DNA from: Candidatus Promineifilum breve
GTDB lineage: Bacteria; Chloroflexota; Anaerolineae; Promineifilales; Promineifilaceae
Direction of reading: 5' to 3'
NCBI RefSeq assembly: GCF_900066015.1
Contig: NZ_LN890655.1
Location: 372,001 to 436,000 of the forward strand
DNA length: 64,000 nt
In this document: one piece after another, positions 1-64,000 of the stretch
Layout of the letters: the number at the start of each line of letters is the position of its first letter
How positions within the stretch are numbered: position 1 is the first letter of the stretch
Notes under the pieces: generated by a model
Seen by the model: the letters and a program-made list of their open reading frames with translations, nothing else
The model's database searches: none
Told to the model about the DNA's origin: nothing
Program-made: the position numbers and the translations under genes

Positions 1-1074
1 GCGGGGCGTGCCCAACTCGTAGACCTTCACCAGCTTTCGCCGGCGCTTCAGCTGGAACTCCCCTTTTTCGACGGTCTGAACGTAGTCGGCCACGGCCAGG
101 GCCGTCGTTTCACTGAGCAGAATGCGGCCGGCGGCGGCCAACGAGCTGAGATGAAAGGCGACGTTGGTGGCATCGCCGACGACGGCATAGCGAAAACGCT
201 GCTGCATCCCCAGATAGCCGGCAATGACCGGGCCGGTGCTGATGCCTACGCCAAACTGGACGGACGGAAACCTGGAATCGGCCGTTTTGTTGAACGCCAA
301 CAAACTTTGCTGAATATCCAGCGCCGCGCGCACGGCGCGCAACGGGTGGTCGGCCTGCTCCTCGGGCACGTTGAAGACCCCCATGACCATATCCCCGACG
401 AGTTGCACCAGGCTGCCCTGATGGCGCAAGATCGCCTCGGCGATGATTGCCAGATAGGTATTGAGGAAATCGAGCGTGTCGGCGGGCTGGTATACTTCGG
501 CAAAGACGGTGAAGTCGCGCATGTCGGCGAAGAGGATCGTTGCCTCGCGCTGCATCTCGCCCCCTGGTTCGGGCATCTGACGATTGGCAATCATCATCCT
601 GGCTACCGATTCGGGCACTAGGCGTTTGAGAATATAACTCAATCGTTCGTTTGTCTGGGTCAATTGCGCCGATAGCAACTTCACTTCATTGTGCTGCTGC
701 TGCAAGAGGAATTCCTGACGTGTTTTGCGGGTGGCATCCGAAGTGGTCAGCAGTAGATGATCATCGCCGGGCAGACGGATGATTTGGATGTCAAAAAACA
801 TGCCGAGTTCATCGGCCGACGGCCGGAAGATTGCCTCCAGACGATACGCATCTTCGCCGACGCCGATCATCGCCAGGGCGATTTCACTACCGATCAATTC
901 AGGTATCGCCTCGGTCACATTGCGGCCCACGTAATCGCGGTAGGAGTGGCCCAGCCAGCGGTCAACGTGGGGGTGGCCGTCGCGAATTGTCAGATCATGT
1001 TCCAGAAGAAGATAGCCAATCTCATACGTCTGAACGGTCAGAGATAGCAACCCATTGCGAAGCTGTTCATCCAT
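1..1074 (-). CDS. PAS-like/class III nucleotide cyclase, 3' end off window
   Basis: 358 residues are visible and the C-terminus lies beyond the left edge. Residues 10-115 look PAS-like, 120-150 form a Q/E/L-rich linker helix, and 178-358 are a class III adenylate/guanylate cyclase catalytic domain. Both metal-binding aspartates are present (FADMRDFT, D184; VGDMVMGVF, D228), as are D301 and N304 of the GDATN motif. Two usual catalytic positions are changed: the base-selecting lysine is Gln224 (VQLVGD) and the transition-state arginine is His308 (NVAFH). The enzyme may therefore be weak, of altered specificity, or regulatory. The start is the ATG at 1074; no stronger start is visible. Confidence 0.85.
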   Translation of the reverse strand, partial: MDEQLRNGLLSLTVQTYEIGYLLLEHDLTIRDGHPHVDRWLGHSYRDYVGRNVTEAIPELIGSEIALAMIGVGEDAYRLEAIFRPSADELGMFFDIQIIRLPGDDHLLLTTSDATRKTRQEFLLQQQHNEVKLLSAQLTQTNERLSYILKRLVPESVARMMIANRQMPEPGGEMQREATILFADMRDFTVFAEVYQPADTLDFLNTYLAIIAEAILRHQGSLVQLVGDMVMGVFNVPEEQADHPLRAVRAALDIQQSLLAFNKTADSRFPSVQFGVGISTGPVIAGYLGMQQRFRYAVVGDATNVAFHLSSLAAAGRILLSETTALAVADYVQTVEKGEFQLKRRRKLVKVYELGTPR

Positions 1075-1150
1075 AGTGCGGGGCGTGGAGGCAGTGACGA
1101 ATCAAAATAACGAACGGCTAATTATATAGGCGCGGCCGGGCTAGGGCCAC

Positions 1151-1178
1151 TTGCCATATTTCCTGTTTGTGTTAATAT
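1151..1178 (+). promoter_or_regulatory. putative sigma70-type promoter of rpsT
   Basis: TTGCCA (1151-1156) and TAATAT (1173-1178) are separated by 16 nt, upstream of rpsT in the divergent gap after the cyclase gene. Assigned from consensus match only. Confidence 0.45.
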
Positions 1179-1234
1179 TCACTGGCTCTCACGCCTCCAA
1201 TCATAAAAGAGGCTATCATTTCGGAGGATTTGAA

Positions 1235-1531
1235 TTGGCAAATACGGAATCTGCAAAGAAGCGCATTAGACAGACGGAAAAGCGCACCGAGCGCAACCGC
1301 CATTATCGCGGCTCGGCGCGTACCTACGTGAAGAAAGTTCGTCGTCTGATTGCCGAGAATAAACTCGACGAAGCGGAAAAGGTAGCGCACGATGCCTACC
1401 AAACGCTGGACAAGGCGGCGCGCCGGAACGTCATCCACCCGCGCAATGCCGCGCGCCGTAAGGGGCGCCTGATGGCCGCTCTGGCCGCGGCGCGCACCGC
1501 CACCCCCGTGGCGAAAAGCGCCAAGAAGTAA
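1235..1531 (+). CDS. rpsT: 30S ribosomal protein S20
   Basis: 98-aa basic helical protein with the S20 pattern: an N-terminal ANTESAKKRIRQTEKR, a central AEKVAHDAYQTLDKAARRNVIHPRNA and an Ala/Lys-rich tail. It binds 16S rRNA early in 30S assembly. The start is a TTG at 1235: GGAGG lies 7 nt upstream (1223-1227), and the next residues ANTESAKKR match the usual S20 N-terminus. The longer reading from 1151 adds residues unlike S20. It is monocistronic, with a promoter upstream and a terminator downstream. Rare starts are common for S20 genes. Confidence 0.96.
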   Translation: MANTESAKKRIRQTEKRTERNRHYRGSARTYVKKVRRLIAENKLDEAEKVAHDAYQTLDKAARRNVIHPRNAARRKGRLMAALAAARTATPVAKSAKK

Positions 1532-1602
1532 AGGCTACCGTATCCGCTGGAGCAGCCTGATTCCATCGCTGCTCCGGCGCGTAGCGCACTAAAATTAGAT
1601 GG

Positions 1603-1633
1603 GAGCATCGCCCAGCGCGGCGATGCTCTTTTT
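1603..1633 (+). terminator. Rho-independent terminator after rpsT
   Basis: GAGCATCG (1603-1610) pairs with CGATGCTC (1621-1628) and is followed by five T. A second perfect hairpin without a T run, GGAGCAGC/GCTGCTCC, lies just upstream at 1549-1575. Confidence 0.85.
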
Positions 1634-1671
1634 GTGTTGGGGAAGCGGCGGCCGGCGGGAGGCCGCGAGCA

Positions 1672-2391
1672 TCACGACGGTTCGACCGGATGGGCCTTGT
1701 CGGAATTTGTCTTCGGCGGCTCGATGCGCAATAGATACCCCTGGCCGCGAACGGTAGTCAGCAATTGCGGATGGCTGGGGTCGACTTCGATACATTCACG
1801 CACCCAACGAATGTGCACGTCAAGCGTGCGCGTATCGCCGATAAAATCGGTTTGCCACACCCATAGCATCAATTGCCGCCGGGTGAGGAGTTCGTTGGGG
1901 TGGCGAATGAACTGCTCGAGGAGGGACGCCAGCTTGGGCGTCAGCGCGAACTCCCCCTTACCTATTACATCCACGGAGCGCTTGGTGCGGAAGAGTGTCA
2001 TATTGCCATAGCGCACGATCTCTTCCTTTTGCGTGTCGGCCGGCAACAGGGCGCGAACCCGGTTCAACAGCTTGCGCGGCGAAAACGGTCGTTCCAGATA
2101 GACATCGGCCCCAGCGGCCCGATCCTCTTCCTCGCCGGTCGAACGACTGTGGATGATCGGTGTATGCTCGGCCACGCGGCGCAAACGCCGGCAATTGCGA
2201 ACGCCATTGGAGCGCATGGTGGAGGCATCGAAAATGATCAGGTCGGGATGATGGTCGCCCAGCCACGCCAAAGCCTCTGTCCCGGAACGGACAATTAAAA
2301 TGTCGTAGTTGGCTTTGGCAAGCATGGTGGCGAGTGAATCGCGACCGATGCTCTGACCCTCCACCAACAAGATTAACGGACTTGTCCCCAT
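1672..2391 (-). CDS. OmpR-family response regulator with degenerate receiver
   Basis: 239 aa. Residues 1-115 are a receiver domain and 140-235 a winged-helix DNA-binding domain (LLTRRQLMLWVWQ, then TLDVHIRWVR and VRGQGYLL). The phosphoacceptor Asp55 (IIFDAS) is present. The acidic pair that binds Mg2+ is reduced to Glu11-Gly12, and the conserved Lys is Arg101 (YLERPF). Phosphorylation is therefore doubtful and the protein may be an atypical regulator. The start at 2391 has AGGAG 5 nt upstream; the frame stays open further upstream but lacks a ribosome site. No histidine kinase is adjacent. Divergent from the ligase-like gene at 2506. Confidence 0.88.
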   Translation of the reverse strand: MGTSPLILLVEGQSIGRDSLATMLAKANYDILIVRSGTEALAWLGDHHPDLIIFDASTMRSNGVRNCRRLRRVAEHTPIIHSRSTGEEEDRAAGADVYLERPFSPRKLLNRVRALLPADTQKEEIVRYGNMTLFRTKRSVDVIGKGEFALTPKLASLLEQFIRHPNELLTRRQLMLWVWQTDFIGDTRTLDVHIRWVRECIEVDPSHPQLLTTVRGQGYLLRIEPPKTNSDKAHPVEPS

Positions 2392-2505
2392 CGCGTCTCC
2401 TGTATCCTTCTGCGGTTTTTGATTATAGACTCTCTGCGGTCTGAGGCAACCGCATTGTGTCGGATTTTCACCCTTTCTAACTTGCGGCAAAGCGGCCCAG
2501 TCAGT

Positions 2506-3876
2506 ATGATGGTTCGCATGTGGCATGTGGCCCGCTTGCTCAATCGCTGGGAATGGCTCATTCTTCTGGGTCTCCTGCCCCTATTTATGTTTCCGGAGGG
2601 GACACGCGGGTTTATCATCCTGGCCGTGCCCGCCTTCTGGATCATTCGCAAGGTCGTGACCGGGCGTTTCTTTCCGGCAACGCCCTACAATGGGGCCCTA
2701 CTCCTGTTACTGATGATGACCGGCGTGGGCGTTTTAGTTTCTTTTGATCCCTCGCTCAGCTTACCCAAGCTGGCCGGGGTTCTCATGGGGGTGGCCTTGT
2801 TCGGCGCGGTGGCCGACTATGGCCGCCAGTTCTCCGTGTGGCCCATCGTGGCGGTCTACTTTTTGTTGGGCATCGTCATGGCTGTTGTCGGTTTATTGGG
2901 AGCGATCTGGGAACCCCCCTTTGATTTTTTGAACGGCGCGCGCGGCTACGTCGCCTTGTCGGCGCAAGGCGTCCCCGGCGCTGTGGGTGGGATCGTCAAT
3001 TCCAACGAACTGGCCGGCGTCATGGCCTGGATCGCCCCCATGGCCCTGGCTTGTCTCGTTGGATTGAGCCGTTTATTGTGGCGAACTAATAAATTCGGGT
3101 TGCTATTTCTGCTGGCGACAACCCTGTTGTCCGGTTTGACTCTCATCGCTACGTCGTCCCGGGGTGGAGTATTAGCGTTGGGCGCGGGCATGGCGGTGGT
3201 GTTGGCATTATATCTTCCCTCCCGCTGGCGGTTGGTACTCCTCACCGGTTTGGTCATTTCGCTGGCGGGGGTGATGTCCTATGCGATAAGCACCCTGCAG
3301 CAAGACCTCGTCGGCGATGCGCTGGGGTTGAGCGGCCGCATGGAGATATGGTCGCGCGCCCTGCTGGCCATCGCCGATAACCCCCTTACCGGCGTTGGCC
3401 TGAACGCCTTTCGGCGGGTCGTCCACGTGCTCTACCCCTTATTCAGCATCGCCGACACCATCGATCTGGGGCACGCCCATAACCATTTGCTGCAAGCGGC
3501 GCTCGATGTGGGCCTGCCCGGTCTGGCCGGCTACCTGGCGATCTGGTTCATCAGCGCGGCCCTGTTGGCAACCACCTGGCAAAACCTGCGCCGGCGAGGC
3601 GCCCGGCGTCACCCATATTACGCTCTGGTCGCCGGTTTAGCGGGTTCCCTCATGGCCGGTTGGGTATTCGGCATTTTCGATGCCATCGCCCTCGGCTCGC
3701 GCCCCGGTTTTCTGTGGTGGATGTTGCTCGGTCTTTCAGCCTCGGTTCATTACGCCGTGAACTATTCCGGTGAGCGTCTGCGAAGCCATCGTCACGCTAC
3801 CGTGGGCTTAGGCCTGCCTATGCCGCGGAGGCAGGCGCACCGGACGGCCGCCGCCGAAACGTCCGGGCCGGCATAA
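2506..3876 (+). CDS. O-antigen ligase/Wzy-like polytopic membrane protein
   Basis: 456 aa, about ten to twelve hydrophobic segments. A large extracytoplasmic loop around residues 255-330 carries SGRMEIWSRALLAIADNPLTG-type and HAHNHLLQ motifs (the DNP/TG and HNH signatures) typical of the Wzy_C/WaaL family. These proteins transfer or polymerise lipid-linked glycans at the outer face of the membrane. The start is uncertain: ATGs at 2506, 2509 and 2518 all lack a good ribosome site. The acceptor is unknown because no lipid A genes are visible; a role in exopolysaccharide or S-layer glycan is more likely in this group. Confidence 0.82.
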   Translation: MMVRMWHVARLLNRWEWLILLGLLPLFMFPEGTRGFIILAVPAFWIIRKVVTGRFFPATPYNGALLLLLMMTGVGVLVSFDPSLSLPKLAGVLMGVALFGAVADYGRQFSVWPIVAVYFLLGIVMAVVGLLGAIWEPPFDFLNGARGYVALSAQGVPGAVGGIVNSNELAGVMAWIAPMALACLVGLSRLLWRTNKFGLLFLLATTLLSGLTLIATSSRGGVLALGAGMAVVLALYLPSRWRLVLLTGLVISLAGVMSYAISTLQQDLVGDALGLSGRMEIWSRALLAIADNPLTGVGLNAFRRVVHVLYPLFSIADTIDLGHAHNHLLQAALDVGLPGLAGYLAIWFISAALLATTWQNLRRRGARRHPYYALVAGLAGSLMAGWVFGIFDAIALGSRPGFLWWMLLGLSASVHYAVNYSGERLRSHRHATVGLGLPMPRRQAHRTAAAETSGPA

Positions 3877-3887
3877 GACAATCCGCC

Positions 3888-3916
3888 TTGCCTATTTCCG
3901 CCATGAGCCTTATAAT
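3888..3916 (+). promoter_or_regulatory. sigma70-type promoter of tRNA-Gly
   Basis: TTGCCT (3888-3893), a 17-nt spacer and a perfect TATAAT (3911-3916), ending 13 nt before the mature tRNA 5' end. Confidence 0.75.
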
Positions 3917-3929
3917 CCCCACTGAATAA

Positions 3930-4000
3930 GCGGCATTGGTGAAGTGGTATCACAGCAGCTTCCCAAGCTGTTATCACGAGTTCGAATCTCGTATGCCGCT
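3930..4000 (+). tRNA. tRNA-Gly (anticodon CCC)
   Basis: 71-nt cloverleaf. The acceptor stem is GCGGCAT/ATGCCGC, the D-stem GTGA/TCAC, the anticodon stem GCAGC/GCTGT with loop TTCCCAA (anticodon CCC), and the T-arm ACGAG TTCGAAT CTCGT. The discriminator base is T and no CCA is encoded. The last 27 nt overlap the 3' end of the antisense FHA gene. Confidence 0.95.
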
Positions 4001-4456
4001 CTCCCCCTCTTCACGACTCCCCGGCAGCTCCAGCTTAAAGCGCACCTCGCCGATAGCGATGACGTCCCCGGCCGATATAACCACCGGATCGGTCAGGGCA
4101 ATATCGTTGAGCAGTGTGCCGTTGCGGCTGCCCAGATCCTCCAGCCACCATTGCGAATCACGCCACGACAGAAGCGCGTGCTCGCCGGAGATGTAGGTAT
4201 CGTTGAGGACGATGTTATTGCGGCTATGCCGGCCGATGGTGGTGATGGGCGCCAATTCGACGAGGGAGTCCACCGGCGGGTTGCCTGTCCGATTGGACAG
4301 CACCCGCAGCGAACCGAACGTGGCCGGCTGACCGCCGGCCACCAGCCGCGTCGCCCGCAGATCGGCGTAGAGAAAATAAAACAGCACGCCCAGAAAGGAC
4401 AACAATGCCGCCGCGCTGAGCAAACGCAGCAAAAGGAGGATGGTAGCCGAACTCAT
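3974..4456 (-). CDS. membrane-anchored FHA-domain protein (FhaB-like)
   Basis: 160 aa. One N-terminal membrane segment (residues 5-30) is followed by a cytoplasmic FHA domain (about 65-148) with the phosphothreonine-binding core TTIGRHSRNNIVLND, ISGEHALL and LGSRNGTLLND. FHA domains read Ser/Thr-kinase phosphorylation. The ATG at 4456 overlaps the stop of the upstream FHA gene by 4 nt (ATGA), so the two are translationally coupled. The final 27 nt run antisense into tRNA-Gly. No kinase, RodA or PBP gene is adjacent, unlike actinobacterial fha loci. Confidence 0.88.
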   Translation of the reverse strand: MSSATILLLLRLLSAAALLSFLGVLFYFLYADLRATRLVAGGQPATFGSLRVLSNRTGNPPVDSLVELAPITTIGRHSRNNIVLNDTYISGEHALLSWRDSQWWLEDLGSRNGTLLNDIALTDPVVISAGDVIAIGEVRFKLELPGSREEGESGIRDSNS

Positions 4457-5235
4457 TCTTCCGGTTTGAGCATGGTCGAATCCATGCCATCGGCCGCGGC
4501 CGGATTCGCGCCGCCCGGCTCGTCGCGCCCTTCGCCATAGACCAGGAGGATGTCGCTCAGGGCCACGACGTCGCCGGGACGCAGAACGTGTTCCTGAATT
4601 CGCACGCCATTGACCGACGTGTTGCCCTGGCCGCTCACATCGTAGAGGACGAAATAGCGTTGCCGCCATCTGATCTGGGCCTGCTGGCGACTGATCGATG
4701 GCAGGTCGAGCACAATATCATTGTCAACCCGCCGGCCGATGCGGATGACGGGTTGATCGAGGGCAATGTGCTGCCGCCCTTGAATGATCAGGAAGGCGTC
4801 GGCGGCGCGAATGGCCTCATGGATGGCCGCCCCGTCGCCGGTGAAAAGGATGCCCGTCTCCGAGGGATTGTCGGGCGAATCGAAGTGGGCCACGATATGG
4901 GCCGAGCGCGCCGCCTCCTCGGGCCGGGCCTGGATGGCGACGGCCGGCGGTTCCTTCAAATCGAAGCCGCGCCGGCGGGCCATGAGAACGACGTAATCGG
5001 CTACCTGCTGCTGGAAGGCGGGCAGCTCGCGCTCGATGGCATCATAATCGTCGGGGCTGATGTAGACCGTGAACCGCTGCGGCGCTTCGTCCTGGGCCGC
5101 GGCGTGCTCATACTGGCGGGTTAGATGGGAAGCGAGTTGAAACGGATCGAGCGAGCCACCGCCCAGCCAGGTGAACGGCTCCTCGACCACACGCCTGATC
5201 AAACTCTCGACCCTTGCCAGCGGCAGATATTTCAT
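4453..5235 (-). CDS. FhaA-type protein: DUF3662 plus FHA domain
   Basis: 260 aa, no signal or membrane segment. Residues 1-115 match the FhaA N-terminal domain (DUF3662: an N-terminal helix, VEEPFTWLGGG, VYISPDDYDAIE). Residues 160-245 are an FHA domain (VIRIGRRVDNDIVLD, ISRQQAQI, GQGNTSVNGV). In actinobacteria FhaA binds phosphorylated MviN/MurJ and other cell-wall proteins; the role here is inferred by analogy. First gene of a two-gene FHA unit. Confidence 0.87.
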   Translation of the reverse strand: MKYLPLARVESLIRRVVEEPFTWLGGGSLDPFQLASHLTRQYEHAAAQDEAPQRFTVYISPDDYDAIERELPAFQQQVADYVVLMARRRGFDLKEPPAVAIQARPEEAARSAHIVAHFDSPDNPSETGILFTGDGAAIHEAIRAADAFLIIQGRQHIALDQPVIRIGRRVDNDIVLDLPSISRQQAQIRWRQRYFVLYDVSGQGNTSVNGVRIQEHVLRPGDVVALSDILLVYGEGRDEPGGANPAAADGMDSTMLKPEE

Positions 5236-5278
5236 AACCGATCATTATAGGTGGCCGCCCGCCGCCGGGCAACGAAAA

Positions 5279-5306
5279 TTGCCGTTTCATCGACCAACAG
5301 TATACT
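5279..5306 (+). promoter_or_regulatory. putative promoter of selD
   Basis: TTGCCG (5279-5284), 16 nt, TATACT (5301-5306), 62 nt upstream of the selD ATG. Consensus match only. Confidence 0.5.
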
Positions 5307-5368
5307 TTCCGTGGCAAGCGTTAAGCTTCCCATGGCTTGAATCACGCCGCTTGATAGCCGAGAAACGT

Positions 5369-6409
5369 ATGACCGATAAGCAGATTCGATTGACTTCCTT
5401 GGCCTCGTGCGCGGGTTGAGCGTCTAAGCTGGCTCCGGCGGCGCTGGAGCAACTGCTCGACCCTTTGCGGGGGATGTTCCGGGCGGGCGATTTTCCCGAC
5501 CTCCTGGTTGGTCTCGCCGCGGCCGATGACGCCGCCGTCTATCGCCTGAACGAGACGCAGGCGATTATCGCCACGACCGATTTCTTCCCGCCGGTCGTCG
5601 ATGATCCCTACGACTTCGGGGCGATTGCCGCGGCCAATGCCCTGTCCGACATTTATGCCATGGGTGGCGAAGTGTTGTTCGCCGTCAATCTGGTAGCCTT
5701 CCCCGATACGCTCGATATGTCCATCCTGGGCGACATCCTGCGCGGCGGTGCGGCAACAGTAGCCGAAGCCGGCGGCATCATCGCCGGCGGCCACAGCGTC
5801 AACGACCGCGAACCCAAGTATGGTCTGGCCGCTATCGGTCTTGTACATCCCGACGCCATTCTGCGCAAAAGCGGCGCCCAACCGGGTGACAGCCTGGTAT
5901 TGACCAAACCCTTGGGCGTGGGCGTCATCACCACCGCCCTGAAGCGCGAGCAAGCGACGGCCGATCACGTGGCCTCCGCCGTCCGCAGCATGAAGCAGCT
6001 AAACCGCGCCGCCGCCCGGGCCGCCTCGGCTGCCCCGGCCCACGCCATGACCGACATCACCGGCTTCGGGCTGTTGGGGCATGCCCACGAGATGGCCCAG
6101 CAAAGCGGTGTTGATTTCCGGCTGCGGCTGTCCGCGCTGCCGTGGCTGCCCGGCGCGCCGGACTATGGCGCGGCGGGCGCGTTCCCCGGCGGCATGGGCA
6201 ACAACGCCGTCCATTTTGGCCCCCACGTGCGCTTTGCCGAGGGCATCAGCTTGCTATTCCAGGATTTGTTATTCACGCCGGAGACATCGGGCGGCCTGTT
6301 GGTAGCCCTCGATCCCGGCGCGGTGGCCGCTTATGTGGCCCAGGTTCCAGGCGCGGTGGAAATCGGCCGCGTGACGGCGGGCACTGGGCAAATCTACGTT
6401 GAGCATTAG
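5369..6409 (+). CDS. selD: selenide, water dikinase (SelD), a selenoprotein with UGA at codon 17
   Basis: 346 aa if the in-frame TGA at 5417-5419 is read as selenocysteine. The N-terminus then reads MTDKQIRLTSLASCAG-U-ASKL, which lines up with E. coli SelD: Sec17 replaces catalytic Cys17, and Lys20 keeps its place. The rest carries AIRS-family motifs: DDAAVY, TTDFFPPVVDDPYDFG, IIAGGHSVND, TDITGFGLLGH and TPETSGGLL. SelD makes selenophosphate from selenide and ATP for Sec-tRNA and selenouridine synthesis. A caller that stops at TGA would begin the gene falsely at 5465. The stop is 12 nt before the M24 peptidase. selB lies 4.8 kb downstream, so the UGA reading is supported locally. The ATG at 5369 has no strong ribosome site. 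Confidence 0.95.
5417..5457 (+). promoter_or_regulatory. putative bacterial SECIS element in selD
   Basis: Directly 3' of the UGA, GCTCC (5432-5436) pairs with GGAGC (5446-5450) around a 9-nt loop starting with GG. It is extended by AGC (5427-5429)/GCT (5455-5457) across an internal loop. The loop begins 18 nt after the UGA, within the spacing used by bacterial SECIS hairpins that recruit SelB. The structure was drawn by eye; no folding energy was computed. Confidence 0.65.
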
Positions 6410-6421
6410 GATAAAACCACA

Positions 6422-7492
6422 ATGACAGACAGAGTGACGCAGGTTCGAGACAGCTTGGAAAGTTGGCAGGTCGATGCCCTGCTGATCACCAGTGCGGCCA
6501 ACCGCCGCTGGCTGAGCGGGTTCACTGGTTCGGCCGGCCGATTGTTAGTGACGCGCGACCGGGCCATCCTGGCCGCCGATTCCCGCTATTGGGAACAGGC
6601 CGCGCATCAGGCCCCCCAATTTGAAATCCATCGCCTGAAGGGGGAGAAAGACGACACCGCAAAATTTTTGCAGATGAGCGGCGTTGAGCGGATCGGCATT
6701 GAGGCGCGGCACGTCAGTCTGGCCGAATACAGCGCCCTCAAGCGTGAGAAAGGCTTTCGCTGGCGCGCCCTGCCGACGACGGTCGAGCCGTTTCGCGCCG
6801 TGAAAACGGCCGATGAGCTGGCCGCGATTCGCCGGGCGGCACGCATTACCGATGACACCGTGGCCCAATTCCCCCGCCTGGCCCGCCCGGGTGTGTCCGA
6901 GCGCGCCCTGGCCTGGGAATTGGAAAAGGTCATGCGCGACGCCGGCGCCGATCGGCCCGGCTTTGATATCATCGTCGCTTCCGGCCCCAACAGCGCCCTG
7001 CCGCATCACCGCCCCGGCGCTAGGCTCCTGGAGCCGGGCGACATGATCGTCGTCGATCTCGGCTCCGAGGTGGATGGCTACCGCAGCGACCTCACGCGCT
7101 CCTTCTATCTGGGCGATAGCCCCGACGACTCCTTCTGGACCATCTACAACACCGTCCAGCAGGCGCAGGCCGCGGCCATTCAGGGCATTCGGGCCGGTGT
7201 GTCCGGCAAAGCCGTCGATTCGCTGGCTCGCGATCTGATCAAGGCCGCCGGACATGGCGACCACTTCGGCCACGGCACCGGCCATAGCCTGGGCCTGGAG
7301 ATTCACGAAGAGCCGCGCTTCAGCATCTTGTCCGAAAAGACGATCATCCCGGCCGGCGCGGTGATGACGGTCGAACCGGGTATCTACGTGCCCGGCTTCG
7401 GCGGCGTGCGCATCGAAGACCTTGTGTTGGTGACGGCCGACGGCTCGGAATACCTGAGCGCCGCGCCCCAGTCGCCGCTCATCCCGCTGTAG
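6422..7492 (+). CDS. M24 metallopeptidase, Xaa-Pro aminopeptidase/dipeptidase type
   Basis: 356 aa. Residues 1-125 are a creatinase-like N-terminal domain and 130-350 the pita-bread catalytic domain. The five dinuclear-metal ligands are visible: two Asp in VVDLGSEVDGYRSDLTRS, His in GHGTGHSLGLEIHE, Glu in MTVEPGIY and Glu in VRIEDL. It probably removes or splits N-terminal Xaa-Pro in the cytoplasm. It follows selD by 12 nt and is likely co-transcribed. Its 3' end overlaps the convergent glycosyltransferase by 14 nt. Confidence 0.9.
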   Translation: MTDRVTQVRDSLESWQVDALLITSAANRRWLSGFTGSAGRLLVTRDRAILAADSRYWEQAAHQAPQFEIHRLKGEKDDTAKFLQMSGVERIGIEARHVSLAEYSALKREKGFRWRALPTTVEPFRAVKTADELAAIRRAARITDDTVAQFPRLARPGVSERALAWELEKVMRDAGADRPGFDIIVASGPNSALPHHRPGARLLEPGDMIVVDLGSEVDGYRSDLTRSFYLGDSPDDSFWTIYNTVQQAQAAAIQGIRAGVSGKAVDSLARDLIKAAGHGDHFGHGTGHSLGLEIHEEPRFSILSEKTIIPAGAVMTVEPGIYVPGFGGVRIEDLVLVTADGSEYLSAAPQSPLIPL

Positions 7493-8705
7493 CTTCGTCG
7501 GGGTAAATCTCTCTGAGGGGTGGGACGATCTGCCGCCAGTCGAACCGGGCCGCGAAGGCCCGCGCGGCGGCGGCCATTTCGTCCCGCCTTTCGGGGTGGT
7601 CGAGCAACGCCACGATCGCTTCTACCCACTCCGCCGCCTGATCGGCCAGAATGATGTTGTCGCCGGGCGAGATGGCGAACCCCTCCGCCCCGATGGTCGT
7701 GGAGATGACAGCTTTGCCGGCGGCCATGGCCTCGATGAGTTTGAGGCGTGTCCCACTGCCTATGCGAAGGGGAATCACGTAGACGCTTGCCCCCGCCAGA
7801 TAGGGCTGCACCTCCGGCACCTTGCCGGTCAGCGTGACGCCGGCCAGCGCCCGCAGCGGCTCCAGACGCGGATGCGGCCGCTGGCCCACAATAGCAAATG
7901 TGGTCTGGGGACGGCGCTGCCGCACACCCGGCCACACCTGCACCGCAAACCACAGGATGCCATCGACGTTGGGCCGGTAATCCATCTTGCCGGTGAACAC
8001 CAGATCGTAGCGCAGGGCCGGGTCGGCCGGCGCGGCGGTGGCATATTCGCCCACGTCGATGGTGTTGGGGATGACGGTGATCGGTTTACTACCCTCGATC
8101 ATGGCCAGAAGGCGGTCGCGGTCGGTCTCGCTGACGGCCATCACCGCGTCGGCCGCCTCCAGCGCCCACCGCTCGAATCGCGCCAGGCGGCCGATTTGCA
8201 ACGCGGAGTATAGTGCCGCCGGCCAGCGCGACGGTTGGCCCAGGTCGGTCCGCAGGGCGCGGCGTTGCAGCGCCGTCTCGGCATTGTGGCAGTCGAGCAC
8301 GATACGCGGCGCGGATGGGTGGGCGCGAATTGTGCCGATAGTCGCGGCCAGCTCGATGCCCTCGATCTGCACCGCGTCGTAGCGGTGCGCCGATAGAGCC
8401 TCATTCAGCGCCCGGTCAAACTCCCCGCTGGCGAGGCGCAAAGCCACATCCGGCCGGCGGTTGGTGAAAAGTTGTCGCAGGCGCTCGGCCGTCGGGCGCG
8501 TGGGGGCCGGAACGGGAGGCAACACGTGGCAATAGCGGCGCAATGGCTCAAGTTGTACCGGGCTGCCCGCCTCGACGAAACTCAACAGCGTGATGCGATG
8601 GTGTTCGGCCAGGGCGCGCAGCATGTGGAAATTGCGCAAACTGGTTCCCTGTTGCGGGGGATAGGGCAATTGCGGGGTCAACATCAAAATCTCAGCCATA
8701 CCCAT
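7479..8705 (-). CDS. GT4 glycosyltransferase
   Basis: 408 aa with a GT-B fold. The N-terminal acceptor domain begins ILMLTPQLPYPPQQGT. The C-terminal half holds FTGKMDYRPNVDGILWF and PLRIGSGTRLKLIEAMAAGKAV, the E-x7-E nucleotide-sugar signature region of family GT4. The start at 8705 overlaps the stop of the upstream glycosyltransferase as TGATG, so translation is coupled; a second ATG is at 8699. Donor and acceptor cannot be told from sequence. It probably builds a surface glycan with its partner gene. Confidence 0.88.
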   Translation of the reverse strand: MGMAEILMLTPQLPYPPQQGTSLRNFHMLRALAEHHRITLLSFVEAGSPVQLEPLRRYCHVLPPVPAPTRPTAERLRQLFTNRRPDVALRLASGEFDRALNEALSAHRYDAVQIEGIELAATIGTIRAHPSAPRIVLDCHNAETALQRRALRTDLGQPSRWPAALYSALQIGRLARFERWALEAADAVMAVSETDRDRLLAMIEGSKPITVIPNTIDVGEYATAAPADPALRYDLVFTGKMDYRPNVDGILWFAVQVWPGVRQRRPQTTFAIVGQRPHPRLEPLRALAGVTLTGKVPEVQPYLAGASVYVIPLRIGSGTRLKLIEAMAAGKAVISTTIGAEGFAISPGDNIILADQAAEWVEAIVALLDHPERRDEMAAAARAFAARFDWRQIVPPLREIYPDEATAG

Positions 8706-9817
8706 CACCCGTTGCCGCCACGATACACGGCCAAGGTCGCGGCGGCCGTCTTCGCCCACGAGAATTGCTGGGCCTGCGCCCGCCCGGCCCGTCGCAAGCC
8801 GTCCGCCAGCCCGTCATCTGCCAGTACGCGCTGGAGGGCCTCCACCCAGGCAGCGACGTCATTGGGATCGAGCGACAGCGCCGCGTCGCCGACCACCTCC
8901 GGCAGCGAGCCGCGATCACTGGCAACCACTGGGCAATCGCACAGCATGGCCTCCAGCGCCGGCAGGCCGAACCCCTCATAATGGGACGGGAAGGCCAGGA
9001 CGCCGGCCGCGTGATAGAGATGGGCGAGTTGAACGTCGGCGACCCCGCTCAGGTGAAGGACGTGGTCGGCCAAGCCCAGGCGGGCGATGGCCTCGTAGAT
9101 CGCCGCGTCATTCCACCCTTTGCCACCGACCAGCACCAACGGGACATTGATCCCCTTCTCTGCCCGCAGCCGGTGATAGACCGCGAACAACGTTTCCAGA
9201 TTCTTGCGCGGTTCCAGCGTGCCGACGGTCAGAATGAAGCCGCGGGTCAGGTTGAATGTCGTCAGCGTTCGGTCTATATCTTCGGCCGCGTATGGATTGC
9301 TGAAGATGGGATTGGCCGCCAGATGGATGGTCGTCACCTTCTCCGGCGCGACGCCCAGCAAGTTGATCAGATCGGCGCGGGTGGCGTGGCTGTCGGCGAT
9401 GATGTGATCGGCCACCTTGACGGCCCAGGCAATCTGGTCGGCGTAATAGCGGCGGCTCTCGGCCGTCAGGAATTGCGGGTAATAGAGGAATGTCAGATCG
9501 TGAACCGTAATCACCCGGCGCGCGCCGGGGAGAATCGGAGGGATAAAGTCGGGGCTATGAATCACGTCCAGCCCCCGCCCCGTTAGCTCGACGGCCAATG
9601 AATATCGTTCCAGCGGGTGATGACAGGGTGTCCATAAATTGCTACGCGAAAATCCGTTGTTGTCCGGCAAAAAGGAACGCGCTTCGCCGCGCTTGTGAAA
9701 GATCGTATACCGTTCTTCGCCGGCCAGCGCGCCCAGGGCCTGAATCAGATAGATGGTGGCCTGACTGATTCCCCCCATGCGGTACGTCGGTAAGCGACAA
9801 TCGATGCCGATGTGCAT
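8705..9817 (-). CDS. GT4 glycosyltransferase (mannosyltransferase-like)
   Basis: 370 aa. Motifs include MHIGIDCRLPTYRMGGI, VHDLTFLYYP, TVGTLEPRKNLETL and PSHYEGFGLPALEAMLCDCPVV, the GT4 signature with both glutamates. The start at 9817 is chosen because the MHIGID strand is the usual first strand; the frame extends upstream without a ribosome site. First gene of a two-gene glycosyltransferase operon, divergent from the coiled-coil gene at 9948. GDP-mannose could come from ManC at 28.9 kb, but that link is a guess. Confidence 0.9.
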   Translation of the reverse strand: MHIGIDCRLPTYRMGGISQATIYLIQALGALAGEERYTIFHKRGEARSFLPDNNGFSRSNLWTPCHHPLERYSLAVELTGRGLDVIHSPDFIPPILPGARRVITVHDLTFLYYPQFLTAESRRYYADQIAWAVKVADHIIADSHATRADLINLLGVAPEKVTTIHLAANPIFSNPYAAEDIDRTLTTFNLTRGFILTVGTLEPRKNLETLFAVYHRLRAEKGINVPLVLVGGKGWNDAAIYEAIARLGLADHVLHLSGVADVQLAHLYHAAGVLAFPSHYEGFGLPALEAMLCDCPVVASDRGSLPEVVGDAALSLDPNDVAAWVEALQRVLADDGLADGLRRAGRAQAQQFSWAKTAAATLAVYRGGNG

Positions 9818-9947
9818 GGCGTTGAATTGTATGGCGCATGAGCAAATGATGGCAAGTTGGATTGCCCCCCAGCCGGTAGTATAATGCCGCCAACAAAGAT
9901 GAAAGAATTCACCACGGAACCTCACGGTTTATACGGATGGCAAGGCG

Positions 9948-11216
9948 ATGAGTAAGAATTCAAACCCGAGGCCGGGCGGCAGCAGCGCCCTCGATCAGGA
10001 AGTGGGCGAACTGCGCAAACGTCTGGAATGGCTGGACGAAGAGCGGCGCAAGTCGGCGCGCAAACTGGCCGAACTGGAACAGCGCGGCGAACTACAGGAG
10101 CGCGAATTGGTCAGCCGCGACCGCCGCATCCAGGACCTGGAAAAGCAGCTAGGGGTCGTCAATTCCCAGCTCTCGCGCATCCCGATGGTCGATACGCAAT
10201 TGTCGCAATTCAAGGACGACATCGTCAAGATGATCGAGCAATATGACAAGCGCCGTATCGACGCCGAACGGGAGCTTGACCGCCTGCGGCGCGTGGAACA
10301 TGAAGCCACTTCGCGCGAGATCGCCGATATTCGTAAAGAGTTGCCGGCCATCGGCCGCATCGAGCAAGTGTTGCCCCTGCGTCAGGCGGAGGAAGCCCGT
10401 CTGGCGAATCTGATTGGCGTCCAGCAAAACACTCTCACCCAGCTAAACTCCATGGTGGAAAACGTCGAACGGTCGTTGACCTTCCTGGAAGAGAAAGAGA
10501 AGCAGGACAGCCGCAACATCGGCGAGGTGCAGGCGGTGCTGTTGGAAATCAGCAAGCGCTGGGAACCGATCACCAACCGCCTGGAAATCCTGGGGCAAAA
10601 TCTTTCCAAGGTGCAGACCACCGCCCAGACCACCGGCGAAGCCCAGGTACTATTGCGCAAGAGCATCACTGACTGGACCGAACAGGTTCAGATCGGCGAA
10701 CACGAACGCAACCAACGCCTGGCCGGCTGGCAGCGCGCCATGGACGAGCACGAGACGGCCTTCCATCGCTTCAATCAGGACTGGGTTAAGTTCAACAACC
10801 AATACAACGAATCGCGCACGGCCGTCGAGACAATGCGCTCGCTGCAAACCCACCTGGAGCAGCAACAACGGGAAGCCAATGAGCTGGTGCGCGTCGAGTC
10901 CAAGCGTATGGAATCCCGCTGGGAACAGTTTGTGGTGGAGGATGCGCGCAAGTGGAAGAACTTCGAGGCCGACGCCTTGCAACGCCTGTCGATCAACGAC
11001 CGGCGCGAGCGCGAACTGCGCGAACAGATCCATGCCCTGGAGGAAGAACTGGAGCGCCTGACGGCCGATCTGACCCAAATCACCCGCATCCAGGCCGCCC
11101 AATCCGACGCCATCAAGAAGTGGCCGGTCGTGTGGCTGGATGAAGTGGAGAAGGCGCTGGAACAAAACCCCAATCGCCGCCGCCAACCGGCCCTTGTGCC
11201 GGTGCGCGAAGAGTAA
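9948..11216 (+). CDS. long coiled-coil protein of unknown function
   Basis: 422 aa, highly charged, with heptad-like E/K/R/L runs over almost the whole length (about residues 13-120, 150-240 and 260-395). No signal peptide, membrane segment or enzymatic motif. The N-terminal 15 residues are polar and disordered. It ends 24 nt before selB and is probably co-transcribed with it, but nothing ties it to selenium. It may be a structural or scaffolding protein. Confidence 0.75.
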   Translation: MSKNSNPRPGGSSALDQEVGELRKRLEWLDEERRKSARKLAELEQRGELQERELVSRDRRIQDLEKQLGVVNSQLSRIPMVDTQLSQFKDDIVKMIEQYDKRRIDAERELDRLRRVEHEATSREIADIRKELPAIGRIEQVLPLRQAEEARLANLIGVQQNTLTQLNSMVENVERSLTFLEEKEKQDSRNIGEVQAVLLEISKRWEPITNRLEILGQNLSKVQTTAQTTGEAQVLLRKSITDWTEQVQIGEHERNQRLAGWQRAMDEHETAFHRFNQDWVKFNNQYNESRTAVETMRSLQTHLEQQQREANELVRVESKRMESRWEQFVVEDARKWKNFEADALQRLSINDRRERELREQIHALEEELERLTADLTQITRIQAAQSDAIKKWPVVWLDEVEKALEQNPNRRRQPALVPVREE

Positions 11217-11240
11217 CCGCCGCGTATCGCCTGAACCTCC

Positions 11241-13121
11241 ATGCACGTCATCGGCACGGCCGGCCACGTCGACCACGGTAAATCGACCCTCGTCCAGGCG
11301 CTGACCGGCATCGACCCCGACCGGCTGGCCGAAGAGAAAGCGCGGGAGATGACCATCGACCTGGGCTTCGCCTGGCTATCCCTGGCCGGCGAAGAGGTCG
11401 GCATCGTTGACGTGCCCGGCCACCGCGACTTTATCGAAAATATGCTGGCCGGCATCGGTGGCATCGACCTCGTGCTCTTCGTCATCGCCGCCGACGAAGG
11501 CATCATGCCCCAAACCCGCGAACATCTGGCGATCGTGGACTTGCTGCAAATCGAGCATGGCATTGTCGCCCTGACCAAATGCGATCTGGTCGATGATCCC
11601 GATTGGCTCGATCTGGTGACCCTGGAGATTGGCGACGCATTGCAGGGTACGGTATTGGCCGGCGCGCCGATCGTGCCCGTCTCGGCCCGCATCGGCCGGG
11701 GGTTGGATCAGCTAAGACAAACACTGGCCCAGACCCTGAGCCAACTCGAACCGAAAACAGACCGTGGGCAGGCGCGCTTACCCATCGACCGCGTCTTCAC
11801 CATGCCGGGCTTCGGCACCATCGTCACCGGCACGCTGATCGACGGTCGCCTGCGCGTCGGCGACGAGATCGAAGCGCAACCGGGTGGTTTGACGGGGCGT
11901 GTGCGCGGCCTGCAAACACACAAAGTGAAGCGCGAGGTCGCCCATCCCGGCAGCCGCGTGGCCGTCAACCTGACCAACATCAGCCGCGAAGAGCTACGCC
12001 GCGGGCAAGTGATCGCGCCACGGGGTTTCCTGCGCCCGTCCCGTCTGCTGGATGTCGCCTATCGTCACCTGCCCGATGCCGATGCCCCCCTGGCCCATAA
12101 CGCCGAGGTGAAAGTCTTCATCGGCGCGGCCGAAGTGACGGCCCATGCCCGCCTCATCGGTCAGGAAGCCCTACCGCCCGGCCAATCGGGTTGGGTGCAG
12201 TTGGCCTTGGCCGAGCCATTGGCCGTCCTGCGCGGCGACCGCTTCATCCTGCGCCGCGCATCGCCGGGGTCGACGCTGGGCGGCGGCCGCGTCCTGGACG
12301 CCAACCCCGGCCGGCGGCACCGCCGTTTCCGCGCCGACGTGGTCGAACGTTTTCGCGCCTTGGAGGAAGACGCCCCGGCTGAATTGCTGCTGGCCGCCCT
12401 GCTCCGCTGGGGGCCGCTGCCACCGGCTACGTTGATCGAGAAGTCCGGTTTGCCGCCGGCGGCGGGCCGGTCGGCACTACAGGACCTGATTGCTGCCGGC
12501 CAGGTCATCGATCTGGGCAAGACGGTCATCGCCGCCACTAGCTGGCGCGGACTCATTGAGCGTGCACCACAGGAATTGGCCGAATACCATCGCCAGTATC
12601 CCCTCCGTCTGGGGATGGAACGCGAGGAATTGCGCGCTCGGCTTCAGGTTCCGGCGGTCGTTTACGTTTCACTATGCGAAATCATGGTTGGCAATGGTGA
12701 AATAGTTGAAGCGGGCGCTGTCCTACGACGGCCCGACCACCGCATTACTTTTACGCCCGGTCAGCAAGACGCCATCACCCGGTTGATGACCTTCCTGGAC
12801 AGTCGCGGCATTATGGCCCCCAGCGTCAAGGAATGTCAGGCGATCGTCGATCCGGCTACCTTTCTGGCCCTGAGTGACCTGGGTCGGGTCAAGGCGATCA
12901 CGGCCGATGTGGTCTACGCCACTGACCTCTACGACCAACTGATTGACCGATTGACAACTTTTCTGCATCAGCAAGGGTCAATCACCGTCGCCGAAGCTCG
13001 CGATTTGCTGGGCGCCAGCCGCAAATATGCCATCGCTTTGTTGGAGCACATGGACGAGCGACGCATCACCCGCCGCGCCAGCGACGTGCGTACCCCCGCC
13101 CGCCCCCTCCCTGCCCCCTAG
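11241..13121 (+). CDS. selB: selenocysteine-specific elongation factor SelB
   Basis: 626 aa, the usual SelB size. The GTPase domain begins at residue 1 with GTAGHVDHGKST (G1), then DVPGHRDF (G3) and LTKCDLV (G4). EF-Tu-like domains II and III follow to about residue 340, and winged-helix repeats at about 370-626 bind the SECIS hairpin. SelB delivers Sec-tRNA to UGA codons. With the UGA-containing selD in the same window it shows that this organism decodes selenocysteine. selA and selC are not in the window. Confidence 0.96.
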   Translation: MHVIGTAGHVDHGKSTLVQALTGIDPDRLAEEKAREMTIDLGFAWLSLAGEEVGIVDVPGHRDFIENMLAGIGGIDLVLFVIAADEGIMPQTREHLAIVDLLQIEHGIVALTKCDLVDDPDWLDLVTLEIGDALQGTVLAGAPIVPVSARIGRGLDQLRQTLAQTLSQLEPKTDRGQARLPIDRVFTMPGFGTIVTGTLIDGRLRVGDEIEAQPGGLTGRVRGLQTHKVKREVAHPGSRVAVNLTNISREELRRGQVIAPRGFLRPSRLLDVAYRHLPDADAPLAHNAEVKVFIGAAEVTAHARLIGQEALPPGQSGWVQLALAEPLAVLRGDRFILRRASPGSTLGGGRVLDANPGRRHRRFRADVVERFRALEEDAPAELLLAALLRWGPLPPATLIEKSGLPPAAGRSALQDLIAAGQVIDLGKTVIAATSWRGLIERAPQELAEYHRQYPLRLGMEREELRARLQVPAVVYVSLCEIMVGNGEIVEAGAVLRRPDHRITFTPGQQDAITRLMTFLDSRGIMAPSVKECQAIVDPATFLALSDLGRVKAITADVVYATDLYDQLIDRLTTFLHQQGSITVAEARDLLGASRKYAIALLEHMDERRITRRASDVRTPARPLPAP

Positions 13122-13146
13122 CTCGCCCCATCGCACCATCGCACAC

Positions 13147-13175
13147 TTGACATATTGTTCGCAGAGAACTATTAT
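13147..13175 (+). promoter_or_regulatory. strong sigma70-type promoter for the PA14 protein
   Basis: A perfect TTGACA (13147-13152), a 17-nt spacer and TATTAT (13170-13175), about 100 nt upstream of the PA14 gene start. Confidence 0.75.
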
Positions 13176-13273
13176 TATGTCATGTGTCGTCAGCGCGATT
13201 GTTCGTGCTGGTTAATCCTATTTGGCCCTCGCCGATCGAGATGGCGCGGTTGTGCGTCAACAGGAGAATTTCA

Positions 13274-15070
13274 ATGGACAGGTGGCATGGTTTCGGAAGA
13301 GTGCGCAACGTCCTGGCAGCAATCTTTCTCTCCGCCTTTATTATCGCCGCATTGAGCAGCAGCTCCCTGAACCTGAGCGCCCAGGGTGGCGCCTGGGAAG
13401 GCAAATACTGGAACAACCGGAATCTGTCCGGCAATCCGGTGCTGGTGCGGCAGGATGCCGGCATCAACTTCGACTGGGGCGCCGGCTCCCCGGCATATGA
13501 AATATTCACCGACAACTTCTCCGCCCAATGGACGCAGACGGCGAATTTGCCGGCCGGCACCTACCGTTTCTCGGCCACGACCGATGACGGCATGCGCGTC
13601 TGGGTCGATAACGTGCTGATCATCGATGTCTGGTTCGACAGCCAGGCCCACACGGTCAACGCCGACGTCTTCCTGGGCGCGGGCAACCACACCATCGTCG
13701 TCCAGTATTTCGAGGCGGGCGGCGTGGCCGTGGCCAAGATGAACTTCGTCCAGGTGGGCGGCACGACGCCGCCGCCGACCGGCGGCCAGCCCTGGTTCAA
13801 TGAATATTTCACCAATACCAACCTGAGCGGCACGCCGGCGCTGACCGGCACGACCTCGGCCGTCAACTTCAACTGGGGCTTCGGCACGCCCGCCCCCGGT
13901 TTCCCGGCCGATTTCTTCTCCGTGCGCTGGGTGCGCAACCTGCCGGTGGAGGCCGGGCGCTATCGCTTCAGTGTCACGTCCGATGACGGCGTCCGGGTAT
14001 GGGTCAACAATATCCTCATCATCGATCAGTGGCGCGTTCAGGCGGCCACGACGCACCAGGCCGACATCGATCTGCCCGCCGGCAATGTTCCCATCAAGGT
14101 GGAATATTTCGAGAATACCGAACGGGCCTATGTGGTACTGAACTGGACGCGGCTATCGACCACCCCGCCGCCGGCCACGGGCGCCTCCCACGCCGAATAC
14201 TTCAACAATATGAACCTGGGCGGTTCGCCCGTGCTGGTGCGCGATGAGGCGGCGATCAATTACAACTGGGGCCACGGCTCGCCCGCGGCCCAGGTGCCGG
14301 TCGACCGTTTCTCCGCCCGCTGGACGGCCAACCTCACCCTGACCCCCGGCCGCTACCGCTTCTCGGCCACCAGCGATGACGGCGTGCGCGTGTGGGTCAA
14401 CAACCAGTTGCTCATCGATGCCTGGTTCGACCGCCCGGCGCGCACCTTCACCGGCGAATACGACGTCGGCGCGGGCGCCATCCCGGTGCGGGTGGAGTAT
14501 TACGAGAATACCAATCTGGCCGAAATGCGCTTTGGCTACTCGCTCGTCTCCGGCCAGCCCGGCACCGGCGGCCAATACCCCGGCACGGCCACGGTTACGT
14601 CCTACCGGCTGAACGTGCGGCGCGGGCCGGGCACGAACTTCGCCATCATCACCCGGCTGAACACGGGCAACGTCGTGAACCTGACCGGCTATCGCAATGG
14701 CGACGCCACCTGGGTGCAGGTCGCGCTGGCGGACGGGACGACCGGCTGGGTCAGCGCGCTCTACGTCCGCACCAGTATCCCCATCAGCGGCCTTATCCCG
14801 CTGACACCCACGACGCCCAACCCACCGCCGCCCACAACCGGCGGAACCGGGACGGTCATCACCGGCATGTTGAACGTCCGCACCGGGCCGGGCGTCGGCT
14901 TCGCGGCCTTCACGACGGTCAGCAATGGCGCGACCGTAACCCTGCTGGGGCGCGATGCGACGGCCACCTGGGTCAAGGTCATCCTTCGCGACGGCCGCCA
15001 GGGTTGGGTGAATGCCTCCTTCCTGAGCACCACCGTGCCGGTCGGCAATCTGCCGATCATCAATATCTAG
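13274..15070 (+). CDS. secreted protein with three PA14 and two SH3b domains
   Basis: 598 aa. Residues 1-40 are a signal peptide (hydrophobic AAIFLSAFIIAALSS). Three PA14 beta-barrel repeats follow, each starting with a WxxxYF/YWNN pattern and containing RFSxTxDDGxRVWV and a VEYFEN-type strand (about 45-175, 180-300 and 310-430). Two bacterial SH3 domains follow (about 440-520 and 545-595: LNVRRGPGTNF, LNVRTGPGVGF). PA14 domains usually bind glycans, and SH3b domains bind peptidoglycan or peptides, so a wall-associated carbohydrate-binding role is likely. AGGAG lies 7 nt before the ATG at 13274. Monocistronic, with its own promoter and a strong terminator. Confidence 0.9.
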   Translation: MDRWHGFGRVRNVLAAIFLSAFIIAALSSSSLNLSAQGGAWEGKYWNNRNLSGNPVLVRQDAGINFDWGAGSPAYEIFTDNFSAQWTQTANLPAGTYRFSATTDDGMRVWVDNVLIIDVWFDSQAHTVNADVFLGAGNHTIVVQYFEAGGVAVAKMNFVQVGGTTPPPTGGQPWFNEYFTNTNLSGTPALTGTTSAVNFNWGFGTPAPGFPADFFSVRWVRNLPVEAGRYRFSVTSDDGVRVWVNNILIIDQWRVQAATTHQADIDLPAGNVPIKVEYFENTERAYVVLNWTRLSTTPPPATGASHAEYFNNMNLGGSPVLVRDEAAINYNWGHGSPAAQVPVDRFSARWTANLTLTPGRYRFSATSDDGVRVWVNNQLLIDAWFDRPARTFTGEYDVGAGAIPVRVEYYENTNLAEMRFGYSLVSGQPGTGGQYPGTATVTSYRLNVRRGPGTNFAIITRLNTGNVVNLTGYRNGDATWVQVALADGTTGWVSALYVRTSIPISGLIPLTPTTPNPPPPTTGGTGTVITGMLNVRTGPGVGFAAFTTVSNGATVTLLGRDATATWVKVILRDGRQGWVNASFLSTTVPVGNLPIINI

Positions 15071-15090
15071 CCCACGCCTCCAATCAATCA

Positions 15091-15126
15091 GCCTCCCCGG
15101 TCGTTGACCGGGGAGGCTTTTTTGTT
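15091..15126 (+). terminator. strong Rho-independent terminator
   Basis: A 12-bp perfect stem, GCCTCCCCGGTC/GACCGGGGAGGC, with a 3-nt loop, followed by TTTTTTGTTTT. It closes the PA14 gene unit. Confidence 0.95.
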
Positions 15127-15199
15127 TTGGCTACGCGGCGCGGGCAAATTAGAATACAATTTCAATCAATCGTTAACGGCCGCTCGCCCGAAACAGCTG

Positions 15200-15754
15200 A
15201 TGTTCTCCTTCGAGTTCCCCCCACTAACCGGCGACATCCTGCTGGGCGCAATCCTGATTTTCGCCTTGCGCGTTGTCGGCATCGCCATCAGCACCCTGCG
15301 CGTTCTGGCCATGATGCGCGGCAAACGCGCGGCGGCCTTCGTGGCCGGCTTCTTCGAGGTCCTGACCTACGTGATCGCCATTGCCGAAGTGGTCAACAAT
15401 CTTGATAATATCTGGAATGTCCTGGGCTACTGTCTGGGCTTTTCCGTCGGCACCGTGGCCGGGATGATCCTCGATGAGCGAACGGCTTCGGGCTTCATCA
15501 ATGTGCGCATCATCTCCCGCTACAAGGCGCAGAGCATCGTCGAGGAGATTCATCAGGCCGGGTTTGGCGCCACTGTTGGCTGGGGGCACGGGCGAGGCGG
15601 CACGGTCGGCATGATCGTGGCCGTCGTGGGGCGCAAGGATGCCGACCGCATTTGTGCCATTGCCGAGAACGTCGATGCCAATGCCTTCATTACCATCGAA
15701 GACGCCCGCTCCGTTCGGCGCGGGTACATCCAAATGAATCGCCTGGAAAGATAA
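15200..15754 (+). CDS. UPF0316/DUF2179 membrane protein
   Basis: 184 aa. Three membrane segments lie in the first 95 residues (ILLGAILIFALRVVG, AFVAGFFEVLTYVIAIAEV, YCLGFSVGTVAGM), followed by a soluble DUF2179-type alpha/beta domain (IISRYKAQSIVEEIHQAG, GMIVAVVGRKDADRI). This is the UPF0316 (YebE-type) layout, with no assigned biochemical role. The start at 15200 is chosen because the frame upstream runs into the terminator. Followed 26 nt later by a small acidic gene. Confidence 0.85.
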   Translation: MFSFEFPPLTGDILLGAILIFALRVVGIAISTLRVLAMMRGKRAAAFVAGFFEVLTYVIAIAEVVNNLDNIWNVLGYCLGFSVGTVAGMILDERTASGFINVRIISRYKAQSIVEEIHQAGFGATVGWGHGRGGTVGMIVAVVGRKDADRICAIAENVDANAFITIEDARSVRRGYIQMNRLER

Positions 15755-15780
15755 GTTGCCGGCGTGACAGGAGCAAACCT

Positions 15781-16035
15781 ATGAACGCGATTACCCTTCT
15801 GGACGGTAGTTTGAAGTTGTCGATTTATTACGATGCATCGGACCGCGAATTTGACGACGATATCTGTCTGTCATTCGAGGAAGATTGCCCGGAAGAAGAA
15901 AAACTATTCAAGGCGGATGAAGTCAGCCTCTATCTGACCCCGGAGCAAACGGCGCTGATCGTCCTGGAACTGAATCGGGCGTTGCAGGCGTATCGCCACG
16001 ACCAAACAACCGATGAAGGCCGCGCACCCGGCTGA
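15781..16035 (+). CDS. small acidic protein of unknown function
   Basis: 84 aa, rich in Asp and Glu (FDDDICLSFEEDCPEEEKLF), predicted beta then a C-terminal helix (TPEQTALIVLELNRALQAYR). No known family is recognised. AGGAG lies 7 nt upstream of the ATG at 15781. It sits between the UPF0316 gene and panB, 50 nt before panB. Confidence 0.7.
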   Translation: MNAITLLDGSLKLSIYYDASDREFDDDICLSFEEDCPEEEKLFKADEVSLYLTPEQTALIVLELNRALQAYRHDQTTDEGRAPG

Positions 16036-16085
16036 CAGGTCGAGCCGCCGCGACAACCGGCCAGAGTCTGTAATGGGAATACTGT

Positions 16086-16949
16086 ATGACGAGTAACACG
16101 AACCGCAAGAAAGTTTCGCTCCTCGATTTGCAGGCCAAGAAGCAGCGCGGCGAACCGATCACCATGCTGACCGCCTACGATTATACCGGCGCGCTGCTGG
16201 TCGACCGGGCGGAGATCGACACCATCCTGGTGGGCGATTCGCTGGGCATGGTCGTAATGGGCCTGGACAGCACGGTTCCGGTGACAATGGATGAAATGCT
16301 CCACCACTGCCGCGCCGTCGCGCGTGGGGCAACCTATGCCCATTTGATCGGCGATATGCCGTTCATGTCCTATCAGGCTGACGTGAGCGAGGCCGTGCGC
16401 AACGCGGGCCGCATGCTGAAGGAAGGCCACGTTGATAGCATCAAGCTGGAGGGGGGGCGCGAGATGGCCGCCACGGTGCGGGCCATCGTCGCCGCCGGGA
16501 TCGCCGTCATGGGCCACATTGGACTGACGCCGCAATCGCTGAGCAAATTGGGCGGCTTCCGGGCGCAGGGGCGCACGGCCGAGGCCGCCCGCCGGCTGCT
16601 CGACGACGCCCTGGCCCTGGAAGACGCGGGCTGCTATGCCATCGTCCTGGAGGCCGTGCCCGCGCCGGTGGCGGCCGAGATCAGCCGCCGCCTGCGCATC
16701 CCCACCATCGGCATCGGCGCCGGGCCGGGTTGCGATGGGCAGGTGCTGGTCTTCCACGACATCCTCGGGCTGTACGACCGCCTCCAGCCGCGCTTTGTCA
16801 AGGAGTATGCCCAGCTCCAGCAGCCGATCCTCGACGCCTTCGTCGCCTATCGCGAGGACACGGTTCACCATCGCTTTCCCACGGCCGAACATTCCTTCTC
16901 AATGAATGCCGAGGAACTGGAGGCTTTTCAAAAAAGCCTGGAAGAGTAG
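16086..16949 (+). CDS. panB: 3-methyl-2-oxobutanoate hydroxymethyltransferase
   Basis: 287 aa, normal length. The family signatures are clear: ITMLTAYDYTGALLVDRAEID, LVGDSLGMVVMG, VSEAVRNAGRML, KLEGG, GHIGLTPQS and IGIGAGPGCDGQVLVFHD. It transfers a methylene group from 5,10-methylene-THF to alpha-ketoisovalerate to give ketopantoate, the first step of pantothenate synthesis. First gene of the panB-panE-panC operon; panE begins 6 nt after its stop. Confidence 0.97.
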   Translation: MTSNTNRKKVSLLDLQAKKQRGEPITMLTAYDYTGALLVDRAEIDTILVGDSLGMVVMGLDSTVPVTMDEMLHHCRAVARGATYAHLIGDMPFMSYQADVSEAVRNAGRMLKEGHVDSIKLEGGREMAATVRAIVAAGIAVMGHIGLTPQSLSKLGGFRAQGRTAEAARRLLDDALALEDAGCYAIVLEAVPAPVAAEISRRLRIPTIGIGAGPGCDGQVLVFHDILGLYDRLQPRFVKEYAQLQQPILDAFVAYREDTVHHRFPTAEHSFSMNAEELEAFQKSLEE

Positions 16950-16955
16950 GCGGCC

Positions 16956-17942
16956 ATGAAAATCGGTATCGTGGGCATCGGCGCGTTGGGCTGCTTGCTG
17001 GGCGCTTACTTGGAGGAAGTGGCCGACGTCGTCCTGATCGGCCAGTGGCCGGAGCAAGTGGCGACCATTCGCGCCGCCGGCTTGTGGCTGGAGCGGCTCG
17101 ATGGCCGGCGCACGCGCCATTCTCTGCCCATCACCTCTGACCCGACCGAAATAGGGTGCGTGGATGTCGCGTTGATCGCCGTTAAGAGCCGGCAAACAAA
17201 GGATGCGGCCCATCTGGCTGCCCCCCTGCTGGACGCGGACGGACTGGTGGTGACGCTGCAAAACGGGTTGAATAATTGCGCCACGTTGCGCGGCGTCCTG
17301 GGCGAGAGTCGGGTCACGCTGGGCGTCACCGCCCAGGGGGCGACACTCTTGGGCGCGGGCCAGGTACGTCATGCCGGTGCTGGCCCTACCTATTTTGGGC
17401 TTGATCTAGCGCTTGGTTCGGCCCAGCAAGAGCGGTTACCGCGCCTCGTCGAACTTTTCAACAGCGCCGGCTTTGAAGCCCATCTGGTGGCGGATACCGA
17501 CGGGCTGGTTTGGAGCAAGCTGGCGGTCAACGCGGCCATCAATCCCCTGACGGCCCTGCTACGCGTGCCCAATGGCTTTCTGAGCGAGCATGACGCGCTG
17601 GTGGCGGTGATGCGCGGCGTGGCCCAGGAGGTCGTCGCCGTGGCCGCGGCCCAGGGTATCACCCTGCCCCTGCCCGACACGCTAGATCGCCCCCGCATCG
17701 TGGCCCAGGCCACGGCCGCCAACCGCTCCTCCATGCTCCAGGACGTGGAGCGCGGCGCGCTGACGGAAAACGACGCCATCTGCGGCGCGGTGGCCCGTCT
17801 CGGCCGCGACTTGAGTGTGCCCACACCGCTGAATAGCCGCCTGTGCCGGCTGGTGCGCCAGGTGGACGAAGTCCGGCCGCCGCTGCGTGAAGCGGGCGAC
17901 GTGGCCGGGTTACTGGCCCTATTGAACGACGTAAGCGAGTGA
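16956..17942 (+). CDS. panE: 2-dehydropantoate 2-reductase
   Basis: 328 aa. An N-terminal Rossmann motif IGIVGIGALGCLLGAYL and a ketopantoate reductase C-terminal domain (DGLVWSKLAVNAAINPLTALL, SSMLQDVERGALTENDAICG) carry the substrate Lys/Asn and Glu. It reduces ketopantoate to pantoate with NADPH. It lies between panB and panC with 4-6 nt spacing, which fixes the pathway role. Confidence 0.95.
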   Translation: MKIGIVGIGALGCLLGAYLEEVADVVLIGQWPEQVATIRAAGLWLERLDGRRTRHSLPITSDPTEIGCVDVALIAVKSRQTKDAAHLAAPLLDADGLVVTLQNGLNNCATLRGVLGESRVTLGVTAQGATLLGAGQVRHAGAGPTYFGLDLALGSAQQERLPRLVELFNSAGFEAHLVADTDGLVWSKLAVNAAINPLTALLRVPNGFLSEHDALVAVMRGVAQEVVAVAAAQGITLPLPDTLDRPRIVAQATAANRSSMLQDVERGALTENDAICGAVARLGRDLSVPTPLNSRLCRLVRQVDEVRPPLREAGDVAGLLALLNDVSE

Positions 17943-17946
17943 AGTG

Positions 17947-18807
17947 ATGAGAATATTGCATACCATTGCCGAAGTCAGGGATTTTCGCCGGAGCCAGGGT
18001 CAGGCGACGCTGGGGCTCGTGCCCACGATGGGCTTTCTCCACGAGGGGCATCTGGCTCTGGTGCGCCAGGCGCGGGCGGAAAACGAATCAGTCGCGGTCA
18101 GCATTTATGTCAATCCCAAACAGTTCGGCCCAACAGAAGATTTGAGCCGCTACCCGCGCGATCTGGCGCGCGATCTCGCCCTGTTGGGCGAAGAAGGGGT
18201 GGACTGTGTTTTCATTCCTGACAATGAAGAGATGTACCCGACCGATTTCCAATCCGGCGTGGTGGTAAAAGAGATCACCCAGCCGCTGGAAGGCGCGCGC
18301 CGCCCGACCCATTTCGAGGGCGTCACGACCGTCGTCGCCAAGCTGTTCAACATTTTCCAACCCACCCGGGCCTATTTCGGCCAGAAGGACGCCCAACAGG
18401 TGGCCGTCGTGCGGCAGATGGTGCGCGACCTGAACTTCGGGCTGGGCATCGTCGTCGGCCCGACGGTGCGCGAGGCGGACGGGTTGGCGCTGAGTTCGCG
18501 CAACAAATATCTGACGGTCGAGCAACGGGCGACGGCCACCGTGCTCCATCGGGCGCTCCGGTCGGCCGAGGCCCACTGGCAATCAGGCGAACGGGATAGC
18601 GACGCGCTCCGCTCGACGATGCGGCAACTGCTTGAGGCTGAGCCGTTGGCGCGGGTCGATTACGTCAGCGCGGCCGATCCGGCCACCCTGGGAGAGTACG
18701 CGGGCCTCATCCCACCCGGCGCGGGGGCCTTGCTGTCGATGGCCGTTTTCTTCGACCGCACGCGATTGATCGACAACGTCCTGCTCAGCGGCGACGCCAC
18801 GACGTGA
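17947..18807 (+). CDS. panC: pantoate--beta-alanine ligase
   Basis: 286 aa. The HIGH-type motif PTMGFLHEGHLALV, the pantoate/ATP site VSIYVNPKQFGPTEDLSRYPR, YFGQKDAQQ and the KMSKS-like GLALSSRNKYL are present. It joins pantoate and beta-alanine through a pantoyl-adenylate. The ATG at 17947 is taken; an adjacent GTG at 17944 would add one residue. panD (beta-alanine supply) is not in the window. Confidence 0.96.
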   Translation: MRILHTIAEVRDFRRSQGQATLGLVPTMGFLHEGHLALVRQARAENESVAVSIYVNPKQFGPTEDLSRYPRDLARDLALLGEEGVDCVFIPDNEEMYPTDFQSGVVVKEITQPLEGARRPTHFEGVTTVVAKLFNIFQPTRAYFGQKDAQQVAVVRQMVRDLNFGLGIVVGPTVREADGLALSSRNKYLTVEQRATATVLHRALRSAEAHWQSGERDSDALRSTMRQLLEAEPLARVDYVSAADPATLGEYAGLIPPGAGALLSMAVFFDRTRLIDNVLLSGDATT

Positions 18808-18811
18808 GATA

Positions 18812-19567
18812 ATGACCGACGCGTTGACATTCCCACCTGAATTAGTGGAGCGGTTGCGAACGGCGGCCAACGTGGTAGTGCTTACCGGCGCGGGCATCTC
18901 AGCTGAGAGCGGCATCCCCACCTTCCGCGAGGCGCAAACCGGCCTGTGGGCGCAATACGACCCGCAAGAACTGGCGACCCCGCAAGCCTTCCGGCGCAAC
19001 CCCCGTCTGGTATGGGAATGGTACGCCTGGCGACGCGCGCTTGTCGGCCAAGCCGCCCCCAACGCCGGCCATTACGCGCTGGCCGAGTTGGAGCGCCGTG
19101 TGCCCCACTTCAGCCTGATCACCCAAAACGTGGATGGCCTCCACCAGCAGGCGGGCAGCGGCAACGTGATCGAACTACACGGCAATATCGCCCGCGTTAA
19201 GTGCGCCGCCGAAGATCGGGTGGTTGACCAGTGGGCCGAGACGGCGACTCCCCCGCCGCGCTGTCCCCAGTGCGGCGCGCTGCTGCGGCCCGATGTGGTC
19301 TGGTTCGGCGAAATGTTGCCGGCGGCGGCGCTGGAGCGGGCTTTTCAGGTTTCGGGCGCGGCCGATCTATTCCTGACCGTGGGCACGTCGGGCATCGTCC
19401 AGCCGGCGGCCTCTTTGCCGCTTGAAGCGGTCGAGGCCGGGGCGTTGGTCGTCGAGATCAACCCCGAGACCACTCCTCTCTCACCATGGATGACCTTCTC
19501 GTTACGCGGCGCTGCCGGTCGTCTTTTACCCGATCTACTCGCTGCCGCTTGGCCGCCTCCTGCCTGA
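18812..19567 (+). CDS. cobB: NAD-dependent protein deacylase, class III sirtuin
   Basis: 251 aa. The NAD site GAGISAESGIPTFRE, TQNVDG and catalytic His123 (ELHG) are intact. Tyr71 and Arg74 (WYAWR) reproduce the YxxR pair of SIRT5/CobB-type sirtuins that bind negatively charged acyl groups, so desuccinylase or demalonylase activity is likely. The zinc site is odd: Cys151 and Cys154 (CPQC) are there, but the first pair keeps only Cys131, with Glu134 where the second Cys is expected. It starts 4 nt after panC. Confidence 0.92.
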   Translation: MTDALTFPPELVERLRTAANVVVLTGAGISAESGIPTFREAQTGLWAQYDPQELATPQAFRRNPRLVWEWYAWRRALVGQAAPNAGHYALAELERRVPHFSLITQNVDGLHQQAGSGNVIELHGNIARVKCAAEDRVVDQWAETATPPPRCPQCGALLRPDVVWFGEMLPAAALERAFQVSGAADLFLTVGTSGIVQPAASLPLEAVEAGALVVEINPETTPLSPWMTFSLRGAAGRLLPDLLAAAWPPPA

Positions 19568-19666
19568 GTAAAAATTTTCTCAAGGTTGACGCCGGCCAGG
19601 TTAATCACTAGCTTACGCTTGCCGTGTCTGCTATCATGGTTTTATCCGCGCCCCGAGGCCAATCAT

Positions 19667-19924
19667 ATGACCGAATCCAACGTTGCTACACCGATCAACC
19701 CGCTCCTTCTGGAAATATTGCGCTGCCCGGTGGCCGTGCGCGCCGCCAACGCCGGCGCCGATCCCGGACGGCTGCGGCTTGTCGGCGACCAGTGGCTTGT
19801 TTGCGACGAATCGGGCATGAAATATCCTATTCGCAACGGCATCCCGATCATGCTCATCGAAGAGGGCGAGAAATGGCGCGATACGGCCGAGAGCGATCTG
19901 CCGCTGCCCCCGCCCGCCGCTTGA
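19667..19924 (+). CDS. Trm112/UPF0434-like small protein
   Basis: 85 aa with the Trm112 layout: INPLLLEILRCPV at the N-terminus and WLVCDESGMKYPIRNGIPIMLIEE in the second half. The usual zinc CxxC pairs are each reduced to a single Cys (RCPVAV, VCDES), so metal binding is doubtful. Members act as activators of methyltransferases or are uncharacterised. The following regulator gene begins 23 nt downstream. Confidence 0.8.
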   Translation: MTESNVATPINPLLLEILRCPVAVRAANAGADPGRLRLVGDQWLVCDESGMKYPIRNGIPIMLIEEGEKWRDTAESDLPLPPPAA

Positions 19925-19947
19925 AATCGCGCCCGCGATGGTTCGCC

Positions 19948-20313
19948 ATGACGACCATATTGCAGATCGAGGATAATTACGCCAACCGCCGGCTGGTCGA
20001 GCGCGTGCTGGAGCCGACCGGGTATCGCCTGATCCATGCCTTCGACGGGCAGAGCGGCATCAATGCCGCCCTGCAAGATCGGCCGGATTTGATTTTGCTC
20101 GATATGGGCCTGCCGGATATGGACGGCCAGACGATCGTCGCGATTCTGCGCGAGTCGCCCATGCTCAGCGATGTGCCCATCATTGCCCTGACGGCCTGGC
20201 CGCCCACGATCGCCATTGAGATGGCCGCCCGCTATGGCTGTGACGGCTGCATCACCAAGCCGATCAACGTGTCGGAATTTCCGGGGCAGATCGCCGCTTA
20301 TCTATCGCCCTAA
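19948..20313 (+). CDS. single-domain CheY/DivK-like response regulator
   Basis: 121 aa, receiver domain only. All five key positions are present: the acidic pair in QIEDNYANR, phosphoacceptor Asp (LLDMGLPDMDG), Thr (IALTAW) and Lys (ITKPINVSEF). It resembles regulators of the DivK type that act by protein contact. The start at 19948 gives the normal N-terminus; an earlier in-frame start would add an unlike basic stretch. No partner kinase nearby. Confidence 0.88.
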   Translation: MTTILQIEDNYANRRLVERVLEPTGYRLIHAFDGQSGINAALQDRPDLILLDMGLPDMDGQTIVAILRESPMLSDVPIIALTAWPPTIAIEMAARYGCDGCITKPINVSEFPGQIAAYLSP

Positions 20314-20358
20314 TCGTGCTCCACCGCCCGGAGCGTTATTCAGCCCGCAATCAGCCTC

Positions 20359-21288
20359 ATGGATCTATATCCAGCAAGCGAATTCTCCCTAGAAGAACTC
20401 ACCGAGGCCTATAATCAGACCCGCGCTGATTATCTCATCCCGATGCCGATGAACTCCGTTCGGATGCAAGAGTACATCCTCCTGTATGACATCGATTTGG
20501 CCCGTTCACGGGTGGCGGTCGTGGACGGCGCGATTGTCGGATTGGGGATGCTGGGGTTGCGGCCGGAGATGGGCTGGCTCACCCGGCTGGGGGTATTGGC
20601 CGAGGGGCGTCGCCAGGGGGTCGGCAACGCCATTCTGCAAGCCCTGCTCGACGAGGCGCGCCACATTGGCTTGCCGGTCGTCTGGCTGGAGGTGATTCTG
20701 GGCAACCTGCCGGCCCACGAGCTTTTCATCAAGCATCACTTTCGGACCACGCGCGAGTTAATCGTCGCCCGCCGCTCCCCCACAGCTGAACGCACCATGA
20801 CCGCGGTCACCGCCGCGCGCAAAATCCATTATCTCCAGCATGACGAGGCCATCGACCTGCACTGCCGCCGCGGGGAGCGCATGAATTGGCTGACCTCGAT
20901 CGATACCATGCGCAACGTACGCCGCCTGTCGAATGCCGCCGCCCTGGGTGATTACGAACAGGGCATGCCGCAGGAGATGCCCCACCTATCGGGTATCTGG
21001 ATTGAGTTCAACGACGGTTCGCAGGGCTGGGTAACCTATATGGCGACCAGCTATCAATTAAAGAATATCAGTGTGGAAGTCGTGCGCGGCGACGCAACGC
21101 GCACGACGGCCAACCTCCTGGAATTCATGCACCGCCTGCATACAGCCCAGGACGCGATTGTGGAAAACATACCGGACGATGCGCGCTGGCAAGGCTATCA
21201 CCAGGCCGGCTATTTCGAGGTATTTCGTCGCATCGAGATGGTGTGCGATCTCAGCGCCTATTCAAACAATGCCAGCTATGGAGGATGA
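20359..21288 (+). CDS. tandem GNAT N-acetyltransferase
   Basis: 309 aa. Residues 5-140 form a GNAT domain with the acetyl-CoA motif GVLAEGRRQGVGNAILQALL. Residues 150-305 look like a second, degenerate GNAT half (GIWIEFNDGSQGWVTYM, then a C-terminal YHQAGYFEVFRRIEM resembling the GNAT 'xGF' end). The substrate is unknown. It ends 6 nt before the large fusion gene and is likely co-transcribed with it. Confidence 0.8.
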   Translation: MDLYPASEFSLEELTEAYNQTRADYLIPMPMNSVRMQEYILLYDIDLARSRVAVVDGAIVGLGMLGLRPEMGWLTRLGVLAEGRRQGVGNAILQALLDEARHIGLPVVWLEVILGNLPAHELFIKHHFRTTRELIVARRSPTAERTMTAVTAARKIHYLQHDEAIDLHCRRGERMNWLTSIDTMRNVRRLSNAAALGDYEQGMPQEMPHLSGIWIEFNDGSQGWVTYMATSYQLKNISVEVVRGDATRTTANLLEFMHRLHTAQDAIVENIPDDARWQGYHQAGYFEVFRRIEMVCDLSAYSNNASYGG

Positions 21289-21294
21289 GGGGAA

Positions 21295-24036
21295 GTGATC
21301 ATTACGCCCGAAGCAGTCGTAGATGCGGCCGACCGCATTGCCCACGTTGCCCACCGGACTCCGGTATTGACCTCCCGGACGGTCGACGAGCGCCTCGGTT
21401 ATCACGTGTTCTTCAAATGCGAGAATTTGCAACGCATCGGCGCGTTCAAATTTCGCGGGGCCTACAACGCCATCAGCCGCCTGAGCGCCGCCGAACAGAC
21501 CGCGGGCGTCGTCACCCATTCCAGCGGCAACCATGCCCAGGGTGTGGCCCTGGCCGCCCGGCTGTTGGGGGTGCGGGCCGTGGTTGTCATGCCCGAGGAC
21601 TCGCCACCCAACAAACGCGCCGCCACCGCGGGCTACGGCGCGGAAATCGTCACCTGCCCGGCCCTCAGGCGCGAGGAGGTGACCGCCGATCTCATCGCCG
21701 CACACGGCTACACCCTCATCCATCCTTACGATAACGATGACATCATCGCCGGGCAGGGCACCGCGGCGCTGGAACTGTTCGATGAGGTGGGGCCATTGGA
21801 TTATTTGTTCGTGCCCGTCGGCGGCGGTGGGTTGATCAGCGGTAGCGCCCTGGCCGCCCAGGTGCGCGCGCCGAATTGTCGCGTCGTGGGCGTCGAGCCG
21901 GCCTTGGGCGACGACGCCGGTCAATCCTGGCGCGACGGCCGCATCCACAAGCTCGACGCCGTGCCGGCCACCATCGCCGACGGCTTGCGCACGCGGGCCA
22001 TCGGCCAACGCAATCTGGCGATCATGGGCCGCTACGTCAGCGACATGACCACGGTCAGCGAGGCCGAAATTATCGACGCGCTGGAATTCATCTGGTCGCG
22101 CCTGAAAATCGTCGTGGAGCCAAGCGCCGCCGTACCCTTCGCCGCGCTGCTGGCCGGGCGCACTGCTGTACCCGCCGGGGCGCGCGTCGGCGTATTGCTC
22201 AGCGGCGGCAACGTTGACGTCGCCGGCCTTAGCCTGTTCGCGCGGCCACCAGCCGGCGCCGACGAGCAGCCCGCCACGGCCGAGCAGCCGGCCCGCCCCC
22301 TGGCTACCAAGGCCCGCAAGCCGTCGCGCATTCTCCTCTGCGCGCCCATCGAGGACGCCGCGCTGGAGGTTCTCCGTGCAGCCGGTGAGGTGGACGTCAT
22401 CCCCGCCGATGATGAGGAGTTGTTGCTGTCCCGTATCGGCGACTCTCACGCCCTGATCGTGGGGCGCAACCAGCGCATCACCGCCGACGTCATCAAATAT
22501 GGCTATAACCTGCGGGCCATCGGCACACTCGATAGCCATCTGGACAACATCGACGTCAGCACCGCCCGCGCGCTGGGGATCGAGATCTGCTACGCGCCGG
22601 ATAGCCGCTCCGTCACCATCGCCGAGCACACGCTGGGCCGCCTGTTGGCCCTGGCCGGTCGGTTCACCGACGGCCGTCTGGCCGGCAAAACATTGGGATT
22701 GATCGGCTTCGGCCTGGTGGGGCGACAGATTGCCCAGCGCGCCGCTGCCTTCGACATGCGCATCCTGGTCAACCAACCGCGCCTCACGCCCGAATTGGCC
22801 CTTGCTTCCGGCGTCGAGGCCACGGATCTGATCCAGCTGCTGGCCGCCTCCGACTTTATCAGCCTGCACGTGCCCTTCACCGAAGAGACCGACGCCATCA
22901 TCGGTGCGGCCGAATTGCGCCACATGAAGCCGACAGCCGTCCTGGCGAACATGGGCCACACCGATCTGGTCGATGAGGCGGCCCTGCTCCAAGCCCTGGA
23001 AGCGGGGGAATTGGCCGGGGCCGCGCTGGCAAACCTGCCGGCGGTGGTGAGTGATCCAACGCCGGCTTCGCTGGCGCTCCGGGACCATCCGCGCGTCCAC
23101 GTCGCCCCCCACGTCTCGGCCTTGCTGGATAACCAACTGCGCGATTCCTCGCTCGACATCGCCCGGCAGGTGGCCGCAGCCCTAACAGCCCGCCGTACCA
23201 GCGAGACGCTCGAGCTGGAGCTTGTGCCCATCGAACAGGTCGTGCCGCATGAGCACATCGACATGAAGCGTGTGGCGCGGCTGGTCGACCGTCTGGAAGA
23301 GGACGGCCGGCTGATCAACCCGCCCATCACCACCTACTGGAAGGGGCGTTTCATTATCCTCGACGGGGCCACCCGTTACAGCTCGCTCAATCAACTCGGC
23401 TACCCCCACGCCATCGTGCAGGTTGTCGATAAGGATCGCGAGGGGTTCCAGCTGCATACCTGGTATCATGCCGTCTCGGCCGAGGAAGCGCCCGATGCCG
23501 AAGACACATTCCAACAATTGCACACCCGGCTGGCACAGATCGACGGCCTGATCCTCAGCCCCACCAACGCCGACGATGCCCAAATCGCCCTGCAACGGCC
23601 GGAATCCCTCTGCTTCTTCATCGACCGGCAGGGGGGCATGACGCTGGCCGAGGCCGCCCCCGGTGCGTCCAAGCTGGCGGTGATGAACGGCATTGTCGAT
23701 ACCTACAACGCCTGGGGCCGGGTGGAGCGCACCCTGCTGACCGATATCGATCGCCTCGTCGCCCAGTTCCCGCGGCTGGTGGCCGTGGCCGTCTTCCCCC
23801 AATTCTCGCCTGAGGACGTTTTCGACGCCGCGGCCAATGGGGATCTGCTGCCCGCCGGGCTGACCCGCTTTGTCATCCCCGGCCGCATCCTGCGCCTGAA
23901 CGCCGACCTGGAGCGGCTGAAGCGGGATGAGCCGTTGGCCGAAAAACGGGCCTGGTTCAATGAGTTCCTGGCCGGCAAGCTGTCGCGCAGCCGGCTACGG
24001 GTCTATCAGGAGCCGGTGGTCTTGCTCGATGAATGA
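21295..24036 (+). CDS. three-domain fusion: PLP Thr/Ser dehydratase-racemase, 2-hydroxyacid dehydrogenase-like, ParB/SerK-like
   Basis: 913 aa, GTG start at 21295 (a GGAGG lies about 11 nt upstream). Residues 1-315 are a fold-type II PLP enzyme: Lys52 in GAFKFRGA, SSGNHAQG, VGGGGLISG and LSGGN, as in threonine dehydratase or serine racemase. Residues 340-640 resemble NAD-dependent 2-hydroxyacid/3-phosphoglycerate dehydrogenase (LIGFGLVGRQIA near 468, a His in VAPHVSA). The catalytic Arg position in NMGHTDLVDE (about 551) is His, so this part may bind rather than oxidise. Residues 645-913 resemble the ParB/sulfiredoxin-fold free-serine kinases SerK/SbnI (PHE near 650, ILDGATRY near 690). All three relate to serine chemistry. 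The HAD gene overlaps by 8 nt. Confidence 0.82.
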   Translation: MIITPEAVVDAADRIAHVAHRTPVLTSRTVDERLGYHVFFKCENLQRIGAFKFRGAYNAISRLSAAEQTAGVVTHSSGNHAQGVALAARLLGVRAVVVMPEDSPPNKRAATAGYGAEIVTCPALRREEVTADLIAAHGYTLIHPYDNDDIIAGQGTAALELFDEVGPLDYLFVPVGGGGLISGSALAAQVRAPNCRVVGVEPALGDDAGQSWRDGRIHKLDAVPATIADGLRTRAIGQRNLAIMGRYVSDMTTVSEAEIIDALEFIWSRLKIVVEPSAAVPFAALLAGRTAVPAGARVGVLLSGGNVDVAGLSLFARPPAGADEQPATAEQPARPLATKARKPSRILLCAPIEDAALEVLRAAGEVDVIPADDEELLLSRIGDSHALIVGRNQRITADVIKYGYNLRAIGTLDSHLDNIDVSTARALGIEICYAPDSRSVTIAEHTLGRLLALAGRFTDGRLAGKTLGLIGFGLVGRQIAQRAAAFDMRILVNQPRLTPELALASGVEATDLIQLLAASDFISLHVPFTEETDAIIGAAELRHMKPTAVLANMGHTDLVDEAALLQALEAGELAGAALANLPAVVSDPTPASLALRDHPRVHVAPHVSALLDNQLRDSSLDIARQVAAALTARRTSETLELELVPIEQVVPHEHIDMKRVARLVDRLEEDGRLINPPITTYWKGRFIILDGATRYSSLNQLGYPHAIVQVVDKDREGFQLHTWYHAVSAEEAPDAEDTFQQLHTRLAQIDGLILSPTNADDAQIALQRPESLCFFIDRQGGMTLAEAAPGASKLAVMNGIVDTYNAWGRVERTLLTDIDRLVAQFPRLVAVAVFPQFSPEDVFDAAANGDLLPAGLTRFVIPGRILRLNADLERLKRDEPLAEKRAWFNEFLAGKLSRSRLRVYQEPVVLLDE

Positions 24037-24640
24037 ACCCATTCAGGCGATCATATTCGACGTCGGCGGTGTCCTGGTGCGCACCCATGACCAATCCGGC
24101 CGGCGGGTCTGGGAAGAGCGGCTGGGGCTGGCCCCCGGCCAACTGGAGGCGATTGTTCTCAATAGCGAGATGGGGCATCGCGCCCAACGGGGCGAGATTT
24201 CGGATGATGAGTTGTGGGCCTGGGTGAGCCAACGGTTCAGCCTGGGGGATGAGCTGGACGCTTTCCGGCCGGACTTCTGGCGCGGCGACGCGGTGGATCA
24301 GGGTCTGGTAGCGTTGGTGGGCCGCCTCAACCGGCGCTATCAGACCGCCATCATCAGTAATGCCACCGATGCCCTGCTGACGACGCTGGAAGATTACCAA
24401 CTATTGGTGGAGTTCGATCTGGTCGTCGGTTCCGCCTACGAGGGACTGATGAAGCCGGCGCCGGCCATCTTCGAGACGACGCTGATCCGGTTGGGGCGCG
24501 TGGCGGCCGAAACGGTGTTCATCGACGACGCCCCGGCCAATATCGCCGGGGCGCAAGCCGTGGGCCTGCAAACGATCCTGTTCACCCCGGCGCTCGATCT
24601 GGCGGCCGAACTTGCCGCGCTGGGTGTCCGCACCGATTGA
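24029..24640 (+). CDS. HAD-superfamily hydrolase
   Basis: 203 aa, YihX-like. Motif I is FDVGGVLV (nucleophile Asp in the DxG form), motif II ISNATD, motif III Lys in GLMKPAPAIFE and motif IV FIDDAPANIAGA. The second acid of motif I is Gly rather than Asp, which weakens but does not exclude phosphatase activity. The ATG at 24029 overlaps the fusion gene by 8 nt, so translation is coupled. A phosphoserine or related phosphate ester would fit the neighbour but is a guess. Confidence 0.87.
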   Translation: MNEPIQAIIFDVGGVLVRTHDQSGRRVWEERLGLAPGQLEAIVLNSEMGHRAQRGEISDDELWAWVSQRFSLGDELDAFRPDFWRGDAVDQGLVALVGRLNRRYQTAIISNATDALLTTLEDYQLLVEFDLVVGSAYEGLMKPAPAIFETTLIRLGRVAAETVFIDDAPANIAGAQAVGLQTILFTPALDLAAELAALGVRTD

Positions 24641-24662
24641 CGGGCGGGAGTTCCGGCGCGGC

Positions 24663-26156
24663 TTACTTGATTTCCTGAACGCCGTCGATGGCCCGCTCGG
24701 CGATGATCCGGCCGTCTTTCACGAATTGAACCCTGGCGACCGCCTCGTCGGCGGCGATGCCCGGCGCATAGGCCAGCAGCATACTGGCCGACACGCCCGT
24801 TTCTTCGGCTTCATATAACTCGGCCGGGAACACGCCGAGTGATTCGCCATCCGCGTTAAATAACTCAACCTGATAGCTGCCGCTTGATTCCCGCGACTGA
24901 AAGGAGCGCTCGACCCGGTAGACGGAGTGCATCGTGACCGCCGCGCCATCGAGCGACGCGCGAATCAGCAGCCCATCGTCAGACAGGCGGGCGCGTGTAC
25001 CCTGCTGCATTTGATCCTGGAGCAGCCCTTCATAGGTATAATCCGACACCCATTCCGGCCCGCAGTAGCTCATCATGTCGCGGGTCAGCGCCGGATCGAG
25101 CAGCGTTTCGTCGGTGGTGTCTACGCCATAGACGCCAATGGAAGCATCGGGATAGGGGAAGTGGGGATCGATGTTGCTGGGATTGCCGCAGGGCGCGTGG
25201 TCGCGACCGAAGTTGTGGCCCAGTTCATGCCCGGCCGTCGCCGCTGTCTCCTCGCCCACGTCGAGGCCCACCGAGACGCGCAACCCATTCCAGCCGAACC
25301 CCGACACGCCGCCCTCGAACCAACTTTCGCCGCCCAGGCCCCGGTTGGGAATGAGACCGAAATAGGCGTGAGGCGATTGAGCGCCAACTTCGGCTGTCCA
25401 TACATCCGTCAACTCTTCCAGCAGTCGCTGCCACTCATCGCCCTGGCGTAAATCGCCCCGGAAGGTGATGGGCGTGTGGATCGTGACGTTGATTTCGCTG
25501 ACGGGGAAGGCCGAAAGCAGCCAATCGCTGACCGGATCGTGGCCCGGTTCGGCAAAGGTGACGCCGGTAACCGTATCGATGTAGTGGATGGGCACGATGG
25601 TCAGATCGAGCGGCGGCACGGCCTGGAAGGCAAACGTCATCCGCATCGCGTTGTTGGCCTCGTTCGGCTCGGCCAGCAGATCTTGATCGTCAATCGTCGC
25701 CGTCAGCGTGATCTCCCCGCTGAGCCACTCCAGCGGCAGCTCAAAATTGAACGTGGAATCGAGATTGTCGGCCGACGGCGTTGACGAAACGGTATGGGGG
25801 GTGATAGTCTGCGAGCCGATGATTTGACCATCGCGCTCGGCCACGACGGTCACGTCGGCCAGGATGGGGCCGGAAGAGGTGGTAGATTGAGCGTAAACGC
25901 GGAGCATGGCGGGCTTGTGGGCCACAAGGGTGACGCCATTCGATTGGCTTTGCACCGATTGGTACAACCCCATATGGACGATTTGCAAATCGCTCGTCGT
26001 CTGCGGGGCGCGGACTGGTACGATCGGTAGATAGATTGTGTTAGTCCGATCCGGTTGCGCCGCCGCCAGAACACGCCCCCCATATCCGAATAAGATACAG
26101 ACGCCGCACAGCAGCAACACAACAAAGGCCAATCGCCTTGTTGTCTGCTCTCGCAT
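24663..26156 (-). CDS. secreted metzincin-type zinc protease with CARDB domain
   Basis: 497 aa. Residues 1-34 are a signal peptide (LAFVVLLLCGVCILFGYGG, ending near VLAAAQ). Residues 55-175 are a CARDB/Ig-like domain (PNEANNAMRMTF end). The catalytic region has GHELGHNFGRDHAPCG, the HExxHxxGxxH zinc site of metzincins, and a Met-turn DMMSYC about 55 residues later. A C-terminal beta domain follows. Activity is expected outside the cell; substrate unknown. GGAG precedes the ATG at 26156. Its 3' end converges with the HAD gene, 22 nt apart. Confidence 0.88.
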   Translation of the reverse strand: MREQTTRRLAFVVLLLCGVCILFGYGGRVLAAAQPDRTNTIYLPIVPVRAPQTTSDLQIVHMGLYQSVQSQSNGVTLVAHKPAMLRVYAQSTTSSGPILADVTVVAERDGQIIGSQTITPHTVSSTPSADNLDSTFNFELPLEWLSGEITLTATIDDQDLLAEPNEANNAMRMTFAFQAVPPLDLTIVPIHYIDTVTGVTFAEPGHDPVSDWLLSAFPVSEINVTIHTPITFRGDLRQGDEWQRLLEELTDVWTAEVGAQSPHAYFGLIPNRGLGGESWFEGGVSGFGWNGLRVSVGLDVGEETAATAGHELGHNFGRDHAPCGNPSNIDPHFPYPDASIGVYGVDTTDETLLDPALTRDMMSYCGPEWVSDYTYEGLLQDQMQQGTRARLSDDGLLIRASLDGAAVTMHSVYRVERSFQSRESSGSYQVELFNADGESLGVFPAELYEAEETGVSASMLLAYAPGIAADEAVARVQFVKDGRIIAERAIDGVQEIK

Positions 26157-26308
26157 ATGTTTTCTCCGTCTCGATCTTTCGTACAGCCGCCGGCAGCAGA
26201 CCGGGGTATCGTCAAGCTCCAAGCCCCCATGCCTGCCTAGTGGTTTCGCCGTTAGCAACACAGCAGGGGGCGCGCCGTACCTAGCACAGAGTAGCCAGGC
26301 AAAATTAC

Positions 26309-26341
26309 AATCCGCGTTACAGAAAATCTGTAACGCGGATT
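26309..26341 (-). terminator. perfect 15-bp hairpin terminator after topA
   Basis: Two 15-nt arms (26309-26323 and 26327-26341) are exact reverse complements around a 3-nt loop. Read on the minus strand, the stem is followed by GTAATTTTG, consistent with termination of the topA operon. Confidence 0.75.
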
Positions 26342-26375
26342 ACACTGCCGCTATCAATTGTAGATGAGAGGGGGA

Positions 26376-28883
<2,508 letters not shown>

Positions 28884-28900
28884 GCGGTTACTATGCTATC

Positions 28901-29992
28901 TTAAGTGAAATTTTCCAAATCTGTCCCCTGTAGTTCATCAATCACTTTCTTTACCAGGGGGATGTTATCTTTACTGACGACCAGGATGGCATCATCGGTA
29001 TTCACGACGATCATGCCCTCCAACCCGACGGCCACCACCAGCTTCCTTGATTCGTAATTGTAGATTAGGCTATCAGTAGACGCGGTGTCAATGACCAATC
29101 CTTTCGTGACGTTGGCCTCAATCGCCGGCTCAATCGCTTCCTTGAGGGCGTAGAGCGTGCCCGGATCGCTCCAGCCCATCTCGCTGTGCAGGACAAGGGC
29201 CTCGCCTGCGTCGAGATGGGTCAGGATGGCATCGTCGAACGCGATGGCCTCCATCGCCGGATAGACGCGGGCCAACGTGGCCGCGTAGTCCGCCCGGCCG
29301 ATTTGGGCCTCGATCTCCTGGAGTTGCCGCCACATCGCCGGCGAATATTGTGCGTAGAGGCGGCGGATGTAGGCCGGGGTCGTGACAAAGAAGCCGGTGT
29401 TCCACACGTAATTGCCCTGGGCAAACATTTCGCGGCATCGCTCCAGCGGCGGCCGGTAGGTGAGCGACTGAAAAGAGTAGTAGGGCGTCTCGCCCACCAT
29501 GCCCGCCGCTTCGCCCAGACCGATCCAGCCCAGATTCTCGTTGGCAAAGCGCGGCGTCTCGCCGATGAATAGTATCTCGGCCTGGCCTTGCGCCACCAGC
29601 AACTCGGCCGTTCGTAATAATTCCACAAACGCGGCCACATTCTCGATGTAATTATCAGACCACAGGATGGCAACCGGATCATGCTCACCACCGGCGGCCA
29701 AGTGGGCCATCGCCAGACCGACGGCCGGCCCCAGATCGCGCCGCGCGGGTTCGTAGATGATGTTGGCCGGCGGCAGATCGGGCAACTGCTGCCGAACGAT
29801 GTCGCCATACCGTTCGTTGGTGGCGATGAAAACGTTGTCGATGCCGTAATGCGGCGCAACACGCGCCACCGCCAGTTGCAGAGTGGAAGCCTCGCCGACA
29901 ATCGGCTCAAACTGTTTGGGCGAACTCTGGCGGCTGATGGGCCAGAGCCGCCGCCCCGAGCCACCGGCAAAGATGACGATGCGCATGTTCAT
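28901..29992 (-). CDS. manC: mannose-1-phosphate guanylyltransferase
   Basis: 363 aa. The nucleotidyltransferase signature VIFAGGSGRRLWPISRQ, the FIATNERY and EPARRDLGPAVGLA motifs, GYVWNTGFF-like NYVWNTGFF and a C-terminal left-handed beta region (LVVAVGLEGMIVVNTDDAILV) are present. It makes GDP-mannose from mannose-1-phosphate and GTP for surface glycans. The start is the ATG at 29992, 3 nt after the dprA stop; an internal ATG at 29986 is possible. It lies between dprA and topA, usually direct neighbours. Confidence 0.93.
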   Translation of the reverse strand: MNMRIVIFAGGSGRRLWPISRQSSPKQFEPIVGEASTLQLAVARVAPHYGIDNVFIATNERYGDIVRQQLPDLPPANIIYEPARRDLGPAVGLAMAHLAAGGEHDPVAILWSDNYIENVAAFVELLRTAELLVAQGQAEILFIGETPRFANENLGWIGLGEAAGMVGETPYYSFQSLTYRPPLERCREMFAQGNYVWNTGFFVTTPAYIRRLYAQYSPAMWRQLQEIEAQIGRADYAATLARVYPAMEAIAFDDAILTHLDAGEALVLHSEMGWSDPGTLYALKEAIEPAIEANVTKGLVIDTASTDSLIYNYESRKLVVAVGLEGMIVVNTDDAILVVSKDNIPLVKKVIDELQGTDLENFT

Positions 29993-29995
29993 GGC

Positions 29996-31120
29996 CTACT
30001 CCTCTTCCGGCGCGGCCTCATACGCCGGCCCGGCCTCGCGCAAGCGCACATACTGCATACCGCCGACCTGCTGCACCATCCCCTTCAGTTCCATGATCGT
30101 CAGGGTGCTGCTGATGAGGCTGCTGGGCATCCCCGTCAGGCGGCCCAGTTCATCGACGTGGAGCGGCTGCGTGGACAGTTGGGCGATGAGCGCCGCCTCT
30201 TCGGCCGTTTCCGGCAAGACGGCCTTCGCCACCTGCTGATCGACGGCCATCTTCAAATTGAGTTCTTCCAGTATATCTTCAACGCGCGTCACCAGCTTGC
30301 CGCCCTGCTGGATCAGGCGGTTGGGGCCGATGCTCACCGGGCTATGGATATTGCCCGGCACGGCGAATACGTCGCGATTCTGTTCCAGCGCGTATTGCGC
30401 GGTGATCAACGCTCCGCTCTTCTCGCCCGCCTCCACCACCAGAACACCCAACGATAGGCCGCTGATCAGACGATTGCGGGCCGGGAAGTGGGTGCTTTCC
30501 GGCTCGGCCCCGAAGGGGTAGTCCGAGACGAGCGCGCCGTGGCCGTCCACGATGGCGTGGGCCAGGTCGCGATGTTCCGGCGGGTAAATCTTGTCGATGC
30601 CGCTGGCCATTACGGCGATGGTGCGGCCGCCTTCCTCGACGGCCGTGCGGTGAGCCACGGCGTCGATGCCGCGCGCCAGACCGCTGACGATGGTGATGCC
30701 GTTTTGCACCAACCCGGCCACCAGATCGCGCGTCACCTGCCGCCCATAGGCGCTCAGGCGGCGCGTGCCGACGACGGCCACGGCCCAGCGGTCGACCGGC
30801 TCATAGCCGCCGCGCACAAACAGCAGGGGCGGCGCGGCCGGAATTTCGCGCAACAGATCGGGGTATTCTGGGCTTTGCCAGGTGAGGACACCCACCCGGC
30901 TGGCTTCCACTAGCTGCACGTACTGGTCCAGATCGAACGTCCGGCGGGCCTCATCCAAACTTTGGATGGCGCGGATGTCGAAGCCGATGTCGCGGAGCTG
31001 GCTCTCAGTGGCCCGCCAGGCGCGCTCCAGCGACCCAAAGGCGCCGAGCAACGCCTGAATCTTCGCCGGGCCGATGCCGCTGACGTAGTTGAACCCCAGC
31101 CAGTACTTTAGCTCGGACAT
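29996..31120 (-). CDS. dprA: DNA-processing protein DprA
   Basis: 374 aa. Residues 1-65 are an HhH/SAM-like region (LGFNYVSGIGPAKIQALL), 80-285 the Rossmann DprA core (VGTRRLSAYGRQV, SGLARGIDAVAHRTAV, FPARNRLISGLS, GALITAQYALEQNRDVFAVPG), and the last 80 a winged-helix domain. It loads RecA on incoming single-stranded DNA during natural transformation. No other competence genes are in the window, so transformability cannot be claimed. Confidence 0.94.
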   Translation of the reverse strand: MSELKYWLGFNYVSGIGPAKIQALLGAFGSLERAWRATESQLRDIGFDIRAIQSLDEARRTFDLDQYVQLVEASRVGVLTWQSPEYPDLLREIPAAPPLLFVRGGYEPVDRWAVAVVGTRRLSAYGRQVTRDLVAGLVQNGITIVSGLARGIDAVAHRTAVEEGGRTIAVMASGIDKIYPPEHRDLAHAIVDGHGALVSDYPFGAEPESTHFPARNRLISGLSLGVLVVEAGEKSGALITAQYALEQNRDVFAVPGNIHSPVSIGPNRLIQQGGKLVTRVEDILEELNLKMAVDQQVAKAVLPETAEEAALIAQLSTQPLHVDELGRLTGMPSSLISSTLTIMELKGMVQQVGGMQYVRLREAGPAYEAAPEEE

Positions 31121-31188
31121 CGGATGTACCCTTGCCCCCTCCGCTGATCAATTCGGTGCGGCTACCGACCGTTCATCAATCGCCGAAT

Positions 31189-31779
31189 CTATTCGTCCAG
31201 TCCGTCGATTAGCCCCGGCATTGGATGGATCGTCATTTTACCATGTTCAATGTCGATCGCTTTGATCACGTCCGGGATGTCGGGCAGAAGGTGTTGGCCG
31301 TTGTCGCCATTGACCACGAACACATTGTTGGCTCCGGTTTCCAGGACTTCGCTCAGGCGGCCGAGATGGGTTCCGGCCTCGGTGAATACGTCCAGGCCCA
31401 CCAGTTGGTAGAGGTAATATTCGCCCTCTTCCAGTGGGACGGCGTCCGCCTCAAGCACCTGAAGCAACTGCCCGCGCAACGACTCGGCCTCATCCCGCGT
31501 CGGATAGCCCGCCAGCCGCAGCAGGACGACGCCCTGGTGGTAGCGAACGCCTTCGATCGCCGTTCGCCGCGGGTTCTTCTCGCCCACGTAAATGGCGTCG
31601 AGCCATTCGAAGCGCTCCGGCACGTCGGTCAGCAACTCAACGCGCACCTCGCCGTGCACGCCGTGGGGCCGGGTGATGCGGCCGACCGCCAAAAAATGAG
31701 GCTCGGCAGATGATTCTACTGAGCCTCTCTTCTGGGTTGGGCCGGATGGCGACGCGAGCGGCAGATCATTCTCGGTCAA
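31189..31779 (-). CDS. rimM: 16S rRNA processing protein RimM
   Basis: 196 aa. The N-terminal barrel begins FLAVGRITRPHGVHGEVRVE after a 28-residue polar extension. The C-terminal PRC-barrel has YYLYQLVGLDVFTEAGTHLG and NNVFVVNG...HLLPDIPDVI. It binds S19 and matures the 30S head. The start appears to be a TTG at 31779 with GAGG about 10 nt upstream; no ATG or GTG lies before the conserved core. It follows the KH gene by 12 nt in the rpsP-KH-rimM order seen in most bacteria. trmD and rplS are absent. Confidence 0.94.
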   Translation of the reverse strand: MTENDLPLASPSGPTQKRGSVESSAEPHFLAVGRITRPHGVHGEVRVELLTDVPERFEWLDAIYVGEKNPRRTAIEGVRYHQGVVLLRLAGYPTRDEAESLRGQLLQVLEADAVPLEEGEYYLYQLVGLDVFTEAGTHLGRLSEVLETGANNVFVVNGDNGQHLLPDIPDVIKAIDIEHGKMTIHPMPGLIDGLDE

Positions 31780-31791
31780 TGGGAATTAACC

Positions 31792-32037
31792 TCAACGCAT
31801 CTCGTCCGCTTCGAGCAATTCGAGCTCCACGCGGCGGCCTTCCTTGGCGGCCCGCACTTGAATCAGGGTGCGAATCGAGTCGATGACCCGCCCGCCCTTG
31901 CCAATGATCCGCCCCATATCGGGCGCGGCCACGGCCAGTTCGACCACCGTCGTGGCGCGGTCGCGCACTTCGGTCACGACGACCTCATCGGGATGTTCGA
32001 CCAACGATTCGACCAGGAAGGCAACGAGATCCTTCAT
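31792..32037 (-). CDS. khpA: KH-domain RNA-binding protein (YlqC/KhpA type)
   Basis: 81 aa consisting of one KH domain with the RNA-binding GKGGRVIDSIRTLI loop and a C-terminal helix. KhpA-type proteins bind sRNA and mRNA and influence ribosome assembly and cell division. The gene lies 6 nt downstream of rpsP and 12 nt upstream of rimM, the standard place. Confidence 0.94.
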   Translation of the reverse strand: MKDLVAFLVESLVEHPDEVVVTEVRDRATTVVELAVAAPDMGRIIGKGGRVIDSIRTLIQVRAAKEGRRVELELLEADEMR

Positions 32038-32043
32038 GGCTGT

Positions 32044-32586
32044 TTACTCTTCCTCGTCGGCGTCCAGCACCGCTTCGATGGCGTCGGTCACGCGCTCAAC
32101 CGCCGCTTCGACCGCCTCTTTCACCGTATCGACCGCCGAGGCGACCGGCGCGGCCACGACCTGGACGGCGTCGCCGACCTTCTCCGACACCTCAGCCACC
32201 AGCGACGGGGCCGGTTCCTCAGCGACGACCGGGGCCGGCGTCTTGGCGGCAACAGGGGCGGCCTTGGCGACTTCCGCGACTTCGACGCCCTGATATTCGC
32301 CCACCAGCGCGTCAATCGATTCGCCGGCGTGGACGCGCGCCAGGCGGTCAAACGTGCCTTGCTTGTTCAACAGGATGCGCACGGCATCGGACGGCTGCGC
32401 GCCGACGCTCAGCCAATGCAACGCGCGCGCTTCCTCAATCAGAAACGTGGGCGGATTGGTGAGCGGGTTATAATGGCCGATGTTCTCGACGATGCGGCCA
32501 TCCCGCTTGGATTCCTTCTCGGCCACTACCACACGGTAGCTGGGTTGGCGTTTCTTGCCCTTGCGACTCAAACGAATTCGTAGCAT
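32044..32586 (-). CDS. rpsP: 30S ribosomal protein S16 with long acidic C-terminal extension
   Basis: 180 aa, about twice the usual S16 length. Residues 1-80 are canonical S16 (MLRIRLSRKGKKRQPSYRVV, NIGHYNPLTNPP). Residues 100-180 are an Ala/Val/Glu-rich extension with repeated AVxxVxxxVE helices, ending DADEEE. The extension has no rRNA-binding character and may protrude from the ribosome or act as an amphipathic helix. First gene of the rpsP-khpA-rimM unit. Confidence 0.95.
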   Translation of the reverse strand: MLRIRLSRKGKKRQPSYRVVVAEKESKRDGRIVENIGHYNPLTNPPTFLIEEARALHWLSVGAQPSDAVRILLNKQGTFDRLARVHAGESIDALVGEYQGVEVAEVAKAAPVAAKTPAPVVAEEPAPSLVAEVSEKVGDAVQVVAAPVASAVDTVKEAVEAAVERVTDAIEAVLDADEEE

Positions 32587-32634
32587 GTTTTAGTTCGTCA
32601 CTCCATTCTAAAAGAAGAAAATCTCTTCCCGGAT

Positions 32635-33972
32635 TTACATTCGTCCCCCGAGGAGCGAAGACAGGGCATTGCGCCCACGTCCGCCCTTTTGGAACTGTTT
32701 CATCATTTCCTGCATCTCGCGGTGCTGCTTCAGCAACACGTTGATTTCCTGCACCGACGTGCCGGAGCCGACAGCGATGCGGCGCTTGCGGCTGGCCTTG
32801 ATCATTTTCGGGTTGCGCCGTTCGTCGGTGGTCATGGACTGGATCATGGCCTCTATCCGCTTCAGGTCTTTCTCGGCCGAACTCAGATCGACATCGGCGG
32901 TCATCTTGTTCATGCCGGGCACCATCTCCAGCAGCTTGCCGATTGGCCCCATTTTCTTGACCTGTTGCAGTTGCTTGAGAAAGTCGTCGAGGTCGAAATC
33001 GCCCGACACCAGCTTCTGCCCGGCGCGCTGGGCTTCTTCCATGTCCATCTCGGACTGGGCCTGCTCGATGAGGGTCATCACGTCGCCCATGCCCAGGATG
33101 CGATTCGCCAGCCGGTCGGGGTGGAAGACCTCGATGGCGTTCAGCTTTTCGCCCGTGCCCAGGAACTTGATGGGCACGCCGGTGACCTCGCGCATCGAAA
33201 TGGCCGCGCCGCCGCGCGCGTCGCCATCGATCTTGGTCATAATCAGGCCGGTCAGGGTGACGGCCTGGTGGAAATCGGTCGCCACGCGCACCGCTTCCTG
33301 GCCGGTCATGGCATCGGCCACGAGCAACGTCTCGATCGGTTGCACGCGGGCCTTGATGTTCTTGATCTCGCCCATCATCATCTCATCGATGTTGAGGCGG
33401 CCGGCCGTATCGAGGATAACCGTCGTCGCGCCACTGGCGGCGGCTTGCTTGATGCCGTTGGCGCAGACCGTGACGGGGTTGGCGTTGGTGCCTTCGCTAT
33501 AGACTGGGATATCGAGCTGCTTGCCCAGCGTCTCCAGTTGGTTGATGGCCGCCGGGCGATAGATGTCGGCGGCGACCAGGAACGGCCGCCGGCCCTGCTT
33601 GCGCAAATGGAGCGCCAGCTTGCCGGCCATCGTCGTCTTGCCCGCGCCCTGCAAGCCCACCAGCATGATCACCGCCGGCGATTGCGCCCCCAGATTGAGG
33701 CGGCCCGGCTCGCCCAGCGTCCGCACCAGTTCATCGTGGACGATCTTGACCACCTGTTGGCCGGGCGTCAGGCTGCGCATCACTTCCTGGCCGACGGCGC
33801 GCTCGCGCACGCGGGCCACGAACTCCTTGACAACCTTAAAGTTCACGTCGGCTTCCAGCAGAGCCAGACGCACCTCGCGCATCGCCACATCGACGTCGGC
33901 TTCAGTCAATTTGCCGCGCTTTTGTAGATTGTCGAAAACAGATTGCAGGCGTGAGCCTAGTGTTTCAAACAC
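32635..33972 (-). CDS. ffh: signal recognition particle protein Ffh
   Basis: 445 aa. An N-domain begins FETLGSRLQSVFDNLQKRGKL; the G-domain has GLQGAGKTT, DTAGRLNID and TKIDGDARGG; the Met-rich M-domain is at about 300-445 (MKEF-type helix hairpins, GSGTSVQEIN). It binds 4.5S RNA and signal peptides for co-translational export. The start is a GTG at 33972, where the canonical FETL sequence begins; an upstream-extended frame has unlike sequence. The gene precedes rpsP by 48 nt. Confidence 0.96.
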   Translation of the reverse strand: MFETLGSRLQSVFDNLQKRGKLTEADVDVAMREVRLALLEADVNFKVVKEFVARVRERAVGQEVMRSLTPGQQVVKIVHDELVRTLGEPGRLNLGAQSPAVIMLVGLQGAGKTTMAGKLALHLRKQGRRPFLVAADIYRPAAINQLETLGKQLDIPVYSEGTNANPVTVCANGIKQAAASGATTVILDTAGRLNIDEMMMGEIKNIKARVQPIETLLVADAMTGQEAVRVATDFHQAVTLTGLIMTKIDGDARGGAAISMREVTGVPIKFLGTGEKLNAIEVFHPDRLANRILGMGDVMTLIEQAQSEMDMEEAQRAGQKLVSGDFDLDDFLKQLQQVKKMGPIGKLLEMVPGMNKMTADVDLSSAEKDLKRIEAMIQSMTTDERRNPKMIKASRKRRIAVGSGTSVQEINVLLKQHREMQEMMKQFQKGGRGRNALSSLLGGRM

Positions 33973-34125
33973 AAATTCACCATCAGGCAAGGATCGGATT
34001 GCAAGGTGTTGGATTCTAACGCAGCCGCCGGTGGTCGTCAAGCCGCGGGCACGCGCCAAGACCCACCCGCCGGAGGCGGATGGGTCTCTCAACCAACGTA
34101 TTTTACACGGGAATGCCCGAAAAGG

Positions 34126-35406
<1,281 letters not shown>

Positions 35407-35454
35407 TGGTTTGGTTACCTCCACAAGTTTATTGCGAACGGCCGCGAGTTATAA

Positions 35455-35487
35455 CAAAAAACGCCTCCCGAGCAGGTCAAGAGGCGT
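35455..35487 (-). terminator. expression-platform terminator of the SAM riboswitch
   Basis: On the minus strand CGCCTC (35486-35481) pairs with GAGGCG (35467-35462) and is followed by TTTTTT before metK. It lies directly after the aptamer, as expected for transcriptional attenuation. Confidence 0.85.
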
Positions 35488-35508
35488 AGGGTGTCTGATT
35501 CACTTTTA

Positions 35509-35611
35509 CCTCTTATCTTCCAGCTTTCGCTGCCGGAGTTAGCACCTTTCCATTGTGGTTGGTTGCTGCAGTGTCAACGGGCCGGGTCCCTCGACTGCTC
35601 TAGATAAGCGC
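35509..35611 (-). promoter_or_regulatory. SAM-I (S-box) riboswitch upstream of metK
   Basis: Read on the minus strand, the aptamer shows the S-box landmarks: CTTATCTAGAG at the 5' P1 side, GAGGGACC then GGCCCG, GCAACC, GGTGCTAACTCC and GAAAGCTGGAAGATAAGAGG closing P1. High SAM should favour the downstream terminator. Recognised from conserved blocks, not from a covariance search. Confidence 0.92.
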
Positions 35612-35644
35612 GATTGCTCTAAATCGAAACGTTCTTAGCCCCGA

Positions 35645-35672
35645 ACTATAGTCGCTCGGGGCGATTTGTCAA
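35645..35672 (-). promoter_or_regulatory. promoter of the metK leader
   Basis: A perfect TTGACA (35672-35667), a 16-nt spacer and TATAGT (35650-35645) lie just upstream of the riboswitch. Confidence 0.75.
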
Positions 35673-35761
35673 GAGTATAGGCGGTGTGGCTTACGATGAG
35701 GATTAAGGCGGGCTGCCTGAAACCCTAATTGCCACGCGGCAAAGATCGCCGAATTGGGGTC

Positions 35762-35790
35762 TTGAGATCGATGTTTCGCCATGTTACACT
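35762..35790 (+). promoter_or_regulatory. putative promoter of the M64-peptidase pair
   Basis: TTGAGA (35762-35767), a 17-nt spacer and TACACT (35785-35790), 88 nt before the first gene of the pair. Confidence 0.5.
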
Positions 35791-35877
35791 GTGACGCGGG
35801 CATAATCGTATGTCCTTTTTCGCCTTTCCTCTCGTCGCTTGATCTATGTCTCCGAGGTCCGCCTCTGGAGCACAAGG

Positions 35878-36348
35878 ATGGGTACATGCATGGATAGTTC
35901 CCTGGCCGCCGCCGTTCGCCCGCGCCATCGCGCCTTGCGAGCATTTTTCGAATACAAGGGTCGTGAAGTGAGGCTGGTTTCCGTACAGGCACTGGAGATG
36001 CTGGCCCCGCCGCCCCAGGCCATTTTCCCCCGCTCCGACGAGCGCGGCACATGGTTCGAGTTGCGCGATCGGGAGGGGAAAACAATTTACCGTCGCGTCA
36101 TCGACAACCCGATCCGCGAGGATATCGAGGTGATCACCGATGATCCCAACCACCCGCTGAGCCGCACCCTCACCGAGCCCGAGGGCATTTTTTACGTCAT
36201 CGTGCCCGACATTCCCCAGGCGCGCGAACTGGTGATCGTCGCCGAACCGGCCCGACGGCCGCGGGACACGGGCGAACTCGAAGGCGCAGCCGAGTCGAAT
36301 ACCTACCGTTTCGACCTTGATGCCGGCAGCAAGGAGGGCGACAACTGA
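35878..36348 (+). CDS. unknown protein paired with M64 peptidase
   Basis: 156 aa, soluble, with no signal peptide. The N-terminal 25 residues are basic, followed by a beta-rich domain (VRLVSVQALEMLAPP, GTWFELRDREGKTIYRRVI, FYVIVPDIPQARELVIVAEP) that could be an Ig-like or jelly-roll fold. No family is recognised. The ATG at 35878 has GGAG 7 nt upstream; an ATG at 35890 is possible. The stop is 1 nt before the peptidase start, so the two are probably made together and may act as a pair. Confidence 0.7.
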   Translation: MGTCMDSSLAAAVRPRHRALRAFFEYKGREVRLVSVQALEMLAPPPQAIFPRSDERGTWFELRDREGKTIYRRVIDNPIREDIEVITDDPNHPLSRTLTEPEGIFYVIVPDIPQARELVIVAEPARRPRDTGELEGAAESNTYRFDLDAGSKEGDN

Positions 36349-36349
36349 C

Positions 36350-37594
36350 ATGGGTACCTCGGACGGAAAAGTCATCGGCGCGGTGAAGATCGTCGACAAT
36401 GGCGATCCCGCGGAACGGTTTAACCTCGTGCTGGTCGCCGAGGGGTATCGCCAGTCCGAACTCAGTACATTCGCCAGCGATGCCAATCACTTTGTCTCCG
36501 GCCTGTTTAACACGGCGCCATTCGACGATCATCGGTGCGCCATCAACGTCTGGCGGCTCGACGTCGCCTCCGACGAGAGCGGCGCCGACGACCCGGCCGG
36601 CGGCACCTGCAACGGCACGGGGGCCATGCCCCGAACTTACTTCGATGCCCGGTTCTGCTCCGGCGGCATCCCCCGGGCGCTGGTGTGCGATGCCGGCCTG
36701 GTCTTGACGACCGTGGCCGCCCACGTGCCCCAGTTCCACTCCGCCCAGGTGATCGTCAATAGCTCCAAGTATGGCGGCACCGGCGGCGCGGTCGGGGTCA
36801 GCTCCACCGCCATAGTCAACGGCAGCGATCTGCCCGTGGACTGGCGCGAGATCGTCATCCATGAGATGGGCCACTCCATCTTCGGCCTGGCCGATGAGTA
36901 TTTCTATTACGCCGGCTGCGACTCCGGCGAAACGGGACAGAATAATTACTTCGGCGGCGAGCCGTCGCAGGTCAATGTCACCAAATCGCCCACGGCCGCG
37001 GGCAAATGGGACGACCTCATCAACATTGCCACGCTCCCCACCTGGTCGAACCCCAATTGCAACATATGCCCGGCCGAACCGGGCGAACCGGGCGGCCCAT
37101 CGGACAATACGATTGTCGTCGGCACTTTTGAAGGCGCGCGCTATCACCATTGCGGCCTCTATCGCCCCCAGGCCGATTGCAAGATGCGCAAGCTGCACGA
37201 ACCCTTCTGCAAAGTCTGCCGCCGGGTCATCGACGAATTTCTGCAACCGTTCGATCCGCCGTTTTGCGTCGATGATCTCGTCATCGACATTTCCAAGTGG
37301 GCGGCCATCGCCACTATCCTGTTCGGTGTCATCCAGGACGGCGGCGGCGTGATCATCGTCGGCGGCCGGCCCATCCCCATCGATCCGTGGGGGCCGTTGC
37401 GCCACAGTCTGTGGGCCGCGTTGGCTAACCCGCGCCAGGCCCAGCCGGCCACGCGCGATGTGCTGGTCGGCATGGCCCTGCAACAAATCGCCACCCTCGT
37501 CTCGGAGGGCGAACTCGGCATGGAAATAGAAACGTTGGCCGCCAAACTGGTGGAGACGGCCGCCGCCAAACTACCCCAGGCGACAATTCGCTAA
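36350..37594 (+). CDS. M64-like (IgA peptidase-type) zinc metallopeptidase
   Basis: 414 aa. The N-terminus VKIVDNGDPAERFNLVLVAEGYRQSE and INVWRLDVASDESGADDP match peptidase M64. The zinc motif is IHEMGHSIFGLADEY, and a Cys-rich stretch (NCNICP, CKMRKL, FCKVC) follows. A C-terminal region of about 95 residues with hydrophobic GVIQDGGGVIIVGG is not typical of the family. No signal peptide is seen, so either export is unusual or the enzyme works inside the cell. Confidence 0.87.
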   Translation: MGTSDGKVIGAVKIVDNGDPAERFNLVLVAEGYRQSELSTFASDANHFVSGLFNTAPFDDHRCAINVWRLDVASDESGADDPAGGTCNGTGAMPRTYFDARFCSGGIPRALVCDAGLVLTTVAAHVPQFHSAQVIVNSSKYGGTGGAVGVSSTAIVNGSDLPVDWREIVIHEMGHSIFGLADEYFYYAGCDSGETGQNNYFGGEPSQVNVTKSPTAAGKWDDLINIATLPTWSNPNCNICPAEPGEPGGPSDNTIVVGTFEGARYHHCGLYRPQADCKMRKLHEPFCKVCRRVIDEFLQPFDPPFCVDDLVIDISKWAAIATILFGVIQDGGGVIIVGGRPIPIDPWGPLRHSLWAALANPRQAQPATRDVLVGMALQQIATLVSEGELGMEIETLAAKLVETAAAKLPQATIR

Positions 37595-37605
37595 ATAATC
37601 TTTAT

Positions 37606-37634
37606 GGCCGCGCGGGCATCCGGCCGGCGCGGCC
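37606..37634. terminator. GC hairpin between convergent genes
   Basis: GGCCGCGC (37606-37613) pairs with GCGCGGCC (37627-37634) between the convergent M64 and fabI stops. Neither strand has a T run after it, so it may only slow or end transcription weakly. Confidence 0.35.
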
Positions 37635-38426
37635 CTATTCCCACTTCTCCGGCGGTTCGGGCATGCCCAGGATGTGATACCCGGCGTCAACGTAGACCAC
37701 CTCCCCGGTGACGCCGCTGCCCAGATCGCTGCACAGCCACAGGGCGGTTTTAGCCACTTCTTCCTGATCGATATTGCGGCGCAAGGGGGCGCGCTCGCCC
37801 ACGTAGCCCAGCATCTTGCGGAAGCCGGCGATGCCCGCGGCGGCCAGCGTCTTGATCGGCCCGGCGGAGATGGCATTGACGCGAATATTCTGCGGCCCCA
37901 GATCGGCGGCCAGATAGCGGGTGCTGGCCTCCAGCGCCGCCTTGGCCACGCCCATGACGTTGTAGTGGGGCACGACCTTCTCCGCGCCGTAATAGGTCAA
38001 CGTCATCATGCAACCGCCATCGGGCATCAGCCGTTGCGCCCGATTGGCCAGGGCGATGAAGCTGTAGGCGCTAATATCCATAGCTATGCGAAAACCCTCA
38101 CGCGTCGTGTCGTAGAATCGCCCTTCCAACTCCGACGACGGGGCGAAGGCGACCGCGTGCACCAATATATCGATGGTGCCGAAATGGGCGGCCGCTTTCT
38201 CGAACAGGCCGTCGATCTCCTCATCGGACGTAACGTCGCACTTTTCTACAAATATCGCGCCGATCTCCTCGGCCAGCGGCATCACCCGTTTCTCCAACTG
38301 GGGGATACCGTAACTGATCCCCACCTCGGCCCCGGCGGCGGTGAACGCTTCGGCGATGGCCCAGGCGATCGAATGCTTATTGGCTACGCCAAAGATCAAT
38401 GCTTTCTTACCCATCAACAAATTCAT
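37635..38426 (-). CDS. fabI: enoyl-ACP reductase FabI
   Basis: 263 aa SDR-type enzyme. It has the FabI N-terminus [21 protein letters not shown] and the active-site spacing Tyr-x6-Lys in [12 protein letters not shown], typical of FabI rather than ordinary SDRs. [12 protein letters not shown] and [12 protein letters not shown] follow. It carries out the last reduction of each fatty-acid elongation cycle. Start at 38426 (MNLLMGKK); an ATG four codons in is possible. Single gene, divergent from proline dehydrogenase. Confidence 0.95.
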
Positions 38427-38553
38427 TGCAATTGTCTCTCCATAAGTGGGCGGCAAACACTGCCAATGATAACCCGCACGGCCGCGGGAAGGTGCGTTGA
38501 TGATGGTGCAAAAAAGAAGTGGCACATTACCATTGCCGGAGTAAAATTTGCCT

Positions 38554-39588
38554 ATGGACAAGCCAACCCCACCCTCCCGTTCCCGCTCCGCTTTCCTTAT
38601 TCCCGCCCTATTCCTAGGGGTCATCAGTTGGTTGCTCTACCGCAACGGTGAATCCTGGTTGCGCCAGGTATTGCTCTATTTGTCCAATGCCGGCTGGGCC
38701 AGGGAAATGGTCAGCAATTGGTCCATTTCCTGGCGCGTGGCTTCCCGCTTTGTCGCCGGCTCCGATCGCGACGCGGCCATGGCCGTCACCCGCGACATGA
38801 ACGACGCCGGCCTGCTCATCACCCTGGATTTCCTGGGCGAGAGTTGCACCAACGAGGGTGAAGCCTATCAGGCGCGGGCGGAGATTCTGCGGCTGCTGGA
38901 CGACATCGATCAGCGCGGCCTGAACGCCAACGTTTCGGTCAAGCCCTCCCAGTTGGGGCTGAAGATCGATCCCAATCTGGCCTTCGAAAACATCTGCGCC
39001 CTGGTGTCCAAAGCGAGTGAGGTCGGGAACTTCATTCGCATCGACATGGAAGACCATCCCACGACCGACGCCACGCTGGATGTCTATCGCCGTCTGCGTT
39101 ACCAGGAGAATTTGTCCAACGTTGGCGTGGTCATCCAGTCATACCTGTATCGCAGCGAAGCCGACATCGAGCAGCTGATCGAGGACGGCGCGCGGGTTCG
39201 CCTGTGCAAGGGCGCCTATGCCGAGCCGGCCGAGGTGGCCTTCCCCCACAAGCCCGACGTCGATGCCAATTACCTTAATCTGTCACGCCTGCTGCTCAGC
39301 CCGGCCGCCCGCGCCAAGGGGGTCTACCCGGCTTTCGCCACCCACGATCCCAAGATGATCGACGATATCAAGCGCTACATCCAGGTCAATCACATCCCCA
39401 GCGACGCCTTCGAGTTCCAGATGTTATACGGGATTCGCCGTGATTTACAGGAAGAGCTGGTGAAAGAGGGCTATCGTGTGCGGGTTTACGTGCCCTATGG
39501 CACGGCCTGGTATCCCTACTTTGTGCGGCGGCTGGCCGAGCGGCCGGCCAATATGTGGTTCTTTATCAGTAATTTCCTGCGGGCATAG
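38554..39588 (+). CDS. proline dehydrogenase (monofunctional, membrane-associated)
   Basis: 344 aa. A hydrophobic N-terminal segment (residues 14-30, [17 protein letters not shown]) precedes a PutA-type beta/alpha barrel: [64 protein letters not shown] and [20 protein letters not shown]. It oxidises proline to pyrroline-5-carboxylate with FAD. The ATG at 38554 follows a TTG two codons earlier. The P5C dehydrogenase is not adjacent. rfbC starts 10 nt downstream. Confidence 0.93.
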
Positions 39589-39598
39589 TTGTATTGTT

Positions 39599-40141
39599 AT
39601 GGCACTTCTAACCGAATCCTTGCAAATCCCCGGCGTGCTGACCGTGGAATTACAGCCGTTTGCCGACACACGCGGCCGATTTATCGAAACGTTTCGCAAG
39701 GAATGGTTTCCGCAGCGCAGTTGGGAAAATATCCAATCCAATCGATCGGAATCGCGCAGCGGGGTCTTGCGCGGACTCCACTACCATTTCAATCAGGTGG
39801 ATTATTGGTACGTGCTCAACGGCTGCATCCGCGCCGGCCTGGTCGATCTGCGCCGCTCTTCGCCCACCTATTGCTGTACCCAGACGATCGATCTCGACGC
39901 GGCCGACAACCGGGGGTTGTTCATCCCCTGTGGCGTAGCCCACGGCTTTCTGGCCCTGACGGACGTGACCCTGGTCTACATCGTCGATAACTATTACGAC
40001 GGCGGCGACGAGCATGGGCTGGCCTGGGATGACCCGGATATCGCCGTGGCCTGGCGCCCGACCGTCCCGCCGCTCATCTCTGAGCGCGACGCGGCCAATC
40101 CGCGATTTCGGTCAATCGCGCCGGAACTGCTGCCGGAATAA
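39599..40141 (+). CDS. rfbC: dTDP-4-dehydrorhamnose 3,5-epimerase-like protein
   Basis: 180-aa cupin. Motifs: FADTRGRFIETFRKEWFP, the substrate/base loop SGVLRGLHYHF and IPCGVAHGFLAL. The first catalytic His (RGLHYH) and the Tyr-region YIVDNYYD are present. It epimerises the keto-sugar in dTDP-rhamnose synthesis; the other rml genes are not nearby, so the exact sugar is open. RfbC usually has about 180-190 residues. Confidence 0.88.
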   Translation: MALLTESLQIPGVLTVELQPFADTRGRFIETFRKEWFPQRSWENIQSNRSESRSGVLRGLHYHFNQVDYWYVLNGCIRAGLVDLRRSSPTYCCTQTIDLDAADNRGLFIPCGVAHGFLALTDVTLVYIVDNYYDGGDEHGLAWDDPDIAVAWRPTVPPLISERDAANPRFRSIAPELLPE

Positions 40142-40146
40142 GGCCG

Positions 40147-40536
40147 CTAGGGGAACAATCGTTGCCAGAGCGGCGGGCCGAGGATGAGCAAGCCGACAAC
40201 GACCGCCCCCAGCGCGCCGACGAGCACGGCCGCGGCGGCCACGTCCTTGGCCGTTTTCGCCAGCGGGTGGTACTCCGGCATCGCCATATCGACGACCGCC
40301 TCCAGCGCCGTGTTGGCAAATTCGGCCATCCACACCAGCATGGTCGTCAACAGTAAGATCGCCCATTCGTGGCGCGACAGGCGCAGCCAGAAAGCCAGCC
40401 CGAAGACGATCACGCTGACGGTGGCGTGAATCCAGGCATTCGGCTGGGTGCGCAACACGTGCCACCACCCCTCCAACGCGTAGCCGAAGCTGTGGAGACG
40501 TTGGCGGAGCGGGCCGGCCGTGGAACCGTTACGCAT
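40147..40536 (-). CDS. dgkA: diacylglycerol/undecaprenol kinase (DagK family)
   Basis: 129 aa with three membrane helices and the DagK motif AEFANTALEAVVDM followed by KDVAAAAVLV. In monoderm-type bacteria such proteins mostly phosphorylate undecaprenol. The ATG at 40536 overlaps the ybeY stop by 8 nt. The order pgpH-ybeY-dgkA is a standard cluster; era is missing. Confidence 0.92.
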   Translation of the reverse strand: MRNGSTAGPLRQRLHSFGYALEGWWHVLRTQPNAWIHATVSVIVFGLAFWLRLSRHEWAILLLTTMLVWMAEFANTALEAVVDMAMPEYHPLAKTAKDVAAAAVLVGALGAVVVGLLILGPPLWQRLFP

Positions 40537-41011
40537 CGTGCTCGCTCTCGGTCGGCCGGATCGCCGCCAGCCCCAGCAGTTGCAGCACCTCGGCCTGGGC
40601 CTGCCACATGGCAGTCTTCTCCGCCGGGTCGAGGTGATCGTGCCCCAACAGGTGCAGCACCCCGTGGACGGCCAGCAGTTGCACCTCGGCCTCCAGACTA
40701 TGCCCGGCCGCCTCGGCCTGCCGCTGGGCAAAGGGCACGGCGATGGCGATGTCGCCCAGATAATCGAGCAACTCCTCGCTGCCGGGCAGCGGGTCGCCGG
40801 CCGGGAAACTGAGCACGTCGGTGGGCTGATCTTCGCCGCGATAATGGCGATTCAGTTCCTGGACGTATTCGTCATCGGTCAGCAGCAGTGTGACGGCCGC
40901 GCCGTCGGCCACCGCGAGATGGGTCATGGTCTGGTTGGCGGCGGCGGCGGCGGCGCGCGCCAGGGCCGCCGGATAGCGGCTGGTACTCTGCACATCGACA
41001 GTGTAGGTCAT
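40529..41011 (-). CDS. ybeY: endoribonuclease YbeY
   Basis: 160 aa with the zinc motif VHGVLHLLGHDH (H3 triad) and DVLSFP. It matures the 16S rRNA 3' end and takes part in ribosome quality control. It lies between pgpH and dgkA in the usual order. Confidence 0.95.
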   Translation of the reverse strand: MTYTVDVQSTSRYPAALARAAAAAANQTMTHLAVADGAAVTLLLTDDEYVQELNRHYRGEDQPTDVLSFPAGDPLPGSEELLDYLGDIAIAVPFAQRQAEAAGHSLEAEVQLLAVHGVLHLLGHDHLDPAEKTAMWQAQAEVLQLLGLAAIRPTESEHDA

Positions 41012-41033
41012 CGGGGGAATCCTGGAATTGGTG

Positions 41034-43208
41034 TTAGGATGAACTGACGGTTTGGGGAGCGCGGGTCAGCGGCTCGGGCAGTGACGCCGCCGGCGCGGGC
41101 AGAGCGAACTCCGGCATGTTTTCCACCAGCAATAACTCATTGCCGGGGTATTGAACACGCACGTGGAAGCGCCCCTTGAGGGTCTCAATGAACGAAGCCC
41201 GCAATTGCTCGATGTCGCCCAGGCTCAAGCCGGAGTGATTGAGCTGGCCCTCGAGGATGTCGTCCTCGACGATGGTGCTGACCAGTTTCTCAATGGCCTT
41301 CTCGGTGTTGGGTCGCACGGCGGTCGAGGTGGCATCGATGGCGTCGGCCAACATGACGATGGCCGATTCCCGCGAGCCGGGCCGCGGGCCGGGATAGCGG
41401 AAGAGGGCCACGTCGGTCAGGCCCTGCCCGCCGGCGGCCTCTTCAGCCTTGCGGTAGAAGCTGCGCACGACGCGCGTGCCGTGGTGCTCGGCGATGATGG
41501 CCTGCACGCGGAACGGCAAATGGAACTGCCGCGCCAGGGTCATTCCGTCGGCCACGTGGCTGATGACGATGCGAGCGCTGGTGTAAGGATCCAGCGTGGC
41601 ATGGGGATCGATCCCTTCCTGATTCTCAACGAAAAAGGGCGGCCGGACCATCTTGCCCACGTCATGGTAGAAGGCGCTCACCCGCACCAACGTGCTGTTG
41701 GCCCCGATGCGCTCGGCGGCTTGCTCGGCCAGATTGGCGACCATGATGCTGTGGTGATACGTGCCCGGCGCCCGGCGCAACAACTCGCGCAAGAGCGGAT
41801 GATCCAGGCGGGAGAGGTCCTGCAATTGGAGAATGGTCACAATGCCGAACAGGCTACCGAGGATGTAGAAGCCGACCAGCGTCAGGGCCGATGAAATCAT
41901 GCCATTGCCGACCGCATAAAGGGCGGGCAGCGCGATGTCGAGCGGATCGGGATCCACCGTGGACAGTAACCAGAAGGCAACGATGGCCGCGATGTAGCCG
42001 ATGGCCGCCCAGATGCCGGCGCGGAAAAAGGCGGTCATACGCTGGCTATCCTTGAGGGTCAGGATGCTGAGGATACCGCCCGCCGCCAGAAAAACGGCCA
42101 CTTCCAGCGAATTGGGCCGGATGAAGCCGATCAGGGCGGCCATGAGAACCGTCACCAGGATGGCGAACCGCATGTCATAGACCACCGCCAGCACGAGCGA
42201 CAGTGCGGCAATGGGAAACCAATAGACCAGCATGTCGTCGGCGGCCAATATTTTGCCGGCCAACACGAATAGGAGAATCAACCCGCCCAGTACGCCCAGA
42301 TAGCGCCCGTTGGGGAATTGGGCGCGCTGGAACCGCACCCAATAGATGGCAATGAGGCCGACGAAAAACGTGGAGGCCAGGGCCATGCTGAGCGCGTGCC
42401 ACCAATTCGTGCGGCGCTGCAACAGGCCCAACTCGCCCAGCAGTTCGTTGTCGATCTCGGTGACGATCTCCCCGGCGCGGATGATGCGTTGATCGCGGGC
42501 GACGGTGCGGGGCACGGGCTGAATGGCCACCGCCGCCGCATTGCGGGCCGCGGCCGTCGCTTCCTCATCGGGGAAAATGTTGGACACGATGAATTGATAG
42601 GCCAACTCGGTGACGACGGCCGTCTGCGCCGCCGTCAGGTCCAGCCCGGCCAGACGGCGGGCGGTGCGCTGGAAATCATTTAGTTGCGCCGGCCTGATCT
42701 CCTGCCGCATCAGTTCTTCGATGATGGAGAAGATATTATCGGCGACCGACTGGAATTCGGCCTGGCCCATCTCCAGGATCGTCCGGCCGACTTCATCGCT
42801 GATGGAAATGCCCTCAATCGCCCTGAGGTATTCCAGCCGGCGTTCGACGGAGGCCGACGAATCGGCGCGGACGGTGTCGATGAAGGCAAATACGTCGCGG
42901 GCCTTGGTCAACTGGCCGCGGCCGAGGCTCAGGTCGAGCGACGAATAGACCTCGGGCACGGCGCGGCTGGCCTGATCGCGGGCTTGTCGGGTGAGCAGAT
43001 CGCTGGAATAGGTGATCGAGCGCGGCGAAAAAATGTCGTTGGGGGCAGGTTGACCGACGGTGAGGTTAATCTGGCTGGAACCCGGCAGGTCGAAAGACAG
43101 GATAGCCGTCATGCCGACCGTCAGCGAGATGACAAAAATCGGCAAGGCGTGACGACGGGCCCACAGGCGCGCCCGCTCGGCCCACCCGTTCAGAAGAATC
43201 CGGTTCAT
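41034..43208 (-). CDS. pgpH: PgpH-like 7TM-HD protein, probable c-di-AMP phosphodiesterase
   Basis: 724 aa. One N-terminal membrane segment, a 7TMR-HDED extracellular domain (about 40-270), seven membrane helices (about 275-475) and a cytoplasmic HD domain with HSIMVANLAEQAAERIG, the metal motif YHDVGKMVRPPFF and HHGTRVVRSFYRKA. Family members hydrolyse c-di-AMP to pApA. The ATG at 43208 is chosen over a GTG at 43217. The cluster position beside ybeY is typical. Confidence 0.93.
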   Translation of the reverse strand: MNRILLNGWAERARLWARRHALPIFVISLTVGMTAILSFDLPGSSQINLTVGQPAPNDIFSPRSITYSSDLLTRQARDQASRAVPEVYSSLDLSLGRGQLTKARDVFAFIDTVRADSSASVERRLEYLRAIEGISISDEVGRTILEMGQAEFQSVADNIFSIIEELMRQEIRPAQLNDFQRTARRLAGLDLTAAQTAVVTELAYQFIVSNIFPDEEATAAARNAAAVAIQPVPRTVARDQRIIRAGEIVTEIDNELLGELGLLQRRTNWWHALSMALASTFFVGLIAIYWVRFQRAQFPNGRYLGVLGGLILLFVLAGKILAADDMLVYWFPIAALSLVLAVVYDMRFAILVTVLMAALIGFIRPNSLEVAVFLAAGGILSILTLKDSQRMTAFFRAGIWAAIGYIAAIVAFWLLSTVDPDPLDIALPALYAVGNGMISSALTLVGFYILGSLFGIVTILQLQDLSRLDHPLLRELLRRAPGTYHHSIMVANLAEQAAERIGANSTLVRVSAFYHDVGKMVRPPFFVENQEGIDPHATLDPYTSARIVISHVADGMTLARQFHLPFRVQAIIAEHHGTRVVRSFYRKAEEAAGGQGLTDVALFRYPGPRPGSRESAIVMLADAIDATSTAVRPNTEKAIEKLVSTIVEDDILEGQLNHSGLSLGDIEQLRASFIETLKGRFHVRVQYPGNELLLVENMPEFALPAPAASLPEPLTRAPQTVSSS

Positions 43209-43239
43209 TCTAAACACGTATCAGGCGCTGCTCGCGTCA

Positions 43240-43683
43240 TCACTGTAAAAGAGAACGAACAACTTCATTCACCAGGCGGCCGTCAGCCCGGCCCTTAACG
43301 TGGGGCATCAGTTTGCTCATCACCTGGCCCATCGCCTTGGCGTCGGTTACGCCCAACTCCTCGACCACACCGCGCGCGATCACTTCGATCTCCGCCCGCG
43401 TCATCATCTGGGGCAGATAGGCTTCGATGATGGCGATCTCGGCCGTCTCGCGCGCCACGTCGGCCAGCCGGCCGGCTTTGGTGAAGTCGGCGATGCTTTC
43501 CTGCCGCTGCTTGATCTGCTTGCGCAACACGTCCTGCACACCGGCATCGTCGAGTGTCTTTTGGCCGTCAACTTCTATTTGCTTGACGGCCGCCAGAACC
43601 ATGCGCAACACGTCACGGCGTTGCGTCTCCCCCCCACGCATCGCCGCGGCCACGTCCGCGCGCATCTGTTCCTTCAAATCCAT
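43240..43683 (-). CDS. yqeY: YqeY/GatB-related protein
   Basis: 147 aa. It has the YqeY pattern LKEQMRADVAAAMRGGETQRRDVLRMVLAAVK, then IIEAYLPQMM and MGQVMSKLMPHVKGRADGRLVNEVV. It is related to the tail of GatB and may bind tRNA; the role is unproven. It precedes pgpH by 31 nt, a common arrangement. Confidence 0.92.
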   Translation of the reverse strand: MDLKEQMRADVAAAMRGGETQRRDVLRMVLAAVKQIEVDGQKTLDDAGVQDVLRKQIKQRQESIADFTKAGRLADVARETAEIAIIEAYLPQMMTRAEIEVIARGVVEELGVTDAKAMGQVMSKLMPHVKGRADGRLVNEVVRSLLQ

Positions 43684-43731
43684 GTGCGTATTACCCCAAT
43701 CGTTTGAATTGTAACATTGCCCTTGGGGGTG

Positions 43732-44433
43732 TCAACCGGCCATGATGGCGTAGAGGTTCAGATCGCCCTCGCGGCCGTCGCTGAGAAAGGTATCGAGAAT
43801 CCTCAGCCCCGCCGCGGCGGCCAGTTCGCCGGTCGCCGACTCGTCCAGGTGGGCCACGTAGCGCCGCCCCGCCCCGCCCCGCTCCCAGGACAGGAGGTAA
43901 TCCCCTGCTTCAACCAGCGCCGGGTCGATATCGACCTCTGACCAGGGGCGAATCTTGCGGCGCTGGCGATCGCTACGCAGGAATTGCCAGTTGGCGCTGA
44001 TGATGCGCCCGCCGCGATCCAGATGCCCGGCCATCTCGCCCAGCAGCCGGGCGCGGTTGGCCCGGCCGGGGATGTGCTGGAGCATGGAGAGGCAGACGAT
44101 CAGATCGAATTGGCCTAAGCCATCCAAAGCCTGCGCTTGGCTTAGATCGCGCGGCAAGAATTGGCCGGACAACTGCCCGGCCAGCTCCAGCAACGGTTGG
44201 GAAAAGTCGACGCCAGTATAGGCGACGGCTACCCCTTGATCGATCAGGAACCGGGCGAAGCGGCCGTTGCCGCAGCCAACGTCGAGCACCCGCAGGGGCG
44301 GCCGCGGCAAATACGGCAACAGCCGCTCATACCCCGGCTGCGGCGCGCGCCGGCTCTCCGCGAACGGCGCGGCCAACTGCTCGTAAAAACGGGCGTTCAA
44401 ATCGACCAGCCGGCGCGCGGTCAATTCATCCAC
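43732..44433 (-). CDS. class I SAM-dependent methyltransferase
   Basis: 233 aa. SAM motif I LRVLDVGCGNGRFARFL, motif II YTGVDFS, motif IV FDLIVCLSMLQHIP and post-motif GGRIISANWQF are present. The start is a GTG at 44433 with GGAG 8 nt upstream. Substrate unknown. It follows the two lipoprotein genes on the same strand by 34 nt. Confidence 0.87.
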   Translation of the reverse strand: MDELTARRLVDLNARFYEQLAAPFAESRRAPQPGYERLLPYLPRPPLRVLDVGCGNGRFARFLIDQGVAVAYTGVDFSQPLLELAGQLSGQFLPRDLSQAQALDGLGQFDLIVCLSMLQHIPGRANRARLLGEMAGHLDRGGRIISANWQFLRSDRQRRKIRPWSEVDIDPALVEAGDYLLSWERGGAGRRYVAHLDESATGELAAAAGLRILDTFLSDGREGDLNLYAIMAG

Positions 44434-44467
44434 ACGACGACTCCAGCCCGAAAATCCACCGCGCTCC

Positions 44468-45169
44468 CTATGGCGTCCCGGGGGTAATGGTCAGGTTATC
44501 GAACGACACCTGAAGATCGCCGCCGCCGAACGTGCCCGCGTCGAGGGCGATGCCGCCAGCGGCGAGTGTGTCATCGACGACCTGGGTCAACAACACGTCG
44601 TTGGCATAGAAGGTCAGCGTCGGCCCAGCGGCGATAATCTTGAGCCGGTTGGCGACGTTTAGCCCTTGATTCAGGGCTGACGTGGGTGTCCAGTCGGGAA
44701 CCAGCCGCGTCCACGTCCCATCGGCATGGCGACGTTCCACCATGAACAGCCCATTGCCGGTAATATCGAAGCGGTAGAACTGCTTATCTTCCTGCACGCG
44801 AAAGAGAACGCCGAAGCTACTCTCCGGCGCGCCGGCCCGCTGCCAGGTCTCCACTTCCAGCACAAAGTCATCGAACGTCCGGTCGCCCAGCGTCGCGTAC
44901 TGGATGGTATTGGGAGAAACCAGCGTCACGACCAGTTGTTCGTTGACGATGGCCGTCGAGCCGTTGCCGTCCTGTTCAAATAACCAGTTGCCCGTTTGGC
45001 CGGGCACGAAGGCATCCGAGTAAGGCTCGCTGCTATCGATGACCTCGCCGGCGGCGGCGGGCGCGTTGTCGCCGGTGGGCAGCAGCGGACGGCCGCCGCA
45101 AGCCACGACCACGAGCAGCAACAGCAACAACAGGGCGATTCCCAGGCTACGGCAACGTGACCTGAACAT
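44468..45169 (-). CDS. lipoprotein with jelly-roll-like domain (paralogue 2)
   Basis: 233 aa. A long poly-Leu signal ends in the lipobox VVACGG, so it is probably lipid-anchored outside the membrane. The rest is beta-rich and resembles a concanavalin-like/DUF1080 fold: FDDFVLEVETWQ, FGVLFRVQEDKQFYRFDI and GDLQVSFDNLTITP. It is clearly related to the upstream lipoprotein, with the same order of strands and the same FDNxxxT ending. The ATG at 45169 lies 23 nt inside the upstream gene, so the two are coupled. Confidence 0.8.
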   Translation of the reverse strand: MFRSRCRSLGIALLLLLLLVVVACGGRPLLPTGDNAPAAAGEVIDSSEPYSDAFVPGQTGNWLFEQDGNGSTAIVNEQLVVTLVSPNTIQYATLGDRTFDDFVLEVETWQRAGAPESSFGVLFRVQEDKQFYRFDITGNGLFMVERRHADGTWTRLVPDWTPTSALNQGLNVANRLKIIAAGPTLTFYANDVLLTQVVDDTLAAGGIALDAGTFGGGDLQVSFDNLTITPGTP

Positions 45170-45830
45170 TATCGAACTCAATGACTCCCGTCTCCGATTG
45201 CAGGGTGCTGGCCGCCAGGCCGATGTCGCCGGTCACGAACGTGGGATCGGTCACGGTGAGCAGCGGCACGCCGTTGACGTCGAGGCTCAACTGATTGCCG
45301 ACGCAGGCCACCCGCAACTCATTCGACGCCACCCCTTGATTGATGGCCTCGGACTGAAGGAACTGGCCGGTCTCGGTCAGATAGACCACATTCTCGTTGC
45401 CGCTCTGATACTTGCCGATGGCATAGTAGCCATCGCCACTGACCAGAAAGACGTAGAAGTTCTCTTCGTTCTGATAGCGGCAAATGAGGCCATAGGCGTT
45501 ATCGTTCGGCCCGGCCACCTGGCGGGCTTCGGCGCGAATGACCACGTCGTCGAAGTCGCGGCCGGGGTTCGTCCACCACAGTTGGCCGCGCTGACTGACG
45601 GTGATGCGCATGGCGGCGTTCTCGATGGTGACATTCTCGCCGCCGCGATTATAAGTAGCCCAGCCGCAATTCTGTTCGCCGTTGAAATCATCGAAAAACA
45701 GGACGTCGGGCAGCGCATCGCAAGCGTCCGGTTCAGTTTGCTCGGCGCTACAACCGGCCAATACGGCGATCAGCGCCGCCAATCCCACAACCCGCCACAC
45801 CTGAAGACGAATAGATTTGCCGATGGTCAT
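45147..45830 (-). CDS. lipoprotein with jelly-roll-like domain (paralogue 1)
   Basis: 227 aa. A signal peptide with lipobox VLAGCS is followed by DVLFFDDFNGEQNCGW, DDVVIRAEARQ, YGLICRYQNEENFYVFLV and a terminal EFDNVQVTLP. This pattern is typical of concanavalin-like glucan-binding folds, but the ligand is unknown. It probably arose by duplication with the next gene. It lies downstream of the B12-uptake operon on the same strand, starting 6 nt after the small membrane protein's stop. Confidence 0.8.
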   Translation of the reverse strand: MTIGKSIRLQVWRVVGLAALIAVLAGCSAEQTEPDACDALPDVLFFDDFNGEQNCGWATYNRGGENVTIENAAMRITVSQRGQLWWTNPGRDFDDVVIRAEARQVAGPNDNAYGLICRYQNEENFYVFLVSGDGYYAIGKYQSGNENVVYLTETGQFLQSEAINQGVASNELRVACVGNQLSLDVNGVPLLTVTDPTFVTGDIGLAASTLQSETGVIEFDNVQVTLP

Positions 45831-45835
45831 AGCGC

Positions 45836-46000
45836 TTACTTTTTAGCGGCTCCGCGTTCGCTTTTAGCCAATTGCTCATCCAGAGCTTCCATTTCCGACC
45901 GAACACCCGGCTGCCGGCGGGAGATGACGAGGAAGATGCCCAGAATAATCAGCCAAAAGACAATGACGATAAGGGCCACAATCATGAGGTTTTCCAGCAT
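45836..46000 (-). CDS. small single-pass membrane protein, 54 aa
   Basis: Residues 5-26 form one hydrophobic helix (NLMIVALIVIVFWLIILGIF), followed by RR and a charged helix (EMEALDEQLAKSERGAAKK). GGAG lies 7 nt before the ATG at 46000. It fits neatly between the adenosyltransferase (94 nt upstream) and the lipoprotein, on the same strand. It looks like a CcmD-type or small accessory protein, but no family is certain. Confidence 0.65.
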   Translation of the reverse strand: MLENLMIVALIVIVFWLIILGIFLVISRRQPGVRSEMEALDEQLAKSERGAAKK

Positions 46001-46094
46001 TTACAAACTCCAACATTCAAAGGATCAAGTGCTGTTCGTTGAGCCAGGGAAACCAGCCCAACGACCGCCTCACATTGTAATCCGAAGGCCCCAA

Positions 46095-46658
46095 TCAAGC
46101 CATACTATCCCAGAGAGGCTCGGCCACGCTGCGGGCATGATTCTCATAACGCGCCATCGTGAACAGCGCATCGGAGAGCCGGTTGAGATATTGCACCACG
46201 TAGGGGCCGACCGCTTCGGCGCGCGTCAGGGCAATCACCTCGCGTTCGGCCCGGCGGCAAATGGTGCGGGCCAAATGGAGATGGGCCGATCCAAGCGAGC
46301 CGCCGGGCAGGATGAAGTTTTGCAGCGGGCCGACGACGGCCGTCATCTCGTCGATCAGCGCCTCCAGCCGGGTCACATGGCGTGTTTCAATCTGGGGGAT
46401 GGGGTATTTGGCCTTGTCTTCTTCCAGAAAACTCAGATCGGAACCGAGGTGGAACAGTTCATTCTGGATGCCGGGCAACACCTCGGCCAGCCGCGGGCAC
46501 AGGCCCGACGCCAGAGCCACCCCCAGCGCCGAATTCAACTCATCCACCGTGCCATAGGCGGCCACGCGCAACGAATCCTTGGGCACGCGCTGGCCGCCCG
46601 ACAGGCCGGTGCGGCCGTCATCACCCTGGCGCGTATAAATTTTGGTCAATCGGGGCAT
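46095..46658 (-). CDS. PduO-type cob(I)alamin adenosyltransferase
   Basis: 187 aa. The ATP-binding N-terminus [18 protein letters not shown] is followed by [23 protein letters not shown] and the helix [14 protein letters not shown], the PduO/MMAB pattern. It converts cob(I)alamin to adenosylcobalamin in the cytoplasm. The start at 46658 lies 38 nt inside the ATPase gene in another frame, so the two are coupled. Last clear gene of the riboswitch-controlled B12 operon. Confidence 0.94.
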
Positions 46659-48342
46659 CGTTATTCTCCATATCATTACCATTGTGACGCGCTTGGCCGC
46701 GCGTCAAAGCGACATTGGCGGCGACATTGGCGGCGACATTGTCGACCACGTCTTCCGGCGTCAGCCAGTCGCGGCCGGGAAAGAGGCGGGCGATCTGCGG
46801 CGCGAAGGGGGACGAACCGCCCAGTACCGCGCTCGTCGCCCCGGTGGCGATCACTTTTCCCTCGCTGAGCACCACGGTGCGCGTGGCGATGGTGGCCGCC
46901 AACTCGACATCGTGGGTCACCAGCAGGATGGCCGCGCCGCCGGCCAACCAGCGCCGCCAGATGGCAACCAGAGCCGCCTTCGTCGCGCCGTCCAGCCCGC
47001 GCGTCGGTTCGTCCAGCAGCAAGAGCCGCGGCCGGGTCACCGTCACCGCGCCCAGGGCCACCCGCTGCCGCTGGCCGACGGACAGGTCGCGGGGATAGAC
47101 GTCGTGGAAGCCATCCAGCCCCAATTCGCGCAGCAGCGCGGCAATCTCGCCAGCCGATTCCGGCAAGCGGTGATTACGCAACGTCGTCCTCAATTCGTCC
47201 GCCACCGTCTCCGCGAACAGCAGGTCGTCGGGATTCTGCGGTAGATAGCCGATGGCACGGCAGAGGTCGGCCACGCTTCGGCCGCGTGTTGAACGCCCGG
47301 CCACACGCACCTCGCCCGCCTGGGCCGCCAGCAGACCGACGATACACTTGAGCAGGGTCGATTTGCCCGCGCCGTTGCGCCCCACGAGGGCCACCGCCTC
47401 GCCCGCGCCGATGGTCAACTCTACTCCGTTCAGCGCCGGGCGGCCATGATAAGCGAAGCGCAGTCCTTCAATCTCCAGCACCGGCACGACGGCCGCGGGT
47501 TGGGGCGATGGCGGCCTGGGCGGCGCGGCGGCAACCTGGGCGGCAAATGCCTGTCCCTCGGTCACGGTCAGGGGCAACGGCTGCCAACCCAGCGCGCGGG
47601 CCACTTTCACCAGCGGTGGGGCCACGTCGATCCCTGCATCATCCAACTGCGCTAAAGCCTGACGCACCGTGCCGTCCACGACGATCTGGCCCGCCTCCAG
47701 ATAGGTCAGGCGATCGGCGTAGCGTAGGACGCGTTCCAGCCGGTGCTCGGCCAGGACGATCGTGAGGCCCAGCTCTTTGTTGAGCCGCACGAGGGCGCGC
47801 AACACGTCGGCCGCCGATTGCGGGTCGAGCTGGCTGGTCGGCTCATCGAGCACCAGGACGCGCGGCCGCAGCGCCAACGCGGCGGCGATGGTCAGCCGCT
47901 GCCGTTCACCGCCGGATAGCGTGGACAGCGCGCGGTCGCGCAATGGCGTCAGTTCGACCAGCGCCAGGGCTTCCTCCACCCGCGCCCGCATATCATCCGG
48001 CGGGATAGCGGCGTTCTCCAGAGCAAAGGCCACTTCGCGCTCTACCTGGTCGAGCACGGCTTGCGCCTCCGGGTCCTGGGCCACAAACCCGACGAGGCGA
48101 CTGAGGCGGCGCGGCCCGGCGGACACCACGTCGATGCCGTCCACGACCACCGTGCCGCCCAACACGCCACCCGTGAAATGGGGCACAAGCCCATTGAGAC
48201 AGCGTAACAGCGTCGATTTGCCCGAACCCGACCGGCCGGCCAGCAGGACGAACTCGCCATCGTTGATGGCCCAATCGACGTGGCGCAGGGCCGGCGATTG
48301 GCCGTGGGGATAGGTGTAGCTGAGGTCGCGGATGGCGATCAT
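46621..48342 (-). CDS. double ATPase of an ECF transporter (EcfA-EcfA' fusion)
   Basis: 573 aa with two ABC domains in tandem. The first has Walker [10 protein letters not shown], signature LSGGERQRL and Walker [12 protein letters not shown]. The second has [18 protein letters not shown] and [11 protein letters not shown]. Two ATPase halves in one chain are typical of cobalt/ECF-type transporters in this group. The C-terminus carries a short NVAA repeat. It overlaps the T-component stop as ATGA (48339-48342). Confidence 0.93.
46711..46746 (-). repeat. three 12-bp tandem repeats inside the ECF ATPase gene
   Basis: GACATTGGCGGC occurs at 46711-46722 and 46723-46734, with a diverged third copy (GACATTGTCGAC) at 46735-46746. 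In frame they encode the C-terminal [11 protein letters not shown] of the ATPase. Probably slippage in a non-essential tail. Confidence 0.85.
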
Positions 48343-49376
48343 ACCATCACCTCGCTCGGTTCCTCACCGCGTAGCGCCAACAGGGCCGGGACGGCCAACC
48401 CCAACAAGGCCAGACCGGCCCCCAACTGAAACGGCGGCGGCGCGAACCGCGGATAGGGCGAATAGCCCCACACCGCCCGGCCCCACCACGGCCACGGCAA
48501 CATCAAAAGCAGCGGCAGGAGCGCCCCAAGGAGAAGCAGCGTGTCCCCGCCGCGCCAGCGGCGCGGCCGGTAATGGCTGCGTTGCGCCAGCCGGCTCAGC
48601 ACAACGTAGGCCCCGCCGATGGCCAACGCCGCGCCGGCCAACAACCACCAGCCGTCGGCCGTATTCCATAGCAGCCGCAGCGCCCCGGCCAGCGCCAACA
48701 ACAAGCCCAGCAGCAACAGCAGCCGGGCGCGCAACGGCGTCGCCACCTGCACTGTGGAGCCATAGCCGCGGGCGACCATCGTCTCCGATAGGTTGAGCGC
48801 GCGCTCCAGACCGGCGATCAACAGGGGAATCACCACCGGCTGCCAATCGCGCAGGCCGCTGAGGCGATGGCCGCGGATGGCCTGCGCCTCGCGGATGCGC
48901 TGGAATTGGCGCGCCGTTTCGGGCACGTAGGTGATGGCGATCAACATGACCAGGCCCAGCTCGTGCAAGGCGCGTGGCGTCAGCCCCGCCAACTCGCTGA
49001 CGGGCACGATGGCGTTGAAGGCCAGGAAGAACGACAGCAACGTGATGAGGCGCAGCCCGTTCACAAAGCCGAAGAGGGCCGCCTCCAGCGTGAGCGGGCC
49101 GCCGATGAGCGGCCAACCGGCCGGCAGCGTCGCCAGCGTCGTCTGGCCGATGTGGGCGGTGAGCATGTTGAACAGCGTCGAAAAGAGCAGGATCATCAGA
49201 CTGACCCGCCAGAATGGGAAGCGCCAGCCGCCGCCCGTCAGTGGCGCGCAGGCCAGGGCCACGATCCGCGAGATGAGCAACAACAAGAGAAGATAGAGCG
49301 GGTTGCCGGCCACAATCGCCAGCAGACCTCCGGCCAACAACCAGACGAGCCAGGCGCGGGCGTCGAATGTGCTCAC
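48339..49376 (-). CDS. ECF transporter T component (EcfT/CbiQ family)
   Basis: 345 aa. Five to eight membrane helices. The coupling helices carry two Ala-Arg-Gly-type motifs, EAQAIRGHR and TMVARGYG, that grip the ATPases. The C-terminal 120 residues form an additional set of hydrophobic helices not usual in EcfT. The start is a GTG at 49376 that overlaps the S-component stop as GTGA; upstream frame sequence is a shadow. Translation is coupled on both sides. Confidence 0.9.
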   Translation of the reverse strand: MSTFDARAWLVWLLAGGLLAIVAGNPLYLLLLLLISRIVALACAPLTGGGWRFPFWRVSLMILLFSTLFNMLTAHIGQTTLATLPAGWPLIGGPLTLEAALFGFVNGLRLITLLSFFLAFNAIVPVSELAGLTPRALHELGLVMLIAITYVPETARQFQRIREAQAIRGHRLSGLRDWQPVVIPLLIAGLERALNLSETMVARGYGSTVQVATPLRARLLLLLGLLLALAGALRLLWNTADGWWLLAGAALAIGGAYVVLSRLAQRSHYRPRRWRGGDTLLLLGALLPLLLMLPWPWWGRAVWGYSPYPRFAPPPFQLGAGLALLGLAVPALLALRGEEPSEVMV

Positions 49377-50164
49377 GATGGCCGCACCTGGAACTGGAAA
49401 CGGCCGCGAAAGCGGGCCAGCGCGCGCACCGTCGGCAAGCCCAACGCGGCCATCAGGATGACGTTGCCGATGGCCGCGGCCGCATCCCACAGCAGCGAGG
49501 TCGCCAGATAGAAGGCCGCGTAACGGCGCAAAGCATCGGCGACCCCCGCCCCCGGCGTCCACGTCGTCTGCGCGTCGCCGGCCAGATAGGGCCACGAGTA
49601 AAGGTTCATAATGCCACCATAGAGGAAGCCCCACACGAAGCCAAACCCGACGAGCAGGACGATCTCGCCCCTTCGTCCCGGCGGGTGGGGCAACCAGCCG
49701 GCCGTCAGACCCAGCCAGCCGGCGGTGAACATCTGATAGGGCAGCCACGGCCCTATCCCGCCGGTGATGATACCCGACACCAGCATCGTCATGGCCCCCA
49801 GCAAATAGCCGAACCGCGCCCCGAAAACGTAACCGCCGAGGATGATGGGCACGAAGACGGGCGAAAACCCGCCGGGGCCGGGGATGCCGACCTCAATAAA
49901 GCGCAACGTTGACGTGGCGGCGACCATGATCCCCAGAGCAGCCACCGTCTTGGCCCCGGCCGCCTGCCCTTGCAGTTCCACCATCAACACCGCCAGACAC
50001 AAGGTGACGAGCAACGTCGCCAACAGCGGCGTCACGTTCGTAGCCTCGGTAGCGGCCGGCGCCAGGGATTGGACGGCCGGGCGCAGGAAGGGGAATAGCA
50101 GCGCCACCAGACCAATGAGGCCCGCCAACAAGTAGAGCGTTCCGCTGACGATTGAACGGGTCAT
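49373..50164 (-). CDS. ECF transporter substrate-binding S component, probably for cobalamin
   Basis: 263 aa, six to eight hydrophobic segments and the loop GFSPVFVPIILGGYVFGARFG, followed by GIGPWLPYQMFTAGWLG, typical of ECF S components. Specificity cannot be read from the sequence alone. The cobalamin riboswitch and adenosyltransferase in the same operon point to a corrinoid (CbrT-like). The ATG at 50164 overlaps the DUF4430 stop as ATGA. Confidence 0.87.
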   Translation of the reverse strand: MTRSIVSGTLYLLAGLIGLVALLFPFLRPAVQSLAPAATEATNVTPLLATLLVTLCLAVLMVELQGQAAGAKTVAALGIMVAATSTLRFIEVGIPGPGGFSPVFVPIILGGYVFGARFGYLLGAMTMLVSGIITGGIGPWLPYQMFTAGWLGLTAGWLPHPPGRRGEIVLLVGFGFVWGFLYGGIMNLYSWPYLAGDAQTTWTPGAGVADALRRYAAFYLATSLLWDAAAAIGNVILMAALGLPTVRALARFRGRFQFQVRPS

Positions 50165-51342
50165 CGTTCTCTCACCGTTGGCTGGCTCACGCTGCGGCGG
50201 CGATAGACGGCCAGGGCCAACGCGCCCAACAGCAGCACCAGGCCGGCGAATCCGGCATAGGCCAACAGGTCGGGCGCTGCGGCCTCGGTCGCCGTCGAGA
50301 AGGGGGGCGCGGCAACCGCCTCGTCCACCGCGTTCTGACCTACCACAGCGACAATGGCCGCGGTCGGAGACGAATCGACGGCAACAGCGGCCGGGATCGC
50401 CGTCTGCCCGATGGCCGGTTCTACGAAAACCGGCGTGGCGACGGCGGGTAATCCCACGGGTGTGGTGTTATCCGTGCCAGGGGTTGGAGGCAAAGCGGCC
50501 GCAGTTGTACCCGTTTCCGGGGCGACCGGCGGCACCGGGCTAACCGGCGCGGCGGGGAGCGACGCCGCGCCACCCACCGGCTGGGCGACCGCATTCGTCG
50601 CCGTTAGCGGCACGGCCGTGCTACCCGCCGGTGTGGCCCGTTGGGTGGGGCGCGTGGCCGGCGTAGCACTGGCCCCAACCACGGTTGAGGCCGCGGGCGT
50701 GATCGTCGCCGTGCCGTTGGCGGTCGGCCGCGGCGACGCGGTCAGCGCCACTGTGGCCGTGGCCGCCGGCTGGCCGTCGCTGGTGGGCAGCGGTGTGGGC
50801 AACACGACCGGCGTCGCCGTGCGCGACGGGGTAGGGGTAACCGTGGGCGTGTTGGTCGCCGCCGCCGCGCATACGTCGCCGTAAGCGATGGCCGGCGGCG
50901 GCGTGGCCTGCGTCACCGAACCCAGCCCCCACACCCAGCCCTCCACCGCGCCATCACCCACCTGATAGAGGGCCGACCCGGCCGACGAGTAGCCCCAGAC
51001 CCCATCGCTCTGATGCCAATAGGCCCAGTAGAGGCAGTCGCCCCCGCCACGACAGGAACAGAAGCAGTCGTCGGGCGGGCAGCCCCGGCCGTCAATACGG
51101 CACACAGCCGCGCCGCCCGACTGAAAATCGGCCTCCACCGGCAAGCCGGAGCGCTGCAACAGATCGAAGCCGCTGATCGTCTCCTCGCTAAAGCCGACGC
51201 AACGCGTGGCGACCTGGCCGTTGCCGAAATCGACGACCAGCGCCGCCCGGTTGTCGTCGCTGGCCCCGGACGGGTAATAGACCAGCAGCGCCAGAACGCC
51301 GACCGACAGCAGAAGGAGGAGCAACCACTTCGTTCGCATCAT
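50161..51342 (-). CDS. membrane-anchored DUF4430 (transcobalamin beta-domain-like) protein
   Basis: 393 aa. Residues 5-23 are a signal/anchor. Residues 30-140 are a DUF4430-like domain (RAALVVDFGNGQVATRCVGF, CLYWAYWHQSDGVWGYSSAG, VGDGAVEGWVWG), with an inserted Cys-rich loop (CRIDGRGCPPDDCFCSC). A 200-residue Thr/Pro/Ala-rich stalk follows, then a membrane helix (about 360-380) and an RRR tail. DUF4430 is related to the C-terminal beta domain of intrinsic factor and transcobalamin. The domain should sit outside the cell on a stalk. It starts 9 nt after the barrel gene. Confidence 0.85.
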   Translation of the reverse strand: MMRTKWLLLLLLSVGVLALLVYYPSGASDDNRAALVVDFGNGQVATRCVGFSEETISGFDLLQRSGLPVEADFQSGGAAVCRIDGRGCPPDDCFCSCRGGGDCLYWAYWHQSDGVWGYSSAGSALYQVGDGAVEGWVWGLGSVTQATPPPAIAYGDVCAAAATNTPTVTPTPSRTATPVVLPTPLPTSDGQPAATATVALTASPRPTANGTATITPAASTVVGASATPATRPTQRATPAGSTAVPLTATNAVAQPVGGAASLPAAPVSPVPPVAPETGTTAAALPPTPGTDNTTPVGLPAVATPVFVEPAIGQTAIPAAVAVDSSPTAAIVAVVGQNAVDEAVAAPPFSTATEAAAPDLLAYAGFAGLVLLLGALALAVYRRRSVSQPTVRER

Positions 51343-51351
51343 ACCCCAGCC

Positions 51352-53244
51352 TCAACGCACGAGCGGCAAGTAATTGTCCCAGAAACCCCAATCCGGCCGG
51401 CGAGTCAGCAGCAGGATCGCGTCGGCGGTCGAATAGGGATCGTCGCCCGGACCAAAGGCGTTGGGCCAACAGCCGTTGCCGGCCTGCGCGGCCAGCACGG
51501 CGTCGGCGGCATTGGTCAGCCGCCCATCGACAACGCGGCTCCAGTCGGGGCCGAAGGGATTGCCGCCGACGGCCACCAGGCCTTGCACGACCTCGGCCGA
51601 TGAGCTGGGGCTGACCGCGCCGCCAAACCCCCAGCCGCCGTCGACCGTCTGAGAGGCCCGCAGCGCGGCTATTGTCCCCGTGCGGCCGCCAATCGACAGC
51701 CCCCCTAATACTTGCAGGGCCATGCCGTTGGAATCGGGATCGCCCCAATCGCCGTCGGATTGGGTCGCCAACAACACATCTACGGCCGACGGCGCGACGG
51801 GCTGCTCGGCGGCCAGCAGGCCCAGCATCGCCTCGCCGTGGGCGAAGATACCGAAGGCGGTGGAATCATATTCGCCCGTCGGCGAGAGATAGCCCGACAT
51901 GAGCAGCGGCAAATTCAGGCCGGCAAAATCCGCCACCTCGGCCGGCGGCCCGGCGGCGACAACACCCTGCATGACGATGCCCACCCGGCCGCCCCGACCG
52001 CCGCTCAGGTAGTCGGGGGTCAACTCCGCCAACGCCTCGACAGCATCCGTGCCGCCCGGCGTCGTCCAGCGTGCGGCCCGCGGATCCTCGCCCAGGGCGG
52101 CGATGGCCTGGATGGCCCGCGACGTGCCCTGAGCATCGACCGCGTTGCCGGCAAATGGCGCCCAGCCGCCGGTGGCGTCATCCTGCATCCCTTCCACACA
52201 ACTCAAGGCCGCGCGCGCGGCCTCCAGACGGGCCGGCAGCGGGAACGGCCGCCCGGCCACAGCGGGGATCGCTTGCACCGTGGCATAGAAATCGTCGAAC
52301 GGCCCCTGCCCGAAGTCGGATTGGAAGGCCCCGCTCGCGCTCTGATAGCCGAGTAGCACCGCTAGTGGCGATTGCCCATCCACGACCCACGCGCCGGTCG
52401 ACGCAACCCACGGCTCGCCCAGGGCGCTCAACGCCTGAATCACCAGCGCCGTGGAGTTGACGTTGGCTCCGAAGCCCGATCCATACTCCCACCCCTTCGC
52501 CAGTTGCGTATCGGCCAGGAAATCGACCGCCGCTTCCACCGCCGGGCTGTCGGCCGGACGCCCGGCGGCCACCAGAGCCATGATCACCAGGGCGGTGGCG
52601 TCGGCATTACGGGGTGTGCCGAAGCCGTCATCCCATGAGCCGTCATCCGCCTGCTGGTCTTCGAGCCAGACCGCCGCCGCGGCCGGTAGCGTCTCGCGAG
52701 CGGCGGCCACACCCAGCATGGCGATGGCCTGCTTGTACGGGTCGGCCACGCCATACGCGCCGGATGGTTCATAGTGGGCCTGTAGCGCGTCCACGTAATC
52801 GTGACCGGCAAAGGCGCGGGGATCGACGGCCGCGGCCGTGAGGGCCATAACCACCTTGCCCGCCTGGCCGCCGTTCTCGGCGGCGAAGGCCATAACATCG
52901 TCGCTGTGGGCGGTCAGATAATCCAGGGGAGCGGCCGGCTCGCCGGGGAAGATGGCCCCCGCCGGATAACCGGCGGCGCTGAGGGCCAGCACGGCATCGA
53001 GCGTGGCCGAGACGGTCGAATCGGCCTGGTTGGCGCCGGCGCTAGACGACGCATAACCGCCGTCGTCGTTCTGGAATTCACGCACCATCCAATAGATGGC
53101 CTGTTTGACGGCGCTGGGCTGGTCGGCCGTCTGTTGCGTCGTCGCCGGCGTCGGGGGCGCGGCTTGCAGCGCGTGGAGCGACAGCACGACGGCCGCGCCG
53201 GCCATCAACAAGGTGATCATCAGCCTGAGTAGTTTCGTACGCAT
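51352..53244 (-). CDS. secreted alpha6/alpha6-barrel repeat protein (prenyltransferase/squalene-cyclase-like)
   Basis: 630 aa. A signal peptide at residues 1-28 (LLMAGAAVVLSLHALQA-APP) is followed by about eight repeats with the QxxDGGW / STAxxIxAL pattern (DDGGYASSSAG, DDGSWDDGFG, KGWEYGSGFG, TGGWAPF, SDGDWGDPDSNG, VDGGWGFGG, GNGCWPNAFG). This is the alpha/alpha-toroid shared by terpenoid cyclases and by the N-terminal domain of intrinsic factor and transcobalamin. No DxDD or prenyltransferase zinc motif is seen, so binding is more likely than catalysis. The start at 53244 follows a GAGGG site; an ATG at 53268 is possible. First gene behind the riboswitch. Confidence 0.85.
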   Translation of the reverse strand: MRTKLLRLMITLLMAGAAVVLSLHALQAAPPTPATTQQTADQPSAVKQAIYWMVREFQNDDGGYASSSAGANQADSTVSATLDAVLALSAAGYPAGAIFPGEPAAPLDYLTAHSDDVMAFAAENGGQAGKVVMALTAAAVDPRAFAGHDYVDALQAHYEPSGAYGVADPYKQAIAMLGVAAARETLPAAAAVWLEDQQADDGSWDDGFGTPRNADATALVIMALVAAGRPADSPAVEAAVDFLADTQLAKGWEYGSGFGANVNSTALVIQALSALGEPWVASTGAWVVDGQSPLAVLLGYQSASGAFQSDFGQGPFDDFYATVQAIPAVAGRPFPLPARLEAARAALSCVEGMQDDATGGWAPFAGNAVDAQGTSRAIQAIAALGEDPRAARWTTPGGTDAVEALAELTPDYLSGGRGGRVGIVMQGVVAAGPPAEVADFAGLNLPLLMSGYLSPTGEYDSTAFGIFAHGEAMLGLLAAEQPVAPSAVDVLLATQSDGDWGDPDSNGMALQVLGGLSIGGRTGTIAALRASQTVDGGWGFGGAVSPSSSAEVVQGLVAVGGNPFGPDWSRVVDGRLTNAADAVLAAQAGNGCWPNAFGPGDDPYSTADAILLLTRRPDWGFWDNYLPLVR

Positions 53245-53333
53245 ATTTCCCTCTATCCTTTTCTCCATCCATTTACCGGCTCATAGGCCATTATCTGTTA
53301 GCAATGGTCGGGTTAAGAGAGGGAATCCGGGAA

Positions 53334-53362
53334 ACAAAAACTCGATGCACAGGCATCGAGTT
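53334..53362 (-). terminator. expression-platform terminator of the cobalamin riboswitch
   Basis: On the minus strand CTCGATGC (53360-53353) pairs with GCATCGAG (53348-53341) around a 4-nt loop and runs into a TTTTTGTTT tract. It lies between the aptamer and the first gene, consistent with B12-dependent attenuation. Confidence 0.88.
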
Positions 53363-53392
53363 GAGAGGTTTACGTGTTGACTGCTACGCCGT

Positions 53393-53596
53393 AGTTCCCA
53401 ACCCTTATCCACGAGGGTAGAAAACGCATCCCAGGGTGTCGACCTGGCTTAGCGAACGAAATCGGACTCGTTCGCCTCACAGTTGCGGGAACAGCACCGG
53501 CCTTGGCTCTTTCGGATCAAGCCTCACCGGTTTCGCGATTACGCCCTGCCTTCCGGGGCATGGGCGACCTGAGACGGGTTTGCTTATTCGGTTGTG
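53393..53596 (-). promoter_or_regulatory. cobalamin riboswitch
   Basis: On the minus strand the leader contains the B12-box core GGTGCTGTTCCCGCAACTGT (53497-53478), preceded by AACCGGTGAGGC, and the conserved AAGCCAGGTCGACACCCTGG block (53450-53431) with its P-stem partner. About 200 nt long, it controls the barrel-DUF4430-ECF-adenosyltransferase operon. Ends are approximate because they were read by eye. Confidence 0.9.
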
Positions 53597-53602
53597 GCCA
53601 GC

Positions 53603-53631
53603 AGTCTAGCAGATGCGCGATCGGGCGTCAA
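53603..53631 (-). promoter_or_regulatory. promoter of the B12 operon
   Basis: TTGACG (53631-53626), a 17-nt spacer and TAGACT (53608-53603) lie directly before the riboswitch. The -35 box overlaps the last codon of the upstream methyltransferase gene. Confidence 0.65.
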
Positions 53632-54515
53632 ATGCCGGCGGTCTCATCCGGCGGTGGCACAGGTTTCGCGCCGACATAAAGGAGATGATCGGCCGCGCCC
53701 CACAACGACGGCTCGCGCCCCAGGCGATAGTTCAGATCGACCCAGGCCGGCCACAGTTCATCGTCGGCCGCGTTGACCGTTTCCTCGTGGCCGGCCAGAA
53801 TGCCCTCGCAGCCCTGGAGCAACAGGTGGCGAAAGCCGCCGGCATCCATGAGGGGCATGATTTCGTCGGGATGGGCGAAGTAGGAATCGGGGAAGGCGCT
53901 ATCCTCGCGGGCGGGGTTGCGGCCCTCATTGAGCATCTGCCGGTAGCGGTTGGGATGATCGACAATCCAGCGCGGCGAATGGATGGCAACGTCGCGCAGG
54001 GGAGCAAAGCGGGTAATGAACGAGGCGAAGATCAACCCGCCGGGTCGCAAGGCGCGGTAGGCTTCGCGTACGGCCGCCAGGCGCTCGGCTTCAGCCAACA
54101 GATGATACAGCGGCCCCATGAGCAGCACCGCATCGAAGATGCCGGAAAAATCCTCGGCCGCCCCCTCCAGCCGATCCGGCAGCGCCGTCGCGTCGCCGCG
54201 AAGGGGCGGCGGCAGGTAGATACCGGCGGCGGTGGCCTTTTCCAGTGCCAGATCGAGCGAACGCTGCGACAGATCGATCAGCGTCACGCGGTAACCAAGT
54301 TGGGTCAGGTAGAGCGCATAGCGGCCCGGCCCGCCGCCCACGTCGAGAATACGACCGGGCGGCGGCGGCAACTGTTCGTCCAGCACGCGGCAGGTGACTG
54401 CGAACTCCATCCGATGCCGATCCAGGCGCTCCCACTCGCGCTCGGCAAAGCGGTCGTAATGTAGCTCGACCGGGTTGAGGCGAATCGTGCCGGCCGGGTC
54501 GTCGAAATCACTCAT
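53628..54515 (-). CDS. class I SAM-dependent methyltransferase
   Basis: 295 aa. Motif I ILDVGGGPGRYALYL, motif II VTLIDLSQRSL, motif IV FDAVLLMGPLYHL and post-motif RPGGLIFASFITRF. The C-terminal 120 residues have FFAHPDEI-type sequence (YFAHPDEIMPLMDAGGFRHL) found in small-molecule methyltransferases. Substrate unknown. The ATG at 54515 overlaps the gpmI stop by 8 nt. Confidence 0.88.
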   Translation of the reverse strand: MSDFDDPAGTIRLNPVELHYDRFAEREWERLDRHRMEFAVTCRVLDEQLPPPPGRILDVGGGPGRYALYLTQLGYRVTLIDLSQRSLDLALEKATAAGIYLPPPLRGDATALPDRLEGAAEDFSGIFDAVLLMGPLYHLLAEAERLAAVREAYRALRPGGLIFASFITRFAPLRDVAIHSPRWIVDHPNRYRQMLNEGRNPAREDSAFPDSYFAHPDEIMPLMDAGGFRHLLLQGCEGILAGHEETVNAADDELWPAWVDLNYRLGREPSLWGAADHLLYVGAKPVPPPDETAGI

Positions 54516-56064
54516 CGATCAAACTGCGGCCGGTCATCTCGGTCGGCTTGGGGACACCCATCAGATGGAGAATGGTGGGCGAGACGTCGGCCAATATGCC
54601 GCGCGGTCGCAAGTTGAAATAGCGGTCGCCGATGACGAACAGCGAGACGGGTTGAGTGGTATGATAAGTATGCGGTTCGCCGGTCACCTCGTCGATCATG
54701 CGCTCGCAATTGCCGTGGTCGGCGGTGACAATGGCGACCCCACCCTTGGCCGTAATGGCCTCGACCAGCTTGCCGGCGCATTCATCGACCGTCTCCACCG
54801 CCTTGATGGCCGCCGACAGGATACCGGTGTGGCCCACCATGTCGGGGTTGGCGAAGTTGACCAGGATAAAGCTGTCGTCGCCGCTGTTGACCCGGTTGAT
54901 GACCGCCTCGGCCAGCGGGCGGGCGCTCATCTCCGGCTGCAAGTCATAGGTCGGCACTTTCGGCGACGGCTCCAGATGGCGCTCCTCGCCGGCAAACATC
55001 ACCTCCACGCCACCGTTGAAGAAATAGGTGACGTGGGCGTACTTCTCCGTCTCGGCGGCATGGAATTGACGCAGGCCGGCCTCGCTGATGACCTCGGCCA
55101 GCGGGTTGGTGATGTCAACCTCAGGAAACAGGACCTTCACCGGCAGGGTCGGGTCGTAGTTGGTCATGGTCACGATGTCGAGGTTGGGGATGTAGTCGTG
55201 GGGAAAGCCGTCGTGCTCCGGCAGAGCAAAGGCAGCCACGATCTGGCGCATGCGGTCGGCGCGGAAGTTGAAGAAGATGAGAGCATCGCCGGGTTCCACC
55301 AGGACGTTGCGCGCGCCGGTGTCGAGGGCCACCGGCAAAACGAACTCATCGGTCACCTTTTCACGATAGGAGTTCTCCAGCGCGGCGGTCAGCGACGGCG
55401 CGCTGCGCATCGGACTTTCGGCCGTTTCATGGTAGCCATCGTGGAGGGCCACGTCGCGATAACCGATCTCCGTTCTGGCCCAGCGCTTGTCGCGATCCAT
55501 AATGTAGTAGCGCCCGGTTACGGAAGCGATGATGCCGGGATGGTTGGCGGCCAGATATTCTTCCAGTTCGCGGGCATAGCGCATGGCGCTCTCCGGCGGC
55601 GTGTCGCGGCCGTCGGTGATGACGTGGAGGATCGGCTCGATACCGGCCTTCTCGGCGGCCATCAGCAAGGCGTAGAGATGCTTGCTGTGGCTATGGACGC
55701 CGCCCTCGCCCAACAGGCCGATCAGGTGCAGCTTGTCCCCGCGCGCCTTGACGCCGGCCAGCGTCTCTAGCAAGACGTCATTGTTGAAGAAGTCGCCGCG
55801 ATCGATCGCCAGATTGATCCGGGTGAGGTCCTGATAGATAATGCGCCCCGCGCCCAGGTTGAGATGGCCGACTTCCGAGTTGCCCATCTGGCCGTCGGGC
55901 AAGCCCACGGCCTCGCCCGAGGCGTCGACGATGGAACGCTCCCCCGTACTCAGCCAGCGATCAAAATTCGGCGTGCGCGCCTGGACGACCGCATTACCGT
56001 GTTCCATCTCGCGAATACCCCAGCCGTCAAGGATAATGAGCGCAACCGGGCGATAGGATTTCAT
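54508..56064 (-). CDS. gpmI: 2,3-bisphosphoglycerate-independent phosphoglycerate mutase
   Basis: 518 aa. The alkaline-phosphatase-type metal sites are seen: LIILDGWGIRE, the catalytic Ser in GQMGNSEVGHLNLGAG, FFNFRADRMRQI, NFANPDMVGHTG and VTADHGNCE. It interconverts 3- and 2-phosphoglycerate in glycolysis. The start at 56064 gives the canonical N-terminus, with AGAGGAG about 11 nt upstream. Separated from tRNA-Asn by a terminator. Confidence 0.96.
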   Translation of the reverse strand: MKSYRPVALIILDGWGIREMEHGNAVVQARTPNFDRWLSTGERSIVDASGEAVGLPDGQMGNSEVGHLNLGAGRIIYQDLTRINLAIDRGDFFNNDVLLETLAGVKARGDKLHLIGLLGEGGVHSHSKHLYALLMAAEKAGIEPILHVITDGRDTPPESAMRYARELEEYLAANHPGIIASVTGRYYIMDRDKRWARTEIGYRDVALHDGYHETAESPMRSAPSLTAALENSYREKVTDEFVLPVALDTGARNVLVEPGDALIFFNFRADRMRQIVAAFALPEHDGFPHDYIPNLDIVTMTNYDPTLPVKVLFPEVDITNPLAEVISEAGLRQFHAAETEKYAHVTYFFNGGVEVMFAGEERHLEPSPKVPTYDLQPEMSARPLAEAVINRVNSGDDSFILVNFANPDMVGHTGILSAAIKAVETVDECAGKLVEAITAKGGVAIVTADHGNCERMIDEVTGEPHTYHTTQPVSLFVIGDRYFNLRPRGILADVSPTILHLMGVPKPTEMTGRSLIDE

Positions 56065-56122
56065 ATGACTCGTGCTCCTCTGAATTGGGAAGATTCTCGC
56101 AAAAGACCTGCGGATGATCAAC

Positions 56123-56156
56123 AAAAAAGCGGCAGGCCGGGAGGCTGCCGCTTTTT
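56123..56156 (-). terminator. bidirectional hairpin terminator after tRNA-Asn
   Basis: GCGGCAG and CTGCCGC arms flank an 8-nt loop (stem about 56129-56150), with A6 on one side and T5 on the other. On the minus strand it ends the tRNA transcript before gpmI. Confidence 0.88.
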
Positions 56157-56169
56157 AGTAATGTCCAGG

Positions 56170-56241
56170 CTCCTCAGGTTGGACTCGAACCAACAACATT
56201 GCGGTTAACAGCCGCACGCTCTGCCATTGAGCTACTGAGGA
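56170..56241 (-). tRNA. tRNA-Asn (anticodon GTT)
   Basis: 72-nt cloverleaf: acceptor TCCTCAG/CTGAGGA, anticodon loop CTGTTAA, T-arm GTTGG TTCGAGT CCAAC, discriminator G and no encoded CCA. A promoter and terminator flank it. Confidence 0.95.
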
Positions 56242-56254
56242 ATGACAATAGGTG

Positions 56255-56282
56255 ATTATACCCGGCCGGGAGCAAGTGTCAA
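56255..56282 (-). promoter_or_regulatory. promoter of tRNA-Asn
   Basis: A perfect TTGACA (56282-56277), a 16-nt spacer and a perfect TATAAT (56260-56255), 13 nt before the tRNA. Confidence 0.85.
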
Positions 56283-56415
56283 ATGAAAATTTGTCACCAG
56301 CCGGCAGGCAGTTCATAGCGAGGCGAATGGGAATTCGCCCGCCGGAGAAGGTATGATCCGGCCGAGGGCAAGCCCCGGCCGGGAGCTTTTCAGCCGTTCA
56401 GAGGGCCGGGCCGCC

Positions 56416-56628
56416 CTACTCTTCCGATGCCTCAAACTTGAAGGAGATCATCACTCGTGCGCGATATTCAACGATCTCGCCGTCATCGAGGCGCACGTCG
56501 AGCTTGGTGATCTCGGCCACGCGCAGATCGCGCAGCGATTCGCCGGCCGTCTCGATGGCTACCCGCGCGGCTTCTTCCCACGACGTCGGGCTGGTGCCGA
56601 TCACTTCAATCATCTTGTAGACACTCAT
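56416..56628 (-). CDS. dodecin (flavin-binding storage protein)
   Basis: 70 aa with the dodecin pattern YKMIEVIGTSPTSWEEAARVAIETA, then LRDLRVAEITKLDVRLDDG and YRARVMISFKFE. Dodecins form hollow 12-mers that sequester riboflavin or FMN. AAGGAG lies 7 nt before the ATG at 56628. Single small gene 39 nt after the kinase stop on the same strand. Confidence 0.93.
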   Translation of the reverse strand: MSVYKMIEVIGTSPTSWEEAARVAIETAGESLRDLRVAEITKLDVRLDDGEIVEYRARVMISFKFEASEE

Positions 56629-56667
56629 GGTATAGCTCCTTGGCCGGGTTTGCGCGCCCGGCATTTA

Positions 56668-57321
56668 TTAACCCTGGGAAAGTTCCTTCAGGGCCAGATA
56701 ATCGCGCCCGTGCAACCGGTCATAGATGCGCGACCAGATTTGCTCCAGGTGCTCATCGTACTGCACGTAATCCAGGTTGTCGGTATCCACCGTCAGCACC
56801 GGGCTGAGGGTGAAGGCGGCGGCCCATTCATCATAGAGCCGGTTCAGGTCTTGCAGATAGGGGTCGGCGATGTTGCGCTCGTATTCGCGGCCGCGGCCTT
56901 CGATCCGCCGCCGCAACGTCGGCGTCGAAGCGCGGAGATAGATGACCAGATCGGGCGGCTTCAGCAGCCTGGTCAGCGTGACATACAACTCGTAGTAAGC
57001 GTTCCAGTCCCGCTCAGACAGATAGCCTTGATGATACAAATTGCGGGCGAAGATTTCCGCGTCCTCATAGACGCTGCGGTCTTGCAAGATGGCGCCGGAC
57101 TGTTGCAACAAGGTGTGATGCTGCTGGAGCCGCCGCACCAGGAAGAAAATCTGGGAGTGAAAGCTCCAGCGGTTCATGTCGGCGTAGAAGTCGGCCAGAT
57201 AGGGGTTCTCGGCCACCGCTTCCATGACCGGCTCCCAGCCAAGCTTCCCGGCCAGGAGAGAGACGAGGGTCGATTTACCAACGCCGATGTTGCCGGCGAT
57301 GGTGACAAAATAGGTGGGCAT
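56668..57321 (-). CDS. deoxynucleoside kinase (dGK/dAK family)
   Basis: 217 aa. P-loop IAGNIGVGKSTL, VAENPYLADFY, the DRS motif QDRSVYEDAEIFA, and the LID arginines RRRIEGRGREYE. It phosphorylates purine or pyrimidine deoxynucleosides in salvage; the base preference cannot be told. Start at 57321 (MPTYFVTIAG); the ribosome site is weak. Confidence 0.92.
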   Translation of the reverse strand: MPTYFVTIAGNIGVGKSTLVSLLAGKLGWEPVMEAVAENPYLADFYADMNRWSFHSQIFFLVRRLQQHHTLLQQSGAILQDRSVYEDAEIFARNLYHQGYLSERDWNAYYELYVTLTRLLKPPDLVIYLRASTPTLRRRIEGRGREYERNIADPYLQDLNRLYDEWAAAFTLSPVLTVDTDNLDYVQYDEHLEQIWSRIYDRLHGRDYLALKELSQG

Positions 57322-57506
57322 AGACTTTTTAATCCGATACTGGAGGAATGGGCGAACAGTATATGACAAATCGTAATCCAAAACCTGACATTTGTCACTA
57401 TTGCCGGGGCGTAGAAGTGCTAGAGTAGAGGGTAACAATAGCGTCGGCCGCTGGGACTGTGGCCGGCTGATGCGCTAAACAACACGGTCGAAATGAGGAG
57501 TATGCC

Positions 57507-57821
57507 ATGCGCGTGGTAATCGATCGAGATCTATGTGATGCCAATTTGGCTTTCTGCCAGCGTTGTTCGGCGGCTTTCATTCGCTATCCCGAGGGAATAG
57601 ATCGCCAATGTATTCGCGACGTTATCGATGACGGCAGCGATCTGCTGACGATTGAGATGAAGACCGACGGCCGTCAATTGGTGATCGAATTGACCGACGA
57701 GGAGCGCGAACTGGCCTCGGTCGAGGGGTGGGAAGCATTAGCCAATTTCGATCCGGCGCTATTTCGCAGCGGGGCGATGGATCGCTGGCATGAGATTCGG
57801 GTATTGCCGGCGGCTCATTAG
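57507..57821 (+). CDS. unknown protein with Cys-rich N-terminus
   Basis: 104 aa. The N-terminus VVIDRDLCDANLAFCQRC resembles the opening of a ferredoxin-like 4Fe-4S strand, but only three of the usual four cysteines are spaced at all plausibly and a Cys36 stands alone. The rest is beta-rich, ending in WHEIRVLP. No family recognised. GAGGAG lies 7 nt before the ATG at 57507. Confidence 0.7.
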   Translation: MRVVIDRDLCDANLAFCQRCSAAFIRYPEGIDRQCIRDVIDDGSDLLTIEMKTDGRQLVIELTDEERELASVEGWEALANFDPALFRSGAMDRWHEIRVLPAAH

Positions 57822-57838
57822 CCGGGGCGATTGATCAT

Positions 57839-57874
57839 TAGAAACCGAGTTTCTCAGAAGAACCTCGGTTTCTA
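57839..57874. repeat. hairpin-forming repeat GAAACCGAG...CTCGGTTTC
   Basis: An 11-bp outer stem (57839-57849 with 57864-57874) encloses a smaller TTCT/AGAA stem. It sits 18 nt after the preceding stop and could act as a terminator, but it has no T run. The layout also fits a dispersed palindromic repeat. Confidence 0.6.
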
Positions 57875-57890
57875 GGGGTGTCGGTGCAAT

Positions 57891-58256
57891 TTACGGAATC
57901 CCGGCCCACGAAAAGTAAATGATCACGGCCCAAATCAGAGCGCTGATTACGATAATCGGCACAAACTCCGGATGGGCACTGGCGTTGCTCTTGTGGCGAA
58001 ATCGCCGGATGCCCAGCAACGCCCCGACAAACCCCCCGGCCAGGGCTAATAGATGGAGCACCCGTTCGGGAATTCGACCACGCCTGGCTGTGGCCGCTGC
58101 CTTGTCATAGCGATAGAAAACAAGGGCGATGAGATTCACGGCAATCAGCCAATTCCAGTACCAGGCGATGGCTAACGACTGATTCAGAACCAGAAACAGT
58201 GCCGCCGCCAGAATGGCGGCCAACCCACCAAAGATAGTGAAACTGCGGTTCCTCAT
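57891..58256 (-). CDS. DUF1294 membrane protein
   Basis: 121 aa with three or four membrane segments and the DUF1294 core NLIALVFYRYDKAAATARRGRIPERVLHLLALAGG, then GALLGIRRFRHKS. Function unknown. The ATG at 58256 overlaps the GNAT stop as ATGA, so translation is coupled. Confidence 0.85.
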   Translation of the reverse strand: MRNRSFTIFGGLAAILAAALFLVLNQSLAIAWYWNWLIAVNLIALVFYRYDKAAATARRGRIPERVLHLLALAGGFVGALLGIRRFRHKSNASAHPEFVPIIVISALIWAVIIYFSWAGIP

Positions 58257-58711
58257 GCCTTGTTCTCCACTTCGTTTTCGGGTAACCGGAGCATCCGTTG
58301 ACGGTGCTCTTTTTGCCCGACCAACCGAAAGCCCAATCGTTCATAGAGCCGCCGTGCGGGCTGGTTGGTTTCCAGCACGTCGAGTGTCACCGGCATGCCC
58401 CTGTTCTGAGCCTGGTCTAGCAGGCTGGTGACGATCATCGTGCCGATACCGCGCCCCTGATACCCCGGCAGCAGCTCAATCAGCGCCAGATACAGTTCGT
58501 CCGGCCGTTCTTCGATGACCAATACCCCGGCGTCGTGGCCTTCGACTTCAATCACCCGGCGGCCGTTCGGATTAAATTTGCGGCGGAAGTACTCCGCCTG
58601 CCACTCCTCATGCCAGCCCCAGATCGGCTCGACGTACTCGCGAATGGCGGCGCAGTGTAAGGCGTATAGAAAATCGTAATCCGCCTCCGTGGCCGGGCGA
58701 AGGGTGTACAT
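58253..58711 (-). CDS. GNAT N-acetyltransferase
   Basis: 152 aa. Motif A LIELLPGYQGRGIGTMIVTSLL binds acetyl-CoA, and ETNQPARRLYERLGFRLV is the usual GNAT end. The substrate is unknown. Two genes are coupled in the order GNAT then DUF1294. Confidence 0.9.
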   Translation of the reverse strand: MYTLRPATEADYDFLYALHCAAIREYVEPIWGWHEEWQAEYFRRKFNPNGRRVIEVEGHDAGVLVIEERPDELYLALIELLPGYQGRGIGTMIVTSLLDQAQNRGMPVTLDVLETNQPARRLYERLGFRLVGQKEHRQRMLRLPENEVENKA

Positions 58712-58713
58712 GG

Positions 58714-59814
58714 CTAGAAAGCGATCACGCCGCGCGCGATTCGTCCACTGAGCATATCGGCGTAAGCCTCATTGATGCGTTCCAATGGATAGACCTGGGA
58801 GACGAGCCGCTCCAGATCGAGCAACCCGCGCCGGTATAGATCGGCATACAGCGGAAAATCGCGGGCCGGGTTGGCGCTGCCATAGTACGTGCCGGTCACC
58901 GTCTTTTCCTGGCGAGTGATCAGCGCGCCGGGCAAATTGGTCTGGCTGTCCATTGGGGCGATCCCGGCCAGAATGATCGTGCCGCCCGGCCGGGCGGCGG
59001 CCAGACACTCCTCCTGGACGCGCGGCAGACCGATGGCTTCAAAGACGTAATCCGCGCCGCGGCCGTCGGTCAGGGCGCGGATCGCCTCAACCGTATCCGG
59101 CCCGGCCAACAGGAAATCCGTCGCGCCGCCGGCTTTGGCGATGTCGCTCTTGGCCTCATGCCTATCGACGGCCACGATGCGGCCCGCGCCGGCCAGCTTG
59201 GCCCCCATGATGATGCTGAGTCCGACGCCGCCCGCGCCATAGACAACCACGCTGCTGCCCGGTTTCACCCGCGCCGTATTGAGCACCGCGCCCACGCCGG
59301 TCGTGACGGCGCAGCCGATGAGCGCGGCCACCGTCAGGGGGATCGACGGATCGAGCGGCACACAACACACCTCCGGTACGACGGCATGATCGGCGAAGCA
59401 CGACAACGCGCTGAAGTGATAGACCGGCACGCCGTCCTGAGACAGGCGGGTCGTGCCGTCCAGCATCGTACCCGCCCAAATGGGGCCAACGAACGTGCCG
59501 CACAAACTCGGCCGGTCATGGAGGCAATAAAAACAGTGCCCGCAACTGGGCGCCCAATTGAGGGCCACGTGGTCGCCGGCGGCCAGCCGGCTGACGTTCG
59601 GCCCAACCGCGACGACGACACCCGCGCCCTCGTGGCCGGGCACGACCGGCGTCACGTGCTGTGTCGCACCGGTCATTAGATGCCAATCGCTGTGGCAGAC
59701 GCCCACCGCCGCCACGCGCACCAGCACCTCACCCGCGGCCGGCGGCGCTAAATCGAGCGTTTCAATGGTGAAAGGCACGCCCGGCTGCCTGAAAACGGCG
59801 GCTTTGATCTTCAT
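58714..59814 (-). CDS. zinc-dependent alcohol dehydrogenase, class III-like
   Basis: 366 aa MDR enzyme. Catalytic zinc ligands GVCHSDW, GHEGAG and GCAVTT, structural zinc CGHCFYCLHDRPSLC, Rossmann VVVYGAGGVGLSI and an NAD-type Asp in VAVDRHEAK. It is close to glutathione- or mycothiol-linked formaldehyde dehydrogenases and aryl-alcohol dehydrogenases; substrate unknown. Confidence 0.9.
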   Translation of the reverse strand: MKIKAAVFRQPGVPFTIETLDLAPPAAGEVLVRVAAVGVCHSDWHLMTGATQHVTPVVPGHEGAGVVVAVGPNVSRLAAGDHVALNWAPSCGHCFYCLHDRPSLCGTFVGPIWAGTMLDGTTRLSQDGVPVYHFSALSCFADHAVVPEVCCVPLDPSIPLTVAALIGCAVTTGVGAVLNTARVKPGSSVVVYGAGGVGLSIIMGAKLAGAGRIVAVDRHEAKSDIAKAGGATDFLLAGPDTVEAIRALTDGRGADYVFEAIGLPRVQEECLAAARPGGTIILAGIAPMDSQTNLPGALITRQEKTVTGTYYGSANPARDFPLYADLYRRGLLDLERLVSQVYPLERINEAYADMLSGRIARGVIAF

Positions 59815-59905
59815 ACGGTTCCCACAGGGATGAAAGCAGCCGTCGTTTCCAGGCTGGCCCAGGTTATATAGCTATCAGCCGGCGATTGATGAATCGCCAC
59901 GCCGG

Positions 59906-60262
59906 CTACTCCGTCGAAAGGATGTGGAGCTTGGCGTGCGGCACTGTCTCATAGGAGCCGCAATGAAATTTGATCGTGAAGCCGGTAGACAATGCGGGAT
60001 AATCGCCCGCGCGGGCCTTCGTTTCGTCGATGGCAAAATTCATCAGGGCCAGAAAGCGCTCCCCATGCTGGTGCCACATCTCTTCGGTGCTATAGCCCGT
60101 CTCGAACGGCACGGCCAGCCAATGGACGGCCGCTTCCGGCTCCAGGCTGGCGATGAGGGCAAAGCGCTGGGCCTCGTCGCGGGCAATCACCGCGCCCGGC
60201 TCCGCGCCGCTCAGGATAGCCGTAAATGGGTCATGACTCAGTTGATCGTTCCCCGTTCCCAT
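59906..60262 (-). CDS. degenerate HIT-like protein
   Basis: 118 aa. The order DPFTAILSGAEPGAVIARDEAQRF then HWLAVPFET and a terminal GFTIKFHCGSYETVPHAKLHIL resembles HIT hydrolases. The HxHxH triad is changed: His109 and His113 remain but the central (nucleophilic) position is Lys111, so hydrolysis is unlikely. A nucleotide-binding role is possible. The family call is tentative. Confidence 0.6.
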   Translation of the reverse strand: MGTGNDQLSHDPFTAILSGAEPGAVIARDEAQRFALIASLEPEAAVHWLAVPFETGYSTEEMWHQHGERFLALMNFAIDETKARAGDYPALSTGFTIKFHCGSYETVPHAKLHILSTE

Positions 60263-60330
60263 CGTTCGATTCCTCCGTAAAGGTCTTGGTTTCCGTTTAG
60301 GTTAATTCGATGCCTGCATTGCGGCCATGT

Positions 60331-61200
60331 CTACATCGCGCTAATCACCGGGTCGTTATCCACGGCGAAAGCGTAGGGCATCGCCTGCGTGTTATAGGCC
60401 CAGCCGACATGGCCGCGGGCGTCCACGGCGATGAGGCCACCCTGGCCGCCGGTTCGCTCTTCCAGCACACGGATGGCCGACTCGCAGGCCGACCACGCCG
60501 ACAGCCCCGTGCCGACGAAATCACAGACGCGCTTGCTGATGACGACGCGCATCAGCGCCTCGCCATAGCCGGTGGCGCTGACGCCCGCCGTCCAGTTGTC
60601 GGCATACGCGCCGCTGCCCACCTGCGGGCTATCGCCGACTCGCCCCGGCAGCTTGTTGGCCGTGCCGCCGGTCGAGGTGGCCGCGGCCAAATCGCCGCGC
60701 ATGTCGTAGGCCACCGCGCCGACGGTGTCGCCCAGGGCGGGCGTCAGCTCGTGCACTGGTTCGCCCTCGCCGGGGACGAGCAAATCGGCCACCGCGCAGC
60801 GCGGGAAGCCGATGCTATCGGCGAAGGCGTCAGCCCCGACGCCGACGAGAAAATTATGGCCGCTATCGACCATCACCCGCCGGGCCAGGCTAATCGGGTG
60901 GCGCACACGCTGGATGGCGGCAATGGCCCCCATGCTGAGATCGCGGCCGTCCATGATCAGCGCGTCCATCTCCACGTTGCCCTCGGCGTTGGGGTAGCTG
61001 CCGCGGCCCGCGTCCAATACGGGGCAATCCTCCAGGATATTGACCGCCGCCTCAACCGCGTCCAGAGCCGAGCCGCCATCCAGGAGAATGGCCCGCCCTT
61101 TCTCGGCCGCGGCCACGCAGGCCCGCAGTGCTTCCTCGCGCCGCTCGGCCGCGATCGTCCAGTCGCCCGCCCCGCCATGTACAATAATCGCAATCGACAT
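60331..61200 (-). CDS. isoaspartyl peptidase/L-asparaginase (T2 Ntn-hydrolase)
   Basis: 289 aa. The N-terminal IIVHGGAG, GRGSYPNAEGNVEMDALIMDG and the self-cleavage/nucleophile site LGDTVGAVAYD, where the Thr becomes the new N-terminus, are present. STGGTANKLPGRVGDSPQVG and SATGYGEA bind the substrate. It degrades isoaspartyl dipeptides and/or asparagine. Confidence 0.92.
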   Translation of the reverse strand: MSIAIIVHGGAGDWTIAAERREEALRACVAAAEKGRAILLDGGSALDAVEAAVNILEDCPVLDAGRGSYPNAEGNVEMDALIMDGRDLSMGAIAAIQRVRHPISLARRVMVDSGHNFLVGVGADAFADSIGFPRCAVADLLVPGEGEPVHELTPALGDTVGAVAYDMRGDLAAATSTGGTANKLPGRVGDSPQVGSGAYADNWTAGVSATGYGEALMRVVISKRVCDFVGTGLSAWSACESAIRVLEERTGGQGGLIAVDARGHVGWAYNTQAMPYAFAVDNDPVISAM

Positions 61201-61378
61201 CGTTGTTGAACTCCACCGCTAGATTCCGGCCCATTATATTCTGGTAGTGGGCTATCTGTCGATGGAGTGCGCACGCGGTTTCGAGCCGATAGACATTCCT
61301 TGATTTGTAAATCACTCTCAGACAAATTTACTATGCGAATCGCTGCGGCAAACGCTCCAACCGCTCGCTTCCGGGCGG

Positions 61379-61422
61379 CAAAAACAAAACCGGCCGGCGG
61401 GGGATGAATCCCCGCTGGCCGG
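61379..61422 (-). terminator. terminator after thiolase
   Basis: A 13-bp stem with one mismatch (61390-61402 with 61410-61422). On the minus strand it is followed by TTTTGTTTTTG. It ends the beta-oxidation operon, 7 nt after the thiolase stop. Confidence 0.85.
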
Positions 61423-61428
61423 ATTGGC

Positions 61429-62610
61429 TCAGTTCAATCGCTCGAATATCCCGGCCGCGCCCATGCCGCCGCCGATACACATCGTCACCATGCCGAATTG
61501 GGCCTCGCGCCGCCGCATCTCGTGCATCAGTTGCACGGTCAGCTTGGCCCCGGTGCACCCCAACGGATGGCCGAGGGCGATGGCCCCGCCATTCACGTTG
61601 ACGCGCGCTTCGTCCAGCCCCAGGCCGCGAATGACGGCTACCGCCTGCGAGGCAAAGGCTTCATTCAACTCAACCAGGTCGATGTCGGTCAGGCTCATGC
61701 CCGTGCGCTTGAGCAGGCGCGGCACGGCCGACAGCGGCCCCACGCCCATGATCTCCGGGCGCACGCCGCCGACGTTGAAGCCCACAAAACGCAGGATCGG
61801 CGTCAGGCCCAGCGCCTCGGCCTTGCTGCGCTCCATCACCAGCACCGCCGCCGCGCCGTCGCTCAAGGGGGACGAGTTGCCGGCCGTCACCGACCCGCCC
61901 TGCTTGAACACCGGCTTCAGCTTGCCCAGCCCTTCCAGCGTCGTGTCGGCGCGCAGATGCTCATCCCGGTCGAAAACGGTCGTCACCCGCTGTGGGCCAT
62001 TCGGCCCAGCGGTCACTTCTTCGATCGTCAACGGGACGATCTCGTCCTTGAATGCGCCCCGTTCATAGGCGGCGGCGGCCTTGCGGTGACTGTTGACGGC
62101 GAACTCGTCCTGCACCAGGCGCGAAACCTCGTATTCGTCGGCCACGCGCTCGGCCGTCAGCCCCATACCCATGTAGACTTCGGGCATATGCTCCACGACG
62201 TAGGGGTTGGGATTCACCCGGTAGCCGGTCATCGGCACCAGGCTCATCGTCTCCGCCCCGCCGGCGATGATCACGTCGGCCCCATTGGCGATGATCCGCT
62301 CGGCGGCCATGGCGATGGTTTGCAGGCCGCTGGAGCAGAAGCGGTTGACCGTCTGGCCCGGCGTTTCCACTGGCAGACCGGCCCGTAGGGCGATGGCGCG
62401 GGCGAAGTTTAGCCCCTGCGCGCCTTCGGGCATGGCGCAGCCGATGATAACGTCGTCGATCTCGGCCGGGTCGAGGGCCGGCGCTTTGCGCATCAGCTCC
62501 ATGATGACCTCAGCGGCCATCTCGTCCGACCGCCAGTTGCGGGTCGTGCCGCGCTTCGACTTGCCGACCGCCGTCCGGGAACCGGCCACAATTACAGCTT
62601 CTCGCATCAT
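61429..62610 (-). CDS. fadA: acetyl-CoA acyltransferase (thiolase)
   Basis: 393 aa. The active-site Cys lies in NRFCSSGLQTIAMAAE; the His in NVNGGAIALGHPLGCTGAK and the Cys in CIGGGMGAAG complete the triad. SPLSDGAAAVLVMER is the thiolase C-domain signature. It is followed downstream by a terminator. Start at 62610 with GAGGAG 6 nt upstream. It forms a pair with the upstream multifunctional enzyme for fatty acid beta-oxidation. Confidence 0.94.
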   Translation of the reverse strand: MMREAVIVAGSRTAVGKSKRGTTRNWRSDEMAAEVIMELMRKAPALDPAEIDDVIIGCAMPEGAQGLNFARAIALRAGLPVETPGQTVNRFCSSGLQTIAMAAERIIANGADVIIAGGAETMSLVPMTGYRVNPNPYVVEHMPEVYMGMGLTAERVADEYEVSRLVQDEFAVNSHRKAAAAYERGAFKDEIVPLTIEEVTAGPNGPQRVTTVFDRDEHLRADTTLEGLGKLKPVFKQGGSVTAGNSSPLSDGAAAVLVMERSKAEALGLTPILRFVGFNVGGVRPEIMGVGPLSAVPRLLKRTGMSLTDIDLVELNEAFASQAVAVIRGLGLDEARVNVNGGAIALGHPLGCTGAKLTVQLMHEMRRREAQFGMVTMCIGGGMGAAGIFERLN

Positions 62611-62630
62611 AGTATTCTCCTCGGAAAGAA

Positions 62631-62735
62631 AAACCACAGATTTCACAGATTTCACAGATTATTAAACGAGATTATCGATTCGGTGAATCCAATCCTGGTT
62701 TCTTAAATCTGTGAAATCTGTGTAATCTGTGGTTT
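62631..62735. repeat. 30-bp inverted repeat built from ACAGATTTC units
   Basis: The left arm (62631-62660) and right arm (62706-62735) are reverse complements with one mismatch, spaced by 45 nt. Each arm is itself a direct repeat of a 10-bp ACAGATTTC-like unit. It lies between fadN stop and fadA start. It is much more AT-rich than its surroundings. Confidence 0.9.
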
Positions 62736-62748
62736 CTTCTTCTTCATC

Positions 62749-64000
62749 TTAGTTCCGTAATGGCTTGCCCGTCTGGAGCATGTGCATCATGCGTTCGCGG
62801 GTCTTCTCCTCGCCCAGCAGCGACAGGAACGCCTCGCGCTCCAGGTCGAGGATGTACCAGGGATCGACCCAGGCCGGGGCGCTCAGGTCGCCGCCGGTCA
62901 GCACGTAGGCCAGCTTGCCGGCGATTTTGGCGTCGTGCTCCGAGGCAAAGCCGCCCCAGTGCAGCGATTTCACGCCCAGCTTGAGGGCGTAGAGGGCATC
63001 GCGCCCGGCGGCGTAGATCTGTTCGATTTCCGGCGGCCGCGCCCCCGCCGCCACAAGCTGCAACGCCCGCTGCTTGGCCCGCGCCAGCCGGTGGTCGCTA
63101 TTCATCACGATGGTGTCCTGTGGCGTGAGATAGCCCATTGAACGCGCTTCCCAGGCGCTCGCGCCCACCTTGGCCAAAGCGATTTGCTCAAAGGCTTCCT
63201 GCAATGGCGGCAGCACATCGGCGTTGGCGGCGCGCATCGTCGGGTTCACCTTGCGGCGCACGATCTCCTTGCAGCCGCCGCCGGCCGGAATGAGACCCAC
63301 GCCGAACTCCACCAGACCCATGTAGACCTCGTGGTCGGCCACCGCCTCCCAGCCGGCCATCGCCATCTCGACGCCGCCACCCAGGGCCATCTGGTGCGGC
63401 GCGGTGACGACCGGCTTCGGCGCGTGGCGCAGTTGGAACGTGGCCGTCTGCAAGGCACGGATCATCTTGTCCAGCGCGTCGAAATGGCCCGACGCGGCGG
63501 CCACGCCCACGGCGAACAGGTTGGCCCCGGCGCAGAAATGATCGCCGTTGTTGCCGATGACCAGCGCGTCGAAATCGCTATCCAGCCGCTCCAGCGCCTT
63601 GAAGGCCATGTCGATGATGTCCTGATCGATGACATTCATCTTGGCGTGGAACTCATAGAGGGCCACGCCGTCGCCCATGTCGTGGAGGCTGGCGCTGTCG
63701 TTGTGCTCCACGGTCTGGCCCGCGGCGCGCAGGTCTTTGACCAGGATGATATGCTTGTCGGCCTCTTTGGCCCGGTAGGTCTTGGTCTCGAAATCGTAGA
63801 CGCTGCCGTTCTTATAGAAGCAATCGTGGCCGGTCGCCAACATTTCCTTCACCCATGGGGCGACGGTCAGGCCGGCGGCTTCCATCTTGGCCGCCGTTTC
63901 GGCCACCCCCAGCATGTCCCATATCTCGAACGGCCCGGCCTCATGGCTGAAGCCCCAGCGCATGGCATCGTCCACGTCGGACAATTTGTAGGCGATCTCC
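62749..64000 (-). CDS. fadN: 3-hydroxyacyl-CoA dehydrogenase/enoyl-CoA hydratase, 5' end off window
   Basis: The visible 417 residues start with the end of a 3-hydroxyacyl-CoA dehydrogenase domain (YKLSDVDDAMRWGFSHEAGPFEIWDMLG) and continue into an enoyl-CoA hydratase domain with the oxyanion-hole GDHFCAGANLFA and MALGGGVEMAMAG. Dehydrogenase before hydratase is the FadN (YusL) order, opposite to E. coli FadB. The N-terminal NAD domain lies beyond the right edge. With fadA downstream this is a beta-oxidation operon like B. subtilis fadNAE. Confidence 0.9.
   Translation of the reverse strand, partial: EIAYKLSDVDDAMRWGFSHEAGPFEIWDMLGVAETAAKMEAAGLTVAPWVKEMLATGHDCFYKNGSVYDFETKTYRAKEADKHIILVKDLRAAGQTVEHNDSASLHDMGDGVALYEFHAKMNVIDQDIIDMAFKALERLDSDFDALVIGNNGDHFCAGANLFAVGVAAASGHFDALDKMIRALQTATFQLRHAPKPVVTAPHQMALGGGVEMAMAGWEAVADHEVYMGLVEFGVGLIPAGGGCKEIVRRKVNPTMRAANADVLPPLQEAFEQIALAKVGASAWEARSMGYLTPQDTIVMNSDHRLARAKQRALQLVAAGARPPEIEQIYAAGRDALYALKLGVKSLHWGGFASEHDAKIAGKLAYVLTGGDLSAPAWVDPWYILDLEREAFLSLLGEEKTRERMMHMLQTGKPLRN

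What the first reader, a model, noticed from the sequence alone, without database searches (positions are those of the whole stretch)
5369..5457. SelD is itself a selenoprotein, read through UGA at codon 17
TGA at 5417-5419 falls exactly at the catalytic position (E. coli Cys17), with Lys20 in place and the protein continuing to a normal length. A hairpin with the right distance from the UGA follows. selB is in the same window. Automated callers would truncate the protein by 32 residues.
Basis: partly seen in the sequence, partly recalled or inferred. Interest (0 to 1): 0.65.

Follow-up and report, generated by a model that had tools for sequence, protein, structure and literature searches.

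The report
Selenium-activating enzyme that contains selenocysteine
The bacterium's selenophosphate synthetase gene has an in-frame UGA where the catalytic residue sits, so the enzyme that activates selenium very probably carries selenocysteine itself; this is a well-known arrangement and is nearly universal among this bacterium's relatives.

Summary
TGA 5417-5419 is codon 17 of a 346-residue SelD frame (5369-6409). It aligns with E. coli Cys17, and Lys20 is in place. It is not an error or decay: in the window's family, 48 of 48 genomes whose SelD match covers this residue have one TGA inside it, as have 144 of 147 listed N-terminally complete matches across the class. The genome (99.96% complete) holds selA, selB, tRNA-Sec(UCA), a second clear selenoprotein gene (formate dehydrogenase) and a weaker third (peroxiredoxin-like). 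An 8-bp hairpin with a GGC loop starting 20 nt after the UGA fits the published bSECIS model. Interpretation supported: a Sec-containing SelD made by ordinary SelB/bSECIS recoding.

Sec-SelD is the second most widespread bacterial selenoprotein family, so this is a new member of a known kind. Two details go beyond the finding. In the window's genus the hairpin lies about 13 nt closer to the UGA than in most other Sec-SelD genes compared, whose hairpin with its loop at +32/33 is lost here. Many Chloroflexota Sec-SelDs, this one included, have a Cys14-x-x-Sec17 pair instead of E. coli's Cys17-x-Cys19. Translation itself was not measured.

The parts
5369..6409 (+). selD, selenophosphate synthetase, 346 aa with Sec17
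5417..5419 (+). in-frame TGA read as selenocysteine, residue 17 (E. coli Cys17)
5408..5410 (+). Cys14 codon, giving a Cys-x-x-Sec pair
5426..5428 (+). Lys20 codon (E. coli Lys20)
5432..5450 (+). bSECIS-type hairpin: 8 bp (5432-5439 with 5443-5450), loop GGC 5440-5442, loop starts 20 nt after the UGA
11241..13121 (+). selB, Sec-specific elongation factor with both SelB winged-helix Pfam domains
   Evidence: order selD-peptidase-glycosyltransferase-like gene-coiled-coil-like gene-selB is kept in two Promineifilum loci

Best explanation
This is a normal selD gene whose catalytic codon 17 is UGA. The hairpin just downstream acts as the bacterial SECIS element: SelB, bound to it with Sec-tRNA-Sec, delivers selenocysteine at the UGA, and translation continues to the stop at 6407. 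The product is a full-length selenophosphate synthetase with Sec17 in the flexible selenium-binding loop, next to Lys20. It makes the selenophosphate that SelA needs to make Sec-tRNA, so the protein is needed for its own synthesis. Shown: frame, position, conservation, presence of selA, selB and selC, hairpin. Inferred: actual insertion of Sec, catalytic use of Sec17, efficiency of read-through.
For: Frame and alignment to the catalytic residue. 48 of 48 family genomes with a SelD match covering residue 17 carry one TGA (hand count; 4 of 52 genomes had no such match). 144 of 147 N-terminally complete matches in the class sample carry one TGA (hand count of the 150 rows listed). In 127 distinct loci the codon is TGA in 102 and Cys in 25, nothing else. 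selA, tRNA-Sec and selB present. A second gene with TGA at the known Sec site is in the same genome: formate dehydrogenase, CARLU, 844.7 bits. Hairpin fits the bSECIS model, is better than synonymous re-codings, and is supported by compensatory changes in the window's clade; Cys-type SelD genes lack the excess of structure (mean z -0.00 in 25 against -1.42 in 86).
Against: No protein or ribosome data. The hairpin alone is not rare in this sequence (28 of 1778 TGA triplets as good). Dinucleotide-shuffle z-scores depend on the segment (-0.56 to -2.89). Four of seven genus members have one mismatch inside the stem, so their uninterrupted stem misses the -7.5 kcal/mol rule. 33 of 102 Sec-type SelD loci miss my strict no-mismatch form of the rule.
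Confidence: 0.96

Rival explanations
1. Sequencing error or decaying gene: the codon is really Cys, or the gene is dead.
For: No reads were available to check the base.
Against: TGA at this codon in all 48 family genomes that cover it and in 102 of 127 distinct loci; the rest of the frame is intact and scores 379.6 bits as SelD.
Confidence: 0.01
2. Read-through without selenocysteine: UGA is read by a near-cognate tRNA, or UGA is reassigned to an ordinary amino acid in this genome.
For: Non-Sec read-through of a UGA-bearing SelD relative is described in Hymenoptera (PMC4561486, passages).
Against: tRNA-Sec, selA and selB are all present. TGA ends 11 of 25 open frames of at least 400 codons in the window (some of these frames are antisense), so it also serves as a stop. 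Wherever the codon is not TGA it is Cys.
Confidence: 0.02
3. No read-through: a short SelD starting at TTG 5465 (314 aa) is the real product.
For: It is the longest table-11 frame here.
Against: It would lack residue 17 and Lys20. The N-terminal segment LTxLASCAGU is conserved across relatives, as is the TGA.
Confidence: 0.01

Closest known systems
Sec-containing SelD of bacteria (COG0709, NCBIfam TIGR00476)
   Same: Same family, same Sec position (a review lists the motif UxxK, PMC9312934 passage), bSECIS downstream, Sec machinery in the genome.
   Different: The window's protein adds Cys14, three residues before Sec, and lacks the second Cys of E. coli (Cys19). In its genus the hairpin loop starts at +20, not at about +33 as in most of the other Sec-SelD loci compared.
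E. coli SelD (PDB 3u0o)
   Same: Full-length homologue, Lys20 conserved.
   Different: Cys17 in place of Sec17; Gly14 and Cys19 where the window has Cys14 and Ser19.
Formate dehydrogenase FdhA bSECIS in the same genome
   Same: Hairpin at +18 with loop GGTCT, also within the bSECIS rule.
   Different: Different gene and loop; its hairpin is not better than synonymous re-codings (z -0.86).

Membership tests
SelD (selenophosphate synthetase) | Scores above the curated selD cut-off | tested here: met
   379.6 bits, cut-off 125
SelD (selenophosphate synthetase) | Catalytic Sec/Cys at residue 17 and Lys20 | tested here: met
   alignment to 3u0o
SelD (selenophosphate synthetase) | Makes selenophosphate from selenide and ATP | not testable with these tools
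   needs enzyme assay
Bacterial selenoprotein | In-frame UGA aligned with Cys or Sec in homologues | tested here: met
   102 TGA and 25 Cys of 127 distinct loci
Bacterial selenoprotein | bSECIS: 3-9 nt loop, 4-16 bp stem, G in first two loop positions, 16-37 nt from the UGA, MFE at most -7.5 | tested here: met
   loop GGC, 8 bp, 20 nt, -12.7 kcal/mol; rule from PMC13188914 passage
Bacterial selenoprotein | Sec actually present in the protein | not testable with these tools
   needs mass spectrometry or 75Se labelling
Sec-decoding trait | selA, selB, selC and selD in one genome | tested here: met

The most novel reading that the evidence does not exclude
Within one family of Anaerolineae the recoding hairpin of selD has moved inside the coding sequence. 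Most other Sec-SelD genes compared, in Chloroflexota and Bacillota, carry a hairpin whose loop lies 32-33 nt after the UGA. In the window's genus that hairpin is gone and an 8-bp hairpin with its loop at +20 is held instead, so selD now has nearly the spacing of fdhA in the same genome. In parallel these SelDs carry Cys14-x-x-Sec17, which could act as a selenenyl-sulfide redox pair or hand over selenium, replacing the Cys17-x-Cys19 arrangement of E. coli. It would be a natural series for asking how SelB tolerates SECIS spacing and how Sec in SelD is kept reduced.
Probability: 0.5. Interest if true: 0.38.

Novelty: new member of a known kind. Interest (0 to 1): 0.2.

Why it matters
It is a clean, ordinary case of a protein needed for its own decoding, and it shows that in the sampled class of Chloroflexota nearly every listed full-length SelD match carries an internal TGA, so gene callers that use the standard code will cut or miss it there. 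The position shift of the recoding hairpin and the Cys-x-x-Sec pair are small but testable additions.

Tried and rejected
Searched for a reason to doubt the reading: error, pseudogene, code reassignment, downstream start. Each is contradicted by conservation of TGA, the Sec machinery, or loss of the catalytic residues.

Considered that SelD might be the only selenoprotein of the genome, a self-serving Sec system. Rejected: formate dehydrogenase has TGA at its known Sec site, and a peroxiredoxin-like protein has a UxxC TGA. The latter's hairpin does not meet the bSECIS energy rule (-4.9 kcal/mol), so it is a weaker case. I did not survey other selenoprotein families.

The whole-helix folding z-scores were not consistent between segments, so I rested the structural case on the hairpin segment, the register counts and the Sec/Cys contrast. 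The two hairpin registers were chosen after looking at the sequences, and the tree labels used cut-offs of my own.

Rfam at gathering threshold lists only two tRNAs and two riboswitches in the window, nothing at selD. The Cys14/Sec17 link is confounded with ancestry (most Cys-type loci are Bacillota), so the Fisher test is not evidence of co-evolution.

Full report
What is there. The frame 5369-6409 on the + strand encodes a 346-residue protein if TGA at 5417-5419 is read as Sec. It belongs to the SelD family (379.6 bits against a cut-off of 125; AIRS and AIRS_C domains). The alignment to E. coli SelD puts the TGA on Cys17 and keeps Lys20.

The genome can decode Sec. In the window's own genome (5.03 Mb, 3 contigs, 99.96% complete) there is one match to tRNA-Sec over the cut-off, with anticodon UCA, one SelA match (537.6 bits), and SelB in the window with both winged-helix domains. 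Only one of two SelD matches is over the cut-off by a wide margin (373.3 against 60.5 bits, cut-off 125), and it is this gene, with one TGA inside. Formate dehydrogenase (844.7 bits) has one TGA inside, and it sits in the motif CARLU-HSS; a second formate dehydrogenase match has none. A peroxiredoxin-like protein (AhpC-TSA, 51.7 bits) has TGA in a U-x-x-C motif, a motif listed for Prx-like selenoproteins (PMC1088965, passages). I tested no other selenoprotein families.

Conservation. In the window's family 52 genomes were searched; 48 have a SelD match that covers residue 17, and each of the 48 carries one TGA; the other 4 have no such match (hand count). In a class-wide sample of 199 genomes, 163 have a match over the cut-off; of 150 rows listed, 147 reach the start of the profile, and 144 of these carry one TGA and 3 none (hand count). 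The exact position was checked on the fetched loci: 141 of 165 sequences cover the N-terminus, 127 are distinct, and codon 17 is TGA in 102 and TGC or TGT in 25. The closest named relatives are Promineifilum records at 76% and 71% identity, so the window probably comes from that genus (Anaerolineae, Chloroflexota); this is an inference.

The hairpin. 5432-5439 pairs with 5443-5450, loop GGC, 20 nt after the UGA, -12.7 kcal/mol as an isolated hairpin. This meets the published model: loop 3-9 nt, stem 4-16 bp, G in the first two loop positions, distance 16-37 nt, MFE at most -7.5 (PMC13188914, passages). The hairpin alone is modest evidence: 190 of 1778 TGA triplets in the window meet the rule and 28 are at least as good. 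Against synonymous re-codings the segment is unusual (z -3.77, none of 1000), but the longer 48-nt segment is less so (z -1.80, 3.7% of 300). Across loci, Sec-type SelD genes fold better than their re-codings (mean z -1.42, 86 loci) and Cys-type do not (mean z -0.00, 25 loci).

The hairpin has moved. In 68 Sec-type loci outside the window's clade, a hairpin whose loop lies 32-33 nt after the UGA has at least 5 of 6 pairs in 60, and the +20 hairpin has at least 7 of 8 pairs in 1. In the seven distinct SelD genes of the window's genus it is the reverse: 7 of 7 have the +20 hairpin and 0 of 7 the distal one. The synonymous-codon test agrees: mean z for the proximal and distal segments is -2.46 and +0.19 in the genus, -0.70 and -2.10 in the 68, and 0.25 and 0.01 in the 25 Cys-type genes. 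In the 34-row clade holding the window (support 99), the +20 register is paired in 204 of 272 cells against 64 to 140 when slid by 1-3 columns, with 26 cells showing changes on both sides. The rest of that clade is mixed: 12 of 27 have the +20 register, 1 the distal register as I defined it, and 14 neither, often with a shifted or bulged hairpin. So the position of the element appears to have switched more than once. The registers were picked after seeing the data, four of the seven genus members have one mismatch in the stem, and related sequences are not independent.

A Cys-x-x-Sec pair. Cys14 occurs in 76 of 102 distinct Sec-type loci, including 34 of 34 in the window's clade, and in 2 of 25 Cys-type loci; Cys19 of E. 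coli occurs in 4 of 127. Most Cys-type loci are Bacillota, so this reflects ancestry at least in part. One review lists only UxxK for SelD (PMC9312934, passage), and the passages I saw from PMC1088965 do not list SelD among CxxU proteins. I did not find the Cys14 pair described in those passages; my one search for it was 'selenophosphate synthetase' with 'CXXU' (listing), followed by passages of those two papers. A redox or selenium-transfer role is a guess.

What is known. Sec-containing SelD is the second most widespread prokaryotic selenoprotein family (PMC13188914, passages); 38 were listed already in 2006 (PMC1794560, passages); Sec occurred in 19% of SelD genes found in a reference genome set, always at the same position, and a bSECIS was found in Sec-type SelD genes (PMC4561486, passages). 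My search for Anaerolineae with selenocysteine and selD gave one paper, on another phylum (listing only); the terms Chloroflexi or Chloroflexota gave no hit in four of the papers whose text I searched and two in PMC1794560. It is an expected member all the same.

Verdict. It is an ordinary Sec-SelD, with two small features worth a note.

Noticed in passing
L122 (own genome C1:509062-511089), TGA at locus position 1900: Formate dehydrogenase alpha with TGA at the known Sec site and a rule-fitting hairpin (loop GGTCT at +18); a second formate dehydrogenase copy in the genome has no TGA.
   Followed up: partly
L133 (own genome C1:3138210-3138665), TGA at locus position 1615: Peroxiredoxin-like protein with an in-frame TGA in a U-x-x-C motif; its hairpin is weak (-4.9 kcal/mol).
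   Followed up: partly
L012 1396-3702 (-): A Cys-type SelD fused behind what looks like a cysteine desulfurase domain (my reading of the sequence, no family search) in a genome that also has a TGA-type SelD (G049).
   Followed up: no
window 9948-11216 (+): Coiled-coil-like protein without a Pfam match directly before selB; at about 81% identity in two Promineifilum loci it is better conserved than the neighbouring selB (65-74%).
   Followed up: no
window 21295-24036 (+): A 913-aa fusion of a pyridoxal-phosphate enzyme (PALP) and a D-2-hydroxyacid dehydrogenase, with a C-terminal third that has no Pfam match.
   Followed up: no
window 35510-35610 (-): SAM riboswitch (79.3 bits) just before an S-adenosylmethionine synthetase gene (34126-35424).
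   Followed up: no
window 53417-53587 (-): Cobalamin riboswitch (46.6 bits) before a gene with squalene-hopene-cyclase-like repeats (51352-53268).
   Followed up: no

Follow-up and report, generated by a model that had tools for sequence, protein, structure and literature searches.

What does a bacterial protein do that joins a PLP enzyme, a dehydrogenase-derived domain and a free serine kinase-like domain in one chain, and are all of its parts still enzymes? We addressed this question at a locus of Candidatus Promineifilum breve, using a window of 64,000 nucleotides (contig NZ_LN890655.1, positions 372,001 to 436,000) that contains the following features:

19948..20313, + strand: single-domain CheY-like response regulator, 121 aa; first gene of the conserved operon, with homologues 5′ of GNAT in relatives
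20359..21288, + strand: GNAT acetyltransferase-domain protein, 309 aa (Pfam Acetyltransf_1, 2e-13); conserved context
21295-24036, + strand: PLP-DH-SERK fusion gene, 913 codons, intact; GTG start at 21295, TGA stop at 24036
21295..22236, + strand: domain 1, residues 1-314, predicted fold-type II PLP enzyme of the serine racemase / threo-3-hydroxyaspartate ammonia-lyase group (Pfam, NF005454, Foldseek)
22237..22323, + strand: linker, residues 315-343, predicted disordered (AlphaFold2 pLDDT < 50 at 316-340)
22324..23196, + strand: domain 2, residues 344-634, predicted to derive from phosphoglycerate dehydrogenase (TIGR01327, alignments, dN/dS)
23200..24036, + strand: domain 3, residues 636-913, predicted SbnI/SerK-type free serine kinase domain (profile against PDB, VIA-align, conserved residues)
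24029..24640, + strand: HAD-IA phosphatase, 203 aa (Pfam Hydrolase, 1.3e-15; motif I is DVG)

An intact fusion gene in a conserved operon

The fusion frame runs without internal stop or break, with GGGGAA directly upstream of the GTG at 21295, in agreement with an earlier note on this DNA that described one 913-aa three-domain chain. The same frame occurs in 19 species of the order at lengths of 859-938 aa, with two copies ending at a 3′ contig end, and the 17 full or near-full frames come from independently named assemblies. This recurrence refutes the notion that separate genes were wrongly joined during sequencing or assembly, which we regard as vanishingly improbable, and the fusion is real and inherited in a group of filamentous Chloroflexota.

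The HAD gene begins at an ATG (24029) inside the end of the fusion gene, giving the 8-nt overlap that had been reported (ATGAATGA), and a 237-aa ORF from 23927 is merely a longer open frame of the HAD gene. The GNAT gene is a conserved upstream neighbor of PLP genes, fused and stand-alone alike, and the HAD gene adjoins stand-alone PLP genes at loci L256 and L264. Comparison of the HAD protein to NCBIfam returned TIGR02247 (1.8e-17) and glucose-1-phosphatase (4.3e-12), both under cut-off, and the protein is a predicted YihX/HAD-1A3-like phosphatase, a member of an older CheY-GNAT-PLP-HAD operon, with no demonstrable tie of its own to phosphoserine. We rejected assignment as the phosphoserine phosphatase SerB, as the protein matches HAD-IA/YihX-like models and not serB, and serA of genome G000 has a SerB-like frame next to it. 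The CheY, GNAT and HAD neighbors in the PLP operon have no known serine role.

A putative serine racemase-type lyase at the N terminus

Domain 1 matches Pfam PALP at residues 20-304 (3.5e-78) and Schizosaccharomyces pombe serine racemase over sequence (2.5e-94) and structure (Foldseek 1.4e-35, 50% identity, TMt 0.92). The PLP lysine is Lys52 (21448-21450) and the catalytic serine Ser77 (21523-21525) is equivalent to human serine racemase Ser84, with a metal site formed by Glu201, Gly205 and Asp207 and with GGGG 176-179, SGGN 303-306 and Arg126 all present; roles of the serine racemase residues are described in PMC6333871. Domain 1 thereby has the same PLP, serine and metal residues as the S. 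pombe and human serine racemases and bacterial threo-3-hydroxyaspartate ammonia-lyase, although neither a dehydrogenase nor a kinase domain occurs in these known enzymes. The best-scoring family model for the window domain is NF005454, threo-3-hydroxy-L-aspartate ammonia-lyase, at 429 bits, just short of the cut-off of 452. Together, these matches identify domain 1 as a predicted serine racemase-type PLP lyase. Aspartate racemase (5ybw) was rejected as its identity and ranks well under serine racemases. We also dropped a role in diaminopropionate synthesis of the SbnA/SbnB/SbnI kind because the PLP domain is of the serine racemase type and not the SbnA type, and the dehydrogenase is of the SerA type.

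A distinct serine kinase-type domain at the C terminus

Previously known free serine kinases came from the staphyloferrin pathway and from a small number of archaea. A profile of domain 3 compared to PDB chains matched SbnI (5.9e-33) and SerK (3.4e-9), with DNA-binding ParB chains reaching just E 0.2-0.3, and VIA-align comparison gave Z-scores of 22.1 for SbnI and 21.9 for SerK over 238 residues versus 6-7.6 over ~90 residues for ParB. SbnI/SerK, ParB/Noc, Srx and unrelated folds are the VIA-align matches listed for the domain. Of the 271 positions of the profile, 5-270 align with SbnI and 7-222 with SerK, extending homology beyond the ParB-like core, and Pfam detected no HTH or ParB_N match in domain 3 of the window protein. 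These data bear out the earlier proposal of SerK/SbnI resemblance: residues 640-913 do not match DNA-binding ParB alone, as SbnI and SerK are far ahead by profile and fold, and we rejected a DNA-binding ParB identity on the basis of the profile E values, Z-scores of at most 7.6 and the missing HTH.

Glu653 (23251-23253) aligns with SbnI Glu20 and SerK Glu30, a DGxxR motif lies at 690-694, and residues His652, Glu653, Asp656, Arg659, Asp690, Arg694, Trp723 and His725 are conserved in 99-100% of 70 relatives. Staphylococcus SbnI of staphyloferrin B synthesis (PDB 5uje, 5ujd, 6nr6) matches the whole domain and shares Glu20, DGxxR and PAG(V/L)TRF..GR, but SbnI is a stand-alone protein of a siderophore operon whereas domain 3 is third in a Chloroflexota chain with no sbn genes seen nearby. 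The ADP-dependent SerK of Thermococcus kodakarensis (PMC5120207; PDB 5x0b-k) has the same fold and its Glu30 and Asp69 have equivalents in domain 3, but archaeal SerK is a separate protein with ~17% identity, described in PMC5120207 as lacking clear bacterial homologues. NCBIfam models place the C-terminal part below both equivalog cut-offs (SbnI 9.3e-24, 84 bits versus 350; SerK 1.4e-9, 37.5 bits versus 380), and domain 3 is a predicted distinct subfamily that is neither SbnI nor SerK itself.

A decayed dehydrogenase in the middle

Domain 2 contains a Pfam 2-Hacid_dh_C match at residues 460-608 (1.3e-38), and SerA (TIGR01327) is its best family at 2.1e-51 but scores 175 bits against a cut-off of 454. 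The Rossmann GxGxxG motif is kept as GFGLVG (residues 471-476, 22705-22722). In the Arg-Glu-His triad of the window protein, the catalytic Arg is replaced by His555 (22957-22959), Val replaces Glu and His606 alone is kept; an active-site loop of ~17 aa is deleted and the NAD-binding Asp is Gln494. Domain 2 shares the fold of D-3-phosphoglycerate dehydrogenase but, compared to SerA, lacks the Arg, conserved Glu, active-site loop, NAD Asp and ACT/ASB domain. The His noted earlier in place of the Arg is real and nearly fixed in alignments of relatives: the catalytic Arg is lost in all 18 three-domain proteins compared, Glu is not conserved, and a replacement motif GHT(D/E/N)L is. Purifying selection acts on the domain (dN/dS 0.085-0.315), which shows a phosphoglycerate dehydrogenase that has decayed in sequence yet is still under this constraint.

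Canonical SerA is encoded separately in all 10 genomes tested, and in G000 its gene adjoins class-V aminotransferase and SerB-like genes. We therefore rejected domain 2 as the cell's own phosphoglycerate dehydrogenase. The earlier suggestion that the dehydrogenase part has lost its enzyme function gains support from the lost Arg, Glu and substrate loop, and these losses together with the separate SerA make the label "three-enzyme" fusion overstated.

Two-domain intermediates and origin of the fusion

The earlier note overlooked evolutionary intermediates in the form of two-domain SerA-SerK proteins, 24 of 46 of which retain the intact Arg, Glu and His triad. Across Chloroflexota, and in some Desulfobacula-like bacteria, domains of the domain 3 type are joined to SerA or a relic of it; near stand-alone SerK-like genes of other Chloroflexota, no SerA or PLP homologue was found. 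At six loci the two-domain gene lies directly 3′ of a class-V aminotransferase gene, or of aminotransferase and SerA genes, matching the archaeal clusters of serK with serA and an aminotransferase gene found in some Desulfurococcales (PMC5120207). The SERK tree requires eight changes between intact and decayed states, at least five forced by the starred branches, and the triad was lost several times independently among two-domain forms.

A stand-alone PLP gene is present in none of the 19 three-domain genomes and in 16 of 19 two-domain-only genomes. On the choice between a single fusion and occasional re-splitting, the PLP-domain tree gives four changes, at least two forced. The three-domain gene arose within one family, where the PLP gene of the CheY-GNAT-PLP-HAD operon was fused to a two-domain SerA-SerK gene that had been encoded separately.

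Proposed function and alternatives

In the leading model, to which we give an even chance, the fusion is a serine branch-point enzyme, directing serine to deamination or racemization versus phosphorylation, in which a pseudo-dehydrogenase scaffold carries two functional catalytic domains; here we infer each catalytic activity, serine as the shared substrate and a sensing role for domain 2. The N-terminal domain would carry out PLP-dependent beta-elimination, and perhaps racemization, of an amino acid with a beta-hydroxyl group; L-serine, the most likely substrate, would give pyruvate and ammonia. The C-terminal domain would transfer a nucleotide phosphate to free L-serine to yield O-phosphoserine. 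The phosphate donor is unpredictable because a SerK-like protein binds CTP according to PMC12704722. O-phosphoserine could enter CysM-type cysteine synthesis or return to 3-phosphoglycerate via SerC and SerA. A single family model for CysE found none above cut-off in 10 genomes and a CysM-type synthase is present in G000, therefore a use for O-phosphoserine exists. The middle domain would not oxidize 3-phosphoglycerate and, with its Rossmann motif kept, would probably serve as a dimerization and NAD(H)- or ligand-responsive connector; interdomain geometry is uncertain in the AlphaFold2 model (pTM 0.46).

Serine may not be common to both catalytic domains, because the top-scoring family for the PLP domain is threo-3-hydroxyaspartate ammonia-lyase. 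It is possible, though we doubt it, that the main substrate of the PLP domain is L-threo-3-hydroxyaspartate, converted to oxaloacetate and ammonia, or a different beta-hydroxy amino acid. The PLP domain would then have no substrate in common with the kinase, and its fusion would serve to co-express it or to place it under control of the kinase and dehydrogenase domains. NF005454 is the best model for all eight PLP sequences, fused and stand-alone, at 404-443 bits with IlvA/TdcB far behind, and the PLP gene was part of a separate operon before it was fused, yet every one of these scores lies below the equivalog cut-off of 452. NF005454 membership does not exclude serine, since serine racemases also eliminate threo-3-hydroxyaspartate (PMC6333871), and the repeated coexistence of PLP enzyme and serine kinase followed by fusion favors serine. 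The claim that all four parts, HAD included, touch serine, phosphoserine or phosphoglycerate is accordingly unproven, with threo-3-hydroxy-L-aspartate ammonia-lyase as the nearest named PLP family and a HAD protein that is not SerB.

Domain 3 follows a SerA-like domain in exactly the place of the ACT/ASB domains, and the name transcriptional regulator is applied to SbnI as well, which would fit a serine- or nucleotide-binding regulatory domain standing in for the C-terminal ACT/ASB of SerA and IlvA instead of a kinase. We judge this unlikely: the catalytic Glu (SerK Glu30, mutated to E30A and E30Q in PDB entries), DGxxR and the C-terminal TRF/GR are kept in essentially all copies, and kinase-site residues preserved beside a decaying dehydrogenase form a pattern consistent with retained catalysis. 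A middle domain with a different redox activity, such as a new substrate or NADP preference, would make the protein truly three enzymes and could explain the kept Rossmann motif and His606, the conserved GHT(D/E/N)L and dN/dS well under 1, but is very unlikely given that three-domain forms lack the Arg, Glu and substrate loop and that two-domain forms too lost the triad independently.

Building on the branch-point model, we tentatively suggest that the single chain sets serine fate with the retired dehydrogenase as a sensor of NADH, or of 3-phosphoglycerate, coupling the choice to redox, and that the two-domain ancestors, with intact SerA and SerK served by a SerC-like aminotransferase, were a one-protein bacterial version of archaeal serine-to-3-phosphoglycerate assimilation.

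Implications

A literature search found no description of the PLP-DH-SerK architecture, consistent with the earlier remark that no such enzyme had been described, and the three-domain fusion is apparently undescribed. A survey of the ParB-CTPase fold (PMC12704722) reports many fusions to other domains, SerK-like ones included, but its main text makes no mention of the fold fused to a dehydrogenase or PLP enzyme as here; Pfam PF02195 does not detect domain 3, so a survey based on PF02195 may have missed it. The family has likely been mislabeled "threonine dehydratase" or "phosphoglycerate dehydrogenase", which its recognition would correct. From the two-domain form, a bacterial route linking serine, 3-phosphoglycerate and cysteine without CysE is directly suggested. 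The three-domain form provides a gradation, with an active enzyme at one end and a pseudoenzyme scaffold at the other, along which one can test how a regulatory or structural role evolves. In the cells that encode it, the fusion probably governs serine disposal.

Results

Three domains in one chain

The earlier note had described a single 913-aa chain overlapped by a HAD hydrolase gene, and the reading frame agrees:

21295–24036, + strand: fusion gene, one unbroken ORF of 913 codons with a GTG start and GGGGAA shortly 5′
24029 (ATG): HAD hydrolase gene, 3′ neighbor of the fusion gene, 8-nt overlap

Pfam and NCBIfam divide the protein into three domains: PALP (domain 1, residues 20–304), a D-2-hydroxyacid/phosphoglycerate dehydrogenase region (domain 2, residues ~345–641), and a C-terminal region (domain 3) matching SbnI (9.3e-24) and SerK (1.4e-9), both below the named-family cut-offs. 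The full-length model (pLDDT 84, pTM 0.46) has a disordered linker at residues 316–340 and does not fix the mutual arrangement of the domains.

Homology and predicted fold assign domain 3 as a free-serine-kinase domain. A profile built from 19 relatives matched SbnI (5.9e-33) and archaeal SerK (3.4e-9 to 1.2e-7) in the PDB over nearly the whole domain, with DNA-binding ParB proteins reaching just E 0.2–0.3. The AlphaFold2 model of domain 3 (pLDDT 90.5) aligned to SbnI (Z 22.1) and SerK (Z 21.9), compared with Z ≤7.6 over ~90 residues for ParB/Noc. Matches confined to DNA-binding ParB would have refuted the SbnI/SerK likeness noted earlier; neither comparison gave that outcome, so the likeness withstands this test. 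Glu653 corresponds to Glu20 of SbnI and to Glu30 of SerK, the position altered in SerK structures 5x0e-k. It is conserved together with His652, Asp656, Arg659, Asp690, Gly691, Arg694, Trp723 and His725 in 99–100% of 70 relatives of three-domain, two-domain or stand-alone form. SerK uses ADP as phosphate donor (PMC5120207) and CTP binding is reported for another SerK-like protein (PMC12704722), so the donor nucleotide of domain 3 is not predictable.

Domain 1 is, by sequence and fold, a serine-racemase-type PLP enzyme. Its identity to the S. pombe serine racemase is 50% (phmmer 2.5e-94; Foldseek 1.4e-35, TMt 0.92). It contains K52 as PLP lysine, S77 as racemase serine (Ser84 in the human enzyme), Arg126 (Arg133 in S. 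pombe) and, at the metal site, E201, G205 and D207, with roles taken from serine racemase work (PMC6333871). For eight fused and stand-alone PLP sequences, the top NCBIfam model is threo-3-hydroxy-L-aspartate ammonia-lyase (404–443 bits, cut-off 452). Serine racemases act by elimination on serine as well as on threo-3-hydroxyaspartate (PMC6333871), and the substrate of domain 1 may therefore be either.

Domain 2 is a phosphoglycerate dehydrogenase that has decayed. Alignment of 18 three-domain proteins to canonical SerA revealed that the catalytic Arg is absent from all 18, replaced by His, as first noticed in this protein, in 17 and by Tyr in one; the catalytic Glu is unconserved (aligned E in 3/18, within a gapped loop) and the catalytic His is retained in 17. 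Relative to canonical SerA, the substrate-side loop is ~17 residues shorter and the NAD-binding Asp is Gln; the Rossmann GxGxxG is retained. Each of ten genomes tested encodes a separate full-length SerA above cut-off, and fused domain 2 is therefore dispensable for serine synthesis. The proposed three-enzyme fusion holds as to its three domains; as to three activities it says too much, since domain 2, lacking the Arg, a conserved Glu and the loop in genomes with SerA elsewhere, most likely does not oxidize 3-phosphoglycerate. All three domains are under purifying selection, domain 2 slightly less (dN/dS within the three-domain group, in comparisons estimable without saturation: domain 1, 0.05–0.19; domain 2, 0.085–0.315; domain 3, 0.07–0.27).

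Two-domain relatives and origin of the fusion

The kinase domain occurs in 43 of 56 genomes of the order. The three-domain gene is carried by 19 genomes, and 19 others have only a two-domain dehydrogenase-kinase (SerA-SerK) gene (product ~550–640 aa); genome G416 has both. Beyond the order, two-domain genes extend to Caldilineaceae, Ardenticatenaceae and further Chloroflexota, and to Desulfobacula/Deltaproteobacteria MAGs. The catalytic R, E and H are all retained in 24 of 46 two-domain rows, and on the kinase-domain tree the dehydrogenase switches between intact and decayed at least eight times, five forced by well-supported branches. These counts and changes argue that the dehydrogenase repeatedly lost its catalytic residues while kinase residues stayed nearly unchanged.

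At six loci (L160, L164, L165, L172, L173, L176) the two-domain gene lies immediately 3′ of a class-V aminotransferase, or of an aminotransferase and canonical SerA, the gene set found around serK of some Desulfurococcales (PMC5120207); these loci are a candidate bacterial serine assimilation operon.

SerA-SerK or SerK-like homologs with 36–40% identity in Deltaproteobacteria/Desulfobacula and one Gammaproteobacteria MAG (L204, L217; also L201, L214, L216) suggest transfer outside Chloroflexota. About 25 more Chloroflexota genomes (L033–L059) have stand-alone SerK-like genes (open frames ~240–375 aa), with no SerA or PLP homolog seen nearby; one (L050) bears a 240-aa N-terminal extension. At L135 (5164–8692), a 106-aa fragment ~1.5 kb 3′ of a two-domain gene matches the kinase domain in its C-terminal part, a partial duplication.

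Most two-domain genomes of the family have a separate serine-racemase-type gene, mostly 61–67% identical to domain 1 and usually within a CheY-GNAT-PLP(-HAD) operon. Stand-alone PLP copies occur in 0/19 three-domain and 16/19 two-domain-only genomes, a descriptive contrast among related species. This distribution indicates that the 3′ end of the operon's PLP gene was joined, in one event with later splits or in several, to a SerA-SerK gene.

The gene neighborhood

A CheY-like receiver and a GNAT protein are conserved 5′ of PLP genes, whether fused or stand-alone; in the window (19948–21288) the receiver is single-domain and the GNAT-domain protein has a GNAT-like C-terminal half as well. Further 5′, ORF translations place panB, ketopantoate reductase (panE) and panC in series, directly followed by a sirtuin-like gene (16086–19567). 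HAD genes already adjoin stand-alone PLP genes (L256, L264), making the HAD beside the fusion a trait inherited from the PLP operon. The specific models that this HAD matches best, HAD-1A3 and YihX-like glucose-1-phosphatase, both score below cut-off, and no result of this analysis ties it to phosphoserine; the earlier link of this HAD to serine or phosphoserine thus gains no support.

Elsewhere in the genome (L249, 7953–10723), canonical serA adjoins a class-V (BhcA/PhnW/SerC-like) aminotransferase and a divergent SerB-like HAD frame (76 bits, below the serB cut-off). O-phosphoserine is usable by CysM-type enzymes in some bacteria. CysE above cut-off was found in none of ten genomes tested and the window's genome encodes a CysM-type synthase (342 bits), so an outlet for O-phosphoserine exists.

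Discussion

The literature searched contained no description of a SerA-SerK or PLP-SerA-SerK fusion, and the main text of a ParB-fold survey (PMC12704722) is silent on partners of dehydrogenase or PLP type, in line with the earlier impression of an undescribed architecture. Serine deamination and the SerK-SerC-SerA route are both named as entries of serine carbon to central metabolism (PMC5120207), and the fusion chain would unite an enzyme of the first with one of the second. Given that human serine racemase responds to nucleotides, with ATP activating and NADH inhibiting it (PMC6333871), a connector domain that binds nucleotides is plausible in the fusion. Taken singly, the domains are all of known kinds; what is new, as far as could be checked, is their architecture and the series from active enzyme to pseudoenzyme.
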